Shown in pieces: positions 1 through 64,000 of a stretch of 64,000 nt of DNA (its first letter is position 1; the number at the start of each line of letters is the position of its first letter). The stretch comes from Clostridia bacterium. GTDB taxonomy: Bacteria; Bacillota; Clostridia; Oscillospirales; Acutalibacteraceae. The stretch lies in NCBI GenBank assembly GCA_017537365.1, contig JAFYKZ010000001.1, positions 1 through 64,000 on the forward strand, given 5' to 3'. Under the pieces are notes generated by a model. That model saw only the letters and a list, made by a program, of their open reading frames with translations. It was not told the origin of the DNA and searched no databases. A program made the translations under genes and the position numbers.

Positions 1-2
1 CA

Positions 3-608
3 ATGCGTGAGGTTCATGAATATATCCGAACAATGCGAACCGGCTTTACTGTTCAAAGCTACGACGAGTATTTGCGACTGCGCAAGGCAATGCGTTTATA
101 CCGTGAGTTTGGTAACAAAAGTGATGATGCTACTATGGAGAAAATAGCGGAGGCCATCGGTACAAGTAAAGAAGATGCCGCCGAGATTATCCGCTGTGGT
201 ATTCAAAATATGCAGTTCGTAGACTTTTATAGGCAGTATGCCGATGAGGACAGTGAAGAAAGCCGAGAAGAAGTTGCTCACGACAGTTCTTCCGAGCCGG
301 ACAAGATATTCTTTAATTTAGAACGCACCGAAACTGTTATGACGGCATTTGAAAATCTAAACTATCGTGAGCGTGCGATGGTATCGGCGCATCTTGGCTT
401 TTGTATGGAATGTTATGCCACTCATTTTTACGATAAAGACGATTTGGATGAGGACGGCAAACCGATACGAAAACCAATCCCCGAAGAAGCATTTATTGAT
501 ATAGCCATCGACCACGGTTTGGCATCGCCCGATACCGCTGACAAAACATACCGCAAAGCACTCGGTAAAATGAAAAAGGAACTTAAAAAGAAAGATATTA
601 ATAATTAA
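3..608 (+). CDS. sigma-70-like factor, 5' end cut by window edge
   Basis: The frame is open to the window edge, so the first Met is probably internal and an N-terminal region 2 may lie upstream. The visible 201 residues resemble sigma regions 3 and 4. Residues 1-80 hold a helical stretch with a region-3-like helix-turn-helix (MEKIAEAIGTSKEDAAEII), followed by an acidic linker. Residues 110-195 hold a second helical DNA-binding unit ending in a Lys-rich tail. Proteins of this kind are often carried by integrated elements of Clostridia, where they may direct transcription of element genes. That role is inferred; a sigma-like HTH protein that is not a true sigma factor is the main alternative. 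Confidence 0.6.
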   Translation: MREVHEYIRTMRTGFTVQSYDEYLRLRKAMRLYREFGNKSDDATMEKIAEAIGTSKEDAAEIIRCGIQNMQFVDFYRQYADEDSEESREEVAHDSSSEPDKIFFNLERTETVMTAFENLNYRERAMVSAHLGFCMECYATHFYDKDDLDEDGKPIRKPIPEEAFIDIAIDHGLASPDTADKTYRKALGKMKKELKKKDINN

Positions 609-689
609 AGTCAACCACATACTTTACGCTTTATAAATCCTTACGCAAATCGATACGTAATAAAGCATATAATTACTACATGTTGATTC

Positions 690-718
690 TTGACAAATGT
701 CTTAAAATCAGTTATAAT
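690..718 (+). promoter_or_regulatory. consensus sigma-A promoter of the peptide gene
   Basis: TTGACA at 690-695 and TATAAT at 713-718 are separated by exactly 17 bases, a perfect housekeeping promoter. It lies 28 bases upstream of the small Cys-rich peptide gene at 746. Confidence 0.85.
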
Positions 719-745
719 AAAATAAAAATGAAGGGAGATAAGTTA

Positions 746-850
746 ATGGAAATCATTGTAAAAGCAGAGTTTCTTGATTCAGCTAACTTGTTGTCTCAGG
801 GAGGATGCACCAACTGTGAGAATTGTCCTTGTAGATCCAATGACGTCTAA
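746..850 (+). CDS. Cys-rich RiPP precursor peptide (34 aa)
   Basis: A 34-residue gene too short for routine calling. Its ATG follows AAGGGAGATAAGTTA, a good ribosome site. Residues 1-20 (starting MEIIVKAEFLDS and ending SQGG) look like a leader with a Gly19-Gly20 pair. Residues 21-34 are CTNCENCPCRSNDV, with cysteines at 21, 24, 27 and 29. It sits directly upstream of a radical SAM/SPASM peptide maturase and behind a perfect promoter, the usual layout of sactipeptide or ranthipeptide precursors. I infer that the maturase modifies the Cys-rich core. The product class and bioactivity cannot be read from the sequence. No transporter or leader peptidase gene is adjacent. Confidence 0.75.
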   Translation: MEIIVKAEFLDSANLLSQGGCTNCENCPCRSNDV

Positions 851-883
851 TAGTTGATAGCTTCTATATGCAGTACTCAAACT

Positions 884-934
884 AGGTATCGCGATCGCAA
901 TCAATTCGATTGGATTGCGATACCTATTTCTTTT
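884..934 (+). terminator. hairpin between peptide and maturase genes
   Basis: A long imperfect inverted repeat (arms about 884-902 and 908-925, outer AGGTATCGC/GCGATACCT perfect) is followed by the T-rich stretch ATTTCTTTT. It probably works as a partial terminator, so that the precursor message exceeds the maturase message, as is common in peptide-maturase pairs. Confidence 0.65.
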
Positions 935-962
935 ATAATTAATTGATGATTGGAGATATTAA

Positions 963-2234
963 ATGAAATTCAAGCAATCTAAATACAATGTTCATATCGA
1001 GCATCAAGGCAACAAATATGTGTTTAACACATTCTCAAATGGATTTTGTAAACTAAACGACGATACATATGAAAACTTAATACATGATACTCCGCAAAAC
1101 ACTCAATTTCTTGACACGTTAGTACGTGAAGGTTATGCCGTACCGGTAGCAGTCGATGAAACAAATAAATTGTTTGTGGAACGTTTATCATATCAGTATG
1201 GCAAGGGACGTAGTATGCAGTTTTTGATCGTACCGTCTTTAAAATGCAATCTAAAATGTATTTATTGTTATCAGCGAGATGTGTCATATAATCACTGTGT
1301 AATAACACCTGAAATGGTTGAAGACAGTATAAAGTTTATTGAAAATACACTTGAAAAGAATCCGTATGTCAATAAATTAAAACTTAATTGGTTTGGTGGT
1401 GAACCACTTCTTAATTTTGAAATAATTAAAAAGTATACCGAGCATTTTATTAAATACTGTGCAGAAAAGAACATCGAGTATTCCGCAAATATGACTACGA
1501 ACGGATTGTTGCTCACTAAAGATGTTGCTGATTACATGTATAAAACTGGTTTGAAAACACTTCAGGTTACGATAGATGGAACTGAAGATTTCTATATTGC
1601 ATATAAAAAAGGTAAACCAGGAGATCTTAATAAACTAATTGAAAATGTAAAGTATGCAGCTTTATTTTTTGATATTAATGTAAGATTTAATACTAGTGCA
1701 GAAAACAGAGAAAGCATTTTGGAAATTGCAGAAATCCTTTCGAGAAGTGTTTGTATGGATAAAGTTCAGATGTATCCTGCGAAGATTTATGGATGTGAAG
1801 GCTACGATACTCTAACTTGTTTGACTGATGAAGAATTTGATGAGTTCAACCGTGTATTTTGTGAAAAGTTTAAAGCATACAATTTCGATGTTGAATATTC
1901 AAGAGTTTCGGCACGATTGTCGTATTGTGGTAGTTTAAGAAAAGACTATGCAATTATTGGTCCCGATGGTTATCTTTATAGATGCGAACATCAAATCGGT
2001 AAAGAAAGTGAAATCATCGGTGATGTGAAATATGGTTTCTATCGCAATGAAGCCGATATGAAGTTCTTAAATATGCCGTATCCGGACGAATGTATAGAAT
2101 GTAATCTTTTGCCGTATTGTTTTGGCGGTTGTCCATCAGATAGAATCTGCGAAAAGAAAAAATTCGACTGTGATGCATTTAGGAAAAAGTTTATGTCATG
2201 GGTAGTTAAAAAACATTTAGATTCTATCTGTTAA
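963..2234 (+). CDS. radical SAM/SPASM peptide maturase
   Basis: 423 residues. The N-terminal 80 residues form a small domain typical of peptide maturases, possibly recognising the leader. The radical SAM core carries CNLKCIYC (Cys95, Cys99, Cys102) for the AdoMet 4Fe-4S cluster, followed by a WFGGEPLL motif. The C-terminal SPASM region is Cys-rich (about residues 320-415: SYCGS, RCEHQ, CIECNLLPYCFGGCPS), expected to bind auxiliary iron-sulfur clusters. Such enzymes install thioether or other carbon-centred crosslinks in ribosomally made peptides. The obvious substrate is the 34-residue Cys-rich peptide encoded upstream. Family membership is clear; substrate and chemistry are inferred. Confidence 0.88.
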   Translation: MKFKQSKYNVHIEHQGNKYVFNTFSNGFCKLNDDTYENLIHDTPQNTQFLDTLVREGYAVPVAVDETNKLFVERLSYQYGKGRSMQFLIVPSLKCNLKCIYCYQRDVSYNHCVITPEMVEDSIKFIENTLEKNPYVNKLKLNWFGGEPLLNFEIIKKYTEHFIKYCAEKNIEYSANMTTNGLLLTKDVADYMYKTGLKTLQVTIDGTEDFYIAYKKGKPGDLNKLIENVKYAALFFDINVRFNTSAENRESILEIAEILSRSVCMDKVQMYPAKIYGCEGYDTLTCLTDEEFDEFNRVFCEKFKAYNFDVEYSRVSARLSYCGSLRKDYAIIGPDGYLYRCEHQIGKESEIIGDVKYGFYRNEADMKFLNMPYPDECIECNLLPYCFGGCPSDRICEKKKFDCDAFRKKFMSWVVKKHLDSIC

Positions 2235-2253
2235 ATTAGTAGGAGGTTTCTCT

Positions 2254-3165
2254 ATGGGATTATTTGATTTATTTAAAAAGGCACCTATAATATCTACGGA
2301 AACTATTATTGCGGCAGATAGCGGAGATGAAACAGCCAAGGAAAAGTTGAACTATGCGTTCGCTCGCGGATTAACCAGTGAGGAGCACAATATTATCAGA
2401 AAGAAAGTGTATTATCCTTTAGCAGTTAACGGTGATGCGAACGCACAGTATTGGATGGGGTTTCTATATTTAAATGTTGACAAAAATGCAAATCAAGCTC
2501 TCTACTGGTTTGAAAAAGCTGCGGCTCAGGGAAATACAGAAGCTATGCTTGCACTAGCTTTCGGATATAGTGAATTTATTAATGATCCGGATAATAGTTA
2601 TGCAGGTTATATTGGTTTTGGATTTGACACGTCTAAAGAACGATTTTGGAAACTCAAAGCGGCGGAAAGTGGAAATTCACAAGCCCAAGTTGATTTAGCT
2701 TTGGATTACTCAATTGATGGGGACGTGGAGAATGCGTTGAAGATGTATCAGAAAGCCACAAACTCAAATGATTGCAAAATCTTGATGAAAGCATATAAAG
2801 GGTTGGCGGATATTTATGGCAACTCGTTAAATGCCCAAAACCACAATGTTTCTAAACAAAAAGAATGTTTAATTCGTGTTTTAGAAATGAAACAAAACAA
2901 CTTAAATGATATGGGCGCTTATGATGAAACATATTATGCCTCTGCCGCCTTTAGTTTGGGTTCAATATTTATGCGTGAATATGAGAATACCAAAGATCTT
3001 GTAACTTTAAAACGTTATGTATACTGTTTTGTACTTTCTTATACATGTGGCAACAATTTTGCTAAAGATATCATAGAAAAGTCTGGATATGCTTTATCGA
3101 GAAATGAGATAGATGTATGGCAGAGCCACGCGAGATCACTATCTTTTTACTTGCCAAAATGTTAA
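2254..3165 (+). CDS. Sel1-like repeat protein
   Basis: 303 residues, 19 bases after the maturase, with a clear GTAGGAGG ribosome site. Alpha-helical repeats of the Sel1/TPR type are visible, for example GDANAQYWMGFLYLN with ALYWFEKAAAQGNTEAMLALA (about residues 59-105) and GNSQAQVDLALDYS with ALKMYQKA (about 142-172). Such repeats bind other proteins. There is no signal peptide, so it is expected in the cytoplasm. It probably belongs to the same transcript as the peptide maturase, but no direct role in maturation can be shown. Its N-terminus (MGLFDLFKK) resembles those of the small paralogues further downstream. Confidence 0.75.
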   Translation: MGLFDLFKKAPIISTETIIAADSGDETAKEKLNYAFARGLTSEEHNIIRKKVYYPLAVNGDANAQYWMGFLYLNVDKNANQALYWFEKAAAQGNTEAMLALAFGYSEFINDPDNSYAGYIGFGFDTSKERFWKLKAAESGNSQAQVDLALDYSIDGDVENALKMYQKATNSNDCKILMKAYKGLADIYGNSLNAQNHNVSKQKECLIRVLEMKQNNLNDMGAYDETYYASAAFSLGSIFMREYENTKDLVTLKRYVYCFVLSYTCGNNFAKDIIEKSGYALSRNEIDVWQSHARSLSFYLPKC

Positions 3166-3222
3166 AGGGTTTTTCAATCAACTTGTGTTTGTTATATTCA
3201 TAATAAAGAAAGTGGGAAAATT

Positions 3223-3774
3223 ATGTATAACTTTTTATTGTCAATCAGAGAACTTAGTGTAGCAGTTAAGATTATTATATCCGTTGGTTTATTTTTATTT
3301 GGCGGTCCGCTTTTGGTTATGGTGTTTTTGATTTTTGTTGCAAAATCAAAGGATACGAATCCAGATAAATTTTGTGTAGAAATTGATTCATTTAAAAGTA
3401 ATTACGATAAACCCAGGACATATGTTGATAGTTCGGAAGAAAATATAATTTGTTTTGGTAGTTATGTTTGTGAGCTTGAGGGGAAGATATGCTATCTGTC
3501 CAAATTTATCTCAATATACGCAAAAAATATTTCAAATTCAATTACAAGTGCATATCCTAATATTGAACAAATGCGAATTGAGAATGATGTATATTTCCAA
3601 TTCCCCATTAAGAAAAATTATTCTAAAACAGCCAAAATCACAATCATTCTTGCGATCATCCAATATATCAATGAAAAATATCGTGATGATAAAATTCATT
3701 TTGACAAATCAATTCCTATCGGGATGTCGGCGGTAGGCTTGAATAAAATCATAAATAATTTCCAAAACATTTAA
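3223..3774 (+). CDS. membrane-anchored protein of unknown function
   Basis: 183 residues after an AAAGTGGG ribosome site. One or two strongly hydrophobic segments lie at residues 15-43 (IIISVGLFLFGGPLLVMVFLI region), followed by a soluble domain of about 135 residues with no motif I recognise. The predicted topology is a membrane anchor with a cytoplasmic or surface domain. It lies between the Sel1 protein and the three paralogues, on the same strand with short gaps, which suggests a shared accessory transcript. Confidence 0.6.
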   Translation: MYNFLLSIRELSVAVKIIISVGLFLFGGPLLVMVFLIFVAKSKDTNPDKFCVEIDSFKSNYDKPRTYVDSSEENIICFGSYVCELEGKICYLSKFISIYAKNISNSITSAYPNIEQMRIENDVYFQFPIKKNYSKTAKITIILAIIQYINEKYRDDKIHFDKSIPIGMSAVGLNKIINNFQNI

Positions 3775-3887
3775 CGGTATAGTTGCATTTCCGGTTTTAA
3801 TAAATTGTTCAAACAGTTTTAATATTTTACAAAAGAACGAGAAAGACGTTAAAAACAACAAAACGTTTTAAGAGGATGAAGTTAAGT

Positions 3888-4460
3888 ATGGCGATAATAG
3901 GTGCTTTAATAGGACTGTGTGTTTTAATTAATTTAATAACATTTTTGGCGAGTAAATATCAATGTGTAAAATACGATAGAAAAGTGAAAAAAGAAAGAAA
4001 ACGTCTGAAAGAATGGGAACAAAACAAGGAAAAAGAAAGAAAACTTAAAATTGTAAAATACCCTTTCGATAAAGCATTAGATAGTTTACTTGAAGATTTT
4101 TTTGAGTTTGAAGACGAATATTTTAAATACTTTCACGGAGATACCGCAGACTATGTAAGATTAAGTACTATTATAAAGGAAGACGACTATGGTAGAGATT
4201 GTGCTTATATTGAGTTATGGGTGTTGCTTTCGGATTGGTGGGATTCTATACCTAACTACAAATCAGAGTTATCTTTGATGTGCAGTTTCACTCAAGAAGA
4301 TGATCGTATATTTTATAAGTTAATAAAGATAGGTGAAAATTTAAATTATACGGAATCCTATGAAATTCTTGATAATTATATGTTATCACGAGCGAATAAG
4401 TTAAATCAAAGGGGTTTCACGAAAGAAAAAGGCATTTATGGATATAAAAGAGATAAATGA
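3888..4460 (+). CDS. membrane-anchored member of a three-gene paralogue family
   Basis: An N-terminal hydrophobic helix (IIGALIGLCVLINLITFL) is followed by a Lys/Glu-rich linker and a soluble domain. That domain has FDKALDSLLEDFFEFEDEYFKYF and a WVLLSDWWDS motif. The same order, a helix ending in FFEF followed by an aromatic DWW-type motif, recurs in the next two genes, so the three are tandem duplicates. An ATG at 3876 is in frame but touches the AGAGG ribosome site, so I prefer the ATG at 3888. Function is unknown; immunity or stress proteins often duplicate in this way beside peptide loci. Confidence 0.6.
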   Translation: MAIIGALIGLCVLINLITFLASKYQCVKYDRKVKKERKRLKEWEQNKEKERKLKIVKYPFDKALDSLLEDFFEFEDEYFKYFHGDTADYVRLSTIIKEDDYGRDCAYIELWVLLSDWWDSIPNYKSELSLMCSFTQEDDRIFYKLIKIGENLNYTESYEILDNYMLSRANKLNQRGFTKEKGIYGYKRDK

Positions 4461-4500
4461 AGATTTTTAAATTTAGAGTGAATGAGGATGAGACTGTTTT

Positions 4501-5001
4501 ATGGGATTATTTAATTTTAAAAAGAAAAAAGCTTCATCATTAACTAATAAAATAGTTGATGAGCGTGCAGAAGAAAAAATTTTCGATTTTGAACAGGCTT
4601 TGTTTAATGTTCTAGATGTGTTTTTTGAGTTTAAAAAAGCTTATGGAAAAAGAGGAAATGCTCATTTGTCTATATTACTAGAATCAACTCAGCAAAATTA
4701 TAGTGATACATTTTATACTAAAGATTATTTTTTGCAAATGACAGTTTGGGTTTCGGACTGGTGGGAAAATTGTATGGCGTTACAGCAAGAAACTTTTGAT
4801 ACCTTTGAGGCTATTTACAATGAGCGTCCCGATGAACTAACGTTTATATATAATGGTGTAGGGGTTGGGACCACAACATGTAGATCTATTTCTTGGGATA
4901 AAGTTATTCAAAGATTGCATCAGTATTTAGACAAATATGAAAAAGAGCACCCCGGAGTTTGTTTTGAAAAAGGCACTGGCGGTGCACATTTGATATTATA
5001 G
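4501..5001 (+). CDS. second member of the paralogue family, soluble
   Basis: 166 residues without a membrane helix. After a short basic N-terminus (MGLFNFKKKK) it has FDFEQALFNVLDVFFEFKKAYG and MTVWVSDWWENC, matching the preceding gene in order and spacing. The last third ends in a helix LHQYLDKYEKEHPG that is also seen in the next gene. No known catalytic motif is visible. The stop codon TAG at 4999-5001 shares its last base with a possible GTG start of the next gene. The function is not recognised. Confidence 0.6.
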   Translation: MGLFNFKKKKASSLTNKIVDERAEEKIFDFEQALFNVLDVFFEFKKAYGKRGNAHLSILLESTQQNYSDTFYTKDYFLQMTVWVSDWWENCMALQQETFDTFEAIYNERPDELTFIYNGVGVGTTTCRSISWDKVIQRLHQYLDKYEKEHPGVCFEKGTGGAHLIL

Positions 5002-5021
5002 TGAAAGATGGTTTAAATAAT

Positions 5022-5534
5022 ATGTTTAATTGGTTAAAAAAGGACTCTAAGCAAAAACATTCCAAAAATTATTTTGAAGATAATAAAAAACAACAAATAT
5101 ATAATCCGTATGGTTTATTTGCTGATGTTTTAGATAATACATTAAAATTTATTGATGCGTATCTCGAAGAGATGCCCAACGAATGGCTACTTATGTTTAT
5201 CAACAAAATTCCCAGTAAGGTAACAAAACATACTCCAGACTATTGGTGCTATGAAGAATTTATCGAGATTAAGATTGCGGTTGGTTGCTGGTATGATGGA
5301 ATTCTTTACAAAAATAAAGATCTCGAAGATTATATGCTAACAATATATGAATTTGATCCGGAAGAAAAGGAGTTTATTTATAAAATTCGAATTGCTGAGA
5401 GTACGAACTGTATAATTGATAGGGATATATTAGTAAAAAAGTTGTTCGAATACTTAGATGCCTATGAAAAAAGCCATCCTGAACGAAAACTTAAAAGAAC
5501 AGAATGTGGCGTTCACCATGAATGGAATTTGTAG
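5022..5534 (+). CDS. third member of the paralogue family, soluble
   Basis: 170 residues from the ATG at 5022. A GTG at 5001 is in frame, but starting at 5022 gives the N-terminus MFNWLKKDSK, which aligns with MGLFNFKKKK of the preceding paralogue. The shared features are FADVLDNTLKFIDAYLEEM, VGCWYDGI in place of the DWW motif, and LFEYLDAYEKSHPERK near the C-terminus. The protein is predicted to be cytoplasmic. The three copies differ greatly in sequence, so the duplication is old or selection for diversity is strong. Confidence 0.6.
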   Translation: MFNWLKKDSKQKHSKNYFEDNKKQQIYNPYGLFADVLDNTLKFIDAYLEEMPNEWLLMFINKIPSKVTKHTPDYWCYEEFIEIKIAVGCWYDGILYKNKDLEDYMLTIYEFDPEEKEFIYKIRIAESTNCIIDRDILVKKLFEYLDAYEKSHPERKLKRTECGVHHEWNL

Positions 5535-5584
5535 GATTGCGAATAACTTTATAGCCTATGTATAAAAGAAATGAGGAAGATAAA

Positions 5585-5806
5585 ATGTTTAAACCTTCAA
5601 ATTATACTATAGAAAATGCATTAAAAGAGATTTTACAAGGTCATTTTTCCGCAGGAGATATTGTTGTAGGAGATAATCATGTGATGAAAGATCATGGTGA
5701 TTATATCCAAATTAATGTTGATGCAAACACACCTAAGGGGCATGTGAGCTATGATTTGTTTTTTGATGAGAACGATAGATTAATCAGATGGGAAAAACAC
5801 AGATAA
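5585..5806 (+). CDS. small protein of unknown function
   Basis: 73 residues from the ATG at 5585, chosen because GAGGA at 5573-5577 is seven bases upstream. An in-frame ATG at 5558 lacks a ribosome site. The protein is acidic and soluble, with predicted beta structure in the C-terminal half (GDYIQINVDANTPKGHVSYDLFFDENDRLIRW). It is the last gene before a strong terminator, so it ends the peptide-maturase transcript. I do not recognise the family. Confidence 0.55.
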   Translation: MFKPSNYTIENALKEILQGHFSAGDIVVGDNHVMKDHGDYIQINVDANTPKGHVSYDLFFDENDRLIRWEKHR

Positions 5807-5834
5807 TATTTTCAAATTTATTAATTTCTAAATT

Positions 5835-5874
5835 AAAGAAGCAAGGTTCAAAATGAAATGAACCTTGCTTCTTT
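5835..5874. terminator. bidirectional terminator
   Basis: A perfect 16-base stem (AAAGAAGCAAGGTTCA and its complement, loop 5851-5858) with A-rich sequence on the left and T-rich sequence on the right. It ends the plus-strand unit and the converging YdcF-like gene on the minus strand. Confidence 0.88.
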
Positions 5875-5875
5875 A

Positions 5876-6475
5876 TTATTTTAATGATATATCTCCCTTT
5901 AGAGAATATTCCGCCACTCTTTTTAATTCCTCAAGAACACGTTTGATTGCCGCTTCGCTTTTCCACCAAGTGTCAGGTCCGATGTTTTTACCTTTTTTAT
6001 CTACCGTGCCGTAAAAGTCAATTGATTCTGCGGGATATCCGCAAGCGGATGCGCACATCTTGGCGCGTCGGCTCATAAAAGCTCTACCTATGCACAAGAT
6101 GCCATTGAATTCTTCTAATGGTTTTATCTGTTCAGCTATGGGCTTACTGAATTCGAAGTTTTCTAATGCATTTGTTGCTTTTGTTTCTAAAATAAAGATT
6201 TCTTTTGGTACACCCATATCAACAACTGCATTGAAAAGTCGAATAGCTTCGGGTTCTTTTCCTTGGTTTAGCAATCCTACATTGCCGCTTAAAATGACTG
6301 TGGATTTTGAAGTAACACGCCCTTTATCCCAAAGAAATTTTATTGCATTAGCGTTGCCTTCAATATCGTCGTTCCCAAGAAAGATTACTAACTCATATGT
6401 CTTTAGGTCTGACTCTTCTTTGCCAATGAAAAGGAATTTGGTTATTGCGTTAATTGTTTCACTATTTTTAAGCAA
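5876..6475 (-). CDS. YdcF-like (DUF218) protein
   Basis: 199 residues. The fold signature of the YdcF/SanA/ElyC family is visible: YELVIFLGNDD at the start, then VILSGNVGLLNQGKEPEA with an acidic residue after the glycine-rich strand, ILETKATNALENFEFS (the conserved ET..T.EN stretch), and ILCIGRAFMSRRA. Family members are thought to bind a nucleotide or AdoMet-like ligand, and some act in envelope stress. There is no membrane helix here. Its start lies inside the 3' end of the NACHT gene (34-base overlap), which implies translational coupling and a joint role. The biochemical role is not established. Confidence 0.75.
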   Translation of the reverse strand: MLKNSETINAITKFLFIGKEESDLKTYELVIFLGNDDIEGNANAIKFLWDKGRVTSKSTVILSGNVGLLNQGKEPEAIRLFNAVVDMGVPKEIFILETKATNALENFEFSKPIAEQIKPLEEFNGILCIGRAFMSRRAKMCASACGYPAESIDFYGTVDKKGKNIGPDTWWKSEAAIKRVLEELKRVAEYSLKGDISLK

Positions 6476-9288
6476 TTTTCACTCATCCTACTTTCATAGT
6501 TATTGAATTTTTCTTTGCAATTGGGATTTAGAGATAATTCAAGACATTTCATATCACAATAAATATAAATTGGATGTGTTTTGTCTATAGTATCAAATTC
6601 CGGATCATCAAGAAGAGACATAACTTTCTCATATACAACTTCTAATTTAACATCTTCATCAAATCGATACTTTAGCATAATTAAACTTAGAAAATTGTCA
6701 CTTTCTGATTTGAAAAGTCTATAAGCTTCATCGTGTTCCTGCTTATATAACGCAATTCTTCCTCTCAAATAGTTTAGAGAACCCGTATATAGACTGCTAA
6801 TCTTTGTCAGTATATAGTCAGCAAATAAATAAGATGCCGTACTGATAGTCATGGGATTTCTAGAACCTTTAACCACTGTTGAAGGTTCGATATCAGATGT
6901 ATTAGGAATATAATAATCGTCAAAAATCTCAACTGTTCCGCTCAATAAAAGCGAAACGATCTGTCTTGCGGTATATAGAATTTCTGTATTAGTATATCCT
7001 GTCTGTTCTTTTGAAAAATATGAAACCATTAATTTATTTGTAAAGATGGTTTCATAATAAAGCCAAAAAGATTCTACAGGATTATAATATTTTTGACATA
7101 CGTCAAAAATAAAAGGAGATGGTTTAGAATAAATTAACCCTAAAAGGTTGGTAGAAAGATTAAAATTGTTTTTAGCAGGCTCTATAATTGCATCCATTCC
7201 GGTAATAAACAGTTCTTCAAAGTGCTTATAACAGTTTGGAATATGAGATTTTATTTCATGGTTGTTCTTACGTGCTTGATATTCAAACAGTAGTAGCTTT
7301 GCCTTGTGATGTTGAACGTGATCGTTTTTGGGCAAAACTTCTTCGGCCATTTTGATTAGTTCGAAAGCTTCTTCATATAGAGCTTCTCTTCTATAATACT
7401 CACATTCCTTGCAAATAACATTTGCAAGGGCATTTTCATAATAAGGGCGAACTTTCTCCGGTAAAGCCTGGAATTTTTTCACCAAACGATTTCCTTTATG
7501 GTATTTGTAGCACAAATCAATCGCCTTGTTTAGTATGCCGTGAATGGATTCTTTAATTTCATCAAACGGAATTGCTAAATAATCAGATATAAAAAATGCA
7601 GCGTGAGCAACCGCTATCTTTTTGAATAACGCTTCATTGTCTGTGCAAGAAAGATATGCAGAAAAATATTTATCAATATCATATATCATTTTTCCATCTT
7701 GCAGTTTGGATTTTAAAACTTCTTTAGTTAACGTTGAAATGTCATTTGAAAAATTAAAATTTATTTTAAAATTGTCAAAACGGACATCTTCATTATATAT
7801 TTCATTGATTAATTTGAGTTTATTTATATTACCATAAGCAACTAAAAAATCTCTTAGATCATCATGATAGAACTTGAAATAATTAGAAGAACTGTCTTGC
7901 GCTAAAAGTCCGCCACTAAGTAAAATTCTAAAAATTTGTTCAGGATCCTTCTTGTAAGTTAAAAGGCCATAACGATCTTGGATATCGTCTCTTAAAACGA
8001 TATTAAGTAAAAAATCTAAATATTGATTATTGGTAATCTCATTCTCGATTATCTCTTTTATACTGGAATCTTTGATGGTTGTACCGGATGTTTCACAAAT
8101 AAATTGAGCAATAATCGGTGCGATTACATAATACGAAAAATATACAGCAATTGCAAATTCTGACGATTGGTTTTGCAAAGTTAATTTATTATAAAGATTA
8201 TATAAAACATCATACTTAGTTTTAAATTGTAAAATATCATCTGTAGAAGATAGATGATTAAAATATAAAGGGATTTTAGCGAGATCTTTAACGCTATCGT
8301 CTATGTTAGGGTGTTTTGCCAAAAAATCATCGTATACCGTAGACGGCACACCACTTAAAAACGTTTGGCTATAATTAGCGATCAGACTATTAACTTTAGA
8401 TGGTCGGCTTGTAATAATAATACACGCATTATCCCACTCTTTTTCTATTTCCTTAACGCTGTTTTCTATAAATCTTATGACCGACTTATTTGCAACAGAA
8501 TAAACCTCATTAAGCCCGTCCAATAAAATCAGGACGGGTTTTTCGTTATTATTGACGGAAATGAAAAAATCGTTGATATCTATATTTTCGTTTTGAGAAA
8601 GATACAAAGCTATATAATTTTGAACTTCCTCGGTGATTTTAGTGGTTAATATGTTTTCTGTGAACGCCGTTAAATCACTTAAGGATATTTTTATAACATA
8701 AGAAAAACATCCTGCGCTTTTTGCTATGCTAAACAGTTTATTAATAAACAAGGACTTCCCTTGACCGCCAATGCCCTCTACCAATATGTGTTTATGGTTT
8801 ATCAGTTTAGAAAAATCGGTATTAGGAGAAGTTGATAAAGTAATAATTTCTTCTTTATTCAAATTTAGATAAATGGATTGCTCAAAATAATTTTCTTTTT
8901 TCGATTCCAATGAAGGAGTGTATGATTTTACTACGGTTGGTTTTGAGGTATAGCAATCAACAAGCTTGGCTTTCAGAAAAGAAATAAAAAATGTTTTAAA
9001 ATCACCATGAGCGCGCAGACTAGAAGGTATCCGCACGCCTTTGTCTTCTATGTAGAATAAAAAGTTATTAAATAATTCATTATTATTTTGAAAAAAAGTA
9101 TCAAAAATATCTGAATGGGATATACCGCATCTCAAGTCTTTAGGAAGCCCCTTATTGACCCAGTTGTTTATAGTGCGAATATCAACCCCAAATTTATCAC
9201 TTAAGGCTTGTTGGTTAGAACAAAGTCCCATGTCATTCAAAAATTCATACAGCAACCGAAAAGATGTCGCTTTTTCTTTGTTAGCCAC
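6442..9288 (-). CDS. HTH-NACHT ATPase with helical-repeat C-terminus
   Basis: 948 residues from a GTG start with GGAGGTG six bases upstream. Residues 15-50 look like a helix-turn-helix (NQQALSDKFGVDIRTINNW). A NACHT/STAND ATPase follows with Walker A GIGGQGKS (about residues 171-178), Walker B VLILLDGLNE (about 250-260) and a CIIITSRPS sensor strand. The C-terminal half is alpha-helical and TPR-like (EYYRREALYEEAFELIKMAEE), a likely ligand or partner sensor. NACHT proteins of this build act as switch ATPases, many in phage defence. Defence is an inference from family and setting, because no effector nuclease, TIR or protease domain is evident. The gene overlaps the YdcF-like gene and may use it as partner. 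Confidence 0.8.
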   Translation of the reverse strand: MANKEKATSFRLLYEFLNDMGLCSNQQALSDKFGVDIRTINNWVNKGLPKDLRCGISHSDIFDTFFQNNNELFNNFLFYIEDKGVRIPSSLRAHGDFKTFFISFLKAKLVDCYTSKPTVVKSYTPSLESKKENYFEQSIYLNLNKEEIITLSTSPNTDFSKLINHKHILVEGIGGQGKSLFINKLFSIAKSAGCFSYVIKISLSDLTAFTENILTTKITEEVQNYIALYLSQNENIDINDFFISVNNNEKPVLILLDGLNEVYSVANKSVIRFIENSVKEIEKEWDNACIIITSRPSKVNSLIANYSQTFLSGVPSTVYDDFLAKHPNIDDSVKDLAKIPLYFNHLSSTDDILQFKTKYDVLYNLYNKLTLQNQSSEFAIAVYFSYYVIAPIIAQFICETSGTTIKDSSIKEIIENEITNNQYLDFLLNIVLRDDIQDRYGLLTYKKDPEQIFRILLSGGLLAQDSSSNYFKFYHDDLRDFLVAYGNINKLKLINEIYNEDVRFDNFKINFNFSNDISTLTKEVLKSKLQDGKMIYDIDKYFSAYLSCTDNEALFKKIAVAHAAFFISDYLAIPFDEIKESIHGILNKAIDLCYKYHKGNRLVKKFQALPEKVRPYYENALANVICKECEYYRREALYEEAFELIKMAEEVLPKNDHVQHHKAKLLLFEYQARKNNHEIKSHIPNCYKHFEELFITGMDAIIEPAKNNFNLSTNLLGLIYSKPSPFIFDVCQKYYNPVESFWLYYETIFTNKLMVSYFSKEQTGYTNTEILYTARQIVSLLLSGTVEIFDDYYIPNTSDIEPSTVVKGSRNPMTISTASYLFADYILTKISSLYTGSLNYLRGRIALYKQEHDEAYRLFKSESDNFLSLIMLKYRFDEDVKLEVVYEKVMSLLDDPEFDTIDKTHPIYIYCDMKCLELSLNPNCKEKFNNYESRMSENCLKIVKQLTQ

Positions 9289-9309
9289 TGAAACACCTCC
9301 AATTTATCG

Positions 9310-9339
9310 TAATTTCAACTCTTATTTCGTACTTATTTC
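9310..9339. promoter_or_regulatory. repeated TTATTTC-type motif, possible operator
   Basis: Three copies of TAATTTC/TTATTTC end at 9316, 9328 and 9339, one helical turn apart (12 and 11 bases). They lie between the divergent NACHT gene and the small zinc protein gene. A similar array begins with the same AACTCTTA stretch upstream of the Lon-type ATPase gene at 14148-14189. The phased spacing suggests a protein-binding site. Confidence 0.4.
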
Positions 9340-9475
9340 CATCTGCTTCGTAGTATTAAGTGTTACTATATGCTATGCTTTAATTACCGAAAGGGGCAGA
9401 TACATTATAACATAACGATAAGTTGATTTCAATAATCGTTATTCCTTTTCGAGTAATTATATGGAGGAAAAGAAA

Positions 9476-9655
9476 ATGGCACACAAATGTAATTGTTGTA
9501 ATGGAGAGGGATACGTTCCCTGCCGACGTTGCGGTGGAGTGGGTACTTTTGAATCTCACGGACTGTTTAAAAAAGAGGAAACTTGTCCCGCTTGTGACGG
9601 ACGAAGATATGTTGAATGTCCCGCTTGTAACGGTCGTGGCGAAGTAGAAGATTAA
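9476..9655 (+). CDS. small DnaJ-type zinc-binding protein
   Basis: 59 residues from the ATG at 9476, placed by GGAGGAAAAGAAA; an earlier ATG at 9461 overlaps this ribosome site. Cysteine pairs are CNCCNGEG, CRRCGGVG, CPACDGRR and CPACNGRG. These are the CxxCxGxG repeats of the DnaJ central zinc domain without J domain or substrate domain. It is expected to fold around two zinc ions and may act as a chaperone-like or nucleic-acid-binding partner. It is the first of three tiny Cys-rich genes read in the same direction. Confidence 0.75.
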   Translation: MAHKCNCCNGEGYVPCRRCGGVGTFESHGLFKKEETCPACDGRRYVECPACNGRGEVED

Positions 9656-9672
9656 TAGAAAGGAGAATACAT

Positions 9673-9783
9673 ATGCCCGATACATGTGCTGATTGTAGAT
9701 TTAACCAGGGTGGTTACTGTGTCATCAAGGAAAAAGATGTTAGCAGTAGTGCAAAAGCTTGTTCGGATTTTGAAGAAAGATAA
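9673..9783 (+). CDS. 36-residue Cys-containing small protein
   Basis: A short frame with an excellent AAAGGAGAAT ribosome site, 17 bases after the previous gene. The sequence begins MPDTCADCRFNQGGYC and has a fourth Cys near the end (KACSDFEER). Four cysteines spaced C-x2-C-x7-C-x13-C suggest a metal-binding mini-domain. The good ribosome site and flanking genes of the same style support translation. Function unknown. Confidence 0.6.
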   Translation: MPDTCADCRFNQGGYCVIKEKDVSSSAKACSDFEER

Positions 9784-9794
9784 GGAGAATGAAT

Positions 9795-9917
9795 ATGCAG
9801 TGTTCTTGCGGAGCAACTATGGTGAAGATCGCTGAAAGTTGGACAGATGAAAACGGTTATAGATACATTTCTTATCGCTGCCCTAACTGTGGAAAAATTG
9901 AAAAGGTACGAATTTAA
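9795..9917 (+). CDS. 40-residue zinc-ribbon protein
   Basis: A short frame after TAAGGAGAATGAAT. The sequence starts MQCSCGATM and has CPNCGK near the C-terminus, so CxC plus CxxC can bind one zinc ion in a ribbon with a beta hairpin between (YRYISYR). It is the third tiny Cys-rich gene in a row. Zinc ribbons of this size commonly touch nucleic acid or proteins. No specific role can be given. Confidence 0.6.
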   Translation: MQCSCGATMVKIAESWTDENGYRYISYRCPNCGKIEKVRI

Positions 9918-10010
9918 GCTGCCTGATGATGGCTTGGTGGTTCTAAGCCGAAACGCAAGATAGCACTAGTTATCTTGTGTCGCAGAAACCATAAATAAGG
10001 AGGACTCGAA

Positions 10011-10163
10011 ATGCTATGGGCAATTATTTTGTTTATCATTTTGCTTAAGATTATATGTCCACATTTTTCGTTGGGTGAAATGGTTTGTAGGATAATCGAA
10101 CGTATTTTAACATTAGCCGCAACACTTTTGATTATCTATGTAATACTTCAATATATTTTCTGA
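10011..10163 (+). CDS. 50-residue two-helix membrane protein
   Basis: A short frame with AAGGAGGACTCGAA before the ATG. Two hydrophobic helices (WAIILFIILLKIIC and LTLAATLLIIYVILQYIF) are joined by a short polar turn, so the product should be a hairpin in the membrane. It is 15 bases upstream of the next gene and reads into the same operon, which also contains a four-helix membrane protein and a lipoprotein. Confidence 0.6.
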   Translation: MLWAIILFIILLKIICPHFSLGEMVCRIIERILTLAATLLIIYVILQYIF

Positions 10164-10177
10164 GAGGAGAAATCAAT

Positions 10178-10819
10178 ATGAACGAAAAAATTCTGGATAA
10201 TTTCCGTAAAGGCAAAGGGATACATAAAGCACTTAAGACACCGATGTTCATTCTCAAAATTAAAGGCAGACGAGATGCTCAAAAAGGGGCGAATATCGCC
10301 GAAACCTATATCAACAAAGTAAAGGCGAAATGTCGTGCTTGTGAAAATCGCGAGGTCCTTACGGCAGAAGAAATTTTGTATGACTCGCGTAGAGAAGCTG
10401 CGGTATTGATGTCTTCAATGTGTCAGGATAAGGATATTCTCGGGAATATTCCAAATGCGAAGACAGAGTCATCTCCATTAGATATTAGAGCGAATCGTAG
10501 AAATGCTGCTAAACGTGCAAACACCGTTTCTATTATCAAGGGTAATTTCGAGAAACTCGTTCAAATTAACGAGTTAATCATAGACGTAAACGCGTGTTTG
10601 GAACAGCGGATTTTGAAAACGCGTCATCTTTGCACCGAACGTCTAAACGCCTATATTCTCGGTGTAAGAGAGGTGCATCTCGAATTCGATAACAGCATTG
10701 AGTACGACAATTCGGCATCCAATGTATACGAGGCTAAACACAAGGCGTGCGATGAAGCTATCAAGAATACGGTGGCAATGGTTTATACTGCGGGAGGTAA
10801 TGGTTATGAAGTGGTTTAA
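10178..10819 (+). CDS. helical protein of unknown function
   Basis: 213 residues after GAGAGGAGAAATCAAT. The protein is basic and predicted mostly helical, with a Cys pair CRACE near residue 50 and a long helical segment around residues 105-160. There is no signal peptide or membrane helix. Its end overlaps the next start by 14 bases, so the two are translationally coupled. With the coupled 137-residue protein, the membrane protein and the lipoprotein it forms a compact unit of unknown purpose. Confidence 0.6.
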   Translation: MNEKILDNFRKGKGIHKALKTPMFILKIKGRRDAQKGANIAETYINKVKAKCRACENREVLTAEEILYDSRREAAVLMSSMCQDKDILGNIPNAKTESSPLDIRANRRNAAKRANTVSIIKGNFEKLVQINELIIDVNACLEQRILKTRHLCTERLNAYILGVREVHLEFDNSIEYDNSASNVYEAKHKACDEAIKNTVAMVYTAGGNGYEVV

Positions 10820-11219
10820 TAGGCGCAAAAAGCGAAACGATAAACAAGGAGAAAAGAATCTTTTAACGCAAAAGATTATCAAGGCGTTGAATTATACTCC
10901 TGTTGATTACAATCATTCTGACAAGTTTTTAAGCGATGGTCAGGACCCTGTAGAAGCAACACGCAAAAAGCTTGCAGGAACCAATCCCGACAATTTGTGT
11001 GATACTATGCTGGATCCAAGTATAGATGCAGACACGCTTAATGAGAATGTGTATGGTAAACAGCAAAGAATTCATCACATCAATACCATCTTGCAACTCA
11101 CGGATTCCGCTATGGAAGAAGCGGTAAAAGCACCCTACTTACGTAAGGTATTGCAAGAAGATCGCGAAAACCTGGTTGCTGTGCGTGATAAGCTCTTGGC
11201 AATTCGTGAGTCGTTATAA
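10806..11219 (+). CDS. small basic-to-acidic helical protein, coupled to preceding gene
   Basis: 137 residues from the ATG at 10806, which has GGGAGG seven bases upstream inside the previous gene. The N-terminus is very basic (MKWFNRRKKRNDKQGEK), followed by a helical region with no catalytic motif. The basic start could touch membrane lipid or nucleic acid. The stop is directly followed by the ribosome site of the membrane protein gene. Function unknown. Confidence 0.6.
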   Translation: MKWFNRRKKRNDKQGEKNLLTQKIIKALNYTPVDYNHSDKFLSDGQDPVEATRKKLAGTNPDNLCDTMLDPSIDADTLNENVYGKQQRIHHINTILQLTDSAMEEAVKAPYLRKVLQEDRENLVAVRDKLLAIRESL

Positions 11220-11237
11220 ATGGGAGGTAAAAGGTAT

Positions 11238-12128
11238 ATGTTCAATAGAAGAAAAAACGAAGCTCTTGCTTTGGATGATTATGGTACTCGTTTGTGGAGA
11301 ACAAATCAGCTTAACAAATCTGATTCCATTTACGCAAGCTCTTTAGTTGCTAATATTGCAACAATCTTATTCGTGCTGATTGATTTTATTTGTCTTTATA
11401 CTGTGTGGAACACGGTGCAAACCGAGTCTTCGGTGATGATTGCACTGATTGCCGTAGGTTGTGCCGTTTGCCTTGATGTTCCGTTGGCAATTGCTGGAAA
11501 TGCACTTAAAAGTCACCATCAAAAATTGAAGGATAAAACAAGCACTATGATTGTAATGACGTTGGCCATTACCACATTTTTGCTTACGTTTATATTCGCC
11601 TTTTGGTTTAGGGTAGAAACAAAGGACTTGACCTTTGATATTTCAAGTGGATCTACATTAACTAACACATTGGCAGATACAACGACAACAGAAACAAAGG
11701 ACAGCAACGCCGTAGTTGTAGCCGCATTGTTTAACGCTATTGTGCCTTTGTGCACTAGTATTGCCAGCTTTGTGATTTCTTATTTTGCAGCCAATCCTCT
11801 TGATGTGAAAATCGCAAGACTTGACAAGGCGATTATCACGCTTGACTCTAATCTTACGGAAATTGAACAGGTTTGCCAAGAAGCAGAAGGCATTCAGAAG
11901 TACAAGCACTATCTTCTTGCGCGCGAAGAGGATATGTATCAACAGTTCTGTGAATCGTCTGAGGCTCAAGGTATTGTGCGTAAGCAAGCTGTAAGGTTTG
12001 TTATTATGGAAATGTTAGGAACCCCGGATGATATTACAGTGTTAACTGAATCCGGCAAAGAGGTAAACAAAAAGGCGGAACCACTTTTTGCAAATGATAG
12101 TCGCTCTGTCGAAGTTTTAAATGCATAG
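11238..12128 (+). CDS. four-helix membrane protein with C-terminal coiled coil
   Basis: 296 residues from the ATG at 11238. An ATG at 11220 is in frame, but GGAGGT at 11222-11227 clearly serves 11238. Four hydrophobic segments lie near residues 28-50, 54-76, 90-112 and 158-180, with a Thr/Ser-rich extracellular loop before the last. The C-terminal 110 residues are a charged helical, probably coiled-coil, cytoplasmic tail. It lies 17 bases before a lipoprotein with an OmpA-like domain. A membrane channel or stator-like pairing is conceivable, but no MotA or ZorA signature can be confirmed by eye. Confidence 0.6.
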   Translation: MFNRRKNEALALDDYGTRLWRTNQLNKSDSIYASSLVANIATILFVLIDFICLYTVWNTVQTESSVMIALIAVGCAVCLDVPLAIAGNALKSHHQKLKDKTSTMIVMTLAITTFLLTFIFAFWFRVETKDLTFDISSGSTLTNTLADTTTTETKDSNAVVVAALFNAIVPLCTSIASFVISYFAANPLDVKIARLDKAIITLDSNLTEIEQVCQEAEGIQKYKHYLLAREEDMYQQFCESSEAQGIVRKQAVRFVIMEMLGTPDDITVLTESGKEVNKKAEPLFANDSRSVEVLNA

Positions 12129-12145
12129 ATTAAGGAGGTATAACT

Positions 12146-13351
12146 ATGAAAAGGAAAAGCATTGTCTTAGTAATTATTATGATGATTGCATTATTGATGA
12201 ACACCTTAACCGGTTGTAGTTCAAATAATACCGCAACGTCAAGTGCGATTTCTTTGGTTTTAGGCAATCACGAGTATTTTCCTAAAATCAACTTGCGCGC
12301 AGAAAGTGTTTACCAAAAGATTTATGACGCAGTTTATTCCTATGGTGATTGTTCCATAGTTGTAGTAGACGGGAATCCTTATGTTGCTGCTTCGTATAAC
12401 ATAACCAAGCCAGATGCAAATATAGATAATGCGAAGAGAAAACAGATTTCCAAGCAAAACACCGAACAGATTATCGCAGATGGAAGTAACGCATTTGCAA
12501 AAACATCTGAAATTGATACTCTTTCGGCAATCGTTGCATCTTCTGCATTGTTGAAAAGTTCTCCCGCTGAAGTAAAAGAGATGTTGGTTTATGACAGTGG
12601 TTTTTCAACAACTGGTTTACTTGATTTTAGTAGTGAGAACTTGATTGAAGTAGAACCCTACTTGATTGTTGAACGTCTTTCTGAACTTCACGCTTTACCA
12701 GAACTTAATGGAATCAGAATTATTTGGACCGGGTTAGGAGAAGTGTGCGATGAGCAAGACAAATTAAGCTCAACCTATAAGTACAATCTTAAGAATATTT
12801 GGAGAGAGGTAATTATTGCTGCAGGTGGCGAGATTGAGTTTATCGACGTACCTTTGTCGGCAACACCTAAAAGTGAAGAACTCCCCTCATGTAAGACAAT
12901 TCCCATCATCCAAGATACGCTTGAGTTATCAGGGAATATTGCAAAACCTATTAAATTTGGTGAAGACACAATAAAATTTTTAGGAGACCAGGCTGTATAT
13001 GTAAACGCTGGAGACGCGAAAAAAGCATTGGAGCCTATTGCAACATTTCTTAAGGAGAATGCAACTAAGCGTATTTTGATTGTTGGTACTACTGCATCTG
13101 CCGGTAAGGAGTCATCCTGCTTGAGTTTGTCATTAAACCGTGCAAACACATGTAAAAAAACGCTCATTGAAATGGGCGTAATGGAATGTCAAATTGAGAC
13201 ATTAGGACTGGGACGCAAAGTGTGCTTTCTAAGAGTGAACGATCTTGATGTGAACGGGAAATTGATCCAAAGCCTTGCCTCTCAAAATAGGGCTGTATAT
13301 ATTTTTGATCTAGATAGTGAAGAGGCTAAACAAGTGATAAAGATTAGTTAA
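12146..13351 (+). CDS. lipoprotein with OmpA-like C-terminal domain
   Basis: 401 residues. The signal peptide MKRKSIVLVIIMMIALLMN ends in a lipobox LTGCSS, so Cys24 should be lipidated and the protein held on the outer face of the membrane. The middle has two alternating strand-helix units (EVKEMLVYDSGFSTTGLLDFS, GIRIIWTGLGEVCDEQDKLS) recalling a von Willebrand A or Rossmann fold. The last 110 residues resemble an OmpA/MotB domain: ATFLKENATKRILIVGTT, LSLNRANTCKKTLIEMG, IETLGLGRK. OmpA-like domains bind peptidoglycan. One on a Gram-positive lipoprotein next to a four-helix membrane protein suggests anchoring of a membrane complex to the wall. Confidence 0.65.
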   Translation: MKRKSIVLVIIMMIALLMNTLTGCSSNNTATSSAISLVLGNHEYFPKINLRAESVYQKIYDAVYSYGDCSIVVVDGNPYVAASYNITKPDANIDNAKRKQISKQNTEQIIADGSNAFAKTSEIDTLSAIVASSALLKSSPAEVKEMLVYDSGFSTTGLLDFSSENLIEVEPYLIVERLSELHALPELNGIRIIWTGLGEVCDEQDKLSSTYKYNLKNIWREVIIAAGGEIEFIDVPLSATPKSEELPSCKTIPIIQDTLELSGNIAKPIKFGEDTIKFLGDQAVYVNAGDAKKALEPIATFLKENATKRILIVGTTASAGKESSCLSLSLNRANTCKKTLIEMGVMECQIETLGLGRKVCFLRVNDLDVNGKLIQSLASQNRAVYIFDLDSEEAKQVIKIS

Positions 13352-13385
13352 TATATATGGATTTTGTATAGGAGAGTGAAAAAGT

Positions 13386-14084
13386 ATGATTGATTCGAGA
13401 TATGGTTTTGGAAACTTTAAGGTAGGAGAATCGAATCTAACTGCCTTTTCTAAAAGTAGAGAAATTTGCCAATTGCCCGATTCACACTGTGGGATGTGGA
13501 TGTTTGGACCGTCAGGGTGCGGTAAGACACATCTGCTAAAGGCGATTTATAATGAATTTAACTATCGAGAAGATCGAATGATTGGAATATATATTTCTGC
13601 TAAAGAATTGGCAGAATTATTGTATGATTTTCTCGGTGGCGGAACAAACCTTTGGGTGCATATAAAAACCTACGATTTTCTTCTTATTGATAATGCAGAG
13701 GATTTACTTGGAAGACCTAAAACACAAGAAATGATTACTGAATTGATAACGGAAATGTGTGCGAACAAAAAATTGGTTTTTTTGACATCCATTTGTCCCC
13801 CCTGCAAATTGCGGAATTTAGATAGAGTGTTACAATCGCATAAGTTCAGCATTCCAATTGTTGAAATTCAATCGCCTGATTATAACCTAAAGAAGTCTAT
13901 TGTAGAGAATTACATATTTGAGAATTCTATCAACATATCAGACGAAGCGTGTGAGCTTCTAATTACTACGTCTAACCACATTTATCGTCTCAAGGGTGTC
14001 TTATTTTTGGTAAAACACCTCTTTGAAACACAAGGCATTTGTATCGAAAAAGAATGGATTAAGCGGCATGTATCGTGGTTGTAA
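13386..14084 (+). CDS. DnaA-like AAA+ ATPase without DNA-binding domain
   Basis: 232 residues after a GGAGAGTGAAAAAGT ribosome site. It starts with YGFGNFKVGESN, like the start of DnaA domain III (F-x-x-F-x-x-G-x-x-N). Walker A is GPSGCGKTH (about residues 37-45), followed by the DnaA-type strands IGIYISAKELAELL and YDFLLIDNAEDLLG (Walker B). The C-terminal HTH of DnaA is absent, so the length matches Hda or DnaC-like helper ATPases. It may load or regulate another factor of the element. A second DnaA-like ATPase occurs at 28512 in this window. Confidence 0.75.
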   Translation: MIDSRYGFGNFKVGESNLTAFSKSREICQLPDSHCGMWMFGPSGCGKTHLLKAIYNEFNYREDRMIGIYISAKELAELLYDFLGGGTNLWVHIKTYDFLLIDNAEDLLGRPKTQEMITELITEMCANKKLVFLTSICPPCKLRNLDRVLQSHKFSIPIVEIQSPDYNLKKSIVENYIFENSINISDEACELLITTSNHIYRLKGVLFLVKHLFETQGICIEKEWIKRHVSWL

Positions 14085-14147
14085 AACAGTGTTATTATAT
14101 TTTGATTTAGCACAAAAAGCGATATGTTATGAAAAAGCATAGAACTC

Positions 14148-14189
14148 TTAATTCCCGTTCTATTTTCGTGTTTATTTCATATTTAATTC
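14148..14189. promoter_or_regulatory. repeated TTATTTC-type motif, possible operator
   Basis: TTAATTC, TATTTTC, TTATTTC and TTAATTC end at 14154, 14167, 14178 and 14189, the last three exactly 11 bases apart. They lie upstream of a TAAAAT-type -10 region and the GTG-started ATPase gene at 14271. The array resembles the one at 9310-9339, including the preceding AACTCTTA. Confidence 0.4.
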
Positions 14190-14270
14190 GTAACACCAAC
14201 CATTAAAAGCTGATAAAATTAAATCAGAGAAAAACATTAATATTAGTTTAGAAAGAAAGGAGGCGTAGTT

Positions 14271-15806
14271 GTGGAAAACACAGATACTTTAATTTCTGCT
14301 ATCGAAGACGACATCCAATTAAGCGAAGACGATGTGATGTTGTTGGATGAGAATGTAAAAAATTTAGAAAAATTAGAAACGATGATTTGTTCTGAAGCTG
14401 TGATAAATGCAAGCATTGAACAAGTCAAACAAAAAAACGCAATACCTTTTACATATAGAAATAGAAAATGCAATTTAATTATCTCAAAAGAAACAAAAAT
14501 TATAGATGACCAACAAAGCAATAGAATTTACGCCTTATTTCGTCATTTTGAAGATGCTTTTGATAAAGAATCTAACGCTATAATTGAGTGCGAATGCGAT
14601 TATGTGCTGAGCGAAAAAGACGGATTATTATTTGATGGAATGCCTATAAACAAGAAAGCACGTAGAGTTGAAACATTCTGCAGATTGTTACCGTCGCAAC
14701 GCGAATATATACGAATCAAAAGCACAATGCCAAAGCAAAGTCGTGCTGGATATAGTAGCCCGATTATAGATGAGGATTCTTTGATTATGCTTTTTGAGAT
14801 ATGTGGAGAAACATATCCTCCAGACGTGCAGATTCAAGCAGAGTTAATTATAAAAGAGCTGCGTGAAGCTCATTTTTCGCAAACTAAATTTGACCTTATA
14901 AAAAGGCTGTCCTATTTATTGAATGGTCAATTAAACAAACAACACGTTCGTAAAATCTCGTATGACGAAATAATAAGAATATTTGATAAACGAATCTATG
15001 GAATGAAACCGATAAAACGAGTTATTGCCGAGCGTATCATGTTATTGCAAAGGACAGGCAAGGTACTATCGGGAGTTCTCATTGAGGGAAATCCTGGAGT
15101 TGGCAAAAGTTCATTTGCTGAAAGTATGGCTGAATGTTACGGACTACCGTTAGATAAGATTAATTGTGATGGTGCGGACCCGTTGGTGCTTAAAGGTTTA
15201 TTCAGTTCATGGGCTGGAGCAAAGCCAGGTGAACCCGCCAGATTGATCTATCAAAGAGGAACCGATCATGTAGTATTGCTAATTGAAGAAATAGATAAAT
15301 TATCTACGCACGATGCAAAGGGCGATTTATATTCTGTTTTAAACACAATGTTGGCAGATAAAACATTACATGATGAATTTGTCGGCGCAGACATGCCTAT
15401 TAATAACTGTATCATTGTTGCCACCTGCAATGATCTTGATAAAATACCAGGATATATCAAAGACCGTTTTTCTTTGATATTCAAGGCAAGTGATTTGTCG
15501 GTATCTGAAAAGGTGGTTGTCGGACGGGATTATATTATCCCAGAATTATTTAAGGAAAACCAAATTGGGCAAGATGAACTGGTTATTGATGATGAGATCC
15601 TTGAATTTATCGCCAAAAGGTACTGTGATGATTTTGGAGCCAGGAACATGAAATCGTGTATAGAAACAATAATGTGCTCTGTCGTTTCTGACCAGTCAAG
15701 AGGAATAATCGCTGACCAATTTAAGGTGACTCAAGCTTTTGTAATTGAAAGATTAGACGATATTATGGGCAAAGACAAGAAAATAGGAATGGGGTTTGCA
15801 CCATAA
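14271..15806 (+). CDS. Lon-type AAA+ ATPase lacking the protease domain
   Basis: 511 residues from a GTG start with AAAGGAGGCG upstream. The N-terminal 240 residues are an unknown helical region. Then comes a Lon-like ATPase: YDEIIRIFDKRIYGMKPIKRVI before Walker A GNPGVGKS (Lys279), Walker B VLLIEEID (about 335-342), an arginine-containing NDLDKIPGYIKDRF stretch, and the lid FGARNMKSCIE. Real Lon continues into a Ser-Lys protease domain; this protein ends soon after the lid. The next gene, 17 bases away, encodes a membrane protein with an HExxH motif, so the pair could be a split ATP-dependent membrane protease. That is inference. Confidence 0.78.
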   Translation: MENTDTLISAIEDDIQLSEDDVMLLDENVKNLEKLETMICSEAVINASIEQVKQKNAIPFTYRNRKCNLIISKETKIIDDQQSNRIYALFRHFEDAFDKESNAIIECECDYVLSEKDGLLFDGMPINKKARRVETFCRLLPSQREYIRIKSTMPKQSRAGYSSPIIDEDSLIMLFEICGETYPPDVQIQAELIIKELREAHFSQTKFDLIKRLSYLLNGQLNKQHVRKISYDEIIRIFDKRIYGMKPIKRVIAERIMLLQRTGKVLSGVLIEGNPGVGKSSFAESMAECYGLPLDKINCDGADPLVLKGLFSSWAGAKPGEPARLIYQRGTDHVVLLIEEIDKLSTHDAKGDLYSVLNTMLADKTLHDEFVGADMPINNCIIVATCNDLDKIPGYIKDRFSLIFKASDLSVSEKVVVGRDYIIPELFKENQIGQDELVIDDEILEFIAKRYCDDFGARNMKSCIETIMCSVVSDQSRGIIADQFKVTQAFVIERLDDIMGKDKKIGMGFAP

Positions 15807-15823
15807 AACCGGAGGTGAAATTA

Positions 15824-16888
15824 ATGAAAAACACAATGAGTAAGATGGAATATGTATTGACACAACTATGGTATTCTTTGCTTGCGATTTTGTGGTTTAG
15901 AAGCACCTGCTTCACACTTCTCTATAACTTAAATAAAGATAAGTCTATTATTGTATATTGGTTCATCGTAATAATTACAAGCGCGTGGGGTCACAAGTTA
16001 ACATATAAAACCAAAAGAAATGGATTTTCAATTTTTGTTAACGCTGTTTTACCAAATGGATTTTATGCAATACTGTCTTACGCCAATTACTTCACGCCTT
16101 TTTATTGGGTTTTGATTGGTATTTGTGTTTTTCTTTGCGTGACTTTAGGAGTGTTGATATTTAGTGTGAAACCAAATTCTAACACTGATATGTTGAAGCT
16201 TCTTAAATTTAGGTTTAAACGCTTTTTGCATGGTACGAGAAACATTGTAGCCATTTGTTTAGTCGTGGTAATTGTCAGTATAGGAACTAACTCTTTTCTT
16301 GGAAACCCAATGTATAAAACTAATATTCAATCCTCTACATCAGTATTTGATTCCAAACCTTGGACTGTTGAAAAGCAGATCGATGTGGTTGAAAAATTGA
16401 GGCCTGAGATTTGGGGTGAATTATCAAGATGTGAAAAGCAAGCCGTTTTAGGGACGGTTCGTAATATTGAAATCAAATATTTGGGTATAACGCATCCAGT
16501 TGAACTTGGTTTTTCAGTTTTAGAACCTAATACACTAGGAGAATACCGCGAAAATCTACACCAAGTAGTTATTGATTTAAAACATTTAGATTCTTCGCCG
16601 GTTGAGGACGTATTAAAAAGCCTTCTTCACGAAATGTATCATGCTTACCAGCACGAACAAATAAAAGTTTTAGAATACGTTCCAAAAGAATACCAGCAAC
16701 TTCTTATGTTTTCTAATCCAATAGAATATGCAGAAGAAGTTGTTAATTATACAGATGGCGACGATGATTATTTTTCGTATAGGATGCAAACACTTGAGAT
16801 GATGGCAAATAATTATGCCGATTCTGGATGCACTCAATACTTTGAATTAATTGATAAATACACACAAGGAGAAGACGATGATGTGTAA
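15824..16888 (+). CDS. membrane protein with HExxH metallopeptidase motif
   Basis: 354 residues from the ATG at 15824. A GTG at 15815 is in frame but lies inside the GGAGGTG ribosome site. About four hydrophobic segments occupy the first 165 residues, followed by an external or cytoplasmic domain. That domain carries LLHEMYHAYQHE (His269, Glu270, His273), a zincin signature, with ASN/Glu-rich helices after it (NPIEYAEEVVNY) that could give a third ligand. It overlaps the following small gene by 11 bases and follows the Lon-type ATPase closely. Proteolysis is likely from the motif; the substrate is unknown. Confidence 0.7.
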   Translation: MKNTMSKMEYVLTQLWYSLLAILWFRSTCFTLLYNLNKDKSIIVYWFIVIITSAWGHKLTYKTKRNGFSIFVNAVLPNGFYAILSYANYFTPFYWVLIGICVFLCVTLGVLIFSVKPNSNTDMLKLLKFRFKRFLHGTRNIVAICLVVVIVSIGTNSFLGNPMYKTNIQSSTSVFDSKPWTVEKQIDVVEKLRPEIWGELSRCEKQAVLGTVRNIEIKYLGITHPVELGFSVLEPNTLGEYRENLHQVVIDLKHLDSSPVEDVLKSLLHEMYHAYQHEQIKVLEYVPKEYQQLLMFSNPIEYAEEVVNYTDGDDDYFSYRMQTLEMMANNYADSGCTQYFELIDKYTQGEDDDV

Positions 16889-17201
16889 TAAAATGGATAT
16901 GTATTTGGAGAGACTTGCACAGAATGACAAAGAAGCAATTGCTACAGAGCGTTTTTTTGATAATTTGTTTGAATCAATATATCAAGACGGATTCAGCAAA
17001 GAAAGATTAAAGGAAGCAATTGACTGTTATGATATTTTTCATCTTTACCATCTTATGTTTGAAATGTTTGAAAACGAATTGAGTAAAGGTGAATATATAA
17101 ATCTTAAAAATCGGTATGTCGAAACTTTTGACCTTGATATTGTTCCTTTACCGGATTGTTGCAAAAGATTAGATAAAAAGTGGGGATTAAAAAATGTTTG
17201 A
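16878..17201 (+). CDS. small acidic helical protein
   Basis: 107 residues from the ATG at 16878, using AAGGAGAAGACG inside the end of the previous gene; the upstream in-frame ATG at 16851 has no ribosome site. The protein is helical, with many acidic and aromatic residues (FFDNLFESIYQDGF, YHLMFEMFENEL). No motif is recognised. Overlaps on both sides tie it to the membrane HExxH protein and the ankyrin protein, so it may be an adaptor or partner of one of them. Confidence 0.55.
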   Translation: MMCNKMDMYLERLAQNDKEAIATERFFDNLFESIYQDGFSKERLKEAIDCYDIFHLYHLMFEMFENELSKGEYINLKNRYVETFDLDIVPLPDCCKRLDKKWGLKNV

Positions 17202-18837
17202 TGTTGACATGTTATTAACCGGTGAAAGGTTTAGAGGTATACTAAAAGACTTATCAACCGGAAATTACGATAGTATTAAATTGTTAATTAATGAATTTGC
17301 TGAATATGCTGAAGATGAATATAGCGATGCTTTTGTACACAAAATGCAAACAATATGTCGTTTTCTGATTGATTTGGGAGCATTGGAAGCGTTTGAATAT
17401 GTAGGCCAAATTTTAGAATTGTCTAACATTTTGGGAACGTATGAAAGTGCAGCTCATGAGGGTGAAGAATGTGTTATTTCATACGCTATCAGAAAAATTG
17501 ATGACGAGGAAAAAATTATTCGTTTGTTAGAACACTGCGAAGGCGGAGATTTAACCGTGTATTTTTACGAGTATGAAAATCCCGCAATGCTTGCAATTGA
17601 CCTCGAAAAATACCGAACATTGAAGCTGGTGTTTGAAAAGCAACTTTGTAACGAAGAACGTGGTTATGGTAGATGGACGGCATTACAGTATGCTGCTCAT
17701 AATCGCAAATATGAATTAGCCGAACTTTTATTATCAGAATTACATCACGATCCTAATCTGTATAGTATTATAGATATGCCACCTATCGCACTTGCAGCTG
17801 ATGCAAATGACTTCAAAATGGTAGAACTCCTCATCAAGTATGGTGCTGATGTGTCTGCTACCGATGGAGATGGAAGAACTGCTATCAACTACTGTCGTTC
17901 CGATAAAATGATTGGGATATTCAATAGTAATGGCGCTGTTCGTGAGAATCTTCAAATGAGGAGTATTAGTCGTATAATTTCTGAAATTAAAAACAAGGGC
18001 TTTGCTAAAGATGATTCAATTCAAACTTTAATTGGATATGATAAACCGATGTTCAGCAATAAAGAAGATAATATTATTCTTTTGGCTGCACGATATGGTG
18101 ATGTGGAAACTTTTAAAAAACTGGTTCCTTTTTTTAACCATACGAGCCCTGACGATATAATATATTCATTATTTGATTGGTATGAGCTTGATGGTATCAC
18201 TCATAGAAAAGACGTTGATAAACTAATTGATTTGACAAATATACTTGTGGAAGCTGGAGTGAAACGAAAATCTTCAGGAACAATGCTGTCACCGTATCAC
18301 ACTTTGTCTATGCGTCCTGAAATGTTTTTGGTAACAACACGTGAAAAAGCCTTCTCTCTCTTTAACAACATTGAAAAATTAGGTTATAGTTTAGATGAAA
18401 GTGATTGTTTAGGATGCAATAGGTTCCATGATGCTATCGAGAATCTTAACATTTCACTTATCGATTATTGCTTAAGTAAAGGTATGAAATATAAAGACCT
18501 TGATACAGAAAAAGTCAGTGCAATTAAACTTCTTTTAAGCGCTTCTACCCGCAGAGAATTTAAGGAAGCAAATATTCCCCTATTGGAAAAGGAGTTCAAA
18601 AAACTGTTACTGAACGGATGTAATCTTGATCATCAAGATGAATTTGGAAATACTCCGTTACACAAATTAGTAAATGCAAGAGTCTTTCGAGAATATCCTA
18701 TAAAATTGCTTTTAAAAAATGGTGCAGATGTATCTTTGCGCAATTTTATGGACGAAACGCCTTATCATATTGGATTGCGTAAGAACCTATCGGAAGATAT
18801 CTTAGAGTTGTTAAAGCCAAAGGAGAAACACATATGA
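17194..18837 (+). CDS. ankyrin-repeat protein
   Basis: 547 residues, starting within the end of the previous gene (8-base overlap). Ankyrin-type repeats are seen at about residues 155-245 (WTALQYAAHNRKYELAELLL, PPIALAADANDFKMVELLIK) and 470-545 (GNTPLHKLV, IKLLLKNGADVSLRN, DETPYHIGLRK). The stretch between is helical and may hold degenerate repeats. Ankyrin repeats bind proteins; no enzymatic domain is present. No signal peptide is seen. Its stop overlaps the next start by 4 bases (ATGA), showing coupling with the phosphoesterase downstream. Confidence 0.78.
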   Translation: MFDVDMLLTGERFRGILKDLSTGNYDSIKLLINEFAEYAEDEYSDAFVHKMQTICRFLIDLGALEAFEYVGQILELSNILGTYESAAHEGEECVISYAIRKIDDEEKIIRLLEHCEGGDLTVYFYEYENPAMLAIDLEKYRTLKLVFEKQLCNEERGYGRWTALQYAAHNRKYELAELLLSELHHDPNLYSIIDMPPIALAADANDFKMVELLIKYGADVSATDGDGRTAINYCRSDKMIGIFNSNGAVRENLQMRSISRIISEIKNKGFAKDDSIQTLIGYDKPMFSNKEDNIILLAARYGDVETFKKLVPFFNHTSPDDIIYSLFDWYELDGITHRKDVDKLIDLTNILVEAGVKRKSSGTMLSPYHTLSMRPEMFLVTTREKAFSLFNNIEKLGYSLDESDCLGCNRFHDAIENLNISLIDYCLSKGMKYKDLDTEKVSAIKLLLSASTRREFKEANIPLLEKEFKKLLLNGCNLDHQDEFGNTPLHKLVNARVFREYPIKLLLKNGADVSLRNFMDETPYHIGLRKNLSEDILELLKPKEKHI

Positions 18838-19595
18838 TATACATAACTGGTGATACACACGGCGACGACTTAAAGTTTAAAGAAAATAATATGCCGGGAG
18901 AAAGTGCTTGGACTTCTGAAGATACACTGATTATATGTGGTGATTTTGGATTTATATATTACGATGATGCTTTCCCAAAAGGCAAAGAGCATTTTGACAA
19001 CTTGTTAGATATGCTAGAGCGCAAAAAATACAATATTGTTTTTGTAGACGGTAATCACGAGAACTTTGATTTGCTCTACGACACTGATAAATATCCACTT
19101 GTTGAAAAATATGGTAATACAGTTCGAAAAATTCGCAACAACATATTTCATCTGCAAAGAGGTTTAATTTATACCATTGAAGGCAAAACCTTTTTTTCTT
19201 TTGGCGGTGCATACTCCATTGATAAAGCAAAAAGAGTTGCCTTAAATCCAGAACGTTCAAAAGATAATCCTGTTCACTGGTGGCCGCAGGAACTACCCAG
19301 CGAAGAAGAATATGCGCGTGGCGTAGAATCATTGAAGAACGTTGATTATAAAGTTGACTATATTATTACTCACACAGCATCTAATGTTGCTCTTGAAATG
19401 TTGAAGTATACTTTGCCGCCCAAAGAACGAGAGAGTCTCATCTTGGATCCACATGATATGCAGTTGAGAAGTTATTTTGATATGATTTGGCATAATACTA
19501 CATTTAAGCGATGGTATTTTGGCCATTGGCATTATGACAAACACTTAACGGATAAAGCTCGAGCTTTATTATTTGACGTTGAAACCATTAACTAA
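18834..19595 (+). CDS. calcineurin-like metallophosphoesterase
   Basis: 253 residues. The metal-binding motifs of the family are in order: MIYITGDTHGD (D-x-H), IICGDFGF (GD), FVDGNHENFD (GNHE), DYIITHTAS (H) and YFGHWHYD (GHxH). The start overlaps the ankyrin stop as ATGA. Such enzymes cleave phosphomonoesters or phosphodiesters with two metal ions in the cytoplasm. The substrate is unknown. It is the first of three phosphoesterases of different subfamilies in this region, which suggests nucleotide or RNA chemistry in the element. Confidence 0.82.
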   Translation: MIYITGDTHGDDLKFKENNMPGESAWTSEDTLIICGDFGFIYYDDAFPKGKEHFDNLLDMLERKKYNIVFVDGNHENFDLLYDTDKYPLVEKYGNTVRKIRNNIFHLQRGLIYTIEGKTFFSFGGAYSIDKAKRVALNPERSKDNPVHWWPQELPSEEEYARGVESLKNVDYKVDYIITHTASNVALEMLKYTLPPKERESLILDPHDMQLRSYFDMIWHNTTFKRWYFGHWHYDKHLTDKARALLFDVETIN

Positions 19596-19609
19596 AAGAA
19601 GGTGAAAAT

Positions 19610-20160
19610 ATGATTTTATTTACCGGTGATAATCATTTAGGACACGAAAACAGCATACCTCTTTGTGACAGACCTTATTCCACGATTGAGGAAATGAATT
19701 CAGAAATGATTCAGTTATGGAATGAAAGAGTAACCGGTAATGATACGGTTTATATATTAGGTGATATGTTTTTCGGTGTAATTACGCCGAAGATATTTTA
19801 AAGCAATTACATGGAAAGAAGCATTTGATTGTTGGTAATCACGATAGTTCTTGGTTAACTAAGTTTGATGCGACAAAGTATTTTGTTAGTATAAACAATT
19901 ATCTTGAAGTTTCAGATGGACAAAGAGGTTTGATTTTATGCCATTATCCTCTTGTTACATGGAAACATCAAAAGCGAACCTATATGATACACGGACATAT
20001 TCACAACGATACAACAAGTGACTACTGGCCGCTACTCTGTTCACGTGATAGGATTTTGAATGCTGGAGTAGACATAAATGGATTTAGACCCGTTACATTT
20101 GATGAACTTTATGAAAATAACCAAAGATTTAAGCAAGAATATTTAAATAAGGAGAGATAA
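19610..20160 (+). pseudogene. metallophosphoesterase with a one-base frameshift
   Basis: The first part reads MILFTGDNHLGHEN through YILGDMFF and then stops at 19799-19801. The second part continues in another frame as CNYAEDILKQLHGKKHLIVGNHDSSW through MIHGHIHND. Together they form a full phosphoesterase of about 180 residues with D-x-H, GD, GNHD and GHxH motifs. The break is at a run of five T at 19769-19773; six would restore MFFRCNYAED. It is either a recent knockout, a sequencing or assembly error in a homopolymer, or, less likely, a recoding site. The neighbours on both sides are intact. Confidence 0.8.
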
Positions 20161-20163
20161 TAT

Positions 20164-21594
20164 ATGTTATTTGCAAATGGGATTCATAAAGATGATACCT
20201 ATTCTTTATATGACGTGTACGGGAGAAATAAAGTCTTCTATAAAAGTACAACCGTTCGAATTCAAGGCTGGGAAACCAATGCGTCCATCTTCTATATACG
20301 CGACAATAAACTTCGTATTCGATTCAAAAAGGTATTAGAACCTTTTTACAATTCTTATCAAGATCCCCCATTTGTCGGTGACCCTTATTTTTTATTTTAT
20401 GATATGGAGTTAATAGAATACAACTCAAAAGAACCTATTAGACGAATGGAATACGCTATTAAACAATTTAAAGCGACTAATGAAAGCTTTTCAATAAGTC
20501 CTCTTCTCCCAAGAGAGATAGAAGAAAAGTTAAGCGATACTGATGCCTTTATTGGACCTGAATTTTCTTTTGAGAATGAAATTACTTTTTCAGATTTTTA
20601 TGATACATCTTGTTTTTTCTTTCCTGTAGACATAGATGTGTTTTTAACTGATTTTTTAAATCGCAATTCATTTTGTCACGATGAAGCTATGCTTGTGTAT
20701 TGGAATGGTAACACCATACACGGACATGTAGGATATGACGGTAATTTTTATCGTACAGATATTTTCCCAAAATGTAACGATAAACCTCAAGTGTATAACA
20801 TACGAAACGGTGTTCAACAGATTTCAACCCCTCATTGGTTGAGCGATAACGATTTAAATTATGGATATACTTTTTTAAAAAATTGCATAGTGTGCCGAGA
20901 CAACAATTGTTTTTCTTACAGCGGTGAACACCTTCCCGTTAATACAAAACACCATAAAAACACGAAACTGCTTAATGATCTGATCAGGCTTTTATATAAA
21001 AATCCTAAAAAAGGATATTCGGATGCACCATATTTGCAGCTTGTCGTTCCAAGAGAATTTGTAGATTTTGATATTTCGAGCATTGAAAATATTGTTGTTC
21101 CGCACTTAGAATCCAAAGGAGCACTAAATAAGACTGCGTGGGAACATTTCAAGAATATAAAAGCTATTATCGAAAAGGTTGGTTTATCTACTAATTTTGA
21201 GAGTGCTTTTAGAAACATTTTGGACCTGAACAAATCTCAAATATATGGTGGTTCTAAACGAAACATTTGTAGCGAGCATCTGGCTGAAAACCTTCGTAAG
21301 TTGAACAAAAAATTTGGAAACGACAGAATGGCTGTTTTGCTCAAAGATGAAGTACAATTAAAATTCGAGATTGCAAAAATGAACAAGGTAAATGTGGTTG
21401 AAATCTTTGTTTCAGAAGAAGCGTTTTCTACAATAAAGTTCGAGCGCAAAGTACCTAAAGAGTTGAAAGACAATTCTAAATGGACAAGCTTACAAGCGGG
21501 AGCTTTTGTTGTATTTTCAAGCAAAACAACAAACGAAAGGTTTTGTGCTATAACCACAAATACAAAATCTGGTTTGAGTCTAAACCGAGTTTAA
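20164..21594 (+). CDS. large protein of unknown function
   Basis: 476 residues after AAGGAGAGATAATAT, 3 bases beyond the broken phosphoesterase. The protein is soluble, with predicted beta-rich segments in the first half (TTVRIQGWETNASIFYI, KLRIRFKKVLE) and helical segments later. No membrane helix, signal peptide or family motif is recognised. Placement inside the operon, between phosphoesterases and a membrane protein, is the only clue to role. Confidence 0.6.
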   Translation: MLFANGIHKDDTYSLYDVYGRNKVFYKSTTVRIQGWETNASIFYIRDNKLRIRFKKVLEPFYNSYQDPPFVGDPYFLFYDMELIEYNSKEPIRRMEYAIKQFKATNESFSISPLLPREIEEKLSDTDAFIGPEFSFENEITFSDFYDTSCFFFPVDIDVFLTDFLNRNSFCHDEAMLVYWNGNTIHGHVGYDGNFYRTDIFPKCNDKPQVYNIRNGVQQISTPHWLSDNDLNYGYTFLKNCIVCRDNNCFSYSGEHLPVNTKHHKNTKLLNDLIRLLYKNPKKGYSDAPYLQLVVPREFVDFDISSIENIVVPHLESKGALNKTAWEHFKNIKAIIEKVGLSTNFESAFRNILDLNKSQIYGGSKRNICSEHLAENLRKLNKKFGNDRMAVLLKDEVQLKFEIAKMNKVNVVEIFVSEEAFSTIKFERKVPKELKDNSKWTSLQAGAFVVFSSKTTNERFCAITTNTKSGLSLNRV

Positions 21595-21611
21595 TAGTGA
21601 AGGTGATAAAA

Positions 21612-22427
21612 ATGAATGGAATAAAAAAGTATACCAGTTATGCTTCGTTAATTATTGCGTTGTTTCTATGGATCAAGTCATTTACATTGCAAGAAACCGG
21701 CTTTGAGGCAATTTCTTATGTTCAAATGACGGTATTTAGAAGATTATGTACAGCAGAGAATATTATGATAGAAGCAGCGTTAATAGTGGCTTTGTTTTAT
21801 GCTGTTATAACTTTTGCTGCTGTGGTACTCTTGTGCTCGGCTTTAACAAGTATTCTTCATGATAAGCCCTTGATTGAATCAGGAAGAAAACAGATGCTCC
21901 GATATTTCGGTTTCTTTTTGCTACTCCCACTCTTAATCACTAACCTATCTTGGAATTTTATTTGGTCCCACCTGCCGGCAAAAACACCTAATCTTATTAC
22001 ACAAATCATAGAAATTGAGCCCATTTTAGATTTAACCGCAAAGTATGATGGTATCGCTCTATACATAACGGTAGTAAGTGCCGTAATTCTTATATTGCTA
22101 TTCGCATATGGAATTGGTGTAATTTCGAATATATGGTTCAATAGAGTATGTGTGGGGCTTTGGTTTTTCTATGCATATAGCACGATATATATAACAACAG
22201 CGTATATTGAATACGGTATATGGTTTTTGATTTTTATCTCGCTGTGTTATATGTTCCTTGGGGCGGCAATCCTTATTTGCAGACGTAAAGTAGAAGAACC
22301 TTTGGTTCCAAAGTATGAATTATTCATCCTCTCTTCAGACGATGATGAAGAAACCGCAGAAGATAATGACCAAGAATATGACTTTAGTATATTTATGCCA
22401 AAAGAAAAGGAAGATGAAAATGACTGA
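21612..22427 (+). CDS. multi-spanning membrane protein
   Basis: 271 residues from the ATG at 21612, which follows GAAGGTGATAAAA. About six hydrophobic segments are visible (YASLIIALFLW, IMIEAALIVALFYAVITFAAVVLLC, FFLLLPLLITNL, ITVVSAVILILLFAYG, VGLWFFYAY, WFLIFISLCYMFLGAAILIC). A strongly acidic cytoplasmic tail (SSDDDEETAEDNDQEYD) follows. It has no transporter motif that I know. Its end overlaps the MazG-like gene by 8 bases. Confidence 0.65.
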   Translation: MNGIKKYTSYASLIIALFLWIKSFTLQETGFEAISYVQMTVFRRLCTAENIMIEAALIVALFYAVITFAAVVLLCSALTSILHDKPLIESGRKQMLRYFGFFLLLPLLITNLSWNFIWSHLPAKTPNLITQIIEIEPILDLTAKYDGIALYITVVSAVILILLFAYGIGVISNIWFNRVCVGLWFFYAYSTIYITTAYIEYGIWFLIFISLCYMFLGAAILICRRKVEEPLVPKYELFILSSDDDEETAEDNDQEYDFSIFMPKEKEDEND

Positions 22428-22746
22428 GTTCAACACAAAGAAAATTCAAGAACGGATATATCAAAACAAAATAGATAAAGGTTTTAATACTACTGATATT
22501 CCAAAAGAGTTTTGTTATCTTTATTCTGAAGTTGCTGAAGCGTTTGAGGCCTTTAGAAAAGGAGAATCTAATTTCGGTGAAGAACTAGCTGATGTTGCTA
22601 TTTTTCTGTTAGGGATCGCCGAAATCAAAAATATTGATTTGGGCTCAGAGGTTCTTAGAAAAATGGAAATAATCGAGAAACGCAGATATTATCGTAGCAA
22701 AACAGGCAATCTAATAAAATTGCACGATAAAAACGAACAGTTGTAG
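22420..22746 (+). CDS. MazG-like nucleotide pyrophosphohydrolase
   Basis: 108 residues from the ATG at 22420. The all-alpha NTP-PPase signature is present: EFCYLYSEVAEAFEAFRKG (E-x-x-E) followed by GEELADVAIFLLGIAE (E-x-x-D), which bind magnesium in MazG and dUTPase-like enzymes. It would hydrolyse a nucleoside triphosphate or altered nucleotide to the monophosphate. In mobile elements this family may clean nucleotide pools or counter alarmone signals. It is coupled to the membrane protein before it. Confidence 0.8.
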   Translation: MTEFNTKKIQERIYQNKIDKGFNTTDIPKEFCYLYSEVAEAFEAFRKGESNFGEELADVAIFLLGIAEIKNIDLGSEVLRKMEIIEKRRYYRSKTGNLIKLHDKNEQL

Positions 22747-22765
22747 AATCTGGCGAGGCGGTATC

Positions 22766-23077
22766 ATGAAATTCAAATGTAGTAATTGTAACAAGAAAAC
22801 GTCACATCGGTTTGTAGAGAATGTTAATATCATACGTGTTGTAAATCGAAGCGGAAAGCGACGATTCGGCTTGTTTAAACAACATTATGGTTGCATCCTA
22901 AGGGAAAACGAGTATTATTTATACTCTTGCTCAATATATACCTGCAAGGATTGCGGCAAACCGAAAAAGTGTTTTGGTTTCCCTAAAAAAATCACACGTG
23001 CAAAAGCGGAAACACTGGAGAATTCCGGCTTGCTAATATTACACAACTTAAGTTTTTGGCATTTTATTTACCATTAG
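22766..23077 (+). CDS. small zinc-ribbon protein
   Basis: 103 residues after GGCGAGGCGGTATC. Two Cys pairs, CSNCNKKTSHRF at the start and CKDCGKPKK in the middle, can form a zinc ribbon. Between them is a basic stretch (RSGKRRFGLFKQ) that could touch nucleic acid. The last part is hydrophobic and may be a fold core or loose tail. Function unknown. Confidence 0.6.
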   Translation: MKFKCSNCNKKTSHRFVENVNIIRVVNRSGKRRFGLFKQHYGCILRENEYYLYSCSIYTCKDCGKPKKCFGFPKKITRAKAETLENSGLLILHNLSFWHFIYH

Positions 23078-23088
23078 AGGTGTTTATA

Positions 23089-24108
23089 ATGAATATGTTT
23101 TATGAGTTCTTTAGAACCCAACGGCAAACACAAACTGTGGAAGTGCCCGGTGGCAAATTCGAATTCAAAGCTCTTTCAAAAGATATTCCCCTTAAGGTGC
23201 TTTGGTTCACAAAACATGATATTATGCAAAGTACGGTCGCAGAAGCAGAAGTTCGCAACATTGCTCCCTTTAGAGGTAATGGTGTTGCTTGTGAAATTAA
23301 ATGGCCAAATGGTCATCAAGCAATAACACTATATTTCTTTGAAAACGGCGAACTATGGGATGAAAAAGGTTTTATCCTTAACAAAGACGACCTCGTTTAT
23401 ATGTATAAGGATGAATTGCGCATCTTTAAAAAAGGTGATGGGGATAAGCTGTTAATGAGCAAAAAGGAACTAAAAGATCGGGGTTATAACGGAAGTGTCG
23501 TGTTAGACAAGGATAAGTTTTATTTTAGAAACGATACTGCTGCAGAATTGGTTCCTTTTAATTTCTTCGATTATGGGGGAAAACCATTGCTCTTGCTCAA
23601 GAAGGAATATATTGCTCGCGCAATAATGCAACAGATTCGTATGTTCATAACCGATGATTTTGCAAAAAACCATATAGATTCAAAACACAGTGATGAACTC
23701 ACTGCTCTAACCTGGGAAGCAAAAACAGCAACTATTGAAGATGTAAAGCGTCTAATTGCGTTAGAAAAAGATGAAAATAATCTTTCACAAAAAAACACAG
23801 AAAAGCTTATCGCTATCATCAATACCTTTGAATCAGCGAAAAAACCCGAATTATTTACACGGTATATAGAGCTGTTTATTACCAGTTACGAACAAGTTTC
23901 AATGCATCGAGCATGGGTTGAAAGCCAATGGTTCGGAAAAAAGAACTTAACAAAAGAGTTAGATGAGCATCATAGTATGGTTTATCAAAAAATGCATTTT
24001 AATATGCACACACTGGCGCAGGAACTTATGAAAAGAACGGATGTTGATGCCTTGTTAGACAATTATGCTGAGTTTGAAAAAATGGTGCGAGAATATCTAG
24101 GACTTTAA
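23089..24108 (+). CDS. protein of unknown function
   Basis: 339 residues from the ATG at 23089, preceded by AGAGGTGTTTATA; the longer in-frame ATG at 23056 lies in the previous gene. The N-terminal half is beta-rich (QTVEVPGGKFEFKALS, EIKWPNGHQAITLYFFENGEL). The C-terminal half is helical, with HHSMVYQKMHFNMHTLAQEL. No known domain is recognised. It is the last plus-strand gene before a hairpin, so it ends the transcript that starts upstream. Confidence 0.6.
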   Translation: MNMFYEFFRTQRQTQTVEVPGGKFEFKALSKDIPLKVLWFTKHDIMQSTVAEAEVRNIAPFRGNGVACEIKWPNGHQAITLYFFENGELWDEKGFILNKDDLVYMYKDELRIFKKGDGDKLLMSKKELKDRGYNGSVVLDKDKFYFRNDTAAELVPFNFFDYGGKPLLLLKKEYIARAIMQQIRMFITDDFAKNHIDSKHSDELTALTWEAKTATIEDVKRLIALEKDENNLSQKNTEKLIAIINTFESAKKPELFTRYIELFITSYEQVSMHRAWVESQWFGKKNLTKELDEHHSMVYQKMHFNMHTLAQELMKRTDVDALLDNYAEFEKMVREYLGL

Positions 24109-24125
24109 AGGAGGATTAAAAATAT

Positions 24126-24155
24126 AAGGACGATACCCTATATAGTATCGCCCTT
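24126..24155. terminator. hairpin between converging genes
   Basis: AAGGACGATAC and GTATCGCCCTT pair with one mismatch. On the minus strand the hairpin is followed by ATATTTTTAAT, so it best serves the small minus-strand gene and may also end the plus-strand operon. Confidence 0.65.
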
Positions 24156-24202
24156 ATAAAATAAGAAAAATTTATCTTTAATATTTGTATTATTTAAATC
24201 TA

Positions 24203-24424
24203 TCACCAATTTGTCCACTGAAAAGTTATAATTCCGACAATGGTGCCGAGAATAACTCCTGGAAGCGCGATGGTTGCAAATAAAAGTATTAATAAAACAC
24301 TTTGATTTTGAGAAAAAGGCGAGGTAGGACCATAAGACATTGAAATAATGAAAGTATACCCATTCATAACAATTACAAAAAAACCAACAATAACAAGTAA
24401 TATTATACCAATTACAGCACCCAT
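24203..24424 (-). CDS. small two-helix membrane protein
   Basis: 73 residues from the ATG at 24424; GGGGTG lies six bases upstream, while a GTG at 24433 overlaps that site. Two long hydrophobic helices (AVIGIILLVIVGFFVIVMNGY and VLLILLFATIALPGVILGTIVGII) are separated by a polar SYGPTSPFSQNQ loop. It is the only minus-strand gene inside the long plus-strand region and has its own hairpin terminator. Function unknown. Confidence 0.55.
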   Translation of the reverse strand: MGAVIGIILLVIVGFFVIVMNGYTFIISMSYGPTSPFSQNQSVLLILLFATIALPGVILGTIVGIITFQWTNW

Positions 24425-24563
24425 ATATTTCACCCCATTATGTAAATTGAACTATGCTATCCTATGTGTTACCAGTTATATGATAACATTTAATTTATAT
24501 TATGATTATATCATGAAAATATATTTTAGACAAGCCCAAATATCAAAGGAGCGGATGAAGAAA

Positions 24564-25271
24564 ATGAAATATACAATGTCTGACCTACATGGCAGATATG
24601 ATAAATATACTATCATGCTTAATAAAATAAACTTCACAGAAGACGATGAATTATTTCTTCTAGGAGATGTATGCGATCGTGGTCCGGAGGCAGCACAGAT
24701 ATATTTGGATGTAATGAATCGAGATAATATCTATTGCATCATGGGAAATCATGAAAAGATGCTTTTAGAAGCTCTCCCCCATTCGTTTGGGTTCTTGCAA
24801 AAAGACTACGGTTATTATGCGACATTAGATTTTGAAATTTGGAGTGCTTGTGGTGGTGGAAGTACCTGTGGATCTCTAATAAAAGCCGGTACAGATAAGA
24901 TTATTGATATTTACAATTACATTCTCTCATTTCCTTTTTATAGAGTTGTTGAAGTTGAAGATGGTCGAAAATTCCTTTTGGTTCATGCAGGATTGGATAA
25001 TTATGAACGGACAAAACGACTAGGTGATTATTTACCAGAAGAACTTGTCTGGTATGGTTTTGACCATAATGGTACCTACTATCCTTTACTATATGATAGA
25101 ATCATTGTCGGACACACACCCACTTTTTTATTGAATCCCCAAAAGCCTGCTTCAATCTTTTATGGAAAAGGAAACGTAATCGACATTGATTGTGGCGCAG
25201 TATTTGAAGGAGAAAGCGACGGTCGCTTAGCTTGCCTTTGCCTTGATACAATGGAGGAATTTTATGTTTAA
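24564..25271 (+). CDS. PPP-type metallophosphoesterase
   Basis: 235 residues from the ATG at 24564 (an ATG at 24555 is possible). Motifs are SDLHGRYDKY (D-x-H-G), LGDVCDRGPEA (GDxxDRG), MGNHEKM (GNHE), LVHAGLD and IVGHTPT. This order marks the protein-phosphatase/ApaH/PrpE branch, which acts on phosphoproteins or dinucleoside polyphosphates. It overlaps the following lipoprotein gene by 8 bases. It is the third phosphoesterase in the region and belongs to a different branch from the other two. Confidence 0.85.
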   Translation: MKYTMSDLHGRYDKYTIMLNKINFTEDDELFLLGDVCDRGPEAAQIYLDVMNRDNIYCIMGNHEKMLLEALPHSFGFLQKDYGYYATLDFEIWSACGGGSTCGSLIKAGTDKIIDIYNYILSFPFYRVVEVEDGRKFLLVHAGLDNYERTKRLGDYLPEELVWYGFDHNGTYYPLLYDRIIVGHTPTFLLNPQKPASIFYGKGNVIDIDCGAVFEGESDGRLACLCLDTMEEFYV

Positions 25272-26787
25272 AAACGGAAAACCCTTAAAGTTTTTAGCTG
25301 CGGTTTTGTGTGTCACTTTGATAGTTTCCATTAGTGCTTGTGGAAGGCCTGCAAAAAAATATAACATGACCCTTACAGAAACTGAACGTAAGCAAATCTT
25401 TGTTACAAACGAAGATGATAAGTCAAAAGTAATTCTTTTACCAAAACACGAAATTGATGATTTGTATTATTATATTGATAGCATTAAAGTATTATTTCCA
25501 TATTCGGAATTATTTGAAACTGAAGAATGTTATAAGCGATTACAAACAAAAGTATTTCTGCAAAACCACAACGCTACATTCAAATCGTTCGATGAGCTTA
25601 ACCCCAATGCTCTTACCGATGCAGTAAAACGGAATAACACAGAACATCTCAAGACAAACACGTTTGGATTAGAAGCACCAAGTGATGATTATATTTTAGA
25701 ATTATCAAAACTTATTATTGATACTATCCTTAAACTCAAAGAGTCATATGCGGACATTGATTACAATCGTGTCCTTTGTAATCTAAGCAATCTAAAAATA
25801 CTTTATAAAAAAGGTATGGTAGATAACGCACAGGTTACTGCGGATATGGTTTTACATGTTAGCCCGAACATGTTTGAAATAGTAGATTTAATGAGTGGTG
25901 AAAACGGATGCCGAAATGTAGTTATACACGAAATCATGCATATAATCCAAATGGGCTGTCACTGCGAAAACATCGAGCATTGTACAAGGAGATGTGGCTT
26001 TTCATATCGTTGGGATGATTTTGAAATGAACTCGTCGGATTTCGGATGGCTATTTGAGGGTTCAGCCGAGCGTATGATGTGTAATCTTACTAGCGATGTT
26101 GCACTTACATACAAATATATGATAAACTATATATGCACAATGAATCTAACCACAATTATGAAACAAGACGTGCCTGCTAATTACTTGGAAACGTTAAGCT
26201 TTTATGATAATGCTGACAAGCTTTATGAGTTGTTTGATTGCAAGAACAAAACAGAAAAAACAGAACTATTAAATACTATGATTGCCATTAATATTATCCA
26301 GATGACTCCGGATACTTTTTTGAGTGTCTATGCAACAGCATATGAGAAGGATATCAATAATACAAGCACAATCGATGACATAAACTACTCTCTAAAACCT
26401 TATGTTTGCTTGTATTTTACTAAACAGTTTTACAAGCAAACTCTCGATGCGTTTTCCAGCAGTTCAAAACTTACTACTAACGATTTATTGTTTTTAATCA
26501 ATCTGTTTGAGGCAAGTATAGACAATCATCTAAAGTATACCAATGATGACTATCTATTATATAATCAATCGTTTGTCGAAACATATTTGAATGTAAGAAA
26601 TCGTTTTTTTGAAGTGATCTCCAAATATAATGGCATCGATATTTTGTCGCAATATGAATCATATAACATGCTTGCAGGAAAAACAAAAATCAACGCATCT
26701 CTTAAATGGCTCGAAAAGGACAAGATAGACTTTTTAATTGAACGATTTGAATATTTAGAATTCAACAGAAATTCGAAAATTCAGTAA
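25264..26787 (+). CDS. lipoprotein with HExxH zinc peptidase motif
   Basis: 507 residues from the ATG at 25264 with TGGAGGAATTTT upstream. The signal peptide ends in a lipobox (SISACG), so the mature protein should be on the outer membrane face. VIHEIMHIIQ (His222, Glu223, His226) followed by WLFEGSAERMM gives a gluzincin-like His-His-Glu zinc site. Between them are clustered cysteines (CHCENIEHCTRRCG), unusual for an exported protein and perhaps disulfide-bonded. The C-terminal half is helical. A surface metallopeptidase is likely; its target is unknown. Confidence 0.75.
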   Translation: MFKNGKPLKFLAAVLCVTLIVSISACGRPAKKYNMTLTETERKQIFVTNEDDKSKVILLPKHEIDDLYYYIDSIKVLFPYSELFETEECYKRLQTKVFLQNHNATFKSFDELNPNALTDAVKRNNTEHLKTNTFGLEAPSDDYILELSKLIIDTILKLKESYADIDYNRVLCNLSNLKILYKKGMVDNAQVTADMVLHVSPNMFEIVDLMSGENGCRNVVIHEIMHIIQMGCHCENIEHCTRRCGFSYRWDDFEMNSSDFGWLFEGSAERMMCNLTSDVALTYKYMINYICTMNLTTIMKQDVPANYLETLSFYDNADKLYELFDCKNKTEKTELLNTMIAINIIQMTPDTFLSVYATAYEKDINNTSTIDDINYSLKPYVCLYFTKQFYKQTLDAFSSSSKLTTNDLLFLINLFEASIDNHLKYTNDDYLLYNQSFVETYLNVRNRFFEVISKYNGIDILSQYESYNMLAGKTKINASLKWLEKDKIDFLIERFEYLEFNRNSKIQ

Positions 26788-26808
26788 TAAATAAAGGAGA
26801 AATCAAAT

Positions 26809-27093
26809 ATGAGTAATAGGCAATTTACTTTTTGCGCTATGGACCGAGATGGCAAAGAAATCGAATGCGTTGCCTTGAATTTCAAATTCAACGAACAAAC
26901 AGGAAAAAACTATATAGTTTATACTGACAACAGTGTCGATCCTGCAGATGGATGCACAAAAGTGTTTGCTTCCATATTTAATCCTGATGCGGATGATATG
27001 GTTTTGCACCCAATAGAGACTGAAGAAGAATGGGACTTCGTGCATAGTATGCTCAGCGAATTGGAAACCGAATCCGATCAAGAAAATCAATAA
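26809..27093 (+). CDS. DUF1292-like small acidic protein
   Basis: 94 residues after AAAGGAGAAATCAAAT. The sequence FKFNEQTGKNYIVYTDNSVDPADG, VFASIFNP and ETEEEWDFVHSML matches the pattern of the DUF1292/YrzB family of small acidic Firmicutes proteins. No biochemical role is known for that family. It lies 34 bases upstream of the radical SAM gene; although short, it lacks Cys or leader features that would mark it as a modified peptide. Confidence 0.65.
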   Translation: MSNRQFTFCAMDRDGKEIECVALNFKFNEQTGKNYIVYTDNSVDPADGCTKVFASIFNPDADDMVLHPIETEEEWDFVHSMLSELETESDQENQ

Positions 27094-27127
27094 AAATGAA
27101 CTTTATAAAATTGGAGAATTAAATAAA

Positions 27128-28495
27128 ATGTTTGACGATATTTCACGCTTCACATCTTTTATGCCACCTTATACGATTGCGCGAAACAAACAACTTAAGT
27201 ATTTATTCCTTGAAATAACTATGAAATGTAATATGTGTTGTGAACATTGCGGTTCAAACTGTTCTTCGGAAACTGATTATTCTGAATTGACCACTGAACA
27301 ATGGAAACAGTTCATTTTGTCTATTGGTGAGCAATTTGATAGTAATCGTTTGGTGCTTTGCATTACAGGTGGCGAACCACTTCTTCATCCTGATTTTTTT
27401 GACATTGTTAAAACGATAAAAAAAGCTGGTTTTAGATGGGGGTTGACAACTAATGGTCTAATGATAAAAGATTCCGATTATGTTAAAGAATTATATTTAT
27501 CGGGAATGAAAACAATCTCGCTTTCTATAGATGGATTGAAGGATACTCACGATACGTTTAGAGGTATGATAGGTGCTTATGATAAAACAATGGCAGCAAT
27601 CAAGCTGTTTTATGAGCGCAGTAAACATGCTCATGTTCAAGTTACAACTACTGTCAGCAAGAAAAATATCGCCGAACTTGAAGAATTATATTTAGAACTC
27701 AAAAACAATGGAGTAAGAGATTGGCGTATTGCGAGTGTTGATCCAATTGGCAGAGCTGAAACCGCGGCGGATTTGCTTTTGGATGAGGACGACTACAGTA
27801 AGTTGTTTTCATTCATTTCTGAGTTGCGCAAGGAAAACGAAATTAACGTCACATATGGATGTGCGCATTATATTCCTGATTCTTTTAGATACAACTTAAG
27901 AGATATGCCGTACAAATGTGGGGCCGGTGAGTTTGTAGCCTCAGTTTTATGTAACGGAGATATTTATTCTTGCATTGATATTGAGCGACGCCCTGAACTT
28001 GTTCAAGGTAATGTTTTGAAAGATGATTTTTTGCAAGTGTGGGAAAAAGGATTCAAACCATTCAAAGGAACAGAACGGATTAAAAAAAGTCCTAAATGTT
28101 CGAATTGTGGTAACGCTCCTCTTTGTAATGGTGATAGCGCACACACGTGGGACTATGATAAATGCGAACCTAAAATTTGCCTATACGAATTAATGAGAAA
28201 ACGCAAATATTCTGAACTAGGTAGATGTGGTAATTGCGGCAACTATTTAGAAGATGACGCAGCTTACTGTGAGACTTGTGGAACAAAACGCGGAGATGGT
28301 GCGTTTGAACACTTTGATTTCAATGATGAAATGTTTCAGACCCTATATGGTCCTCCTCCGATGAACTACCGATTCGAATGTAATGAGTGCGGTTCACAAT
28401 GGAACAGAGTGTTAATGAGTACCGGATCAGTTAAATATTGTCCTGGTTGTGGTAGTTCTAAAATCAAAAATACATTTGAAGAATCTATGTGGTAA
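27128..28495 (+). CDS. radical SAM/SPASM protein with C-terminal zinc ribbons
   Basis: 455 residues. CNMCCEHC gives Cys34, Cys38 and Cys41 for the AdoMet cluster, followed by ITGGEPLLHPDF, TTNGL and ISLSIDGL, typical of the MoaA/PqqE group. A SPASM-like region has CGAGE, CNGDIYSCIDI and CSNCGNAPLC. After residue 365 come two zinc-ribbon units (CGNCGNYLEDDAAYCETCG and FECNECGSQW with YCPGCGSS), an unusual tail. Catalysis on a peptide or protein is likely. No precursor peptide is visible beside it, so the substrate may be a full protein, perhaps one encoded next to it. Confidence 0.82.
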   Translation: MFDDISRFTSFMPPYTIARNKQLKYLFLEITMKCNMCCEHCGSNCSSETDYSELTTEQWKQFILSIGEQFDSNRLVLCITGGEPLLHPDFFDIVKTIKKAGFRWGLTTNGLMIKDSDYVKELYLSGMKTISLSIDGLKDTHDTFRGMIGAYDKTMAAIKLFYERSKHAHVQVTTTVSKKNIAELEELYLELKNNGVRDWRIASVDPIGRAETAADLLLDEDDYSKLFSFISELRKENEINVTYGCAHYIPDSFRYNLRDMPYKCGAGEFVASVLCNGDIYSCIDIERRPELVQGNVLKDDFLQVWEKGFKPFKGTERIKKSPKCSNCGNAPLCNGDSAHTWDYDKCEPKICLYELMRKRKYSELGRCGNCGNYLEDDAAYCETCGTKRGDGAFEHFDFNDEMFQTLYGPPPMNYRFECNECGSQWNRVLMSTGSVKYCPGCGSSKIKNTFEESMW

Positions 28496-28511
28496 GACGG
28501 TATATATTATT

Positions 28512-29678
28512 ATGGAATTTTACAAATACAAAGATGAACTCAGTAAAATGACTTTTGAAAATTTTATTTGTGATCAATCAAATGAAGAATCCTATAAAAA
28601 ACTTTATTTGTTATCAACCTCTTTTCCTTTCTCTGACAATCGGATTGTTTTACAAGGGCCAAGAAAATCAGGTAAATCTCATCTTATTACAGCTTTACTT
28701 AATAGTGTTCATGAAAGTAATCCTTCTTTGAAAATCCAAAGAACCAACGGCGAAGATTTCGTGAGTCATATACTTTTCGAGCATCACAGCAAATCACTTG
28801 GATTCACTAACACTTCTGCAGAGAGATATATCGACAAACTATTGAGTAACAATGTGGTTATAATAGAAGATATTAACTATGTTGACAAACAACTCGCCGA
28901 AGAATGCTTAACAAAAAAGATGTTTTGCGAATTGTTAGATAAATGGGATTTCAAAAACAAATTGTTGGTTTTTACCATCGATGAGTCATATGAAGGAAGA
29001 ATTACAGATGATGACGTGCTTGATCGACTCGCAGCGTTTGAAAAACTCTTTATAGGCAAACAAAACAAACAATCGGTACACATGCTTTTTGCATCGTGGG
29101 GTTTTGACAGTCCGTTAATGAGAACAAAATTTTCAAGGATAATTCCACAAAATGATTCTTTATTTGAAAAAACTTGTTTTATACTTCCTTATGCCGGATT
29201 TGATTTTGAAGCGACATACAAACAAGAAAAAGAATATCTTGTTGAATTTGGGTTTGACCCCGATAAAATAAACATGGTAGATTGTAACTTTAATAGCACA
29301 TCAAAAGCTCCAGATTATATTTACGTTCCCGGTGGCGACCCTTTCAAGTTGCTAAAAACCTTAATCGATATGGATATGCTTGATGTGATTAAAAAATGCA
29401 TTTTTGAAAAAGGAACTGTTTATATAGGCATATCAGCTGGAGCATATCTTGCAAGCAAAAGTATTGACTATGTAACGCAACTTGAAGATAATAATATTAT
29501 AACTAATAATATTTTTGATTCTTTAGGCTTAATTAAGGAGTGTTTAATTTGTCATTATGAGCATTATTCATACACAACACTTAAAATTTGTGAAGAAATT
29601 ATCGGAACAGTTTCAATGGCAATTAGAGACGATCAACTACTAATGTGGGAAAACGAAAAATGGTCATATATTGAATAG
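28512..29678 (+). CDS. DnaA-like ATPase fused to an S51 (dipeptidase E-like) peptidase
   Basis: 388 residues from the ATG at 28512. Residues 1-210 are a DnaA/DnaC-like AAA+ part: MTFENFICDQSN, Walker A GPRKSGKS (49-56) and Walker B VVIIEDINYV (about 117-126). Residues 215-388 match the S51 family: an ILPYAGFDF strand, YVPGGDPFKLL, the nucleophile elbow GISAGA with Ser308, HY with His348, and a final IRDDQLLMW strand. S51 enzymes cleave Asp-X dipeptides or cyanophycin-like chains. Joining it to an AAA+ ATPase is odd. The gene is 16 bases after the radical SAM gene and 20 before the GyrB-like gene. Confidence 0.78.
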   Translation: MEFYKYKDELSKMTFENFICDQSNEESYKKLYLLSTSFPFSDNRIVLQGPRKSGKSHLITALLNSVHESNPSLKIQRTNGEDFVSHILFEHHSKSLGFTNTSAERYIDKLLSNNVVIIEDINYVDKQLAEECLTKKMFCELLDKWDFKNKLLVFTIDESYEGRITDDDVLDRLAAFEKLFIGKQNKQSVHMLFASWGFDSPLMRTKFSRIIPQNDSLFEKTCFILPYAGFDFEATYKQEKEYLVEFGFDPDKINMVDCNFNSTSKAPDYIYVPGGDPFKLLKTLIDMDMLDVIKKCIFEKGTVYIGISAGAYLASKSIDYVTQLEDNNIITNNIFDSLGLIKECLICHYEHYSYTTLKICEEIIGTVSMAIRDDQLLMWENEKWSYIE

Positions 29679-29698
29679 ATTAAGGAGAAATAAACAAA

Positions 29699-30946
29699 AT
29701 GAAACACGACAATAACACAATTTTTATACTAAAGGGACCCGACAGAGTGCGAAAAAGACCGGCTGTTACGTTTGGCTCAGATGATACGGAAGGCGTTATC
29801 TCAGTTATCAAGACTTTACTCGATATTTTTGTTACTGAAGCCGCACTTGGTTATTCTTCGGGTATTGATGTGAACATTCACGCAGATGATTCGATTAGTG
29901 TTCGAAGCTATGATAGAGGCTTCATTCTTGATGAAACAATTATTGATGGCAAGCCTGCGTGGTATCAAGACTTTTGTGAATTATACTGTGGCCCACGTAA
30001 ACTTGACGAGAAATACTATTTTAGTTTAGGGGTCCATCATAATGATTTGTATGGACAAGTAGAAACCCCTATGCCTAAGTACCAGGTAGATACTGACCAT
30101 GGATTTGACCTGTGTTGTGTCCAATATGTATCGAAGTTTATGCATGTAGAAGCGACACGAAACGGCACCAAAAAGGTACTTGATTTTGAAAAAGGATATA
30201 GTGTCTCCGATTTGCGTAAGGAACCTTCAGCAGAGCCTACAAGCACATTTATTCATTTTTTGATTGACTCAGATGTTTTTAGAGATATAAATTTCCCTGT
30301 ATCTGAAATTGTGGATTTTTTGAGAAATGTAGCAATTACAATTCCCGGAGTAAAATGCGGAATTAGTGATGAACGAAACAACCTTTCGACTACGTTCTTA
30401 TATCCAAATGGTACAGAAGATTACGTTTCTAATATTTCAAGTACCATTCCTTTACCACTATTCACAAACGAAATGGAGGCAAAAGGAAAAGATCGATACA
30501 ACTATCGAGAATACGACGCAAAGGTTAAGATCGTTTTTGGGTTTGTGAAAGATTTTACAAATACACTCTGTTTGCACAATTACAGAAAATTAGAGTGTGG
30601 AGGATATCATCTTGATGCAGTTAAGGAACGGTTGCTTCACTATATTAACTGGGAGTTCATCTGGGATTTTAGAGATGATTCAAGTTCTAACGATGAGGAC
30701 AACTATTATTCTCGGAGACGATTTGAATTATCGTTTGATGATATAAAGGAAAATATCGTTTTGATAATAGAAACGAACTGCACTAAATATGCTTCCGATT
30801 ATGTGAACGCAACAAAAAAATCAATTAAAAATCGAATGATAGCTGATATGGCATATGATTTAATATCCGACGACTTCGGCCATTATTTAAAACAAAATCA
30901 CGATGCGATTTTCTCTATATTAAAAAAGTGTCAAGATAAAAAATAA
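29699..30946 (+). CDS. GyrB-like protein with degenerate ATP site
   Basis: 415 residues. The alignment with the GyrB ATPase and transducer domains is clear by eye: VRKRPAVTFGS for VRKRPGMYIGD, GVISVIKTLLDIFVTEAALG for the helix with E42 and N46, VNIHADDSISVRSYDRG for the D73 region, and later FVKDFTNTLCLHNY with GGYHLDAVKERL. At the places of E42, N46 and D73 of E. coli GyrB stand Thr39, Ile43 and Ser, and the glycine-rich ATP lid is LGVHHND. ATP binding and hydrolysis are therefore probably lost. The TOPRIM domain is absent. It may be a binding or decoy protein; the role is unknown. Confidence 0.78.
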   Translation: MKHDNNTIFILKGPDRVRKRPAVTFGSDDTEGVISVIKTLLDIFVTEAALGYSSGIDVNIHADDSISVRSYDRGFILDETIIDGKPAWYQDFCELYCGPRKLDEKYYFSLGVHHNDLYGQVETPMPKYQVDTDHGFDLCCVQYVSKFMHVEATRNGTKKVLDFEKGYSVSDLRKEPSAEPTSTFIHFLIDSDVFRDINFPVSEIVDFLRNVAITIPGVKCGISDERNNLSTTFLYPNGTEDYVSNISSTIPLPLFTNEMEAKGKDRYNYREYDAKVKIVFGFVKDFTNTLCLHNYRKLECGGYHLDAVKERLLHYINWEFIWDFRDDSSSNDEDNYYSRRRFELSFDDIKENIVLIIETNCTKYASDYVNATKKSIKNRMIADMAYDLISDDFGHYLKQNHDAIFSILKKCQDKK

Positions 30947-30956
30947 TAAAAATAGA

Positions 30957-31000
30957 AAAACATAAAGAGGTTGAGAATTTTCCCTACCTCTTTATGTTTT
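30957..31000. terminator. bidirectional terminator
   Basis: A perfect 15-base stem (AAAACATAAAGAGGT and complement, arms 30957-30971 and 30986-31000), A-rich before and T-rich after. It ends the plus-strand operon and overlaps the stop of the converging TnpV gene. Confidence 0.88.
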
Positions 31001-31382
31001 ATTTGAATATTAAATCTGCATTTACAATTTCCATTGCCCTTTGACGAATATTATTCATCTTACCAACCCAAGCCATTTGGTTTGTCGCTTTGAGTTGTTC
31101 GGTCATGCCCTCACATTCAGCCATTTGTTTAACCAAACGATTGAAAGTATCTTCGGCATCACGATCAAGTTGAAGAAGGTAATCGTAAAGCGTATGGTCA
31201 TTTAGCATTTTATTATAAGTAGCCTTGTAATGTTTTTGAATGTATTTCAAATGACGTTGACCCCATACGCCGATTGGTTCACGCTCTGGTTCATCCTCAC
31301 CGGCGATAATATAATAATCACCGCAGAGTTCATACTCTAGCCCCGTTCTTTCGTCGATAATAAATTTCGCTAACTGTTCCAT
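30999..31382 (-). CDS. TnpV-like transposon-encoded protein
   Basis: 127 residues. The pattern LTGLEY-type start (DERTGLEYELCGDYYI), GVWGQRHLKYIQKHYKATYNKML and a helical C-terminus with WVGKMNNIRQRAMEIV match the TnpV family first named in the Tn4451 group of clostridial elements. It is a small helical protein with unproven function, present in many integrated elements that use large serine recombinases. It marks this stretch as element DNA and lies close to what seems to be the right end. Confidence 0.75.
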   Translation of the reverse strand: MEQLAKFIIDERTGLEYELCGDYYIIAGEDEPEREPIGVWGQRHLKYIQKHYKATYNKMLNDHTLYDYLLQLDRDAEDTFNRLVKQMAECEGMTEQLKATNQMAWVGKMNNIRQRAMEIVNADLIFK

Positions 31383-31384
31383 AA

Positions 31385-31570
31385 TTAAGCCTCCCTATAA
31401 ACCACTTTAAGTTTCTTTTGTTTTGAGCGAATAACTTTTAATAAAACTCCATCCAAAGCATCGGTATATTTACCATCCGCAATAAGTTTATTTCTCATTT
31501 CATTCATACAGTTTACGACTACCCGACGTTCGAAATCATCCAATGCGATGTAATATTTCTTTTCTTTCAT
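31385..31570 (-). CDS. small basic protein of the element end
   Basis: 61 residues, starting MKEKKYYIALDDFERR, ending 2 bases before the TnpV start. It is charged and helical with no motif. Very short spacings on both sides place it in an operon with TnpV and the following 100-residue gene. Function unknown. Confidence 0.65.
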   Translation of the reverse strand: MKEKKYYIALDDFERRVVVNCMNEMRNKLIADGKYTDALDGVLLKVIRSKQKKLKVVYREA

Positions 31571-31571
31571 A

Positions 31572-31874
31572 TTAGCACTCCTTTAGCAAGTCCTTGAATG
31601 GAGCCTCATCGTTTACGAATGTGTCGTAGGTGAATTGTGCGCCTAAACGGAAACCCATAATAAAACTGTCGAGGTTTGATTCACCGTTAACTACTCCCCA
31701 AGCATTGACGAAATCGAGAAACTTTTTCTTGCTTTCGCCCGAAAGGTTCTCGGTCAAGAAATCCTCATTTAACATCAGGATTTCCATTTGTTTCTGCACG
31801 GCTTTGTTTTCCTTTGTGCTCCTTGCTTGTGGGTCAAGGTTGCCGTAATAAAACTCTTCAATAAATTTTCCCAT
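31572..31874 (-). CDS. DUF6809-like small protein
   Basis: 100 residues after an AAAGGAGGCAATTTT ribosome site on the minus strand. It begins MGKFIEEFYYGNLDPQARS and has a helical body with GFRLGAQFTYDTF. Proteins of this form (DUF6809, named from memory) are frequent in clostridial mobile elements. It is first in a three-gene operon with the 61-residue protein and TnpV. Function unknown. Confidence 0.65.
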   Translation of the reverse strand: MGKFIEEFYYGNLDPQARSTKENKAVQKQMEILMLNEDFLTENLSGESKKKFLDFVNAWGVVNGESNLDSFIMGFRLGAQFTYDTFVNDEAPFKDLLKEC

Positions 31875-31958
31875 AAAATTGCCTCCTTTAAGTTTCTACA
31901 ATAATTGTACTTAAAGAAGGCTCAATAGTCGAATGTACGGATATAAAAAGAAAAAGGA

Positions 31959-32030
31959 CAAGAAAAAAGAGAGAAGATTAAACTTCTCTCAATTCTCTTG
32001 CCCGCAATACTCGTACCATTAAAATGTACG
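31959..32030. other. two nested hairpins at the element-chromosome junction
   Basis: The first pair is 31959-31976 with 31983-32000 (18-base arms, about four mismatches, inner GAGAGAAG/CTTCTCTC perfect). The second is CGTAC 32012-32016 with GTACG 32026-32030. They lie between the element genes and the 3' end of rlmD and may be a terminator, an end structure or both. Confidence 0.45.
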
Positions 32031-32062
32031 ATGCGTCTTCTCATTTTTTACTGCTTAGTCTT

Positions 32063-33679
32063 CTAAATCATTTTGAAATGCTTTAATGCATCCATAATCG
32101 CATCTTCTTTTTCTTTAGGGCACTGCGGAACTCTATGGCCTGCTTTTCCCTTATTATAGTTTTCTCTTTCTATAATACCGCATTTAGTTTTAACTTGCGA
32201 TATATATAGCGAAGATACTTTAAGCCCAAATTTGTTAAGCACGTATTCTTTGATTTCCGGATACGTAGCTTTAAGCTCGGCGGCAGTTGTATCAAACTCT
32301 GTAAGGTCGATTGTTATGTCGATATGTTCGTCAGGTCGGCGTTGGGACAAAAGAGCAACCGTCTCCACATGAGAAGTTCTCGGAAATAAATCAACCGGTG
32401 TGTATTCTTTTAAAATATATCCATTTGCATTAAAAATTGCTATATCGCGGGCGAGGGTTGCGGGGTCGCAGGAAACATAGACCACTTTTTCGGGCGAGAA
32501 ATCATTTGTTATGGTGTTTATAAGCGAAGCTGCGCAGCCTTTTCTTGGAGGGTCAACTATTATAACATCCGCGGATATGCCCTCGCTCTTTAAAATTTCA
32601 GCTGAGGCGGCGGCATCACCGCAGATAAAACGGGAGTTTTCTATGCCGTTTTGTTTTGCGTTGAATTTAGCGTCCTCAATAGCTTCGGGAATTATTTCAA
32701 CTCCGATTATGCTTTTGGCTTTTTTCGCCATTGAAAGACCTATTGTTCCTGCGCCGCAGTAAAGGTCTAGAATGTTTTTATTTTGAGGACATGCATATTC
32801 TTGCGCTTTCTCATAAAGCTTTTCTGCCATATCGCGATTAACCTGATAAAAAGATAGGGGAGAAAGGCGAACCTTAACACCGCATAAAACATCGGTTATA
32901 TAGTCCTCACCGTATATCGTTTTACATTCTTTTCCTAAAATAACATTTGTGTTATCGGTATTGAAATTAAGCTGAATGCTTTTAAGGTTATCTTTGCAGA
33001 CTGATTTTAAAGAGGTAATTAATTTATCTGAACAAGGTATAGATTTTCCGTTAATGATAAGGGTTATCATTATTTCACTGGTTTTTTCGGCTATTCTTAT
33101 ATAAAGGTGGCGAAGAAGTCCCTTATGAGCGGTTTCATTATATATACTGATACGGTTTTCCTTAATCCAGTTTTCAGTTTCTTCTGCGATATTTTTAAAA
33201 ATTTCGGGCTGCAAAAGACAGTTTGAACAGGGGATAACACGATGGGAATGAAATGCATAAAAACCAACTTTGCCGTCTAAATCAAAAGGGTATTCAGCTT
33301 TGTTTCTGTATCGGCTGGTGTTATCGGGGATTATGATAGGGGAAGGCTTTAAATCTACACCGCCTATTCGCTTTATCGCCTGATAAACCTTATCCTCTTT
33401 AAGTTTAGCCTCGGCTTTATAATCAATATGCCTGAAAACACAACCGCCGCATTTGCCTGAAACTTCGCAATCGGGGGTTATTCGGTCGGGTGAGGGGGTT
33501 ATAATTTCTAAAACCTTGCCATAGGCATAGGTCTTTTTAACCTTTAAAATCTTAACCTTGGCGGTATCTCCAACAGCGGTTGAAGGCACAAATATAGCCA
33601 TACCCTCATATTTTCCAACACCGCTTCCTTCATTGGTTATATCGGTTATTTTAAGAATAATTTCGTTGTTTTTTTGCAT
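32063..33679 (-). CDS. rlmD: 23S rRNA (uracil-C5)-methyltransferase RlmD
   Basis: 538 residues. An N-terminal TRAM domain (GSGVGKYEGMAIFVPSTAVGD), four Cys for an iron-sulfur cluster (CEVSGKCGGCVFRH and CSNCLL), an AdoMet domain with DLYCGAGTIGLSMA, and the catalytic Cys motif VYVSCDPATLARD identify it. It methylates C5 of a uridine (1939 in E. coli) in 23S rRNA. After the usual SHVETVALL ending there is a C-terminal extension of about 95 residues ending in QCPKEKEDAIMDALKHFKMI, common in Clostridia. Its 3' end faces the accessory element; rlmD/rumA is a known landing site of Firmicutes integrative elements. Confidence 0.93.
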   Translation of the reverse strand: MQKNNEIILKITDITNEGSGVGKYEGMAIFVPSTAVGDTAKVKILKVKKTYAYGKVLEIITPSPDRITPDCEVSGKCGGCVFRHIDYKAEAKLKEDKVYQAIKRIGGVDLKPSPIIIPDNTSRYRNKAEYPFDLDGKVGFYAFHSHRVIPCSNCLLQPEIFKNIAEETENWIKENRISIYNETAHKGLLRHLYIRIAEKTSEIMITLIINGKSIPCSDKLITSLKSVCKDNLKSIQLNFNTDNTNVILGKECKTIYGEDYITDVLCGVKVRLSPLSFYQVNRDMAEKLYEKAQEYACPQNKNILDLYCGAGTIGLSMAKKAKSIIGVEIIPEAIEDAKFNAKQNGIENSRFICGDAAASAEILKSEGISADVIIVDPPRKGCAASLINTITNDFSPEKVVYVSCDPATLARDIAIFNANGYILKEYTPVDLFPRTSHVETVALLSQRRPDEHIDITIDLTEFDTTAAELKATYPEIKEYVLNKFGLKVSSLYISQVKTKCGIIERENYNKGKAGHRVPQCPKEKEDAIMDALKHFKMI

Positions 33680-33734
33680 TTTTTCACCACCCTATCTTTT
33701 TATTTTATCACAAATTGCAGTTTCAGTCAAACAA

Positions 33735-33766
33735 AAAAGCTTTTCGGCACTAGCCGAAAAGCTTTT
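33735..33766. terminator. terminator of the YabE-type gene
   Basis: A perfect 14-base stem AAAAGCTTTTCGGC with a 4-base loop, flanked by A-runs and T-runs on either side. It directly follows the stop of the minus-strand gene. Confidence 0.9.
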
Positions 33767-33774
33767 GTTTTAAA

Positions 33775-34866
33775 TTAGTTTAAGATATAAACTTCCATAT
33801 TTCTAACACCGAAATTGGTGCAAGCACTTTGAGTAGTCATAAACAGGTCGATACCTGTTGGGTGCTTTCTGATAAATCCGCCTGTATCGGCTGCAACGGC
33901 ATAACCGTAGATAATTGAACCGTCAGGTGATTTGATATAAAGCTTAGTACCGTAAGGAATAACCTTTGGGTTTACCGCGATATAACCTGGCTTCGGGGCA
34001 ACACCCGTAGCACAGTTGTTACCTGTATAGGTATAAGCAGTAGCTCTTACGGTCATTTTAGACTTATAGTTTACAGGGTTTCCGTTTTTATCAAGTTTAA
34101 TTTCGGTTGCAGGGGTTAGAACGGAAATTGATTTAACCGCAGAACTTGTACTAACAGCGGTGGCAGTTGCGGTTTTTGCAGGCGCAGAGCCTATAACTTT
34201 TTGCTCTGTAACAGGGTTTGATAAAACTTTGGTTTCAGAAACAGTTTTCTCTGCAACAACACCGTTTACGATTCTTTCGCGGTATTTAATTTCCTTAACG
34301 CCGTTAACACCGGCAGTTATAGTTTTTGTTTCACCCTTTTTCAAACTGCCTGAATATACAGTTTTTGTTTCATAAGGGATATTTTCGGTTACAACTGTAT
34401 CAACATAATCAATATTAGTAAAATCAATGTATGTTGTATCGTTGATTTCGGTTTCGGCAGAGGGCTCTAAAAAGTCATGCTCATCAATAGAAAAGCCGGC
34501 TTGCTTTATAGCATCTGCAACTGTACCGCCTGTGAAAGTGATTTCTAATGTTTTGTCGCCACAGGTGATATAAACAGGAAACTCGGTTTCGATTTCAATC
34601 GATGTGGTTGTTCCCGAAACGGTAGTATTTTTAATTTTATAGCTGTTTGATTCGTAACCTAAACTTGAAAGCACTCGGGTAACATTGTTACTTAATGTGC
34701 GAACAGTGTAGGTGTTTTCACCGTCAAAAATATTTACAGTGTAAATGGAATAGCTTAGTAAAGTAGCTGCTGCGACCGTAACAGCGGTGATAACCGCCAA
34801 ACAGCTTTTGCGCGTTTTACTGAACGAAAAACCGTTTAGTAAACGATACTTTATTTTTTCTATCAT
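33775..34866 (-). CDS. yabE: YabE-type G5 and 3D domain wall protein
   Basis: 363 residues from the ATG at 34866, which has AAAGGAG seven bases upstream; a TTG at 34902 and an ATG at 34890 are less well placed. A membrane anchor or signal helix (SCLAVITAVTVAAATLLSYSIY) is followed by DUF348-type repeats (YTVRTLSNNVTRVLSSLGY; TVADAIKQAGFSI), a G5 domain (YETKTVYSGSLKKGETKTITAGVNG) and a C-terminal 3D domain with VRATAYTYTG, GVAPKPGYIAVNPKVIPYGTKLYI and AADTGG. The 3D Asp residues form the lytic transglycosylase-like active site. It likely remodels peptidoglycan. Confidence 0.88.
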   Translation of the reverse strand: MIEKIKYRLLNGFSFSKTRKSCLAVITAVTVAAATLLSYSIYTVNIFDGENTYTVRTLSNNVTRVLSSLGYESNSYKIKNTTVSGTTTSIEIETEFPVYITCGDKTLEITFTGGTVADAIKQAGFSIDEHDFLEPSAETEINDTTYIDFTNIDYVDTVVTENIPYETKTVYSGSLKKGETKTITAGVNGVKEIKYRERIVNGVVAEKTVSETKVLSNPVTEQKVIGSAPAKTATATAVSTSSAVKSISVLTPATEIKLDKNGNPVNYKSKMTVRATAYTYTGNNCATGVAPKPGYIAVNPKVIPYGTKLYIKSPDGSIIYGYAVAADTGGFIRKHPTGIDLFMTTQSACTNFGVRNMEVYILN

Positions 34867-34957
34867 CCAATAACTCCTTTTGTTTGACATCGTTTTTTTC
34901 AAACCTCTGTAAGTAGTTCGGCGAAGAGTTTTTTAACTTTTTCATCGAACGATAGCC

Positions 34958-34986
34958 ATTATACTCAAAGGTTTTCACTATGTCAA
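34958..34986 (-). promoter_or_regulatory. consensus sigma-A promoter of yabE
   Basis: On the minus strand TTGACA (34986-34981) and TATAAT (34963-34958) are 17 bases apart, about 90 bases upstream of the chosen start. Confidence 0.85.
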
Positions 34987-35338
34987 AGTTTTAAAAAAGC
35001 GATTTTTTGGTATATTTGACTAAAAAACCGCCGAATTAAAAAGGTTACAAACCTGTAACTTTTTAAAAAAACGGAAATTTTTGACATTTAATGACAAATG
35101 CGTTGTGCAATTATACAAAAATGGCACCTTCTGGTTGATGAAAATGCCAAATGAGGCTTTAAAACCACCATTTATAGCGTTTTTTATTGCGGTTAATCGA
35201 GTGCCCACCACAAAATATCGTGTATAAAAAACATCGAATTTTTGCCTTGTTATACTCATTATATGAAGAAATTTCTTGAAATATTACTATTTTGTAATAA
35301 AATCTTATATATATAATATATATGCATTATAAAAATCG
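34987..35338. other. AT-rich intergenic region
   Basis: About 350 bases without a supported gene. It holds an imperfect hairpin (AAAAAGGTTAC 35038-35048 with GTAACTTTTT 35055-35064). I looked for a cyclic-di-AMP riboswitch, often found before such wall genes, and do not see its conserved blocks. Confidence 0.5.
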
Positions 35339-35369
35339 AGGCTCGCACCTTTTTTCGAGGTGCGAGCCT
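35339..35369. terminator. terminator of the trmO operon
   Basis: A perfect 12-base stem AGGCTCGCACCT with a short loop; on the minus strand it is followed by CGATTTTTAT. It lies 11 bases past the trmO stop. Confidence 0.9.
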
Positions 35370-35379
35370 TATATATATA

Positions 35380-36060
35380 TTAAATATGTGTTACCGATAT
35401 TAAATGAAGAGTTTTTTTGTTTACCTTGAATTTAATGTTAAAGGTTTCAAATTCAAAGCTGTAAACTCTATCGGGGTCATTATGATAAGAGGGTCTTGGG
35501 TCTGATGCTAAAATCTTTTTAAGCTTTACCAGGGTTTCGCTATTAATTGTTTGCTCAATTTCTGTTGGGATATTAACCTCTAATAAATCACCATAGACTT
35601 CATCAGAAAAACCGCCTTTTGCATCGGTTACCGAGTCGGTATAAGGAATATAGGGTTTTATATCGTAGATTGGTGTACCATCCACCATATCGGCGCCTGA
35701 AACCTCTAAAACAGTTCCAAACTCATCGGTTTTTAAAATGTTTTCAAGCTTTAAAACCGATAAACCTATCGGGTTTGGTCTGAAAGGGGAACGGGTTGCA
35801 AAAACGCCTACTCGTTTATTTCCCCCGAGTCTTGGAGGTCTAACGGTTGGAGACCAATCTTTTTCTTCGTTTTTGGAAAATCCCCATAAAATCCAAATAT
35901 GAGAAAATCCACTAAGACCTTTTAAGGCTTCATCTTTGCGGTATTCGGGTGTAAAAACAATTTTAGCTTTAAGCTCTGGGATAAGTCCGCTCTGTCTGGG
36001 AACACCGAATTTTTCAGGAAATTCGGTAGATATATTTGCAATAATTTTTAACTTTTTCAT
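35380..36060 (-). CDS. trmO: tRNA (t6A37-N6)-methyltransferase TrmO
   Basis: 226 residues. The TsaA/TrmO beta-barrel pattern is clear: GLIPELKAKIVFTPEYRKDEALKGLSGF split over strands, SHIWILWGF, then the signature VGVFATRSPFRPNPIGLS with RPNP. It methylates N6 of the t6A modification next to the anticodon of tRNAs reading ACY codons. It starts 3 bases after the stop of the upstream membrane protein gene, so the two share a transcript. Confidence 0.9.
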   Translation of the reverse strand: MKKLKIIANISTEFPEKFGVPRQSGLIPELKAKIVFTPEYRKDEALKGLSGFSHIWILWGFSKNEEKDWSPTVRPPRLGGNKRVGVFATRSPFRPNPIGLSVLKLENILKTDEFGTVLEVSGADMVDGTPIYDIKPYIPYTDSVTDAKGGFSDEVYGDLLEVNIPTEIEQTINSETLVKLKKILASDPRPSYHNDPDRVYSFEFETFNIKFKVNKKTLHLISVTHI

Positions 36061-36063
36061 AGA

Positions 36064-36657
36064 TTAAAATTTGAAATTTTCAACAAATCTATCCCAATCG
36101 GGAGTGCTTTCAAAAGGCACTTTATTATACTCTGTGAAAATGATTTCTAATACGCGGTTATATGATTTTCTCATTTTAAAATAACTGCTGATTGCTATAT
36201 ATGTCATAACCAAAGAGCATATAGCGATAATAACATTAGGTAACAAATGCAACAAATAGAATTTTGAATTTAATGTTACCAGCCATTCATGGTAATAATT
36301 TGAAAATGTTATAATAAGAAAAACAGAAGAAAATAAATTGACTGAGCCGAAAATAGCGGCAATGATAGGTTTGGTATTGAATTTGGATAAAATAAGCATA
36401 GCAATCATTAAGAGTATCATAAGAGCAAATGATATTCCGTAATTCTTTGTTTTGCTGACATTTCCTAATATACCCTCCGCATAAAGCAGAATAAAGCCTG
36501 CAACATAAAAAGAGGTTACAACCGAATTAAATATAACCGCTAAAAGATAAATCCATTTAAAAGTTTTATAAAGTTTTCCGCTTACAAGAGGATAAGAAAT
36601 ACCTTCTTTTATCTCTCTTTCTTTGGCACGCGCTAAAACTTTTTCATTAAAAGCCAT
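36064..36657 (-). CDS. small multi-spanning membrane protein
   Basis: 197 residues with four hydrophobic segments (WIYLLAVIFNSVVTSFYVAGFILLY, ISFALMILLMIAMLIL, IAAIFGSVNLFSSVFLIITF, LLHLLPNVIIAICSLVMTYIAI), flanked by charged ends. No transporter or enzyme motif is seen. It lies first in the operon with trmO and diverges from trmL. Function unknown. Confidence 0.65.
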   Translation of the reverse strand: MAFNEKVLARAKEREIKEGISYPLVSGKLYKTFKWIYLLAVIFNSVVTSFYVAGFILLYAEGILGNVSKTKNYGISFALMILLMIAMLILSKFNTKPIIAAIFGSVNLFSSVFLIITFSNYYHEWLVTLNSKFYLLHLLPNVIIAICSLVMTYIAISSYFKMRKSYNRVLEIIFTEYNKVPFESTPDWDRFVENFKF

Positions 36658-36707
36658 AATTTTTCTCCCAAATCATTTTTTTAATATTATACTACTTATC
36701 AAATTGG

Positions 36708-36735
36708 TTGACAAGTGTTTTTTATACATTATAAT
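36708..36735 (+). promoter_or_regulatory. promoter of trmL
   Basis: TTGACA at 36708-36713 and TATAAT at 36730-36735 are 16 bases apart, 34 bases upstream of the trmL start. Confidence 0.8.
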
Positions 36736-36769
36736 ATAGTAGTAAATATAATAGTAAGAAGGTTTTATT

Positions 36770-37273
36770 ATGACAATAAATATAGTAATGGTTGAGCCTG
36801 AAATTCCGCAGAACACGGGAAATGTTGCGCGAACCTGCGCCGCAACAGGTGCGAGGCTTCATTTGGTGGGTCCTATGGGCTTTACTATTGACGATAAAAA
36901 GCTTAAAAGAGCAGGTCTTGATTATTGGGATTTTCTTGATATTACATATTATAAAGATATAAATGAATTTTTCGAGAAAAACAAAGGCGAGTTCTTTTTT
37001 TTCACAACTAAGGCTTTGCATACTCATTCGAGTGTTAATTATCCTGATAATTGTTACCTGTTTTTCGGCAAGGAAACTAAGGGACTTCCTGAGGAATTAT
37101 TGCTTGAAAACCCTGATAGATGCGTTAGAATTCCAATGCAATATGATATAAGAAGTTTAAATCTTTCAAACTCGGTAGCAATAGCTGTTTATGAAACTTT
37201 GCGCCAATGGGATTACCCTGAATTGCAAAATTTTGGACAGTTGCATAATTATCGTTGGCCTGAGGCGGAATAA
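36770..37273 (+). CDS. trmL: tRNA (cytidine/uridine-2'-O-)-methyltransferase TrmL
   Basis: 167 residues, the usual length of this minimal SPOUT enzyme. VEPEIPQNTGNVARTCAATGARLHLVGPMGF forms the start, split in conserved motif 1 (N and R), then LFFGKETKGLPEELL (motif 2) and RIPMQYDIRSLNLSNSVAIAVYE (motif 3), the AdoMet-binding knot. It methylates the 2'-O of the wobble base in certain tRNA-Leu. It has its own promoter and stands between the trmO operon and pgk. Confidence 0.92.
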   Translation: MTINIVMVEPEIPQNTGNVARTCAATGARLHLVGPMGFTIDDKKLKRAGLDYWDFLDITYYKDINEFFEKNKGEFFFFTTKALHTHSSVNYPDNCYLFFGKETKGLPEELLLENPDRCVRIPMQYDIRSLNLSNSVAIAVYETLRQWDYPELQNFGQLHNYRWPEAE

Positions 37274-37299
37274 TTCTACAAAGAAAATATAAATTTTTG

Positions 37300-37327
37300 T
37301 TGAAAAAAGTTTAAAATGTGGTAAAAT
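37300..37327 (+). promoter_or_regulatory. promoter of the glycolysis cluster
   Basis: TTGAAA at 37300-37305 and TAAAAT at 37322-37327, 16 bases apart, with a TG just upstream of the -10 element. It lies 44 bases before the pgk start. Confidence 0.65.
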
Positions 37328-37371
37328 ATATAGTGGTAATTTTTGAAAATGTTTTGAAAGGATGTATTCAA

Positions 37372-38583
37372 ATGAACGCTCTTAACAAAAAAACAGTTGA
37401 TGACATTAATGTAAAAGGCCAAAAGGTGCTTGTTCGTTGCGATTTTAATGTTCCGCTTAAAAACGGCGTTATTACTGACGAAAACCGTATCAATGCCGCT
37501 TTACCAACAATCGAGAAGTTGATTGCTGACGGTGGCAAAGTTATCCTTTGTTCTCACTTAGGTAAGCCGAAGGGCGAGCCAAAGCCTGAACTTTCTTTAG
37601 CTCCTGTAGCTAAGGCATTATCTGAGAAATTAGGTAAAGAGGTTGTTTTCGCAGCTGATGACAATGTTGTTGGCGAGAATGCTAAAAAAGCAGTTGAAGC
37701 TATGAATGACGGTGATGTTGTATTGCTTCAAAACACCCGTTATCGCGCAGAAGAAACCAAAAACGGCGAAGCTTTCTCCGCTGAACTCGGTTCTTTGGCT
37801 GATATATTTGTAAACGATGCTTTCGGTACTGCTCACAGAGCTCATTGCTCAACCGTTGGTGTTGTATCTCATGTTAAAGAGGCTGTTGCCGGTTATCTTA
37901 TCGGAAAAGAGCTTAAATATTTAGGAAACGCTGTTGAAGAACCTGTTCGTCCTTTCGTTTGTATTTTGGGCGGCGCTAAGGTTGACAGTAAGCTTCCTGT
38001 TATCGAAAATCTTTTAACCAAGGCTGATACTCTTATTATCGGCGGCGGTATGGCTTATACCTTCTTAGCTGCTAAGGGTTACACAGTTGGTAAATCTCTT
38101 ATTGATGAAACTAAGATTGATTATTGCCGCGATATGATGGCAAAGGCAGAGGAAAAAGGTGTTAAGATTCTTCTTCCTATCGACTGTGCGGTTGTTTCTA
38201 ACTTCCCTGACCCGATTGATGCTCCTATTGATATCGAAATCGTAGCGGCAGATGCTATCCCTGCTGATAAGGAAAGCCTTGATATCGGTACAAAAACTGC
38301 AGAGCTTTATGCTAACGAAGTTAAATCCGCTAAAACTGTTGTTTGGAACGGACCTATGGGTGTATTTGAGAACCCAACCCTCGCAGCAGGTACTTTGGCA
38401 GTAGCTAAGGCTTTGGCTGAGACCGATGCTGTAACTGTTATCGGTGGTGGCGACTCTGCTGCAGCTGTTAACAACTTAGGCTATGGCGATAAGATGACTC
38501 ATATTTCTACCGGTGGCGGTGCATCTCTCGAATTCTTAGAGGGTAAAGAGCTTCCTGGTATCGCAGCGCTTAACGATAAATAA
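37372..38583 (+). CDS. pgk: phosphoglycerate kinase
   Basis: 403 residues from the ATG at 37372, which follows GAAAGGATGTATTCAA; the longer in-frame Met at 37318 lies upstream of the ribosome site. The start [14 protein letters not shown] is the PGK signature. Other landmarks are [37 protein letters not shown] and the nucleotide loop [11 protein letters not shown]. It moves phosphate from 1,3-bisphosphoglycerate to ADP in glycolysis, as a cytoplasmic monomer. It begins the pgk-tpiA-gpmI cluster. Confidence 0.97.
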
Positions 38584-38602
38584 TTTAAAATAAAATTCCA
38601 TT

Positions 38603-38626
38603 AGGGGTGAGGCAAACTTCACCCCT
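38603..38626 (+). terminator. hairpin between pgk and tpiA
   Basis: AGGGGTGA (38603-38610) pairs with TCACCCCT (38619-38626); the following T-stretch is short. Probably a weak terminator or message-processing or stability hairpin inside the operon. Confidence 0.55.
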
Positions 38627-38652
38627 ATATTTGTGAAAAAGGAGAAATAAAA

Positions 38653-39420
38653 ATGAATAAAGCTAAAAGAACTGCTGTTATAGCAGGTAACTGGAAAATG
38701 AACAACACTCCCGCTCAAACCACCGCTTTAATCAACGAAATGAAGCCTTTGGTTGCAGATGCTGATTGCAAGGTAGTGCTTTGTGTACCTTTCGTTGATA
38801 TCGCCGCTGCTGTTGAGGCTGCAAAGGGCTCTAATATCGAAATCGGCGCTGAAAATGTTCATTTTAAGGCAAGCGGCGCTTACACAGGCGAAATTTCTGC
38901 TGAAATGCTTGTTGAAGCAGGTGTTAAATATGTTGTTGTTGGTCATAGCGAGAGAAGACAGTATTTCGGCGAGACCGACCAAACTGTTAACCTTCGTACA
39001 CTCGCTGCTGTAAACGCAGGTCTTACTGCTATTGTTTGTGTTGGCGAAACCTTAGAGCAAAGAGAACTCGGTTATACCGAAACTTTACTCAAATATCAGA
39101 CTAAAATGGCTCTTACCAATATTTCCGCAGACCAGTTAAAGAATATAATCGTGGCTTATGAGCCTGTTTGGGCTATCGGCACAGGTGTTACTGCTACTGC
39201 CGAACAGGCAGACGAGGGTAACGGTTTTGTTCGCGAGGCTATTGCTGAGGTTTACGGCGCTGATGTTGCTGAAACTGTTACAGTTCAATACGGCGGTTCA
39301 ATGAACGCTAAGAATGCTGACGAATTAGTTGCTAAAACTAATGTTGACGGCGGTCTTATCGGCGGTGCTTCCTTAAAGGCAGAGGATTTCTCTGTTATTG
39401 TAAAGGCTGCAAGCAAATAA
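38653..39420 (+). CDS. tpiA: triosephosphate isomerase
   Basis: 255 residues. AGNWKMN gives the catalytic Lys, VVGHSERR the catalytic His, and AYEPVWAIGTG the catalytic Glu and flexible loop 6; GGSMNAKNADEL and GGLIGGASLK hold the phosphate. It interconverts dihydroxyacetone phosphate and glyceraldehyde-3-phosphate in the cytoplasm. The ribosome site is AAAGGAGAAATAAAA. It lies 69 bases after pgk with a hairpin between. Confidence 0.97.
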   Translation: MNKAKRTAVIAGNWKMNNTPAQTTALINEMKPLVADADCKVVLCVPFVDIAAAVEAAKGSNIEIGAENVHFKASGAYTGEISAEMLVEAGVKYVVVGHSERRQYFGETDQTVNLRTLAAVNAGLTAIVCVGETLEQRELGYTETLLKYQTKMALTNISADQLKNIIVAYEPVWAIGTGVTATAEQADEGNGFVREAIAEVYGADVAETVTVQYGGSMNAKNADELVAKTNVDGGLIGGASLKAEDFSVIVKAASK

Positions 39421-39431
39421 TATATTTGTAG

Positions 39432-39453
39432 GGGAGGGTCTCTGCACCCTCCC
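39432..39453 (+). terminator. hairpin between tpiA and gpmI
   Basis: GGGAGGGT (39432-39439) pairs with ACCCTCCC (39446-39453), followed by GAAATTTTTGTTTTT. It resembles a real terminator, yet the next gene is close and in the same direction, so partial read-through is likely. Confidence 0.65.
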
Positions 39454-39479
39454 GAAATTTTTGTTTTTAGGAGAAAGAT

Positions 39480-41012
39480 ATGAAAAAACCGATAGTTTTA
39501 ACTATTATGGATGGTTTCGGCTTTAATGATGATAATGCGGTTAACGCTATTGATAAAGCAAAAACCCCAAGACTTGATAAAATTTTCAAGGAATGCCCAA
39601 CAACTCAAATCGGCGCTTCGGGTATGGATGTAGGACTTCCTGACGGTCAGATGGGTAACAGCGAGGTAGGTCATACCAATATCGGCGCCGGTCGTGTTGT
39701 TTATCAGGAGCTTACAAGAATTACCAAAGCTATATCTGATGGCGATTTCTTTACTAATACTGCATTTTTAAATGCGGTAGAAAACTGCAAAAAGAATGAT
39801 AGTGCTTTGCATCTTTTAGGTCTTTTATCTGACGGCGGTGTTCATAGCCATATCGAGCATCTTTATGCTTTGATTGAGCTTGCTAAAAGAAACGGACTCA
39901 AAAAGGTTTATATTCATGCTTTGCTTGACGGACGTGATGTTCCTCCATCTTCTGCGGCAGATTTTATTGATGCTTTAAATGCTAAGCTTGATGAGATTGG
40001 TTGCGGTAAGTTGGCAACTGTTATGGGTAGATTTTACGGTATGGATAGAGATAACCGTTGGGAACGTGTTGGCAAGGCTTATGCCGCTTTGGTTTATGGC
40101 GAGGGTGTTAAGTCTGACGATGCTGCAAAAGCGGTTAGAACCTCTTATACTGTTAAGGATGAAGAAGGCAAGTTTATTACTGATGAATTTGTGCTTCCAA
40201 CCGTAATCGAGGGGACAGAGCGCATTAAAACAGGCGATAGTGTTATATTCTTTAACTTCCGTCCCGATAGAGCTAGAGAAATCACCCGTACTTTTGTAGA
40301 TGATGAGTTTAACGGTTTTGAGCGTTTAAATGGCAGACAGAATGTTTACTATGTTTGTATGACTCAGTACGATGCTTCTATGCCTAATGTTGAGGTTGCA
40401 TTTAAGCCTCAAACATTAGAGAATACTTTGGGCGAATATTTAGCAAAGAATAATTTAACTCAGCTCAGAATTGCCGAGACTGAGAAATATGCCCATGTAA
40501 CCTTCTTCTTTAATGGTGGCAGAGAGGTTATGTTTGACGGTGAGGATAGAATTTTGGTAAATTCTCCTAAGGTTGCAACCTATGATTTGCAGCCTGAAAT
40601 GAGCGCAAATGAGGTTTGTGATAAAGTTTGCGAGGCTATCGAAAAAGGTATTTATGATGTTGTTATCTTAAACTTCGCTAACTGTGATATGGTTGGTCAT
40701 ACCGGTTTCTTTGATGCGGCTGTTAAAGCGGTTGAAACGGTTGATACTTGTGTTGGTCGTGTTGAGGATAGCGTTCTTAAAATGGGCGGTATTATGCTTT
40801 TAACTGCTGACCACGGAAATGCTGACCGTATGATTGATACCGACGGCTCACCCTTCACCGCGCATACAACTAATCCTGTGCCATTCTCTGTAATAGGTAA
40901 GGATTGCACCTTGCGCGAAGGCGGCAAGCTTTGTGATATTTCTCCAACAATTATTAAACTTTTGGGACTTGCTCAACCTGAGGAAATGACCGGAAAGTCT
41001 ATTATCGAATAA
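39480..41012 (+). CDS. gpmI: 2,3-bisphosphoglycerate-independent phosphoglycerate mutase
   Basis: 510 residues, the normal length. TIMDGFGFNDD holds the first metal ligand, QMGNSEVGHTNIGAGR the catalytic Ser, and ADHGNADRM the late metal ligands of the alkaline-phosphatase-like domain. The insert domain includes LHLLGLLSDGGVHSHIEHL and ALLDGRDVPP. It interconverts 3- and 2-phosphoglycerate with manganese. It is the third gene of the cluster and is followed by a strong terminator. Confidence 0.97.
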   Translation: MKKPIVLTIMDGFGFNDDNAVNAIDKAKTPRLDKIFKECPTTQIGASGMDVGLPDGQMGNSEVGHTNIGAGRVVYQELTRITKAISDGDFFTNTAFLNAVENCKKNDSALHLLGLLSDGGVHSHIEHLYALIELAKRNGLKKVYIHALLDGRDVPPSSAADFIDALNAKLDEIGCGKLATVMGRFYGMDRDNRWERVGKAYAALVYGEGVKSDDAAKAVRTSYTVKDEEGKFITDEFVLPTVIEGTERIKTGDSVIFFNFRPDRAREITRTFVDDEFNGFERLNGRQNVYYVCMTQYDASMPNVEVAFKPQTLENTLGEYLAKNNLTQLRIAETEKYAHVTFFFNGGREVMFDGEDRILVNSPKVATYDLQPEMSANEVCDKVCEAIEKGIYDVVILNFANCDMVGHTGFFDAAVKAVETVDTCVGRVEDSVLKMGGIMLLTADHGNADRMIDTDGSPFTAHTTNPVPFSVIGKDCTLREGGKLCDISPTIIKLLGLAQPEEMTGKSIIE

Positions 41013-41019
41013 TAAAATA

Positions 41020-41048
41020 AACCCCTGATAGCCTGGCTATCAGGGGTT
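41020..41048. terminator. bidirectional terminator between gpmI and nadE
   Basis: A perfect 12-base stem AACCCCTGATAG with loop CCTGG, followed by TTTGTTA. It serves gpmI and the converging nadE. Confidence 0.92.
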
Positions 41049-41051
41049 TTG

Positions 41052-41792
41052 TTATATCTTAGGGTCAAAAGAGGGGATAACCTCTAATTTAAATCGGCTG
41101 TTTTTATACATACGGTCGATTTTTTCTTTTTTCTCTTTATCTTCGCATATTCCTGTTCTTATATATTTATCGAGCATAGCATAGGTGAAGCCCAGATTTT
41201 CCTCGTCGGTCTTTCCGCAAAGTCCGTCTATTGGAACCTTATCAACTAAATTATCAGGTAAGCCTAAAACAGTTCCAATTTCTTTAACCTCGGCAACAGT
41301 AAGCTTTGAAATAGGGGAAAAATCTCCTGCGCTATCGCCGTATCTTGTTGAATAACCAACATAGTCCTCAGATAAATTGCAAGTGTTTGCAACCCTTCCG
41401 TTAACGCTTTGGCTTACTGCATATAAGGTGGACATTCTGATTCGCGGCGGCAAATTCACCTTGGTTTGATTAGAAATTTCCAAACCTTCGGGCATTGCCG
41501 ACATAAGACCATCGACCGCAGATTTGATATTAACCGTATAATGCTTAATATCCAAGAATTCCACAAGCTGTTTAGAGCAATCAATATCGTGTTGCTCACC
41601 GCAAGGCATAAGCACACCGATAACTCTGTCTTTACCGAGCGCTTCCACGCATAAAGCTGCAACAACCGAGCTATCCTTACCGCCTGAAATACCTATAACG
41701 GCATTGCAGTCTTTTCCGTTGTTTTCGAAAAAATCTCTTATCCATTTAACGCAATCGTTTTTAACCTTTAAAGCATCAAACATTTTAAACAC
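41052..41792 (-). CDS. nadE: ammonia-dependent NAD synthetase
   Basis: 246 residues. The PP-loop ISGGKDSSV (Ser36-Ser42) activates ATP, CNLSEDYVGYSTRYGDSAGDFSP split over conserved loops recognises deamido-NAD, and the end GLPDNLVDKVPIDGLCGKTDEENLG is typical. The glutaminase domain is missing, so it uses ammonia. The start is GTG at 41792 or ATG at 41783; neither has an ideal ribosome spacing. It completes NAD synthesis in the cytoplasm. Confidence 0.93.
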   Translation of the reverse strand: MFKMFDALKVKNDCVKWIRDFFENNGKDCNAVIGISGGKDSSVVAALCVEALGKDRVIGVLMPCGEQHDIDCSKQLVEFLDIKHYTVNIKSAVDGLMSAMPEGLEISNQTKVNLPPRIRMSTLYAVSQSVNGRVANTCNLSEDYVGYSTRYGDSAGDFSPISKLTVAEVKEIGTVLGLPDNLVDKVPIDGLCGKTDEENLGFTYAMLDKYIRTGICEDKEKKEKIDRMYKNSRFKLEVIPSFDPKI

Positions 41793-41831
41793 ATACCTTT
41801 CAGGTTTATTGTATCACAAATGATATAAAAA

Positions 41832-42725
41832 TTAAAGTAAATTTAAAATTTCTTCTTTTGTGGCGAGTCCATCAGAGCAAGCGGTGGCGCCTCCTGCGGC
41901 GGCACCAAGTTTTAATGCATAAGAATAATCACCTTTTTGAATATATCCTGCTATAAAGCCTGCAACCATTGAATCTCCTGCACCAACCGAATTTTTGAAA
42001 ACGGTTCCAACGGCATACGTTTGATGTTCGTTTTTGTTTTCATTGAGTAAAACTGCGCCCTCGCCACCCATTGAAACGAGCACATTTTTGGCGCCTAAAT
42101 CGGATAACCTATGAGCATATTTTAAAGCCTCGGCTTTATTGGTAATCGTAACCGAGAAAATATCTTCAAGTTCGTTAATATTTGGTTTTATTAAAAATGG
42201 TTTATATTTTAAAGTATTTAAAAGCAAATTTTTCTCGGCATCAACAACAAAATTGATGTTTTTGTTGTTTAAATGCTCTAAAATTTTTTCATATATATTT
42301 TGAGGCAAACTGCTTGGAATACTTCCTGCTAAAATAAGGTAGTCTCCCTCGTTTAGAGTGTTTAATTTCTTGAATAATTTTTCTATATCGTTTTTAGAAA
42401 TTTCAGGACCGTTTGCGTTTATATCGGTTTCAACACCTGAGCGGATTTTAACATTTATACGGCTATTTCCGTTTTCAAGTTCAATGAAATCGGGTTTGAT
42501 TTCATCGCAAGCGATACCGTTTTTTATGGCTTCTCCCGTAAACCCTGCAATAAAACCTAGCGCGGTTGAGCTAATGCCCAGTTCTTTTAAAATCAAAGAA
42601 ACATTTATTCCTTTTCCGCCAAAATGAATGAGCTCTGATTTAGAGCGGTTTATTTCTCCAATATTAAATTTATCTGCAAAAAGAGTATAGTCTATTGCAG
42701 GATTAAAGGTTAAAGTATAAATCAT
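41832..42725 (-). CDS. fruK: 1-phosphofructokinase (PfkB family)
   Basis: 297 residues. It begins MIYTLTFNPAIDYTL, then FGGKGINVSLILKELG (sugar-binding GG) and ends with SVGAGDSMVAGFIAGY, where Asp is the catalytic base. This pattern fits the FruK/LacC branch that phosphorylates fructose-1-phosphate or tagatose-6-phosphate. No fructose PTS genes are adjacent, so the exact sugar is not certain. It has GAGAGGG as ribosome site and is separated from nadE by 39 bases. Confidence 0.85.
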   Translation of the reverse strand: MIYTLTFNPAIDYTLFADKFNIGEINRSKSELIHFGGKGINVSLILKELGISSTALGFIAGFTGEAIKNGIACDEIKPDFIELENGNSRINVKIRSGVETDINANGPEISKNDIEKLFKKLNTLNEGDYLILAGSIPSSLPQNIYEKILEHLNNKNINFVVDAEKNLLLNTLKYKPFLIKPNINELEDIFSVTITNKAEALKYAHRLSDLGAKNVLVSMGGEGAVLLNENKNEHQTYAVGTVFKNSVGAGDSMVAGFIAGYIQKGDYSYALKLGAAAGGATACSDGLATKEEILNLL

Positions 42726-42761
42726 AAGGAAACCCTCTCAAATTAGTTAAATGCAAAAACA

Positions 42762-42783
42762 CCCTAATGCCTAAGCATTAGGG
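42762..42783 (-). terminator. hairpin after the tRNA fragment
   Basis: CCCTAATGC and GCATTAGGG form a perfect 9-base stem with a 4-base loop; on the minus strand TGTTTTTGC follows. It would have ended the tRNA transcript. Confidence 0.75.
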
Positions 42784-42788
42784 AATTT

Positions 42789-42833
42789 TGGTCGAGGCGA
42801 CAGGATTTGAACCCGCGCCTCTGCGTCCCGAAG
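42789..42833 (-). pseudogene. 3' half of a tRNA-Pro gene
   Basis: Read on the minus strand it runs from the anticodon loop TTCGGGA (CGG anticodon, Pro) through CGCAG, a T arm with loop TTCAAAT, the acceptor strand CGCCTCG, A and an encoded CCA. The expected 5' half (acceptor CGAGGCG, D arm, anticodon stem CTGCG) is absent upstream. It cannot make a tRNA. A 3' tRNA half is the usual leftover of integrase-mediated insertion at a tRNA attachment site. Confidence 0.75.
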
Positions 42834-43306
42834 CATTTAATATTCATATTTTTTAATCAGTTTTGCTACATATAGCGGTTTGTGTTCCGAGAAGTAATCG
42901 TCTTTGGGCATCTTTTTTCCATTGTTTCCACCTACTCCATACGGCACTGTGGGGTGAAATGTGGTCGCAAAAACAGGGAATTTTTCAAAAAAGATACCAA
43001 TTTATATCAACAATATATGGTCGCACCACACAAGCTTGCGTGTGCTGATATTATACCTTACTTCTTCCGTAAAATCAAGAGGGTAAAAAACGAACACCGT
43101 AAGTAACACGTTTCAGTACTACTTGCGGTGTTTTTTGTATTTATAGTGTTGTATTAAAAATTATATCGGTGTAAATTTTCCACCGCTATAAAACAAAGAA
43201 TAGGCATATATTTTGCAATCGAATAAGTTAGTACGCTTACGGGAAACAGGTATTTTTACTCAATATATTTTTTTTATTAATTCTTTAAGTTATTGGTGGG
43301 CAGTTT
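42834..43306. other. intergenic stretch, possible relic DNA
   Basis: No gene is well supported in these 470 bases. On the minus strand a short open stretch ends just before the tRNA fragment (last residues LYVAKLIKKYEY) without a clear start, perhaps the tail of a lost element gene. A terminator hairpin lies at 43093-43132. Confidence 0.4.
43093..43132 (+). terminator. strong plus-strand terminator without a gene
   Basis: AACACCGTAAGTA pairs with TACTTGCGGTGTT (one G-U pair), followed by TTTTTGTAT. No plus-strand gene precedes it, so it may be left from a deleted gene or end a small RNA. Confidence 0.7.
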
Positions 43307-44164
43307 TCACGGTTTGGTTTTTAATAATTGCTTTTTATATACTGTAGGAGAAACACCTTTTATTGATTTAAAGATATACCCGAAATGGCTTTCGGTAGAA
43401 AAGCCAACATTTTGCGAAATTTCGGTAATGCTTAGAGGGGTTGTTTCAAGCAATTCGCAAGCATTATCTATTCTTATTCTATTTAAAAATTCTTTAAAGC
43501 TAAGCGCAGTTGTTTTATGAAACTCTCTTGAAAAATGCGAATGGCTCATACATGCTATTTTAGCACAATTATCAAGGGTTAAATTTTCGTGATAATTTGC
43601 AATTATATGATCTATTGCATTTTGAAGGCGCAGGTCTTTTTTATTAGCGGATAGAAAATCGGTATTGTTGCGCTCGATTAACAATAATAATTCGGCGAGG
43701 ATAGCTTTTATGTAGTCGTTGGAAAGAGAGTCTTGCAAAGTTGTTTCATCTCTTAATTTGAGTAAAAGTTTTATTGCTTTTTTAAAGGCTTCTTCGGGCA
43801 GATTGAAAAACGGTGTAGCAAGTACATGCTTTAAAGAAGGGAAATCCTTGCATAAAATCGACATTAACTTTGGCGTTATATATAAAACGTATCGCTCGTA
43901 TGGGATATTTAAGTTGATATTAACTTGGTGGGGTTCGTTTGGTTTAATAAGCATAATCTGGTTTGGCTGAATCGTAAAAATTTGGGTTGAAAAGAAATAT
44001 TTTCTACTTCCTGAAATAAGAAAATATAATTCATAATCTTCATGATAATGAGCGCAAGGCATACCTTTCGGGTCATCAACCTTAGCGTATGACACGGCGC
44101 AATCGCAATATAATTTATAATCAGTATCAAGTACAGAAGTATAATTCAAATTACCCACCTCCAA
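43307..44164 (-). CDS. AraC-family transcription regulator
   Basis: 285 residues. The N-terminal half is a cupin-like sensor (MPCAHYHEDYELYFLISGSR, LIKPNEPHQVNI). The last 100 residues have the two AraC HTH motifs: LDNCAKIACMSHSHFSREFHK and ITEISQNVGFSTESHFGYIFK, then GVSPTVYKK. It diverges from the sugar-binding lipoprotein gene and is the likely activator of the carbohydrate cluster in response to a sugar. The promoter region between the two genes is 298 bases. Confidence 0.92.
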   Translation of the reverse strand: MEVGNLNYTSVLDTDYKLYCDCAVSYAKVDDPKGMPCAHYHEDYELYFLISGSRKYFFSTQIFTIQPNQIMLIKPNEPHQVNINLNIPYERYVLYITPKLMSILCKDFPSLKHVLATPFFNLPEEAFKKAIKLLLKLRDETTLQDSLSNDYIKAILAELLLLIERNNTDFLSANKKDLRLQNAIDHIIANYHENLTLDNCAKIACMSHSHFSREFHKTTALSFKEFLNRIRIDNACELLETTPLSITEISQNVGFSTESHFGYIFKSIKGVSPTVYKKQLLKTKP

Positions 44165-44462
44165 TTTAATTTATTTTAACATATAAATTTTCAAATATCA
44201 ATAGAGAGAACTTTATAAATTGATAAAAAAAGAATACTATTTTGTGAAAAATATGGAAAAATAAGAATTTTTAGCCTTAAACTCTCGTAAATTTGCTGAT
44301 TTAATTAAAAAAAGACTGAATAAAAGTTGTTTTTCGATATACATAAAAAAGCAATTATGGTATGATAAAAATAAACAAAGGTATAAATATATTTTGATAC
44401 TGTTTTAGTGATTTAGCTATTTTAATAGCTCAATATTAAAATTATTTTTGGGAGGAAAAATT
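44165..44462. other. divergent control region of the carbohydrate cluster
   Basis: AT-rich DNA between the AraC gene and the first cluster gene. I see several A/T tracts but no single -35/-10 pair or repeat that I would assign with confidence. Confidence 0.4.
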
Positions 44463-45968
44463 ATGAAAAAAATAATTGCATTATTATGTGTCGTAGCAAT
44501 GATGGTTTCTTTATCTTCTTGTGGCGGTCCTGTTGAGGAAACTTCTTCTGTTGTTACGGTTGAAGGTGGTGGACAGCAAAACGGAGTACAGGGGGAAAAT
44601 GGCGATAATAGTGAAGCTGGTTCTAGCTCAAACGGTTCTGTATTAAATTCCAGTGGTTCAAATACCAAGATAGATAATCCTTTAAATGTTGATTTAAAGG
44701 GAGCAACTATCACTATTTATGATATTAGCACTTTTAACCCAAATGCTTCGGCTTCTAAAACCGAAAAAGCAAAGGCTGATATGTTGAATAAAATCCAAAA
44801 GGAACTTAACTGCAAATTTAAGGTTACAACAACAACCGATGAAAAAATGGAATCTTATGTAACTACCTCTGCGGCTTCCGGTAAAGCGCTTTGTGGAATA
44901 ATAGCACCTTCTATGTATAATTCCGGTTATTATATTTCGGCAAATCTTGTAACCAATCTTACAAAGGTTTCTTCAATGGACTTATCTAAAAGTTATATGA
45001 ATCGTTATGGTATTCTTTCTGCTTCTCAATTCGGCAGCGCAAAATATGCGGTTGCGGCTGAGGGCGAATCAAGAACTTATGTTGTTTTCTATAATAAGCG
45101 TATCCTTAAAGAAATGGGATATTCTGAAAATCATATTTATAATTTAGTTGATAGCGGCAAATGGACCTATGATGTCTATCGCGAGCTTGCTAAAAAGGGT
45201 ATGAAAGATTTAGATGGTAAAGCAGGTTTCTCAGCAAACGACCAATGGGGTCAAGTTTTGCAGGATGGTTCGACCGGTATAATGTCTAATGTTGTTGCGG
45301 CTCAGGGAACTTCAATGCTTAAGCTTTCTTCAAGCGGCAAGCTTACATATAATATGACCGATGCTAGAATCATAAACTCTATAAATCTTGCTCATAACAT
45401 CTTGGTTAAAGATGGAACCGATAGCAGTAAATTCGGCAGCACCGCTGATGATAGAGTAAAAATGTTTGGCAACGGAAAAGCATTATTCTTGTTTGCATCC
45501 TTGCATAAGGCGACTAATATTACAGGAATGAAGGATGATTACGGTATTGTTCCCGTTCCTCAAACTGCGGCAACCAAAAACTATAAATCTTCTATAGATT
45601 GGAACGCAAGAGTTTTAATGATGCCCGCAGGTCTTTCAGCTAAGGATCAATATAATGCAGGCGCAGTTATGCAGGCTTATCAATATTTATATGATAATGT
45701 TTTGAAAACAATGGAAACCGAATATGTTAACCGTTATTTCTGCGATGAAAAATCGGGCGATAATTTCAAAATTGCGGCGGCAGGTATGACAACTATGCCT
45801 GAATTCTTATATGCTCAAACCAACGAAACCATTCTTTCGGGAACATATAGAATTTTCTGGGATTATTTTAATGGAAAAACAAATTCACCTGTAAGTAATA
45901 TAGAAGCTCAAAAGAGCGCAGTTGAAAAATCATTAGAAGAACTTAATTCAAAAATCAAAGATAAATGA
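44463..45968 (+). CDS. extracellular sugar-binding lipoprotein
   Basis: 501 residues from the ATG at 44463 with GGGAGG upstream. The signal peptide ends in the lipobox SLSSCGG, followed by a Ser/Gly/Asn-rich linker. The rest has the type 1 solute-binding fold: ATITIYDISTFNP, DMLNKIQKELNCKFKV, FYNKRILKEMGY, WTYDVYRELAKKG, YGIVPVPQ. It would deliver oligosaccharides to an ABC importer, but no permease or ATPase gene is in the window. It is the first gene of the cluster and ends 14 bases before the next gene. Confidence 0.88.
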   Translation: MKKIIALLCVVAMMVSLSSCGGPVEETSSVVTVEGGGQQNGVQGENGDNSEAGSSSNGSVLNSSGSNTKIDNPLNVDLKGATITIYDISTFNPNASASKTEKAKADMLNKIQKELNCKFKVTTTTDEKMESYVTTSAASGKALCGIIAPSMYNSGYYISANLVTNLTKVSSMDLSKSYMNRYGILSASQFGSAKYAVAAEGESRTYVVFYNKRILKEMGYSENHIYNLVDSGKWTYDVYRELAKKGMKDLDGKAGFSANDQWGQVLQDGSTGIMSNVVAAQGTSMLKLSSSGKLTYNMTDARIINSINLAHNILVKDGTDSSKFGSTADDRVKMFGNGKALFLFASLHKATNITGMKDDYGIVPVPQTAATKNYKSSIDWNARVLMMPAGLSAKDQYNAGAVMQAYQYLYDNVLKTMETEYVNRYFCDEKSGDNFKIAAAGMTTMPEFLYAQTNETILSGTYRIFWDYFNGKTNSPVSNIEAQKSAVEKSLEELNSKIKDK

Positions 45969-45982
45969 TTAGGAGAAATAGA

Positions 45983-47395
45983 ATGAAGCGTGTAATTTCG
46001 CTTTTAGTTGTATTGGCTTTATGCGCAGGATTAGTTTTGATTCCTGTGCAAGCAGCTGATAATACTGCTGATTTAAAAACTCGCGATGATTTTTATTGGG
46101 GAATGAATCATCACGAAGGGCAATATAGAAGTTACCAATGGGAGTATATGGAGGAACAAATCCATTTATCCGCTAAGTTAGGCTGCAATATGATTCGTAT
46201 CGGCGGCGATATAAGCGGAGATTTAACCTATCAAGACCAACTCGTTGGACTTTGCAATAAATACGGGATGAAAATCATTATGGTTTTCAAACCTTCTCAA
46301 ACTATGGGATTAGAATATATCACTCTTGCTTGCAAGGCTTTAGCTGAGAGGTATAACGGAAAAAACGGTAGAGGTTTTGTTGATTATATTCAAGTTTGGA
46401 ATGAAACCGATGCGATTTTGATTAAAGCAAAGTATGGAACGGGCGGTCCTTTGGGAAAAATTCCTGAGGATTACTATACCATTTCGGTTGATGGCGCTGC
46501 TGATTTGCCTGAATATACCGAGTATTTCAGAGCGGCGGCAAAGGGTATTCATGAAGCGGATAGCGATACTAAATTTATGGTAAACTTCTGCGGTCAACAT
46601 TGGTATTGCCTTATTTGGTATCTGGAAAGAGATGTTGAAATCGATGTTATCGGTTGGGATACATACGGCCAAAGCACCGACCATGCGGAAGCTACTAAAA
46701 TGTTTAAGCAGGATTGCGATGAGTTATATGAAACCATTATTAAGAGATTTAATATTCCGGTTATTATATGCGAATCAAACACCTCTCAAGAATTAATTCC
46801 CGATATAGCTTCAACAAAGAAGCTTGAAACTTATGAAACCCTATTGAATATGATGGACATTGCTTATACTTATGATTGGATAAAGGGTTTCACCATTTAT
46901 GAATTGTTAGATGAGCCATATTTGCAGCAAGGTGAGCAAACTTGGGGTATGGTCGAATGCGATTCAAACGGAATAATCGGTGAAGAAAAGCCGATTTATT
47001 GGGAAATTCAAAAGCGTTTGGGCGGAAATGAAAATCTAAAAATGCTTAATAGAAGTATCGTTGATTTAGTGCCTTATGAGAAATTAAAGGTTGATACAAC
47101 CGATGATTCTCAAATAAACGGCAATAAAAACGAGAGTTCAGATTTGGTTGATAATGGGAATATGGATTTCGATTTTGATTTTAATATGGACGAAATTGAT
47201 ATCGGAACACCCGATGTTCTCGAAATTAAACCCGATACAATTGTAACGCAAACTAATATTGTAGAGAAAATTTTCAAAATGCCTTGGTTTATTTTAATCC
47301 CTTCGGCAATAGGTATATTTTTGCTTATAGGCGGAGCGGTTGTGGCTTTCGTTGTTATTGATAAAAAGCGAACAAGGAAAAAATCGGCAAAATAA
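45983..47395 (+). CDS. membrane-anchored clan GH-A glycoside hydrolase
   Basis: 470 residues from the ATG at 45983 after TAGGAGAAATAGA. A signal peptide (ISLLVVLALCAGLVLIPVQA) precedes a TIM-barrel hydrolase with WGMNHHEG, acid/base QVWNETD (Asn-Glu) and nucleophile VIICESN (Glu), followed by YELLDEPY. The C-terminus has an acidic linker, a hydrophobic helix (WFILIPSAIGIFLLIGGAVVAFVVI) and a basic KKRTRKK tail, so the enzyme is fixed on the outer membrane face. The exact GH family is not certain. Related catalytic domains occur in the genes at 47583 and 55838. Confidence 0.82.
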   Translation: MKRVISLLVVLALCAGLVLIPVQAADNTADLKTRDDFYWGMNHHEGQYRSYQWEYMEEQIHLSAKLGCNMIRIGGDISGDLTYQDQLVGLCNKYGMKIIMVFKPSQTMGLEYITLACKALAERYNGKNGRGFVDYIQVWNETDAILIKAKYGTGGPLGKIPEDYYTISVDGAADLPEYTEYFRAAAKGIHEADSDTKFMVNFCGQHWYCLIWYLERDVEIDVIGWDTYGQSTDHAEATKMFKQDCDELYETIIKRFNIPVIICESNTSQELIPDIASTKKLETYETLLNMMDIAYTYDWIKGFTIYELLDEPYLQQGEQTWGMVECDSNGIIGEEKPIYWEIQKRLGGNENLKMLNRSIVDLVPYEKLKVDTTDDSQINGNKNESSDLVDNGNMDFDFDFNMDEIDIGTPDVLEIKPDTIVTQTNIVEKIFKMPWFILIPSAIGIFLLIGGAVVAFVVIDKKRTRKKSAK

Positions 47396-47582
47396 TTAAT
47401 CAGGTTTTATTGGTGGCAAAATGAATTAGATTATATAAAAATTGCTGCCTAATAAATATAAATTTGAAATTAAACTGCTGTTATATGTAAGTAGAGAGAC
47501 GGAATAATGGCGGTTTTTTAGGGGGCGTGATAATTATATTTTTCACGGGTTCTCAAAATTTTTAAAAGGAGTTGTTTTAAAG

Positions 47583-50500
47583 ATGACTAAAAAGAAACTT
47601 TTAGCGGTTGTTTTATGCGCTGTGATTCTTGCAACTCAGTTTGCAATGCTGGGCGGCGTGCTTGGTGTTAGTGCAGCAGCAAATTATACCGCGCTTAGCG
47701 GAAGAAATGATTTCCTTATGGGCGTTAATATTCATCCTGTTGGAAATTCCGCGGCATATAACGAAAAGCAATATGCTGCAATTTTCGATGCTAAAAATTT
47801 AGGCTCAAACATCATTCGTATTGATGGTTTACCTGCACTTGGCGATACAAAGGGTTATGACTATTATAAGTCAGTAGGCGATGTTGCCGCAACAAAAGAT
47901 ATGCAGGTTATGCTTGTTGCTAATGCATTTAAAAATTATTTATGCGATGCAAACGGAAATTATTTAACTGCATCTCAACTTGATTTAAATGCTATTTCTG
48001 CTCATTTTACTGAGCTTGCAACTGCTTTAAAAGGCAACGTTAAATATTACCAACTCGGTAATGAAATGGATAATGGCTATTTTACTGATTCTTTATTTAA
48101 TGGTTCAGGCGAAAACTTTAATAAAGGTTATAACACTGATGAGATAACTGCCGCAGCTGTTGCTATTAATGTTGCAAGAAATGCTATTAAGGCTGCCGAC
48201 CCCGATGCTCAGGTTGGCGTTAACTTCGGTTATTATCATAGAGGTTTTATTCATGGTTTAAAAACTGTTGACTGTGATTTAACAACCGCAGAAACCCAAA
48301 CTTTAACTTTGGATTATATCGGTATGGATTTCTATTCAAATATGATCGATGAGGGATTGTTTGGTTCTGTTGACTATACCGATAATATCGAAGACTTAGC
48401 AAAATATGATGAGCCTATAATTGTTTGCGAGGCTAATATTGCAGCTGAAGGCTGGGATAACAATAACCATGATAATGTTACCTATGATGAGGATGCCGAT
48501 TGGCTTGCAGAATTTGCAACCTATTGCTACAATAGCGATGATGTCGCAGGTTTTATTGCTTATGAGTTGTATGATGAGCCGGCTTTAGGCGGCGATTCAT
48601 TCTATAAAGAAAAGTTCTTTGGACTTATTGATAAATATGGCAATAAGAAAGAAACTTATACTGCTTTGCAACAACTTTTCGGCGGTGTTGATGCTGAGCG
48701 CGGTGAAATAACAGAGGTTACTGCTGAAACAGTAGGTGATACTGTTACCGGAACATTGATTGATGGTATTTATGAGAATGATAATACTTTTGCTCTCAAA
48801 TATTCGGATTCAAACTTTGTTTTTGCTGATAATTTAGCAACTGTTGATTTATCAGGCGGTGATACTGAGGCATTTAGAGATTCTGATTTCTTTGAGTTTG
48901 ATTTATATGTTGAAGATGCTGCTGCTTTAAAGGCTGCCGCTGCTGATGTTGGCGGAGTGTTATATGTTCAGGTGTTCGGAACTAATGGTGAAAACCGTTT
49001 GGCAACAGATATTCCTTTAAGCGTAATCAAAAACGATGGTTGGAATCATATTGCGCTTCATAGAAGAGCTTTCACACAAGGTAAGGAATCCGCTTTCACA
49101 TGCGTAAATAAAGTTGTTATAAGACTCAGAACCCCTTCCGCTAAGTCGGAGACAAAGGTAGCTATTACAGGCATGAAAATTGCGGTTGCAAATGTTTGCA
49201 AAACAAGAGTTACAAGCCAAAACAAAGCTGAAATGGGTGATGTTTATCAAAATCAGCTTGGCGCAGGCGCTTATGTTGCACGTTGGGGCGAGAGTTCGGG
49301 TGCTAGAACCGAGTATCCTCTTAAAGCTTTGAATGTTGGTAATGCTAATTTAAGTGGAATTTTTGATAAAGGTTTTATTGAGTTTGATTTCTATGTAGAA
49401 AATTATGAAAACCTTATGAAATCACTTTCAGAAGATGTTAACGGAAACGCTCATAGCTTGGAGCTTAATTTCTATATTTCAAGTAATGCCACTGCTATAA
49501 ATGGCAATTTCTTTAGATATAACTTAGCTCCTCATTTAAAACAAGACGGTTGGAACCATGTTGTTTTACAATTCAAGGGTGCGGTAACGGGTAATGTTTA
49601 TACACCTATCCAAACCGCTTCAATGGAACAAACATCGGTTAAATCTTTCGGTCTTAGATTTGTAGGAACTCCTGCCGGAAATATTGCAGCTGCAAACGAT
49701 GTTTTTGCTATCAAAAATCTTACAGCTTCAATATTTGCAAATCCTGTAAACAATCAAACTGTAGGTGAAGTTCAAGGAACTGTTTTTGAAGATGCTAAAA
49801 TGTCTACCACGGTAAATAGCGATTATCGTATCTATGATAGTGGTAAAGTATTTAATGCAAATCTTTCGGGAGCTTGGTCAAGTGAGGCAGGACTTATTGA
49901 GTTCGACCTGTATGTTTCTGATGTAGATGCCCTCAAAAAGTCTATGAGCAAAGGCTCATACTTTACATTACTGGTTGTTGGTAACAATTCATTAAATCGT
50001 GAGGCACATTTCTCATTTGCGGGAAGTGGGATAACAAAGAACGGCTGGAATCATATTGTGCTTTCAAGACAGAACTTTACCGGAAGCGGTTCTGATTGGA
50101 GCTCTGTAACAAGAGTGATTCTTGGTTTCTATGTTTATAACAACAATGCACCTAAGCCTACTGATGAGTGCAAGAGCCTTGTTTACGGTATTGCTAACTT
50201 TAAAGGAACTAAGATAACAAAAACTACTGCAACCGAGAATAAGCTTCACACTAGTCAGTTATCAAATGGAGCACAGACCAATTCTCTTGCAAGCAATGGA
50301 ACACTTAAAGATAGCGGTATTGCTTTAGAAGTTAAAAATCTTTCTCCAACAGCAAATTATTCTGCTTTATTTGAGAAAGGAAGTATCGAGTTTGATTTTT
50401 ATGTGCCCGATTATGAAGGTCTTATGAAATCCCTTAAACAGGATATAAACGGCAATGCACACGATTTGACTCTTTGTTTCTATATTTCGAGCAATAAGGA

Positions 50501-51806
50501 TTCGATAAAGAGCAATTTCTTTAGATATGATCTTGGCGCTCAACTTAAAAATGATGGTTGGAACCATATTGTTTTATCCTTCAAGGGTAAAGATGAAAAA
50601 GATCCAACCTCACCGATTGAAACTGCAGGTCTTGACCAAACAGCTATTAAAACTTTTGGTATCAGAATAACCGGTACGGCTGCAGGTAAAATTGCTGCCG
50701 GTTGGGATATGTTTGCTATGACCAATATTGTTGCAACTTTCCCTGGAATAAAGAAACCAGCGGTTGATAATATTGCTAATTTGGAAACAATGATTTTTGA
50801 TAGTATGCAAGAAGTTGAGCTTTCTTCTAGTTTCTCAACTTATATTCACAACAGCTTATCTTCTGCTGTAAACACAGTGATTGCAGGCGAAAATCCTGAG
50901 TATATCGAGTTTGATTTCTATGTAGAGGATTATGAAACCTTTACTGCTGCATTAAGCGCAGGAAGCAATCATTTAATCGTTAGAATTTCTTCAAATACTG
51001 ATGACTTTAATCGCGATAGCCTTACAGCGGTTGACCTTGAAAAGTATATTACTAAGTCGGGTTGGAACCATATTCAAATTCCGTTCTCAGCATTTGAAAA
51101 GGGAAGCACAAGCGGAACATATAACGCAAGTGCGCTTCGTCAAATCAGATTCAGATTTAACGGAACAACAACTAATTCAACAGGTGATGCTAAGGGTATG
51201 GCTCTTGCAGTTGCAAATATTGCGGCAACAACCGATATGATTGTTCCAACTGATGTTATGAATGAGTATAACGCTATTATCGATGGTACTGCTAATATCA
51301 GCGTTGCAGGTGATGGTTATACAGTTGATTTCGCTGAGCCTATGGACATTTCAAACGATAATTTATTTGAAATGGATGCATTTGTTTCGGATGCTCAGTT
51401 AAACAATATTTTGGTTATGTTTGTAGATGTTAATGGCTTGAGTGCTATGTATGATTTCGCAGAATTAAACACCAAATGGAATCATTTGGCGGTTCGTTTA
51501 GATGATTTCGTGGTTGATGATGGCTTCGATGCAACTCAAGTTGTAAGCTGTATGTTAATGTCTGAAACAACAGGTAACGGCGAAGTAACTGTTGCTAATT
51601 TCTATACCGCTTTCTATCTTGAAGGCGATGGAAATCGCGATGGCGCTGTTGATGTTAAGGATATTATTCGTATGAAGAATTATATTCTTAATAACACCTC
51701 AGTAGGCAATAAGATTGCTATGAATGTTGATGGTGAAGATGAAGTTGTTAACGGTGTTGACTTAACTGAATTGAAATATTATTTATTAACTAATACTTGG
51801 CGTTAA
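47583..51806 (+). CDS. secreted GH-A hydrolase with repeated modules and dockerin
   Basis: 1407 residues. A signal peptide is followed by a GH-A catalytic domain (about 40-370) with MGVNIHPVG, YQLGNEMDNGY (acid/base Glu) and IIVCEAN (nucleophile Glu). Then come six related beta-rich modules, each with an IEFDFYV-type strand and a WNHIVL-type strand about 55-65 residues later, spaced roughly 155-175 residues apart. The C-terminal 65 residues are a type I dockerin: GDGNRDGAVDVKDIIRMKNYIL and NVDGEDEVVNGVDLTELKYYLL, two calcium loops. It should attach to a cohesin on another protein. Confidence 0.85.
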   Translation: MTKKKLLAVVLCAVILATQFAMLGGVLGVSAAANYTALSGRNDFLMGVNIHPVGNSAAYNEKQYAAIFDAKNLGSNIIRIDGLPALGDTKGYDYYKSVGDVAATKDMQVMLVANAFKNYLCDANGNYLTASQLDLNAISAHFTELATALKGNVKYYQLGNEMDNGYFTDSLFNGSGENFNKGYNTDEITAAAVAINVARNAIKAADPDAQVGVNFGYYHRGFIHGLKTVDCDLTTAETQTLTLDYIGMDFYSNMIDEGLFGSVDYTDNIEDLAKYDEPIIVCEANIAAEGWDNNNHDNVTYDEDADWLAEFATYCYNSDDVAGFIAYELYDEPALGGDSFYKEKFFGLIDKYGNKKETYTALQQLFGGVDAERGEITEVTAETVGDTVTGTLIDGIYENDNTFALKYSDSNFVFADNLATVDLSGGDTEAFRDSDFFEFDLYVEDAAALKAAAADVGGVLYVQVFGTNGENRLATDIPLSVIKNDGWNHIALHRRAFTQGKESAFTCVNKVVIRLRTPSAKSETKVAITGMKIAVANVCKTRVTSQNKAEMGDVYQNQLGAGAYVARWGESSGARTEYPLKALNVGNANLSGIFDKGFIEFDFYVENYENLMKSLSEDVNGNAHSLELNFYISSNATAINGNFFRYNLAPHLKQDGWNHVVLQFKGAVTGNVYTPIQTASMEQTSVKSFGLRFVGTPAGNIAAANDVFAIKNLTASIFANPVNNQTVGEVQGTVFEDAKMSTTVNSDYRIYDSGKVFNANLSGAWSSEAGLIEFDLYVSDVDALKKSMSKGSYFTLLVVGNNSLNREAHFSFAGSGITKNGWNHIVLSRQNFTGSGSDWSSVTRVILGFYVYNNNAPKPTDECKSLVYGIANFKGTKITKTTATENKLHTSQLSNGAQTNSLASNGTLKDSGIALEVKNLSPTANYSALFEKGSIEFDFYVPDYEGLMKSLKQDINGNAHDLTLCFYISSNKDSIKSNFFRYDLGAQLKNDGWNHIVLSFKGKDEKDPTSPIETAGLDQTAIKTFGIRITGTAAGKIAAGWDMFAMTNIVATFPGIKKPAVDNIANLETMIFDSMQEVELSSSFSTYIHNSLSSAVNTVIAGENPEYIEFDFYVEDYETFTAALSAGSNHLIVRISSNTDDFNRDSLTAVDLEKYITKSGWNHIQIPFSAFEKGSTSGTYNASALRQIRFRFNGTTTNSTGDAKGMALAVANIAATTDMIVPTDVMNEYNAIIDGTANISVAGDGYTVDFAEPMDISNDNLFEMDAFVSDAQLNNILVMFVDVNGLSAMYDFAELNTKWNHLAVRLDDFVVDDGFDATQVVSCMLMSETTGNGEVTVANFYTAFYLEGDGNRDGAVDVKDIIRMKNYILNNTSVGNKIAMNVDGEDEVVNGVDLTELKYYLLTNTWR
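48730..51600 (+). repeat. six tandem binding-type modules in the dockerin enzyme
   Basis: The IEFDFYV-type strand recurs near nucleotides 48894, 49378, 49897, 50385, 50905 and 51366. Each is followed by a strand with NDGWNHIAL, QDGWNHVVL, KNGWNHIVL and the like (WNHLAV in the last). They look like tandem carbohydrate-binding or jelly-roll modules; no named family is assigned. Confidence 0.75.
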
Positions 51807-51816
51807 GCTAAATTAA

Positions 51817-51848
51817 AACAAAGGGTGGGTTTCCGCCCACCCTTTGTT
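51817..51848 (+). terminator. terminator of the dockerin enzyme gene
   Basis: A perfect 13-base stem AACAAAGGGTGGG and complement with a 6-base loop. T-run after it is short (ATTAAAATTT), so some read-through is possible. Confidence 0.8.
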
Positions 51849-51933
51849 ATTAAAATTTATAAAACGAATAATAGTTATTTGCTTAAAATGGTTATTATTG
51901 GTTTTACAAATTTCATTGAAAGGAATTTAAAAA

Positions 51934-54900
51934 ATGAAAGTAAGCTTTAAAGGGATAATATGTATTTTGGTATCAATATGTATTGTATTAACGGCATTAC
52001 CGATTATGTTTGGGGTAATGGCTGATTCAACCGAGCCTGAATTATCTAATAGATGTGATATGGTGATAAGCGAAGACGGTACAAATACCGATTTTGGCTC
52101 AAAATATAACGACCTTCCAACAAAAACCAGAATAACATTATCACCGGTAATAGATTTATCAGCTTATGAGAATTTTGAGTTTGATATATATGTTGAGGAT
52201 GCTGTTGCGCTTATAGATGCAATAGAAAACACACCGGGAAATAACCCGCAGGGAATAGGTTTCTATTTTAGCTCGGCAACAAATACCACACTTTCTCTTA
52301 CAAGAAATCAAGCTTATTTTGATTTTACCGAGCAAATAATCGCTGATGGTTGGAATCATATTTCATTTTCAAAATCTGATTTAAATTTCAGTGCTACCGC
52401 TATAAATTGGGGCAGTATTAAATATATATTCCTTAAATTCAGTGATAATATAACAAATGCTTATGGCGATGATTTAAAAGAAACAACTATTAAATTAAGA
52501 AATATATGCACAATTTTAGATATACCCGAAATAGCTGAGGGTAATACCGTAATTTATTCCGACTTTTTAAAGAATAAATTAGGCAAAAATGAAAATTCAT
52601 TATATAGCGAGATTGCTTCTAGTTTTACTGTTTCTGATATAGAATCGGTTGATATTTCTAAAAATACCCATATCGGTATAGATTTTAAGGTTTCTGATTT
52701 TGAAAAATTTAATGCTTTGATTGATAATGAAGATATTTTCGCAAGATTAGGTTTAATAACTGATAATGGAAATATTTTAGTTGAGTTTGATAGTATAAGA
52801 AATGGCGCAAAATCAGGTTGGTATAATATGATAGCGGCTCTTGGTTCTACTAAACCTGAAAAAATAACAGGCTTTTATTTTGAACTTGTTAATTCGGAAA
52901 ACGGGGCAAAATTAGGTGAAAACCATGCTCTTGTTTTGAGTATTGCTAATATCTACGGAATAAATATAGCTAAAACCGATGCGAATACTTTATATGGCGA
53001 AGCGGTAACTAATTTTGGCGTTCAATTTAAAGAAATTTCAAGCGGAAAAGCTTATAAAGACTTTAAAATTTTTGCAAACGGAAACTTTGATTCAATAAAT
53101 AATAGTGAATATATTGAATTTGATTTATATATCGAAGATTATGAAAGCTTTAAGAATTCTTTTTCTAAAGATGCTGGTAATACCGATATTTCGGTTGATT
53201 TGCAGTTATCGGTTTCTAATAACGAGGATTTAAACGGTAATACCTTAACCTTCTCAAACATTCAAGAAAAAATAGTTTATAGTGGATTTAATCATATTAT
53301 TTTGCCTATTTCGAGCGGTGTTAATAACGGTTTTGATAATTCTGATACCATAAAATCATATAGTCTTGAAATTTCGGGCGCAAATAAAGATAATAAAACC
53401 TCTTATGCTCAAAAAATTGTTATAATTGATAGCCTTTATGCTACAAAATATCAAACCCCTGATGCTTCAAATAAGTATGATGAAATTTCTGTTTTATCGG
53501 AAAATGGCAAACAGTGGAATATGGGCAACACTTTTGCAAATAGCAGTACGGGAGAATATCATTTAACAAATGCTGCAAATTTCAGCGAGGCTATGTTTGT
53601 TGAATTTGATATTTATATTCAAAATTACGATGCTTTGATGTCGGTTATGCAAAAAGGTAATGTTAAGGGCATCACAATGAGCTTTTCCTCAACAAATACC
53701 AATGATTATACAAAAGATAGCCGCAGCACAAACTTTTTAAAACATATAACTCATAGCGGATGGAATCATATTTGTATACCTTTGGGTGATTTCCAAAAAG
53801 GGAACACATCAGGCACTCTAGATATTTCAAAAATATCAACATATCGTGTTTATTATAACGGAACAACTTCTTCTGAAACGAGCGTGCTTAAAGGTCAGTA
53901 TGTTTCGGTTGCAAATATAGGTGGTTATGCAATTAAAGTTCCTTCTAAATATGCAGGTGAAAATGATGTTAAAGCAAATCTTAATGCTGCTGCAACAAGT
54001 GGAACTTATGGGGGAAATTATAGTTTATCAATATCATCTGCGGTAAGCGAGCCGATTGATTTTAGTGGTTGTTCTTATATTGAATTTGATATTTACATAG
54101 AAAATTATGAGGAATTCAAGAATTCCTTTAAAATCGATGCGGATGGAAAAGCGGTTGGGGTTGACCTTAAATTTGGTATCGGTATGACTACTGTTTATGC
54201 CGATTCAAATGGTTATTATGAGTGGGGCAGTATTCAAAATAAAATAACCCATAGCGGTTGGAATCATATTGTTCTTGATATTGATAGTCGTAGTCGTTCA
54301 AAAGGCGAGGCAAACAATAAGAAAACCATAGAGAATATACAATGCTTTAAAATGTGGTATGGTGGCGACGCTTATAAAAAAGGTGATTATCAAAACCTGA
54401 TAGGTGATACAGTTGTTATAATTGCTAATATATGTTCTGCTAACATTCGTTTGCCTGAGCTTCCTAACAATGTTTTGGCCCAAATAGGTACTTATGATAG
54501 TGCGACCTTGGGTGGATATTTCCACGATGCTGAATATAGACTTTTTGAGGAAAAATTAACCGCGGTTGATTTCTCTAAGGGAACTGCAATAGAATTTGAT
54601 ATTTATATTGATGATTATGAGGCGTTGTTGGCGGCTGAGGAAGCAAGTGCAACAAATTATTCAGGCTTAGAGAGAACAAGAAATTCAAAACTAGCTCTCT
54701 TTATATCTTCAACACCCGCAGGTCTTTGGGGACAATATGAAAAACCTCGAAATTATTTCAGCGCTTATATAACCATTTCTGATAAAATAACCCATTCGGG
54801 TTGGAATCATGTTGTTGTTGGTAGAGCTGATTTTATAGCCCATAAACAAAACTTAGATTGGTCTAATATAACTGCTTGGAATGTTGCATTCACCGCAGGT

Positions 54901-55812
54901 TCAAATGTTCATAAAGAGGTTAATCCATCACCAAATGTTATGGTAAGTATTTGCAATATCGTTAATACGGGTGTTGTTTCGGATATACCTAAGGATAACG
55001 ATAAAACTGCATATCCTGATAAAAATGCCGCTTATATAAGTGATGCGGAAACCTTATCAGATTCTAACGGAACTTGGAATCCAAGCGCGGTATATGTTGA
55101 TGAGGATTATAAATCCGAGGGCAAAGCTTCAATTCAATTAAAGTTAACTTATAGGTCTGAGGTTGAAGAAGCCTTTATGTATTATCTTTTTGATGAAACG
55201 GCTGATATTAGTGATATTAAAACCTTAAACTTTGATTTCTTCGTTGATTTGCCGCAATTTATTCAAGCTTCGGGTAATAAAGCTGAAATTGTTATTGCAA
55301 ATCATAGAAATGCAAACGATAACTATTATAAATGGAATATGAATTTTGATACCTTAAAATCAGGTTGGAATTCTTTTGCGCTTGATATAAACAAAGCGGC
55401 AAAATCGGGTAATCCGAATTTGAGAGAAGCTAAGGTTATAATGCTTAGATTTACCGAACTTAATATTGATGCAAAGGTTTTTGCGGAAATTGTTATAGGT
55501 TTGGATAACCTCAGATATATTTCTTCGGTTGGCAATAAAACCTTGAAAATTAATAGTGATGATTTATCGAACATGGATTCGGGATATATAAATGATACCG
55601 ATTTTTCAACCGATGGCGAAATTGTTGATGAAGGTCCATTGGTTATAACATCTGATCCTGAAACAAAAAATATTAAAAATATGAAAAGACTTATTTACCA
55701 AGATTATTTATCTTTGGGAATAATTCTTGGCATTGAAACCGTAGGACTTTTGGCTGCGGCAGGTTTATTTATACTTATTTATTGTTTAAGAAAGAAGAAA
55801 AAATCGGTTTAA
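51934..55812 (+). CDS. membrane-anchored multi-module protein without catalytic domain
   Basis: 1292 residues after GAAAGGAATTTAAAAA. A signal peptide (IICILVSICIVLTALPIMFGVMA) is followed by about seven modules related to those of the preceding enzyme (YIEFDIYIENYEEF with GWNHIVL, and variants). A C-terminal hydrophobic helix (LGIILGIETVGLLAAAGLFILIYCL) and RKKKKSV end the protein. No Glu pair of a hydrolase is seen. It probably holds polysaccharide, or other module-bearing proteins, at the cell surface. There is no sortase motif, so anchoring is by the membrane helix. The function as binder or scaffold is inference. Confidence 0.8.
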   Translation: MKVSFKGIICILVSICIVLTALPIMFGVMADSTEPELSNRCDMVISEDGTNTDFGSKYNDLPTKTRITLSPVIDLSAYENFEFDIYVEDAVALIDAIENTPGNNPQGIGFYFSSATNTTLSLTRNQAYFDFTEQIIADGWNHISFSKSDLNFSATAINWGSIKYIFLKFSDNITNAYGDDLKETTIKLRNICTILDIPEIAEGNTVIYSDFLKNKLGKNENSLYSEIASSFTVSDIESVDISKNTHIGIDFKVSDFEKFNALIDNEDIFARLGLITDNGNILVEFDSIRNGAKSGWYNMIAALGSTKPEKITGFYFELVNSENGAKLGENHALVLSIANIYGINIAKTDANTLYGEAVTNFGVQFKEISSGKAYKDFKIFANGNFDSINNSEYIEFDLYIEDYESFKNSFSKDAGNTDISVDLQLSVSNNEDLNGNTLTFSNIQEKIVYSGFNHIILPISSGVNNGFDNSDTIKSYSLEISGANKDNKTSYAQKIVIIDSLYATKYQTPDASNKYDEISVLSENGKQWNMGNTFANSSTGEYHLTNAANFSEAMFVEFDIYIQNYDALMSVMQKGNVKGITMSFSSTNTNDYTKDSRSTNFLKHITHSGWNHICIPLGDFQKGNTSGTLDISKISTYRVYYNGTTSSETSVLKGQYVSVANIGGYAIKVPSKYAGENDVKANLNAAATSGTYGGNYSLSISSAVSEPIDFSGCSYIEFDIYIENYEEFKNSFKIDADGKAVGVDLKFGIGMTTVYADSNGYYEWGSIQNKITHSGWNHIVLDIDSRSRSKGEANNKKTIENIQCFKMWYGGDAYKKGDYQNLIGDTVVIIANICSANIRLPELPNNVLAQIGTYDSATLGGYFHDAEYRLFEEKLTAVDFSKGTAIEFDIYIDDYEALLAAEEASATNYSGLERTRNSKLALFISSTPAGLWGQYEKPRNYFSAYITISDKITHSGWNHVVVGRADFIAHKQNLDWSNITAWNVAFTAGSNVHKEVNPSPNVMVSICNIVNTGVVSDIPKDNDKTAYPDKNAAYISDAETLSDSNGTWNPSAVYVDEDYKSEGKASIQLKLTYRSEVEEAFMYYLFDETADISDIKTLNFDFFVDLPQFIQASGNKAEIVIANHRNANDNYYKWNMNFDTLKSGWNSFALDINKAAKSGNPNLREAKVIMLRFTELNIDAKVFAEIVIGLDNLRYISSVGNKTLKINSDDLSNMDSGYINDTDFSTDGEIVDEGPLVITSDPETKNIKNMKRLIYQDYLSLGIILGIETVGLLAAAGLFILIYCLRKKKKSV
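52080..55520 (+). repeat. about seven tandem binding-type modules
   Basis: Module cores (NFEFDIYVED, HIGIDFKVSD, YIEFDLYIED, FVEFDIYIQN, YIEFDIYIEN, AIEFDIYIDD, TLNFDFFVD) start near 52170, 52670, 53110, 53598, 54080, 54590 and 55225. Most are followed by a GWNH strand; the second has GWYN and the last GWNS, so the repeat family drifts at both ends. Confidence 0.7.
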
Positions 55813-55837
55813 AATTTAGATTGAGAGGATGAAAATA

Positions 55838-56848
55838 ATGGCTTGCAATATTTCGGTTGGAATGAATATTCATCGTTGGGGTCCGCCTTGCTTTGCTTAT
55901 CCAAAGGTAATGATAGAACAAAATTTGGATACCTGCAAAGAGTTAGGAATAAAAATTATAAGATATAATAATTCAAACCGCGGTGAAAATGGGCTTGCTG
56001 ATGCAAAATATGTGGCAACTCAGGTTAAAGACCGAGATATGAAGTTTATGCTCGTGATAGATGACAGCCAATGGGTGAATCCTGATGTTTCGGGTGAAAA
56101 AGAAAATCTCGAAAGTTATTATGAGGATTATATGTATCGTATTTCATCCGAGCTTAAAGGCTTGGTGGATGTTTACCAAGTGTTTAATGAGATGGATGTA
56201 ACTGCGATGAGAGGCGATATTGCTAATATCATTCTACCCGGTAAAGATGGCAAAGAAAAAGGCGAGTATGATTCGGTTTTGTGTGAAAGAGCTATTAATG
56301 CGGTTAAGGGAGCACTTAGAGGAATTAGAAAAGGAGACCCTGATGCTAAAACCTGTGTAAACTTTGCTTGGTGGCATACGGCGCTGATTTACGAAATGTG
56401 TAAAGAGGGTTGCCGGTTTGACATTATAGGTCTTGATTGGTATTCCGATTGCGAGGAAGTTTCATCCATAGATTTGCTTTTAGAGGATGTTAAAAATCAT
56501 ATTCCTGATAGTTCTTTTATGATTTGCGAAACAAATTATTGGATGCATCCTATGGGTAGAGACCCGATTGAAAAGCAAGAGGCATTAAAGGTTAAAGAAA
56601 AACGTGATGAAGGTCAGGCAAAATGGGTGCCTGAATTTATTCAAAAGCTTATAGATTTAGATGAGCCTAAAATAAAAAGCGTTATCTTTTATGAACTTCT
56701 GGATGAGCCTGTTTTTGAAAGAAATAAAGGTAGCTACCATGGTGAATCGCATTTTGGGTTTATTGAATGCGATGAAAACGGAACTAATCAAGTGAAGAAA
56801 CCGGCGTTTTATAGTTTGCAGGAAAAAATAAAAGAAATAAACCACTAA
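55838..56848 (+). CDS. cytoplasmic clan GH-A hydrolase
   Basis: 336 residues from the ATG at 55838. An ATG at 55829 directly touches the GAGAGG ribosome site and is less likely. It starts in the catalytic domain with VGMNIHRWG and has no signal peptide. Acid/base is QVFNEMD and nucleophile FMICETN; YELLDEPVF follows. It is related to the catalytic domains of the two exported enzymes at 45983 and 47583. Being cytoplasmic, it should act on imported oligosaccharides. Confidence 0.82.
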   Translation: MACNISVGMNIHRWGPPCFAYPKVMIEQNLDTCKELGIKIIRYNNSNRGENGLADAKYVATQVKDRDMKFMLVIDDSQWVNPDVSGEKENLESYYEDYMYRISSELKGLVDVYQVFNEMDVTAMRGDIANIILPGKDGKEKGEYDSVLCERAINAVKGALRGIRKGDPDAKTCVNFAWWHTALIYEMCKEGCRFDIIGLDWYSDCEEVSSIDLLLEDVKNHIPDSSFMICETNYWMHPMGRDPIEKQEALKVKEKRDEGQAKWVPEFIQKLIDLDEPKIKSVIFYELLDEPVFERNKGSYHGESHFGFIECDENGTNQVKKPAFYSLQEKIKEINH

Positions 56849-56891
56849 AATTGTTTTTTGATAAGTTCGTTTTAAAACGAGGAGAAATAAT

Positions 56892-58346
56892 ATGAAAAAA
56901 ATATTTGCTTTAATATGCATAATCTCTATTTTGCTGACTTTTAGCGCTTGTAGAAAGCCGATAATAGAAACATCTACTTTCACTTATGTTGAAAAAGGTG
57001 AGGAAATTTTAATTGAGGGAACTGCAGGCAGCGGTAATTCTAATAATTTAGGCTCAGCAAACGGCGGCAGTAATGAAAACGGTTCCTCTAATGACGCCGG
57101 CAATGAAATTATCGAACTTAGCGAAGAAGAAATGCGTTATAAACCAACCACTTTAACGGTAACTCTTTATGATTCGCAAAAATCAATTTATGGTTTCACT
57201 TATAATACAACCGAAAATCCAATAAAAGCGGTTATACAAATCAAGAAAAAAGGCGCTGATTCTTGGAGCGAATATGCCTTAAATTCTAAGAAAGCATTGT
57301 ATTTTGACAGCGAGTGGCAAATTTTTTATCATTATATTTCTAAGGCGGAAATTAAGTTAGACGCTAGCAGTACATATATTTATCGCGTTTGCGATACAGG
57401 AGCTCAGAAAAAATTTGGAAAATATATAGGTTCAGAGGAAGTAACATTTAAAACTAAAAATACAAAATCCAATTCGTTTTCTTTTGCGCACATAAGTGAT
57501 ACTCAGCGCGGTTCTGAGCAGTTTGGACTTTCACTTTCAAAAATAACTGATAAGGTTGATTTCTTGCTTCATACAGGTGATATTATTCAAAATCCGATTG
57601 AATCTGATTGGAAGGATATGATAGACAATAATTTTAAATATCTTTCTCGTATACCTATGATGGCTATTGCAGGAAACCACGAGGTTAATGGCGGTTTCAA
57701 AAACTATGATACTTATAATCATTTTAATAACAGTATCCCACCCCAAAGTTCAACTGCATCGGGATATTTTTATAGCTTTGTTTATGGAAATGCAAAGTTT
57801 ATAATGTTAAATACTAATGATTTAAACGGCAATAAATTAACTACCGAGCAATATGATTGGCTTGTTAACGAGTTGAAATCAAATGATAGCAAATGGAAAA
57901 TAGTATCGCTTCATAATCCGCTTTATAGTGTTGGCATATGGGGTTCAACAAATAACACTATCGCGTTAGCTCTGCAAGAGCAGTTAAAAAGCATTTTTGC
58001 TCAAAATAAGGTTGACATTGTTTTGCAGGGACACGATCATACTATTTCCAGAACATACCCACTTAACGAAAACGGACTACCTGAAAATGAAACTTTTGAA
58101 ACAATAAATGGTATAGAATATTCTAAAAATCCAAACGGTGTTATTTATTTAACTAACGGAACAACAGGAAGTGTAACCCGCGGGCCTGAAAATTATGATA
58201 AAGCATTATTCAAATATGCCACAGCTTCAAAAGAGGCAACTTGGAGCGAAATTTCTATTGATGGTGATAAGCTGACTGTTGTTGTTAAACATTACGATTT
58301 AGGTAAAGAAAGCGTATATTATAAGTGGGGCATAAATAAATCGTAA
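56892..58346 (+). CDS. purple-acid-phosphatase-like lipoprotein
   Basis: 484 residues. A signal peptide with lipobox TFSACR is followed by a Gly/Asn/Ser-rich linker. Residues 90-195 look like the fibronectin-type N-domain of purple acid phosphatases. A metallophosphoesterase domain then has FAHISDTQRG (D-x), LLHTGDIIQN (GD), AIAGNHEVNG (GNHE), VSLHNPLY (H) and LQGHDHTISR (GHDH). It should release phosphate outside the cell, or act on phosphorylated polysaccharide. Its presence amid sugar genes suggests it removes phosphate from the target or scavenges it. Confidence 0.83.
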   Translation: MKKIFALICIISILLTFSACRKPIIETSTFTYVEKGEEILIEGTAGSGNSNNLGSANGGSNENGSSNDAGNEIIELSEEEMRYKPTTLTVTLYDSQKSIYGFTYNTTENPIKAVIQIKKKGADSWSEYALNSKKALYFDSEWQIFYHYISKAEIKLDASSTYIYRVCDTGAQKKFGKYIGSEEVTFKTKNTKSNSFSFAHISDTQRGSEQFGLSLSKITDKVDFLLHTGDIIQNPIESDWKDMIDNNFKYLSRIPMMAIAGNHEVNGGFKNYDTYNHFNNSIPPQSSTASGYFYSFVYGNAKFIMLNTNDLNGNKLTTEQYDWLVNELKSNDSKWKIVSLHNPLYSVGIWGSTNNTIALALQEQLKSIFAQNKVDIVLQGHDHTISRTYPLNENGLPENETFETINGIEYSKNPNGVIYLTNGTTGSVTRGPENYDKALFKYATASKEATWSEISIDGDKLTVVVKHYDLGKESVYYKWGINKS

Positions 58347-58378
58347 TATTTTTTTAAAATTTAGAGGGAGGTAAAATT

Positions 58379-59206
58379 ATGGTTATATCAAAAAACGAGG
58401 CTTTTGATTTGGTTTATAAAAATATAAATGATAAGGTTTTAGAATTAACTTTTTTACCGCCTCTTAATAAAATTTATGAAAAATCGCCCGCATATTTTTT
58501 AATTCCCGGCGGCGGTTGGCATACTGCGAAAAGAGAAAGTATGATAGATTTTTCAAAACTTTCGGTTGATATGCTTCGCGAAAAAGGGTTTGCGGTGGCG
58601 GCTATTGATTATAGAACCGCAAACGAGCAAATCAAAATTTGCGATATAATAGGCGATTGCTTTGATGCTATGGGATATTTGGCCGAGCATAGCGAAAGTT
58701 TGGAAATAGATGTTCAAAAAATAGCGGTTTCGGGGCATTCGGCAGGCGCGCATTTAGCTTTAATGCTAGCTTATGCCGATGGCAATCGATTTACAAAGCA
58801 ATATGATTTTAATAAAATTTCAGCAAAAATAAAGGTTGCGGCTCTTCTTTCGCCTGCAACGGTTTTATATGAAGAAGAATATGCAAAAACGATAGGTTTT
58901 GGCATAAGCTATTTATTTAAAAATCCTGATGATTTGGATGAAAGAAAAAAGGCGAGTCCTATTGAGTATGTTAGCGATTTGAGTCCTTCAACTATTTCAT
59001 TTGCAGGAACATCAGATCCTTTGATTTATCCGAAATCATCTGAAATTTTATATGATAAGCTAAAACTTTATAAGGTTAACTGCAAGATGGTTTTATCCGA
59101 AAATGCAGGGCATAGCTTTGAAAAACTTTCGGAAGATAACGAACCTTCGGTTTCTTTTGAGCAAATTCAAAAAATGTTGGTTGAATTTGTTGTAGAAAAT
59201 ATTTAA
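58379..59206 (+). CDS. alpha/beta-hydrolase, carbohydrate esterase-like
   Basis: 275 residues after GAGGGAGGTAAAATT. The HGG-like oxyanion stretch is IPGGGWHTAKRES, the nucleophile elbow GHSAGAHLAL (Ser), followed by DPLIYPKSSEI with the acid and AGHSFE with the catalytic His. No signal peptide is seen, so it is cytoplasmic. In this setting it is likely to remove acetyl or similar groups from imported oligosaccharides. A general lipase-type esterase cannot be excluded. Confidence 0.82.
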   Translation: MVISKNEAFDLVYKNINDKVLELTFLPPLNKIYEKSPAYFLIPGGGWHTAKRESMIDFSKLSVDMLREKGFAVAAIDYRTANEQIKICDIIGDCFDAMGYLAEHSESLEIDVQKIAVSGHSAGAHLALMLAYADGNRFTKQYDFNKISAKIKVAALLSPATVLYEEEYAKTIGFGISYLFKNPDDLDERKKASPIEYVSDLSPSTISFAGTSDPLIYPKSSEILYDKLKLYKVNCKMVLSENAGHSFEKLSEDNEPSVSFEQIQKMLVEFVVENI

Positions 59207-59240
59207 TGAATTTATTAGAATAAAGCGGGATGTATTATAG

Positions 59241-60560
59241 ATGGTATCTATTATAGATTATGGTGCGGTAAACGATGGCAAAACATTATGCACTAAAAAT
59301 ATTCAAGAAGCGATAAATGCTTGTGCTGATAATGGTGGCACAGTTTATATTCCAACAGGCAAATATTTAACAGGCACTTTGCATTTATATGATAATATTC
59401 ATATATATTTTGAAAGCGGTGCTGTGCTTTTAGGTAGTAAAAATACCAGAGATGATTTTGAACCCGATGAAAAACGCGATTGTCCGCTATACCAGGATGC
59501 ATCGCATAGCTATTATAATCATAGCTTGTTTGTGGGAAAAAACTGCAAAAACATAACATTTTCTGGTTTTGGAACTATAGATATGCAATCCGCTTGGGAA
59601 ATGGATGAAAGAGATTTTGGTCCGAGCGTTATTGATTGCAAAAGAGGTGCTAAAACAATAACTCTTGTTGAGTGCGAAAATGTTGTTGTTAGAGATTTAA
59701 CCTTGCTTAATTCGACCGATTTAACCTTATATCTTTTGGGCTGCGAAAATGTTAGAGTACATGGCTTGAACATTGTGGGTCATATAGACGGTATTAGTCC
59801 TGATGCTTGCAAAAATGTGGTTATTTCTGATTGTATTGTTAAAACAGGTGATGATGGTATCGTTATCAAAAGCTCTTATTCGTTATCAAAGCATAAATTT
59901 TGCGAAAATGTTACTGTTACTAACTGTATTGTTTCGAGTCGTTGCAGTGCGATAAAGTTCGGGACAGAGTCTAATGCAGGTTATAGAAACATTACTGTTT
60001 CCAACTGCGTGGTTGAAAATACGAGGTTAAGCGGTTTGGCTCTTGAAATTGCTGATGGCGGTATTATGGAGGGTATAACCATTTCTAATATCACTATGCG
60101 AAATGTAGGAACACCGTTGTTTATTGTTTTGTGCAAGCGTGGTAGAGGACCTGGTATTACCGAAAACGGTATCGTTAGAAACATTTATATAAATAACTTT
60201 ATGGCTTATGGTCCTTATGAGCCCTGGCAGGCTTGTGTGCATGATTATTTTCATCAAGAAACCTTGCAAGAACCTCAAATTATAACAAGCTCTATAACAG
60301 GACTTAAAAATCAAAAGATAGAGAATGTTATACTTTCTAATGTTTACATAGAGGTACCTGGTGGCGAGGTTACAGATATGAAAAATTATATTGTTCCTGA
60401 AAACGAAACAGGATATCCTGAAAACAATATGTATGGTAATTTATCGGCTTATGGACTTTATTGCAGGCATTGCGATGGTCTTGTTCTTCATAATGTTAAA
60501 TTTAAGGCTTTAAAGGAAGATAAACGCGAAGCAATAGTTCTTGATGATGTTGCAAATTGA
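59241..60560 (+). CDS. GH28-like right-handed beta-helix glycosidase
   Basis: 439 residues. It opens with IIDYGAVNDGKTLCTKNIQEAINAC and GGTVYIPTGKYLTGTL, the typical start of pectin-acting beta-helix enzymes. Aspartates expected in the GH28 active site are in HIDGISPDAC (about 182-188) and TGDDGIVIKSS (about 203-213), followed by SAIKFGTES. There is no signal peptide. It would hydrolyse galacturonic acid or rhamnogalacturonan-type oligomers inside the cell. Substrate within the family is not certain. Confidence 0.83.
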   Translation: MVSIIDYGAVNDGKTLCTKNIQEAINACADNGGTVYIPTGKYLTGTLHLYDNIHIYFESGAVLLGSKNTRDDFEPDEKRDCPLYQDASHSYYNHSLFVGKNCKNITFSGFGTIDMQSAWEMDERDFGPSVIDCKRGAKTITLVECENVVVRDLTLLNSTDLTLYLLGCENVRVHGLNIVGHIDGISPDACKNVVISDCIVKTGDDGIVIKSSYSLSKHKFCENVTVTNCIVSSRCSAIKFGTESNAGYRNITVSNCVVENTRLSGLALEIADGGIMEGITISNITMRNVGTPLFIVLCKRGRGPGITENGIVRNIYINNFMAYGPYEPWQACVHDYFHQETLQEPQIITSSITGLKNQKIENVILSNVYIEVPGGEVTDMKNYIVPENETGYPENNMYGNLSAYGLYCRHCDGLVLHNVKFKALKEDKREAIVLDDVAN

Positions 60561-60587
60561 TATATATGTGGCAGGTTGGATGCTTAT

Positions 60588-62420
60588 ATGGAAAATATAG
60601 AAAAGTTGATTTTTGAATTTAAAAATCCGTCAAATAAATTTACACCGATACCTTTTTGGTTTTGGAATGATGATTTATCCGAGGAAGAAATAAAACGCCA
60701 AATAGGCGAATTTAATTCAAAGGGTGTTAACGGATTTATAATTCATCCTCGTATTGGTCTTCCTGAGAGTATTGAATATATGAGCGAGGAATGGCTCGGG
60801 TTTGTTAAGTTTGCGGTTTTAGAGGCAAAAAAGTATTCGATGAAGGTTATGCTTTATGATGAGGCCATGTATCCATCGGGTTCTTGTCATGGTGAAGTTA
60901 TAAAGACTAATCCTGATTTTGCTTCGAAGCGCTTGGTGATGAAAGAAGAGAACACCTGCTTAGAAGATGAAAAATTTGTTGCAGAAATTTCCAAAAACAA
61001 TAAAAAATATTATTTCTTTGAAGCATTTAGTAAGGGAACAATAAGAGGAATTCATTTTGGTGAGGATGATGGTGAACCTAATGCACCGCCGTCTGCAAAT
61101 TTGTTAGACCCGGATGCTGTTTCTTGTTTTATCAATTTAACCCATCAAAGATATTTTGATTTTCTTAAAGAAGAATTCGGAAAAACCATTATCGCTATTT
61201 TTACCGATGAGCCTATGATTTGCGGTCGTGTGCCATATAATTGTGTTCCTTGGACAAGCGGTTTAGAAAAAACTTTAAATCAAAAAGGTTTTAATACAGA
61301 TGATTTATATTATCTTTTTGAAAAAGATGATAGCGAGAAATCTAAAAAGGCAAATGATATTTTTGAAAATGTTGTTCGTGAGCGGTTAGAAGAAGCGTAT
61401 TATAATCAAATATCGGTTTGGTGCAAAAATCATTATATAGCATTTATCGGTCATCCTGAAAAATCAACCGATATTTCGGTGCTTAAATATTTTGATATTC
61501 CTTGCCAAGATATTGTTTGGCGATATGTTGCACCCGGGGAAGATACTGCTATAAATGGTCCTCATAGCACAATGGCAAAATGCGCATCAGATAGCGCAAG
61601 GCATAGGGGAAAACGCCGCAATGGAAATGAGTGTTTTGGCTGTTGCGGTCATACTGATGATAAATATGCATTTACTCGTAATGATATGAAATGGTATATA
61701 GATTGGCTTTTTGTAAGAGGTTGCAATCTTATCATTCCGCATGCATTTTTCTATTCTATCCGTGGCGCCCGTAAAGACGAAAGACCCCCTGATGTTGGTC
61801 TTAATAATTCGTTTTGGAGAGAATATAAAGAAATATCGGATTATATAAAGCGTTGCAGCGCAATGAATACCGATAGCAAAAATGTTACCGATATTGCAGT
61901 TTTATGCGGTGCAGATAATTTGCCTTGGAATGCTGCAAAAGAGCTTTTTGAATCTCAAATAGAGTTTAACTATTTGGAATATGATTTATTAAGTGAATGT
62001 GAAATATCAAATGCTAAATGCAAACTTAAAAACAATGAATATAAGATTTTAGTAATAGATGGTATTTATCCCGATGAAAAAGTAAATAAATATTTGCAAG
62101 AGTTTAAGGCTTCAGGCGGTATAGTTATAGATTATTCTAATCAATCCGAATTTATAGATGAGATTAGAGAATATAGTTCAACAATACTTAATATTTCTCC
62201 GGTCAATAATCTTCGCATAACTCATATAAATAAATATGGTGTTGATATATTATTCTGTGTAAACGAGGGAGAAGCCGAAATTGAAGCCTCTATAAATGAA
62301 AAGATTTTATATGTTTTAGATGCCGAGAGCGGCGAGGTTCTAAATTGCGAATGTGGGAAATACAAGTTATCTTTATTGCCGCGCAAAAGTTTGTATCTTA
62401 TTTTAGATAGTAAAAATTAA
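60588..62420 (+). CDS. GH106-like (alpha-L-rhamnosidase type) protein
   Basis: 610 residues from the ATG at 60588; a TTG at 60576 is in frame. The start resembles the GH106 group: PIPFWFWNDDLSEEEIKRQIGEFNSKG split by conserved NGFIIHPRIGL, then MLYDEAMYPSGSCHG and IFTDEPMICG, carboxylate-rich barrel strands. The length is shorter than many GH106 enzymes (often near 1000 residues), so C-terminal sandwich domains are reduced. No signal peptide. It probably removes rhamnose or a similar sugar from imported oligomers. Family assignment is by eye. Confidence 0.65.
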   Translation: MENIEKLIFEFKNPSNKFTPIPFWFWNDDLSEEEIKRQIGEFNSKGVNGFIIHPRIGLPESIEYMSEEWLGFVKFAVLEAKKYSMKVMLYDEAMYPSGSCHGEVIKTNPDFASKRLVMKEENTCLEDEKFVAEISKNNKKYYFFEAFSKGTIRGIHFGEDDGEPNAPPSANLLDPDAVSCFINLTHQRYFDFLKEEFGKTIIAIFTDEPMICGRVPYNCVPWTSGLEKTLNQKGFNTDDLYYLFEKDDSEKSKKANDIFENVVRERLEEAYYNQISVWCKNHYIAFIGHPEKSTDISVLKYFDIPCQDIVWRYVAPGEDTAINGPHSTMAKCASDSARHRGKRRNGNECFGCCGHTDDKYAFTRNDMKWYIDWLFVRGCNLIIPHAFFYSIRGARKDERPPDVGLNNSFWREYKEISDYIKRCSAMNTDSKNVTDIAVLCGADNLPWNAAKELFESQIEFNYLEYDLLSECEISNAKCKLKNNEYKILVIDGIYPDEKVNKYLQEFKASGGIVIDYSNQSEFIDEIREYSSTILNISPVNNLRITHINKYGVDILFCVNEGEAEIEASINEKILYVLDAESGEVLNCECGKYKLSLLPRKSLYLILDSKN

Positions 62421-62443
62421 TTCTATTAAAGGAGGTAAAAAGA

Positions 62444-63430
62444 GTGAAAATCACACCCGAAAAAATGCAGGAAATTTATGAAAAAATAAAAACCCCGTAT
62501 AAATACGGGGCAGTTGTTAAGGATAAAGATTTTTTAACCGATAGTCCAACTGTGTTTAAATATAACGGTAAATGGTATATGTATTTTATTAAAATACATA
62601 AAAATATAACCGACTCGGGTTATGAAACTCATTTTGCTTCGAGTGATAATCTCATAGATTGGAATTATGAGGGTAAGCTTTTTGAACGATTGGATGATGA
62701 TAGTTGGGATAGCAAGCAAATTGCAGGGTATGCAGCTTTTGTTGATATAAATTTTGGCGGTAGCAATGAAATAAAGCTCGTCAATGAAAAATATTATATG
62801 GCATATCTTGGCGGTAATTTAAACGGATATGAGACCGACCCGCTTTCTATTGGATTATCATTTTCAAATAACCCAACAAGTAAATTCACTAGATTTGAAA
62901 AACCGATTTTATCGCCCAAAGATAGCGATGCGCGCGAGTTTGAAACATTAACGCTTTATAAAAGCGATATGTTTATTGATGAGGATATGGTTTTAGGTTA
63001 TAAATATGTTAATGCTTATAATGCAAAGCCTTCGGATAATAAAGAACGCATATATTTAGCGGTTTCAGATGATGGTGAACATTGGAAACGCTTTTTAGAT
63101 GAGCCTATTATTGATGAAACTAAAACTATTGAAAACTTGCGTATTTCGGGCGACCCTCAAATAGTTAAAATCGATGATGTTTATGTTATGTTTTTCTTTA
63201 GGTGTATAAATAATGTCGGCGCATATAATACTTTTGCCTGTTCTAAAAATTTAGTTGATTGGACTGTTTGGAATGGAGAACCGTTAATAAAATCTGAATT
63301 TGAATGGGAAAACCGATATGCTCATAAGAGCTATGTTGTTAAAGAAAACAATGTGGTTTATCATTTTTATTGCGCGGTGAATAACCAGGGAGAAAGATTT
63401 ATCGCATTAGCAACATCAGAAGAGGTATAG
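62444..63430 (+). CDS. five-bladed beta-propeller glycosidase (GH43/GH117/GH130-like)
   Basis: 328 residues from a GTG at 62444 with AAAGGAGG upstream. Repeated blade patterns with DSPTVFKYNGKWYMYFI, HFASSDNLIDWNY, ISGDPQIVKIDDVYVMFFF and YNTFACSKNLVDWTVW are visible, and carboxylates at blade starts could be catalytic. No signal peptide. These families act on arabinose, xylose, galactose or mannose linkages, so the sugar cannot be named. It is the last gene of the cluster before a terminator. Confidence 0.75.
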   Translation: MKITPEKMQEIYEKIKTPYKYGAVVKDKDFLTDSPTVFKYNGKWYMYFIKIHKNITDSGYETHFASSDNLIDWNYEGKLFERLDDDSWDSKQIAGYAAFVDINFGGSNEIKLVNEKYYMAYLGGNLNGYETDPLSIGLSFSNNPTSKFTRFEKPILSPKDSDAREFETLTLYKSDMFIDEDMVLGYKYVNAYNAKPSDNKERIYLAVSDDGEHWKRFLDEPIIDETKTIENLRISGDPQIVKIDDVYVMFFFRCINNVGAYNTFACSKNLVDWTVWNGEPLIKSEFEWENRYAHKSYVVKENNVVYHFYCAVNNQGERFIALATSEEV

Positions 63431-63587
63431 AAGATTACTTTATATTAAAGTATATTAAACAAAAAATTCACTATATTTATAGTTATTTCTTTATAATTTA
63501 TAAGGAAAAAATCCAACACATTAATCAAAGAATAGGGGTTTTTACATTGCTCCTATAAATTGAGGGATAATAAGTGGTCGTAAAATT

Positions 63588-63627
63588 AACTCCACAAGTA
63601 AGAGTTTTAAATCTTGCTTGTGGAGTT
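63588..63627. terminator. terminator at the end of the carbohydrate cluster
   Basis: AACTCCACAAGTAAGA (63588-63603) pairs with TCTTGCTTGTGGAGTT (63612-63627) with one G-U pair, followed by TTCTGTATTT. It can serve the plus-strand cluster and the converging regulator. Confidence 0.85.
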
Positions 63628-63703
63628 TTCTGTATTTATATTAACAATTTTAAAATTATCATAGCGCTTAAATAAAAGAAAATGAAATTGGTATACAGAA
63701 GTT

Positions 63704-64000
63704 TTATATATTAAATTTTTTCTCAGGTTTAGTCAACGAACTTCGCTCTTTTATAGAAACAGGAACATAAATATGTTCATAGCTTTTTTGAGGATTTAAA
63801 AGTCTTTTATACAGAAGTTCGGCGGCAGTTCGCCCAATTTCGTATAGGTTTTGGTTTATAGAGGATAAATTATAGCTTTTCGAAAGAACAGTGTTATCGA
63901 AACCTATAATAGCGGGATGCTTATTGGAATTAGCAAATTTGTTAATAAGAATAACTGCGAGTTCGTCGGTTGAAGCGAAAATTGCGGAGGAGGTTAGATT
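63704..64000 (-). CDS. LacI-family regulator, 3' part only
   Basis: 98 codons are in the window; the 5' part with the HTH lies beyond the right edge. The visible part is the end of the periplasmic-binding-like sensor domain: IFASTDELAVILINKF, HPAIIGFDNT, LSSINQNLYEIGRTAAELLYKRL and a VPVSIKERSS strand, all typical for LacI/GalR proteins. It has no Met in this stretch, which is why simple start-to-stop searches miss it. It probably controls the carbohydrate cluster together with the AraC protein. Confidence 0.85.
   Translation of the reverse strand, partial: NLTSSAIFASTDELAVILINKFANSNKHPAIIGFDNTVLSKSYNLSSINQNLYEIGRTAAELLYKRLLNPQKSYEHIYVPVSIKERSSLTKPEKKFNI

Follow-up and report, generated by a model that had tools for sequence, protein, structure and literature searches.

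Does a short cysteine-rich reading frame lying directly before a radical SAM/SPASM gene encode the substrate of that enzyme, and what would the two make together? The question is raised by positions 690 to 2234 of a 64,000-nucleotide stretch (the window) from a Clostridia bacterium genome (GCA_017537365.1; 1.72 Mb, 98.19% complete). The window starts at base 1 of contig 24, so the left-hand context is absent. The PGK of this genome shares 65-73% identity with that of 11/13 other genomes compared and 49% and 53% with that of the remaining two, a result that narrows its taxonomy. We consider it probable that the locus is a self-contained two-gene RiPP cassette, in which an RRE-like domain of the maturase would bind the leader and the maturase would close thioether rings in the core.

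Peptide gene and maturase

The precursor gene (746-850 including the stop; plus strand, as are all features of the locus) encodes the 34-residue peptide MEIIVKAEFLDSANLLSQGGCTNCENCPCRSNDV, in which Gly19-Gly20 abuts C21xxC24xxC27xC29. The ribosome binding site AAGGGAG (731-737) lies 8 bases 5' of the ATG, and a sigma-70 type promoter, TTGACA-17-TATAAT (690-718), matches the consensus at 12/12 positions; a scan found 7 promoter-type sites, fewer than the shuffle mean of 9.8, and the evidential weight therefore comes from the perfect match and its position alone. An ORF with weak sigma-factor matches (3-608) lies upstream of the promoter. An alternative start, the ATG at 680 (56 aa), is less plausible: it is upstream of the promoter, and the longest ORF at the homologous locus described below is exactly 34 aa. 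The original prediction, of a 34-codon gene with a ribosome site and a Gly-Gly before a CxxCxxCxC core, followed by a radical SAM/SPASM gene, was thus confirmed in the sequence. Its suggestion that an unrecognised core may mean a new product was also supported, as the peptide had no NCBIfam or Pfam match and the letters of the putative core CTNCENCPCRSNDV (806-847) were absent from the literature searched.

The putative leader (residues 1-20, 746-805) ends in the Gly-Gly and is delimited by comparison with the homologous peptide and by a start like those of peptides at two related loci, L005 and L094. Implied earlier was that the Gly-Gly is a C39 peptidase site, which the evidence speaks against: PF03412 (Peptidase_C39) gave 0 matches in the source genome, and the same search was positive in 8/14 control genomes. 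PCAT leaders are described as having hydrophobic residues at -4, -7 and -12 (PMC10885120). With a cut after G20, the window leader has S17 at -4, N14 at -7 and F9 at -12, and is thus not hydrophobic at the first two of these positions. The Gly-Gly is therefore probably not a standard C39 double-glycine site, and is more likely a hinge or the site of another protease.

The second gene (963-2234) encodes a 423-aa radical SAM/SPASM peptide maturase, as judged from family matches, a structure model and fold comparison. It passed the cut-off of TIGR04085 (SPASM; 44.5 bits, cut-off 27), scored 52.1 bits against PF04055 (cut-off 29.5), and carries the CxxxCxxC radical SAM motif as CNLKCIYC (1245-1268), a [4Fe-4S]/SAM binding motif whose cysteines C95, C99 and C102 are invariant in 62/62 alignment rows. 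Among the SPASM domain cysteines (1926-2171), C322, C341, C377, C380 and C386 are invariant and C390 and C403 occur in at least 90% of the 62 rows; the spacing is Cx2Cx5Cx3C, with C403 12 residues on, where 14-18 residues are described for the final SPASM spacing (PMC5682303). The model comprises an RRE-like N-terminal domain (residues 1-83, 963-1211) that would bind the leader, a radical SAM core and a SPASM domain, with CteB and TigE as the nearest structures; structure prediction had been proposed as a check, and for the maturase it returned this RRE-like domain. The enzyme therefore combines the radical SAM motif, SPASM cysteines and N-terminal RRE fold with an adjacent precursor, the last resting on two loci (window 746-850 and L093:3804-3908).

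Against NCBIfam, the window maturase (best 25 of 64 matches) and the L093 maturase (15 matches) fell below every peptide-maturase cut-off, and membership of the Clo7bot, TIGR04463, SCIFF and PapB families was rejected because all cut-offs were missed. The best match of both was TIGR04463 (C-rich targets), at 169 bits for the window and 177.1 for L093 (cut-off 525), followed for the window by Clo7bot (TIGR04334; 148.7/600), CefB (135.5/600), geopeptide (134/400), FlmE/OhkG (133.6/500) and PapB (NF047865; 120.9/340). Four of these six (TIGR04463, Clo7bot, CefB and PapB) are named for Cys-rich or ranthipeptide targets, and we take the geopeptide family to have a Cys-rich target likewise.

Likenesses to known systems were partial. 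Clo7bot shares a KxSKYN-type N-terminal start and, as seen in L011, peptides before the maturase that are Cys-rich according to annotation, but the annotated L011 peptides start MKFI-K/R-x-P and are arrayed, whereas the window locus encodes just one peptide, of MEIIVKAEFL type. CteB, of the SCIFF system, is the closest solved structure by sequence and tied for closest by fold, yet shares only 19-22% identity over the fold alignments; the SCIFF maturase model TIGR03974 gave 86.5 of 425 bits, the window peptide falls in 0 NCBIfam families, and SCIFF has six Cys in forty-five residues where the window peptide has 4 in 34. TigE (8vpo) gave the best RRE-domain match and a tied best fold, but at 16% identity over the fold alignment, and presumably has a different substrate and cyclopropyl chemistry. 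PapB/freyrasin resembles the window in its radical SAM/SPASM match and in the one CX3E and one CX3D of the window core, whereas PapA has six CX3D/E motifs (PMC9413430). By these comparisons the window pair appears to represent a new family of precursor and maturase within a known class, and an uncommon one in the data searched; this novelty, seen at two loci, is set by the missed NCBIfam cut-offs among the listed matches.

Recurrence and distribution of the pair

We found the peptide and maturase in the same order on a Coriobacteriaceae MAG contig (L093, from RUG13402, where RUG presumably refers to rumen genomes). The L093 maturase is 67% identical to that of the window over residues 1-421. 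Its peptide, MEIIVAAEYLDSDNLLAQGGCTNCENCPCRSNDI (3804-3908), lies upstream of the maturase and also has 34 residues, 15/16 of which are the same from the Gly-Gly onward (13/14 in the putative core, the remaining one V to I) and 4 of which differ in the first 18. Between the two peptide genes 5/34 codons are replaced and 14 silently changed (1 and 8, respectively, in the last 16 codons, from the Gly-Gly); between the maturases 141/423 codons are replaced and 317/423 third positions differ. The L093 stretch has 65% GC against 35% in the window, so it is not misbinned window DNA. The upstream neighbour at L093 is an Rce1-like membrane protease gene, separated from the peptide by ~128 bases, and acetyltransferase, sulfatase-type and HAD-hydrolase genes lie in the surroundings, whereas the window carries 3' of the maturase a Sel1-repeat ORF and, with one other ORF intervening, three distant paralogues; since the flanking genes differ, the common unit is the two genes. 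A search for homologues had been suggested at the outset, and the recurrence of the peptide before a 67%-identical maturase indicates that the ORF is more than chance. The peptide and maturase are very likely a real, rare peptide natural-product cassette.

Several other genes of the window were noted in passing. The three adjoining paralogues (3876-5534; 166-194 aa; E 1e-5 and 1e-13 for two pairs) had no Pfam match over cut-off. A 948-aa NACHT-domain protein (6442-9288, minus strand), beside a DUF218 protein (5876-6475), had no PADLOC match, and an OmpA-domain protein, a DnaA-type ATPase and an AAA protein in a row (12146-15806) had weak PADLOC matches only. A further radical SAM/SPASM protein with C-terminal zinc-ribbon matches (27128-28495; TIGR04133, 276 bits of cut-off 425) is followed by an ORF with DnaA-type ATPase and peptidase S51 matches (28449-29678) and by one with a GyrB-domain match (29699-30946).

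When each species was represented by one genome, an alignment-based scan matched at least 591 stretches, of which 430 were confirmed and the best 80 kept; L093 was the single locus of the 80 above 32% identity, the other 79 reaching at most 32% in their best segment. In a 62-row tree the window and L093 pair with support 100/100; their stem measures 1.08, and their neighbours are L094 (99/88) and L006 (97/73); the fifth row of that group, L151, has support 84/93 and a very long branch. Tiny Cys-bearing ORFs with ribosome sites sit just 3' of the maturase at L094 (MIEMMVNANVQ..CC.., 13 bases past the maturase stop after AAGGAGG, and a second peptide, MIEMLVMAAAS..C..) and at L006 (27 aa, ending DCCDDCDWGID), and none of that sort was recognised at L151. 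Resemblance to the window leader, in uncorrected within-leader shuffles taking the better of two offsets, gave 0.0002 for L005 (MESIVKGTFL), 0.004 and 0.03 for the first and second L094 peptides and 0.16 for L006. Within the maturase, Q104 is common to the window and L093 (E in 57/60 others), and Y211 and K215 are common to the window, L093, L006 and L094 (H in 57/60 and R in 56/60 others).

Cys-rich small ORFs with ribosome sites were at least about six times as frequent beside related maturases as in the comparison stretches. Across the best 80 of the 430 confirmed loci we applied a rule chosen after a looser ORF listing (an ATG start, a Shine-Dalgarno-like motif, a length of 25-80 aa, and a Cys content of at least 3 residues and 6%). 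Within 500 bases, the maturase strand held 31 such ORFs at 25/80 loci, L093 included (55/80 had none), against 3 ORFs at 3/80 loci on the opposite strand; at 1.5-3.5 kb (264 kb each) there were 17 ORFs (13/80 loci) and 7 ORFs (6/80). The rates per 10 kb were 3.8 and 0.37 near the maturase (same and opposite strand) and 0.64 and 0.27 far from it, in loci that are related to each other and hence not independent trials.

Other arrangements also came to light. At L168 and L184, about five similar Cys-rich small ORFs are arrayed upstream of one maturase, with peptides of MKWIEKPE type and of MxWLVxP type, the latter containing DAGCPWLCY. The source genome has a second likely pair on C19 (L002), MKAYLEIVELKNDIITTSGEEECCDYGCPTDGDQMEGIW at 1122-1241 and a 457-aa radical SAM enzyme at 1375-2748 (TIGR04463, 132 bits of 525). 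A 2.8 kb unverified record labelled Enterococcus phage IME_EF3 (PQ520162.1, L009) holds a Cys-rich peptide, a radical SAM gene whose placement in the tree is with Peptostreptococcaceae, and an ORF that by eye is like an IS200-type transposase; it is possibly bacterial DNA.

Close relatives of the maturase were otherwise scarce. Scans with a single query sequence gave no relative in genome_contigs or viral_contigs, and the 80 loci kept from a viral scan based on an alignment were all at 35% identity or less. When whole genomes in overlapping samples were searched with the window maturase, the number of genomes matched beyond the source genome was 0 in the genus (61 genomes, E 1e-40; 0/60 other genomes), 1 in the family (398, 1e-35), 0 in the order (394), 2 in the class (391) and 3 in the phylum (398; E 1e-45 for each of the last three), at 29-32% identity. 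With the L093 maturase as query, 140 genomes of the family of its host gave itself and 5 others at 27-31%. Plasmid and phage records had no maturase match of at least 60% and no peptide match at E 1, and the leader and core DNA patterns occurred 0 times in viral_contigs. We found no support for a plasmid origin, as 12 kb of window DNA and the protein of the upstream gene match no plasmid record.

That a genome so distant carries the cassette suggests horizontal transfer. Such transfer, along with the absence of the maturase from the rest of the genus sample, would suit a mobile island encoding a bacteriocin, an antibacterial RiPP, a use of the product that is compatible with thioether chemistry. 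We nevertheless find this use doubtful, because no immunity or exporter gene was recognised as common to the window and L093 loci, the source genome has no C39 peptidase and the core is not diversified.

Chemistry of the core and the hairpin between the genes

Thioether crosslinking of the putative core is the likeliest chemistry. The layout had been likened to that of sactipeptides and ranthipeptides, and a precursor with its own maturase in the Cys-rich RiPP sequence class stands; the product may be of either kind, the CX3D/E spacing not being significant. In CX3D/E motifs PapB joins the Cys to the Asp or Glu (PMC9413430), and in NxxcA Cys23 is linked to Asn20 (PMC8326336); the window core offers C21-E25 (CX3E), C29-D33 (CX3D) and N26-C29 (NxxC) as candidate pairs. 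In five peptides (the window, L005, L006 and two of L094) CX3[DE] occurred 6 times against 3.78 in shuffles (p 0.146), so the spacing was rejected as proof of PapB-type chemistry.

This lack of enrichment would also fit a maturase that carries out non-thioether chemistry (epimerisation, C-C, C-O or cyclopropyl) and leaves the cysteines free for metal or disulfides, as would the tie of TigE with CteB by fold, the best match of TigE to the RRE-like part, and a CxxCxxCxC spacing that would suit metal or cluster binding. We regard such chemistry as unlikely, given that at least 4/6 of the top family matches take their names from Cys-rich or thioether peptides and that Cys-rich ORFs are enriched beside related maturases.

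Between the two genes lies a predicted RNA hairpin of 19 pairs and one bulge followed by a U-rich stretch (883-926). Window 870-945 folds at -27.8 kcal/mol (z -7.6, 0/200 shuffles as good) and 848-962 at z -4.8 (1/200), and L093:3912-4000 folds at -47.7 kcal/mol (z -4.5, 0/200), with a hairpin (3933-3977) whose position matches that of the window and whose stem sequence is unrelated. The intergenic stretches gave z of -5.2 and -5.9 for the window and L093, and of 14 loci where a small Cys-rich ORF precedes the maturase, 7 had a z of -3 or lower, these two among them, though some of those 14 ORFs may be spurious. The hairpin is likely an attenuator between the precursor and maturase genes. Attenuator leader ORFs also lie before hairpins, and the 34 codons do sit before a strong one, but that they form a small regulatory ORF rather than the substrate of a real maturase is highly improbable, as it is residues and not codons that are kept between genomes of 35% and 65% GC (14 silent against 5 replaced, and 8 against 1 from the Gly-Gly on), the hairpin sequences differ, and at some related loci the maturase is preceded or followed by longer Cys-rich peptides.

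Proposed pathway and role of the product

In the two-gene thioether cassette that we favor, the strong promoter would drive transcription of the 34-residue precursor, and the hairpin would probably let only part of the transcripts pass into the maturase gene, leaving the precursor in excess. The leader (approximately residues 1-20) may pair as a strand with the RRE-like domain, as the fold suggests, so that CTNCENCPCRSNDV would be presented at the radical SAM site. By analogy with the family, a 5'-deoxyadenosyl radical would abstract hydrogen from an acceptor residue, and with the aid of the SPASM clusters the sulfur of a Cys would close at least one thioether ring. Leader removal and export, if any, would fall to proteins encoded outside the two genes.

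Peptides that are taken to be antibacterial do not usually keep a near-unchanged core across two distant genomes. The conservation favors a product that depends on its exact structure, such as a signal, cofactor or metal ligand, over a bacteriocin that changes quickly. We tentatively suggest, as one possibility, that the CTNCENCPCRSND core serves as scaffold for a small conserved peptide acting as cofactor, signal or metal ligand rather than as a bacteriocin, and that a mobile two-gene cassette of Clostridia and Coriobacteriia makes it with an undescribed ring pattern.

The cassette adds a precursor and maturase family missed by the models tried, its peptide having matched neither Pfam nor NCBIfam. 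It is also small (34 aa, four Cys and two genes), making direct reconstitution in E. coli feasible. Known from two close loci, the conserved core appears to be the most interesting feature of the family, and it would offer a clean test of whether Cys peptides matured by radical SAM enzymes in anaerobes can act as signals or cofactors.
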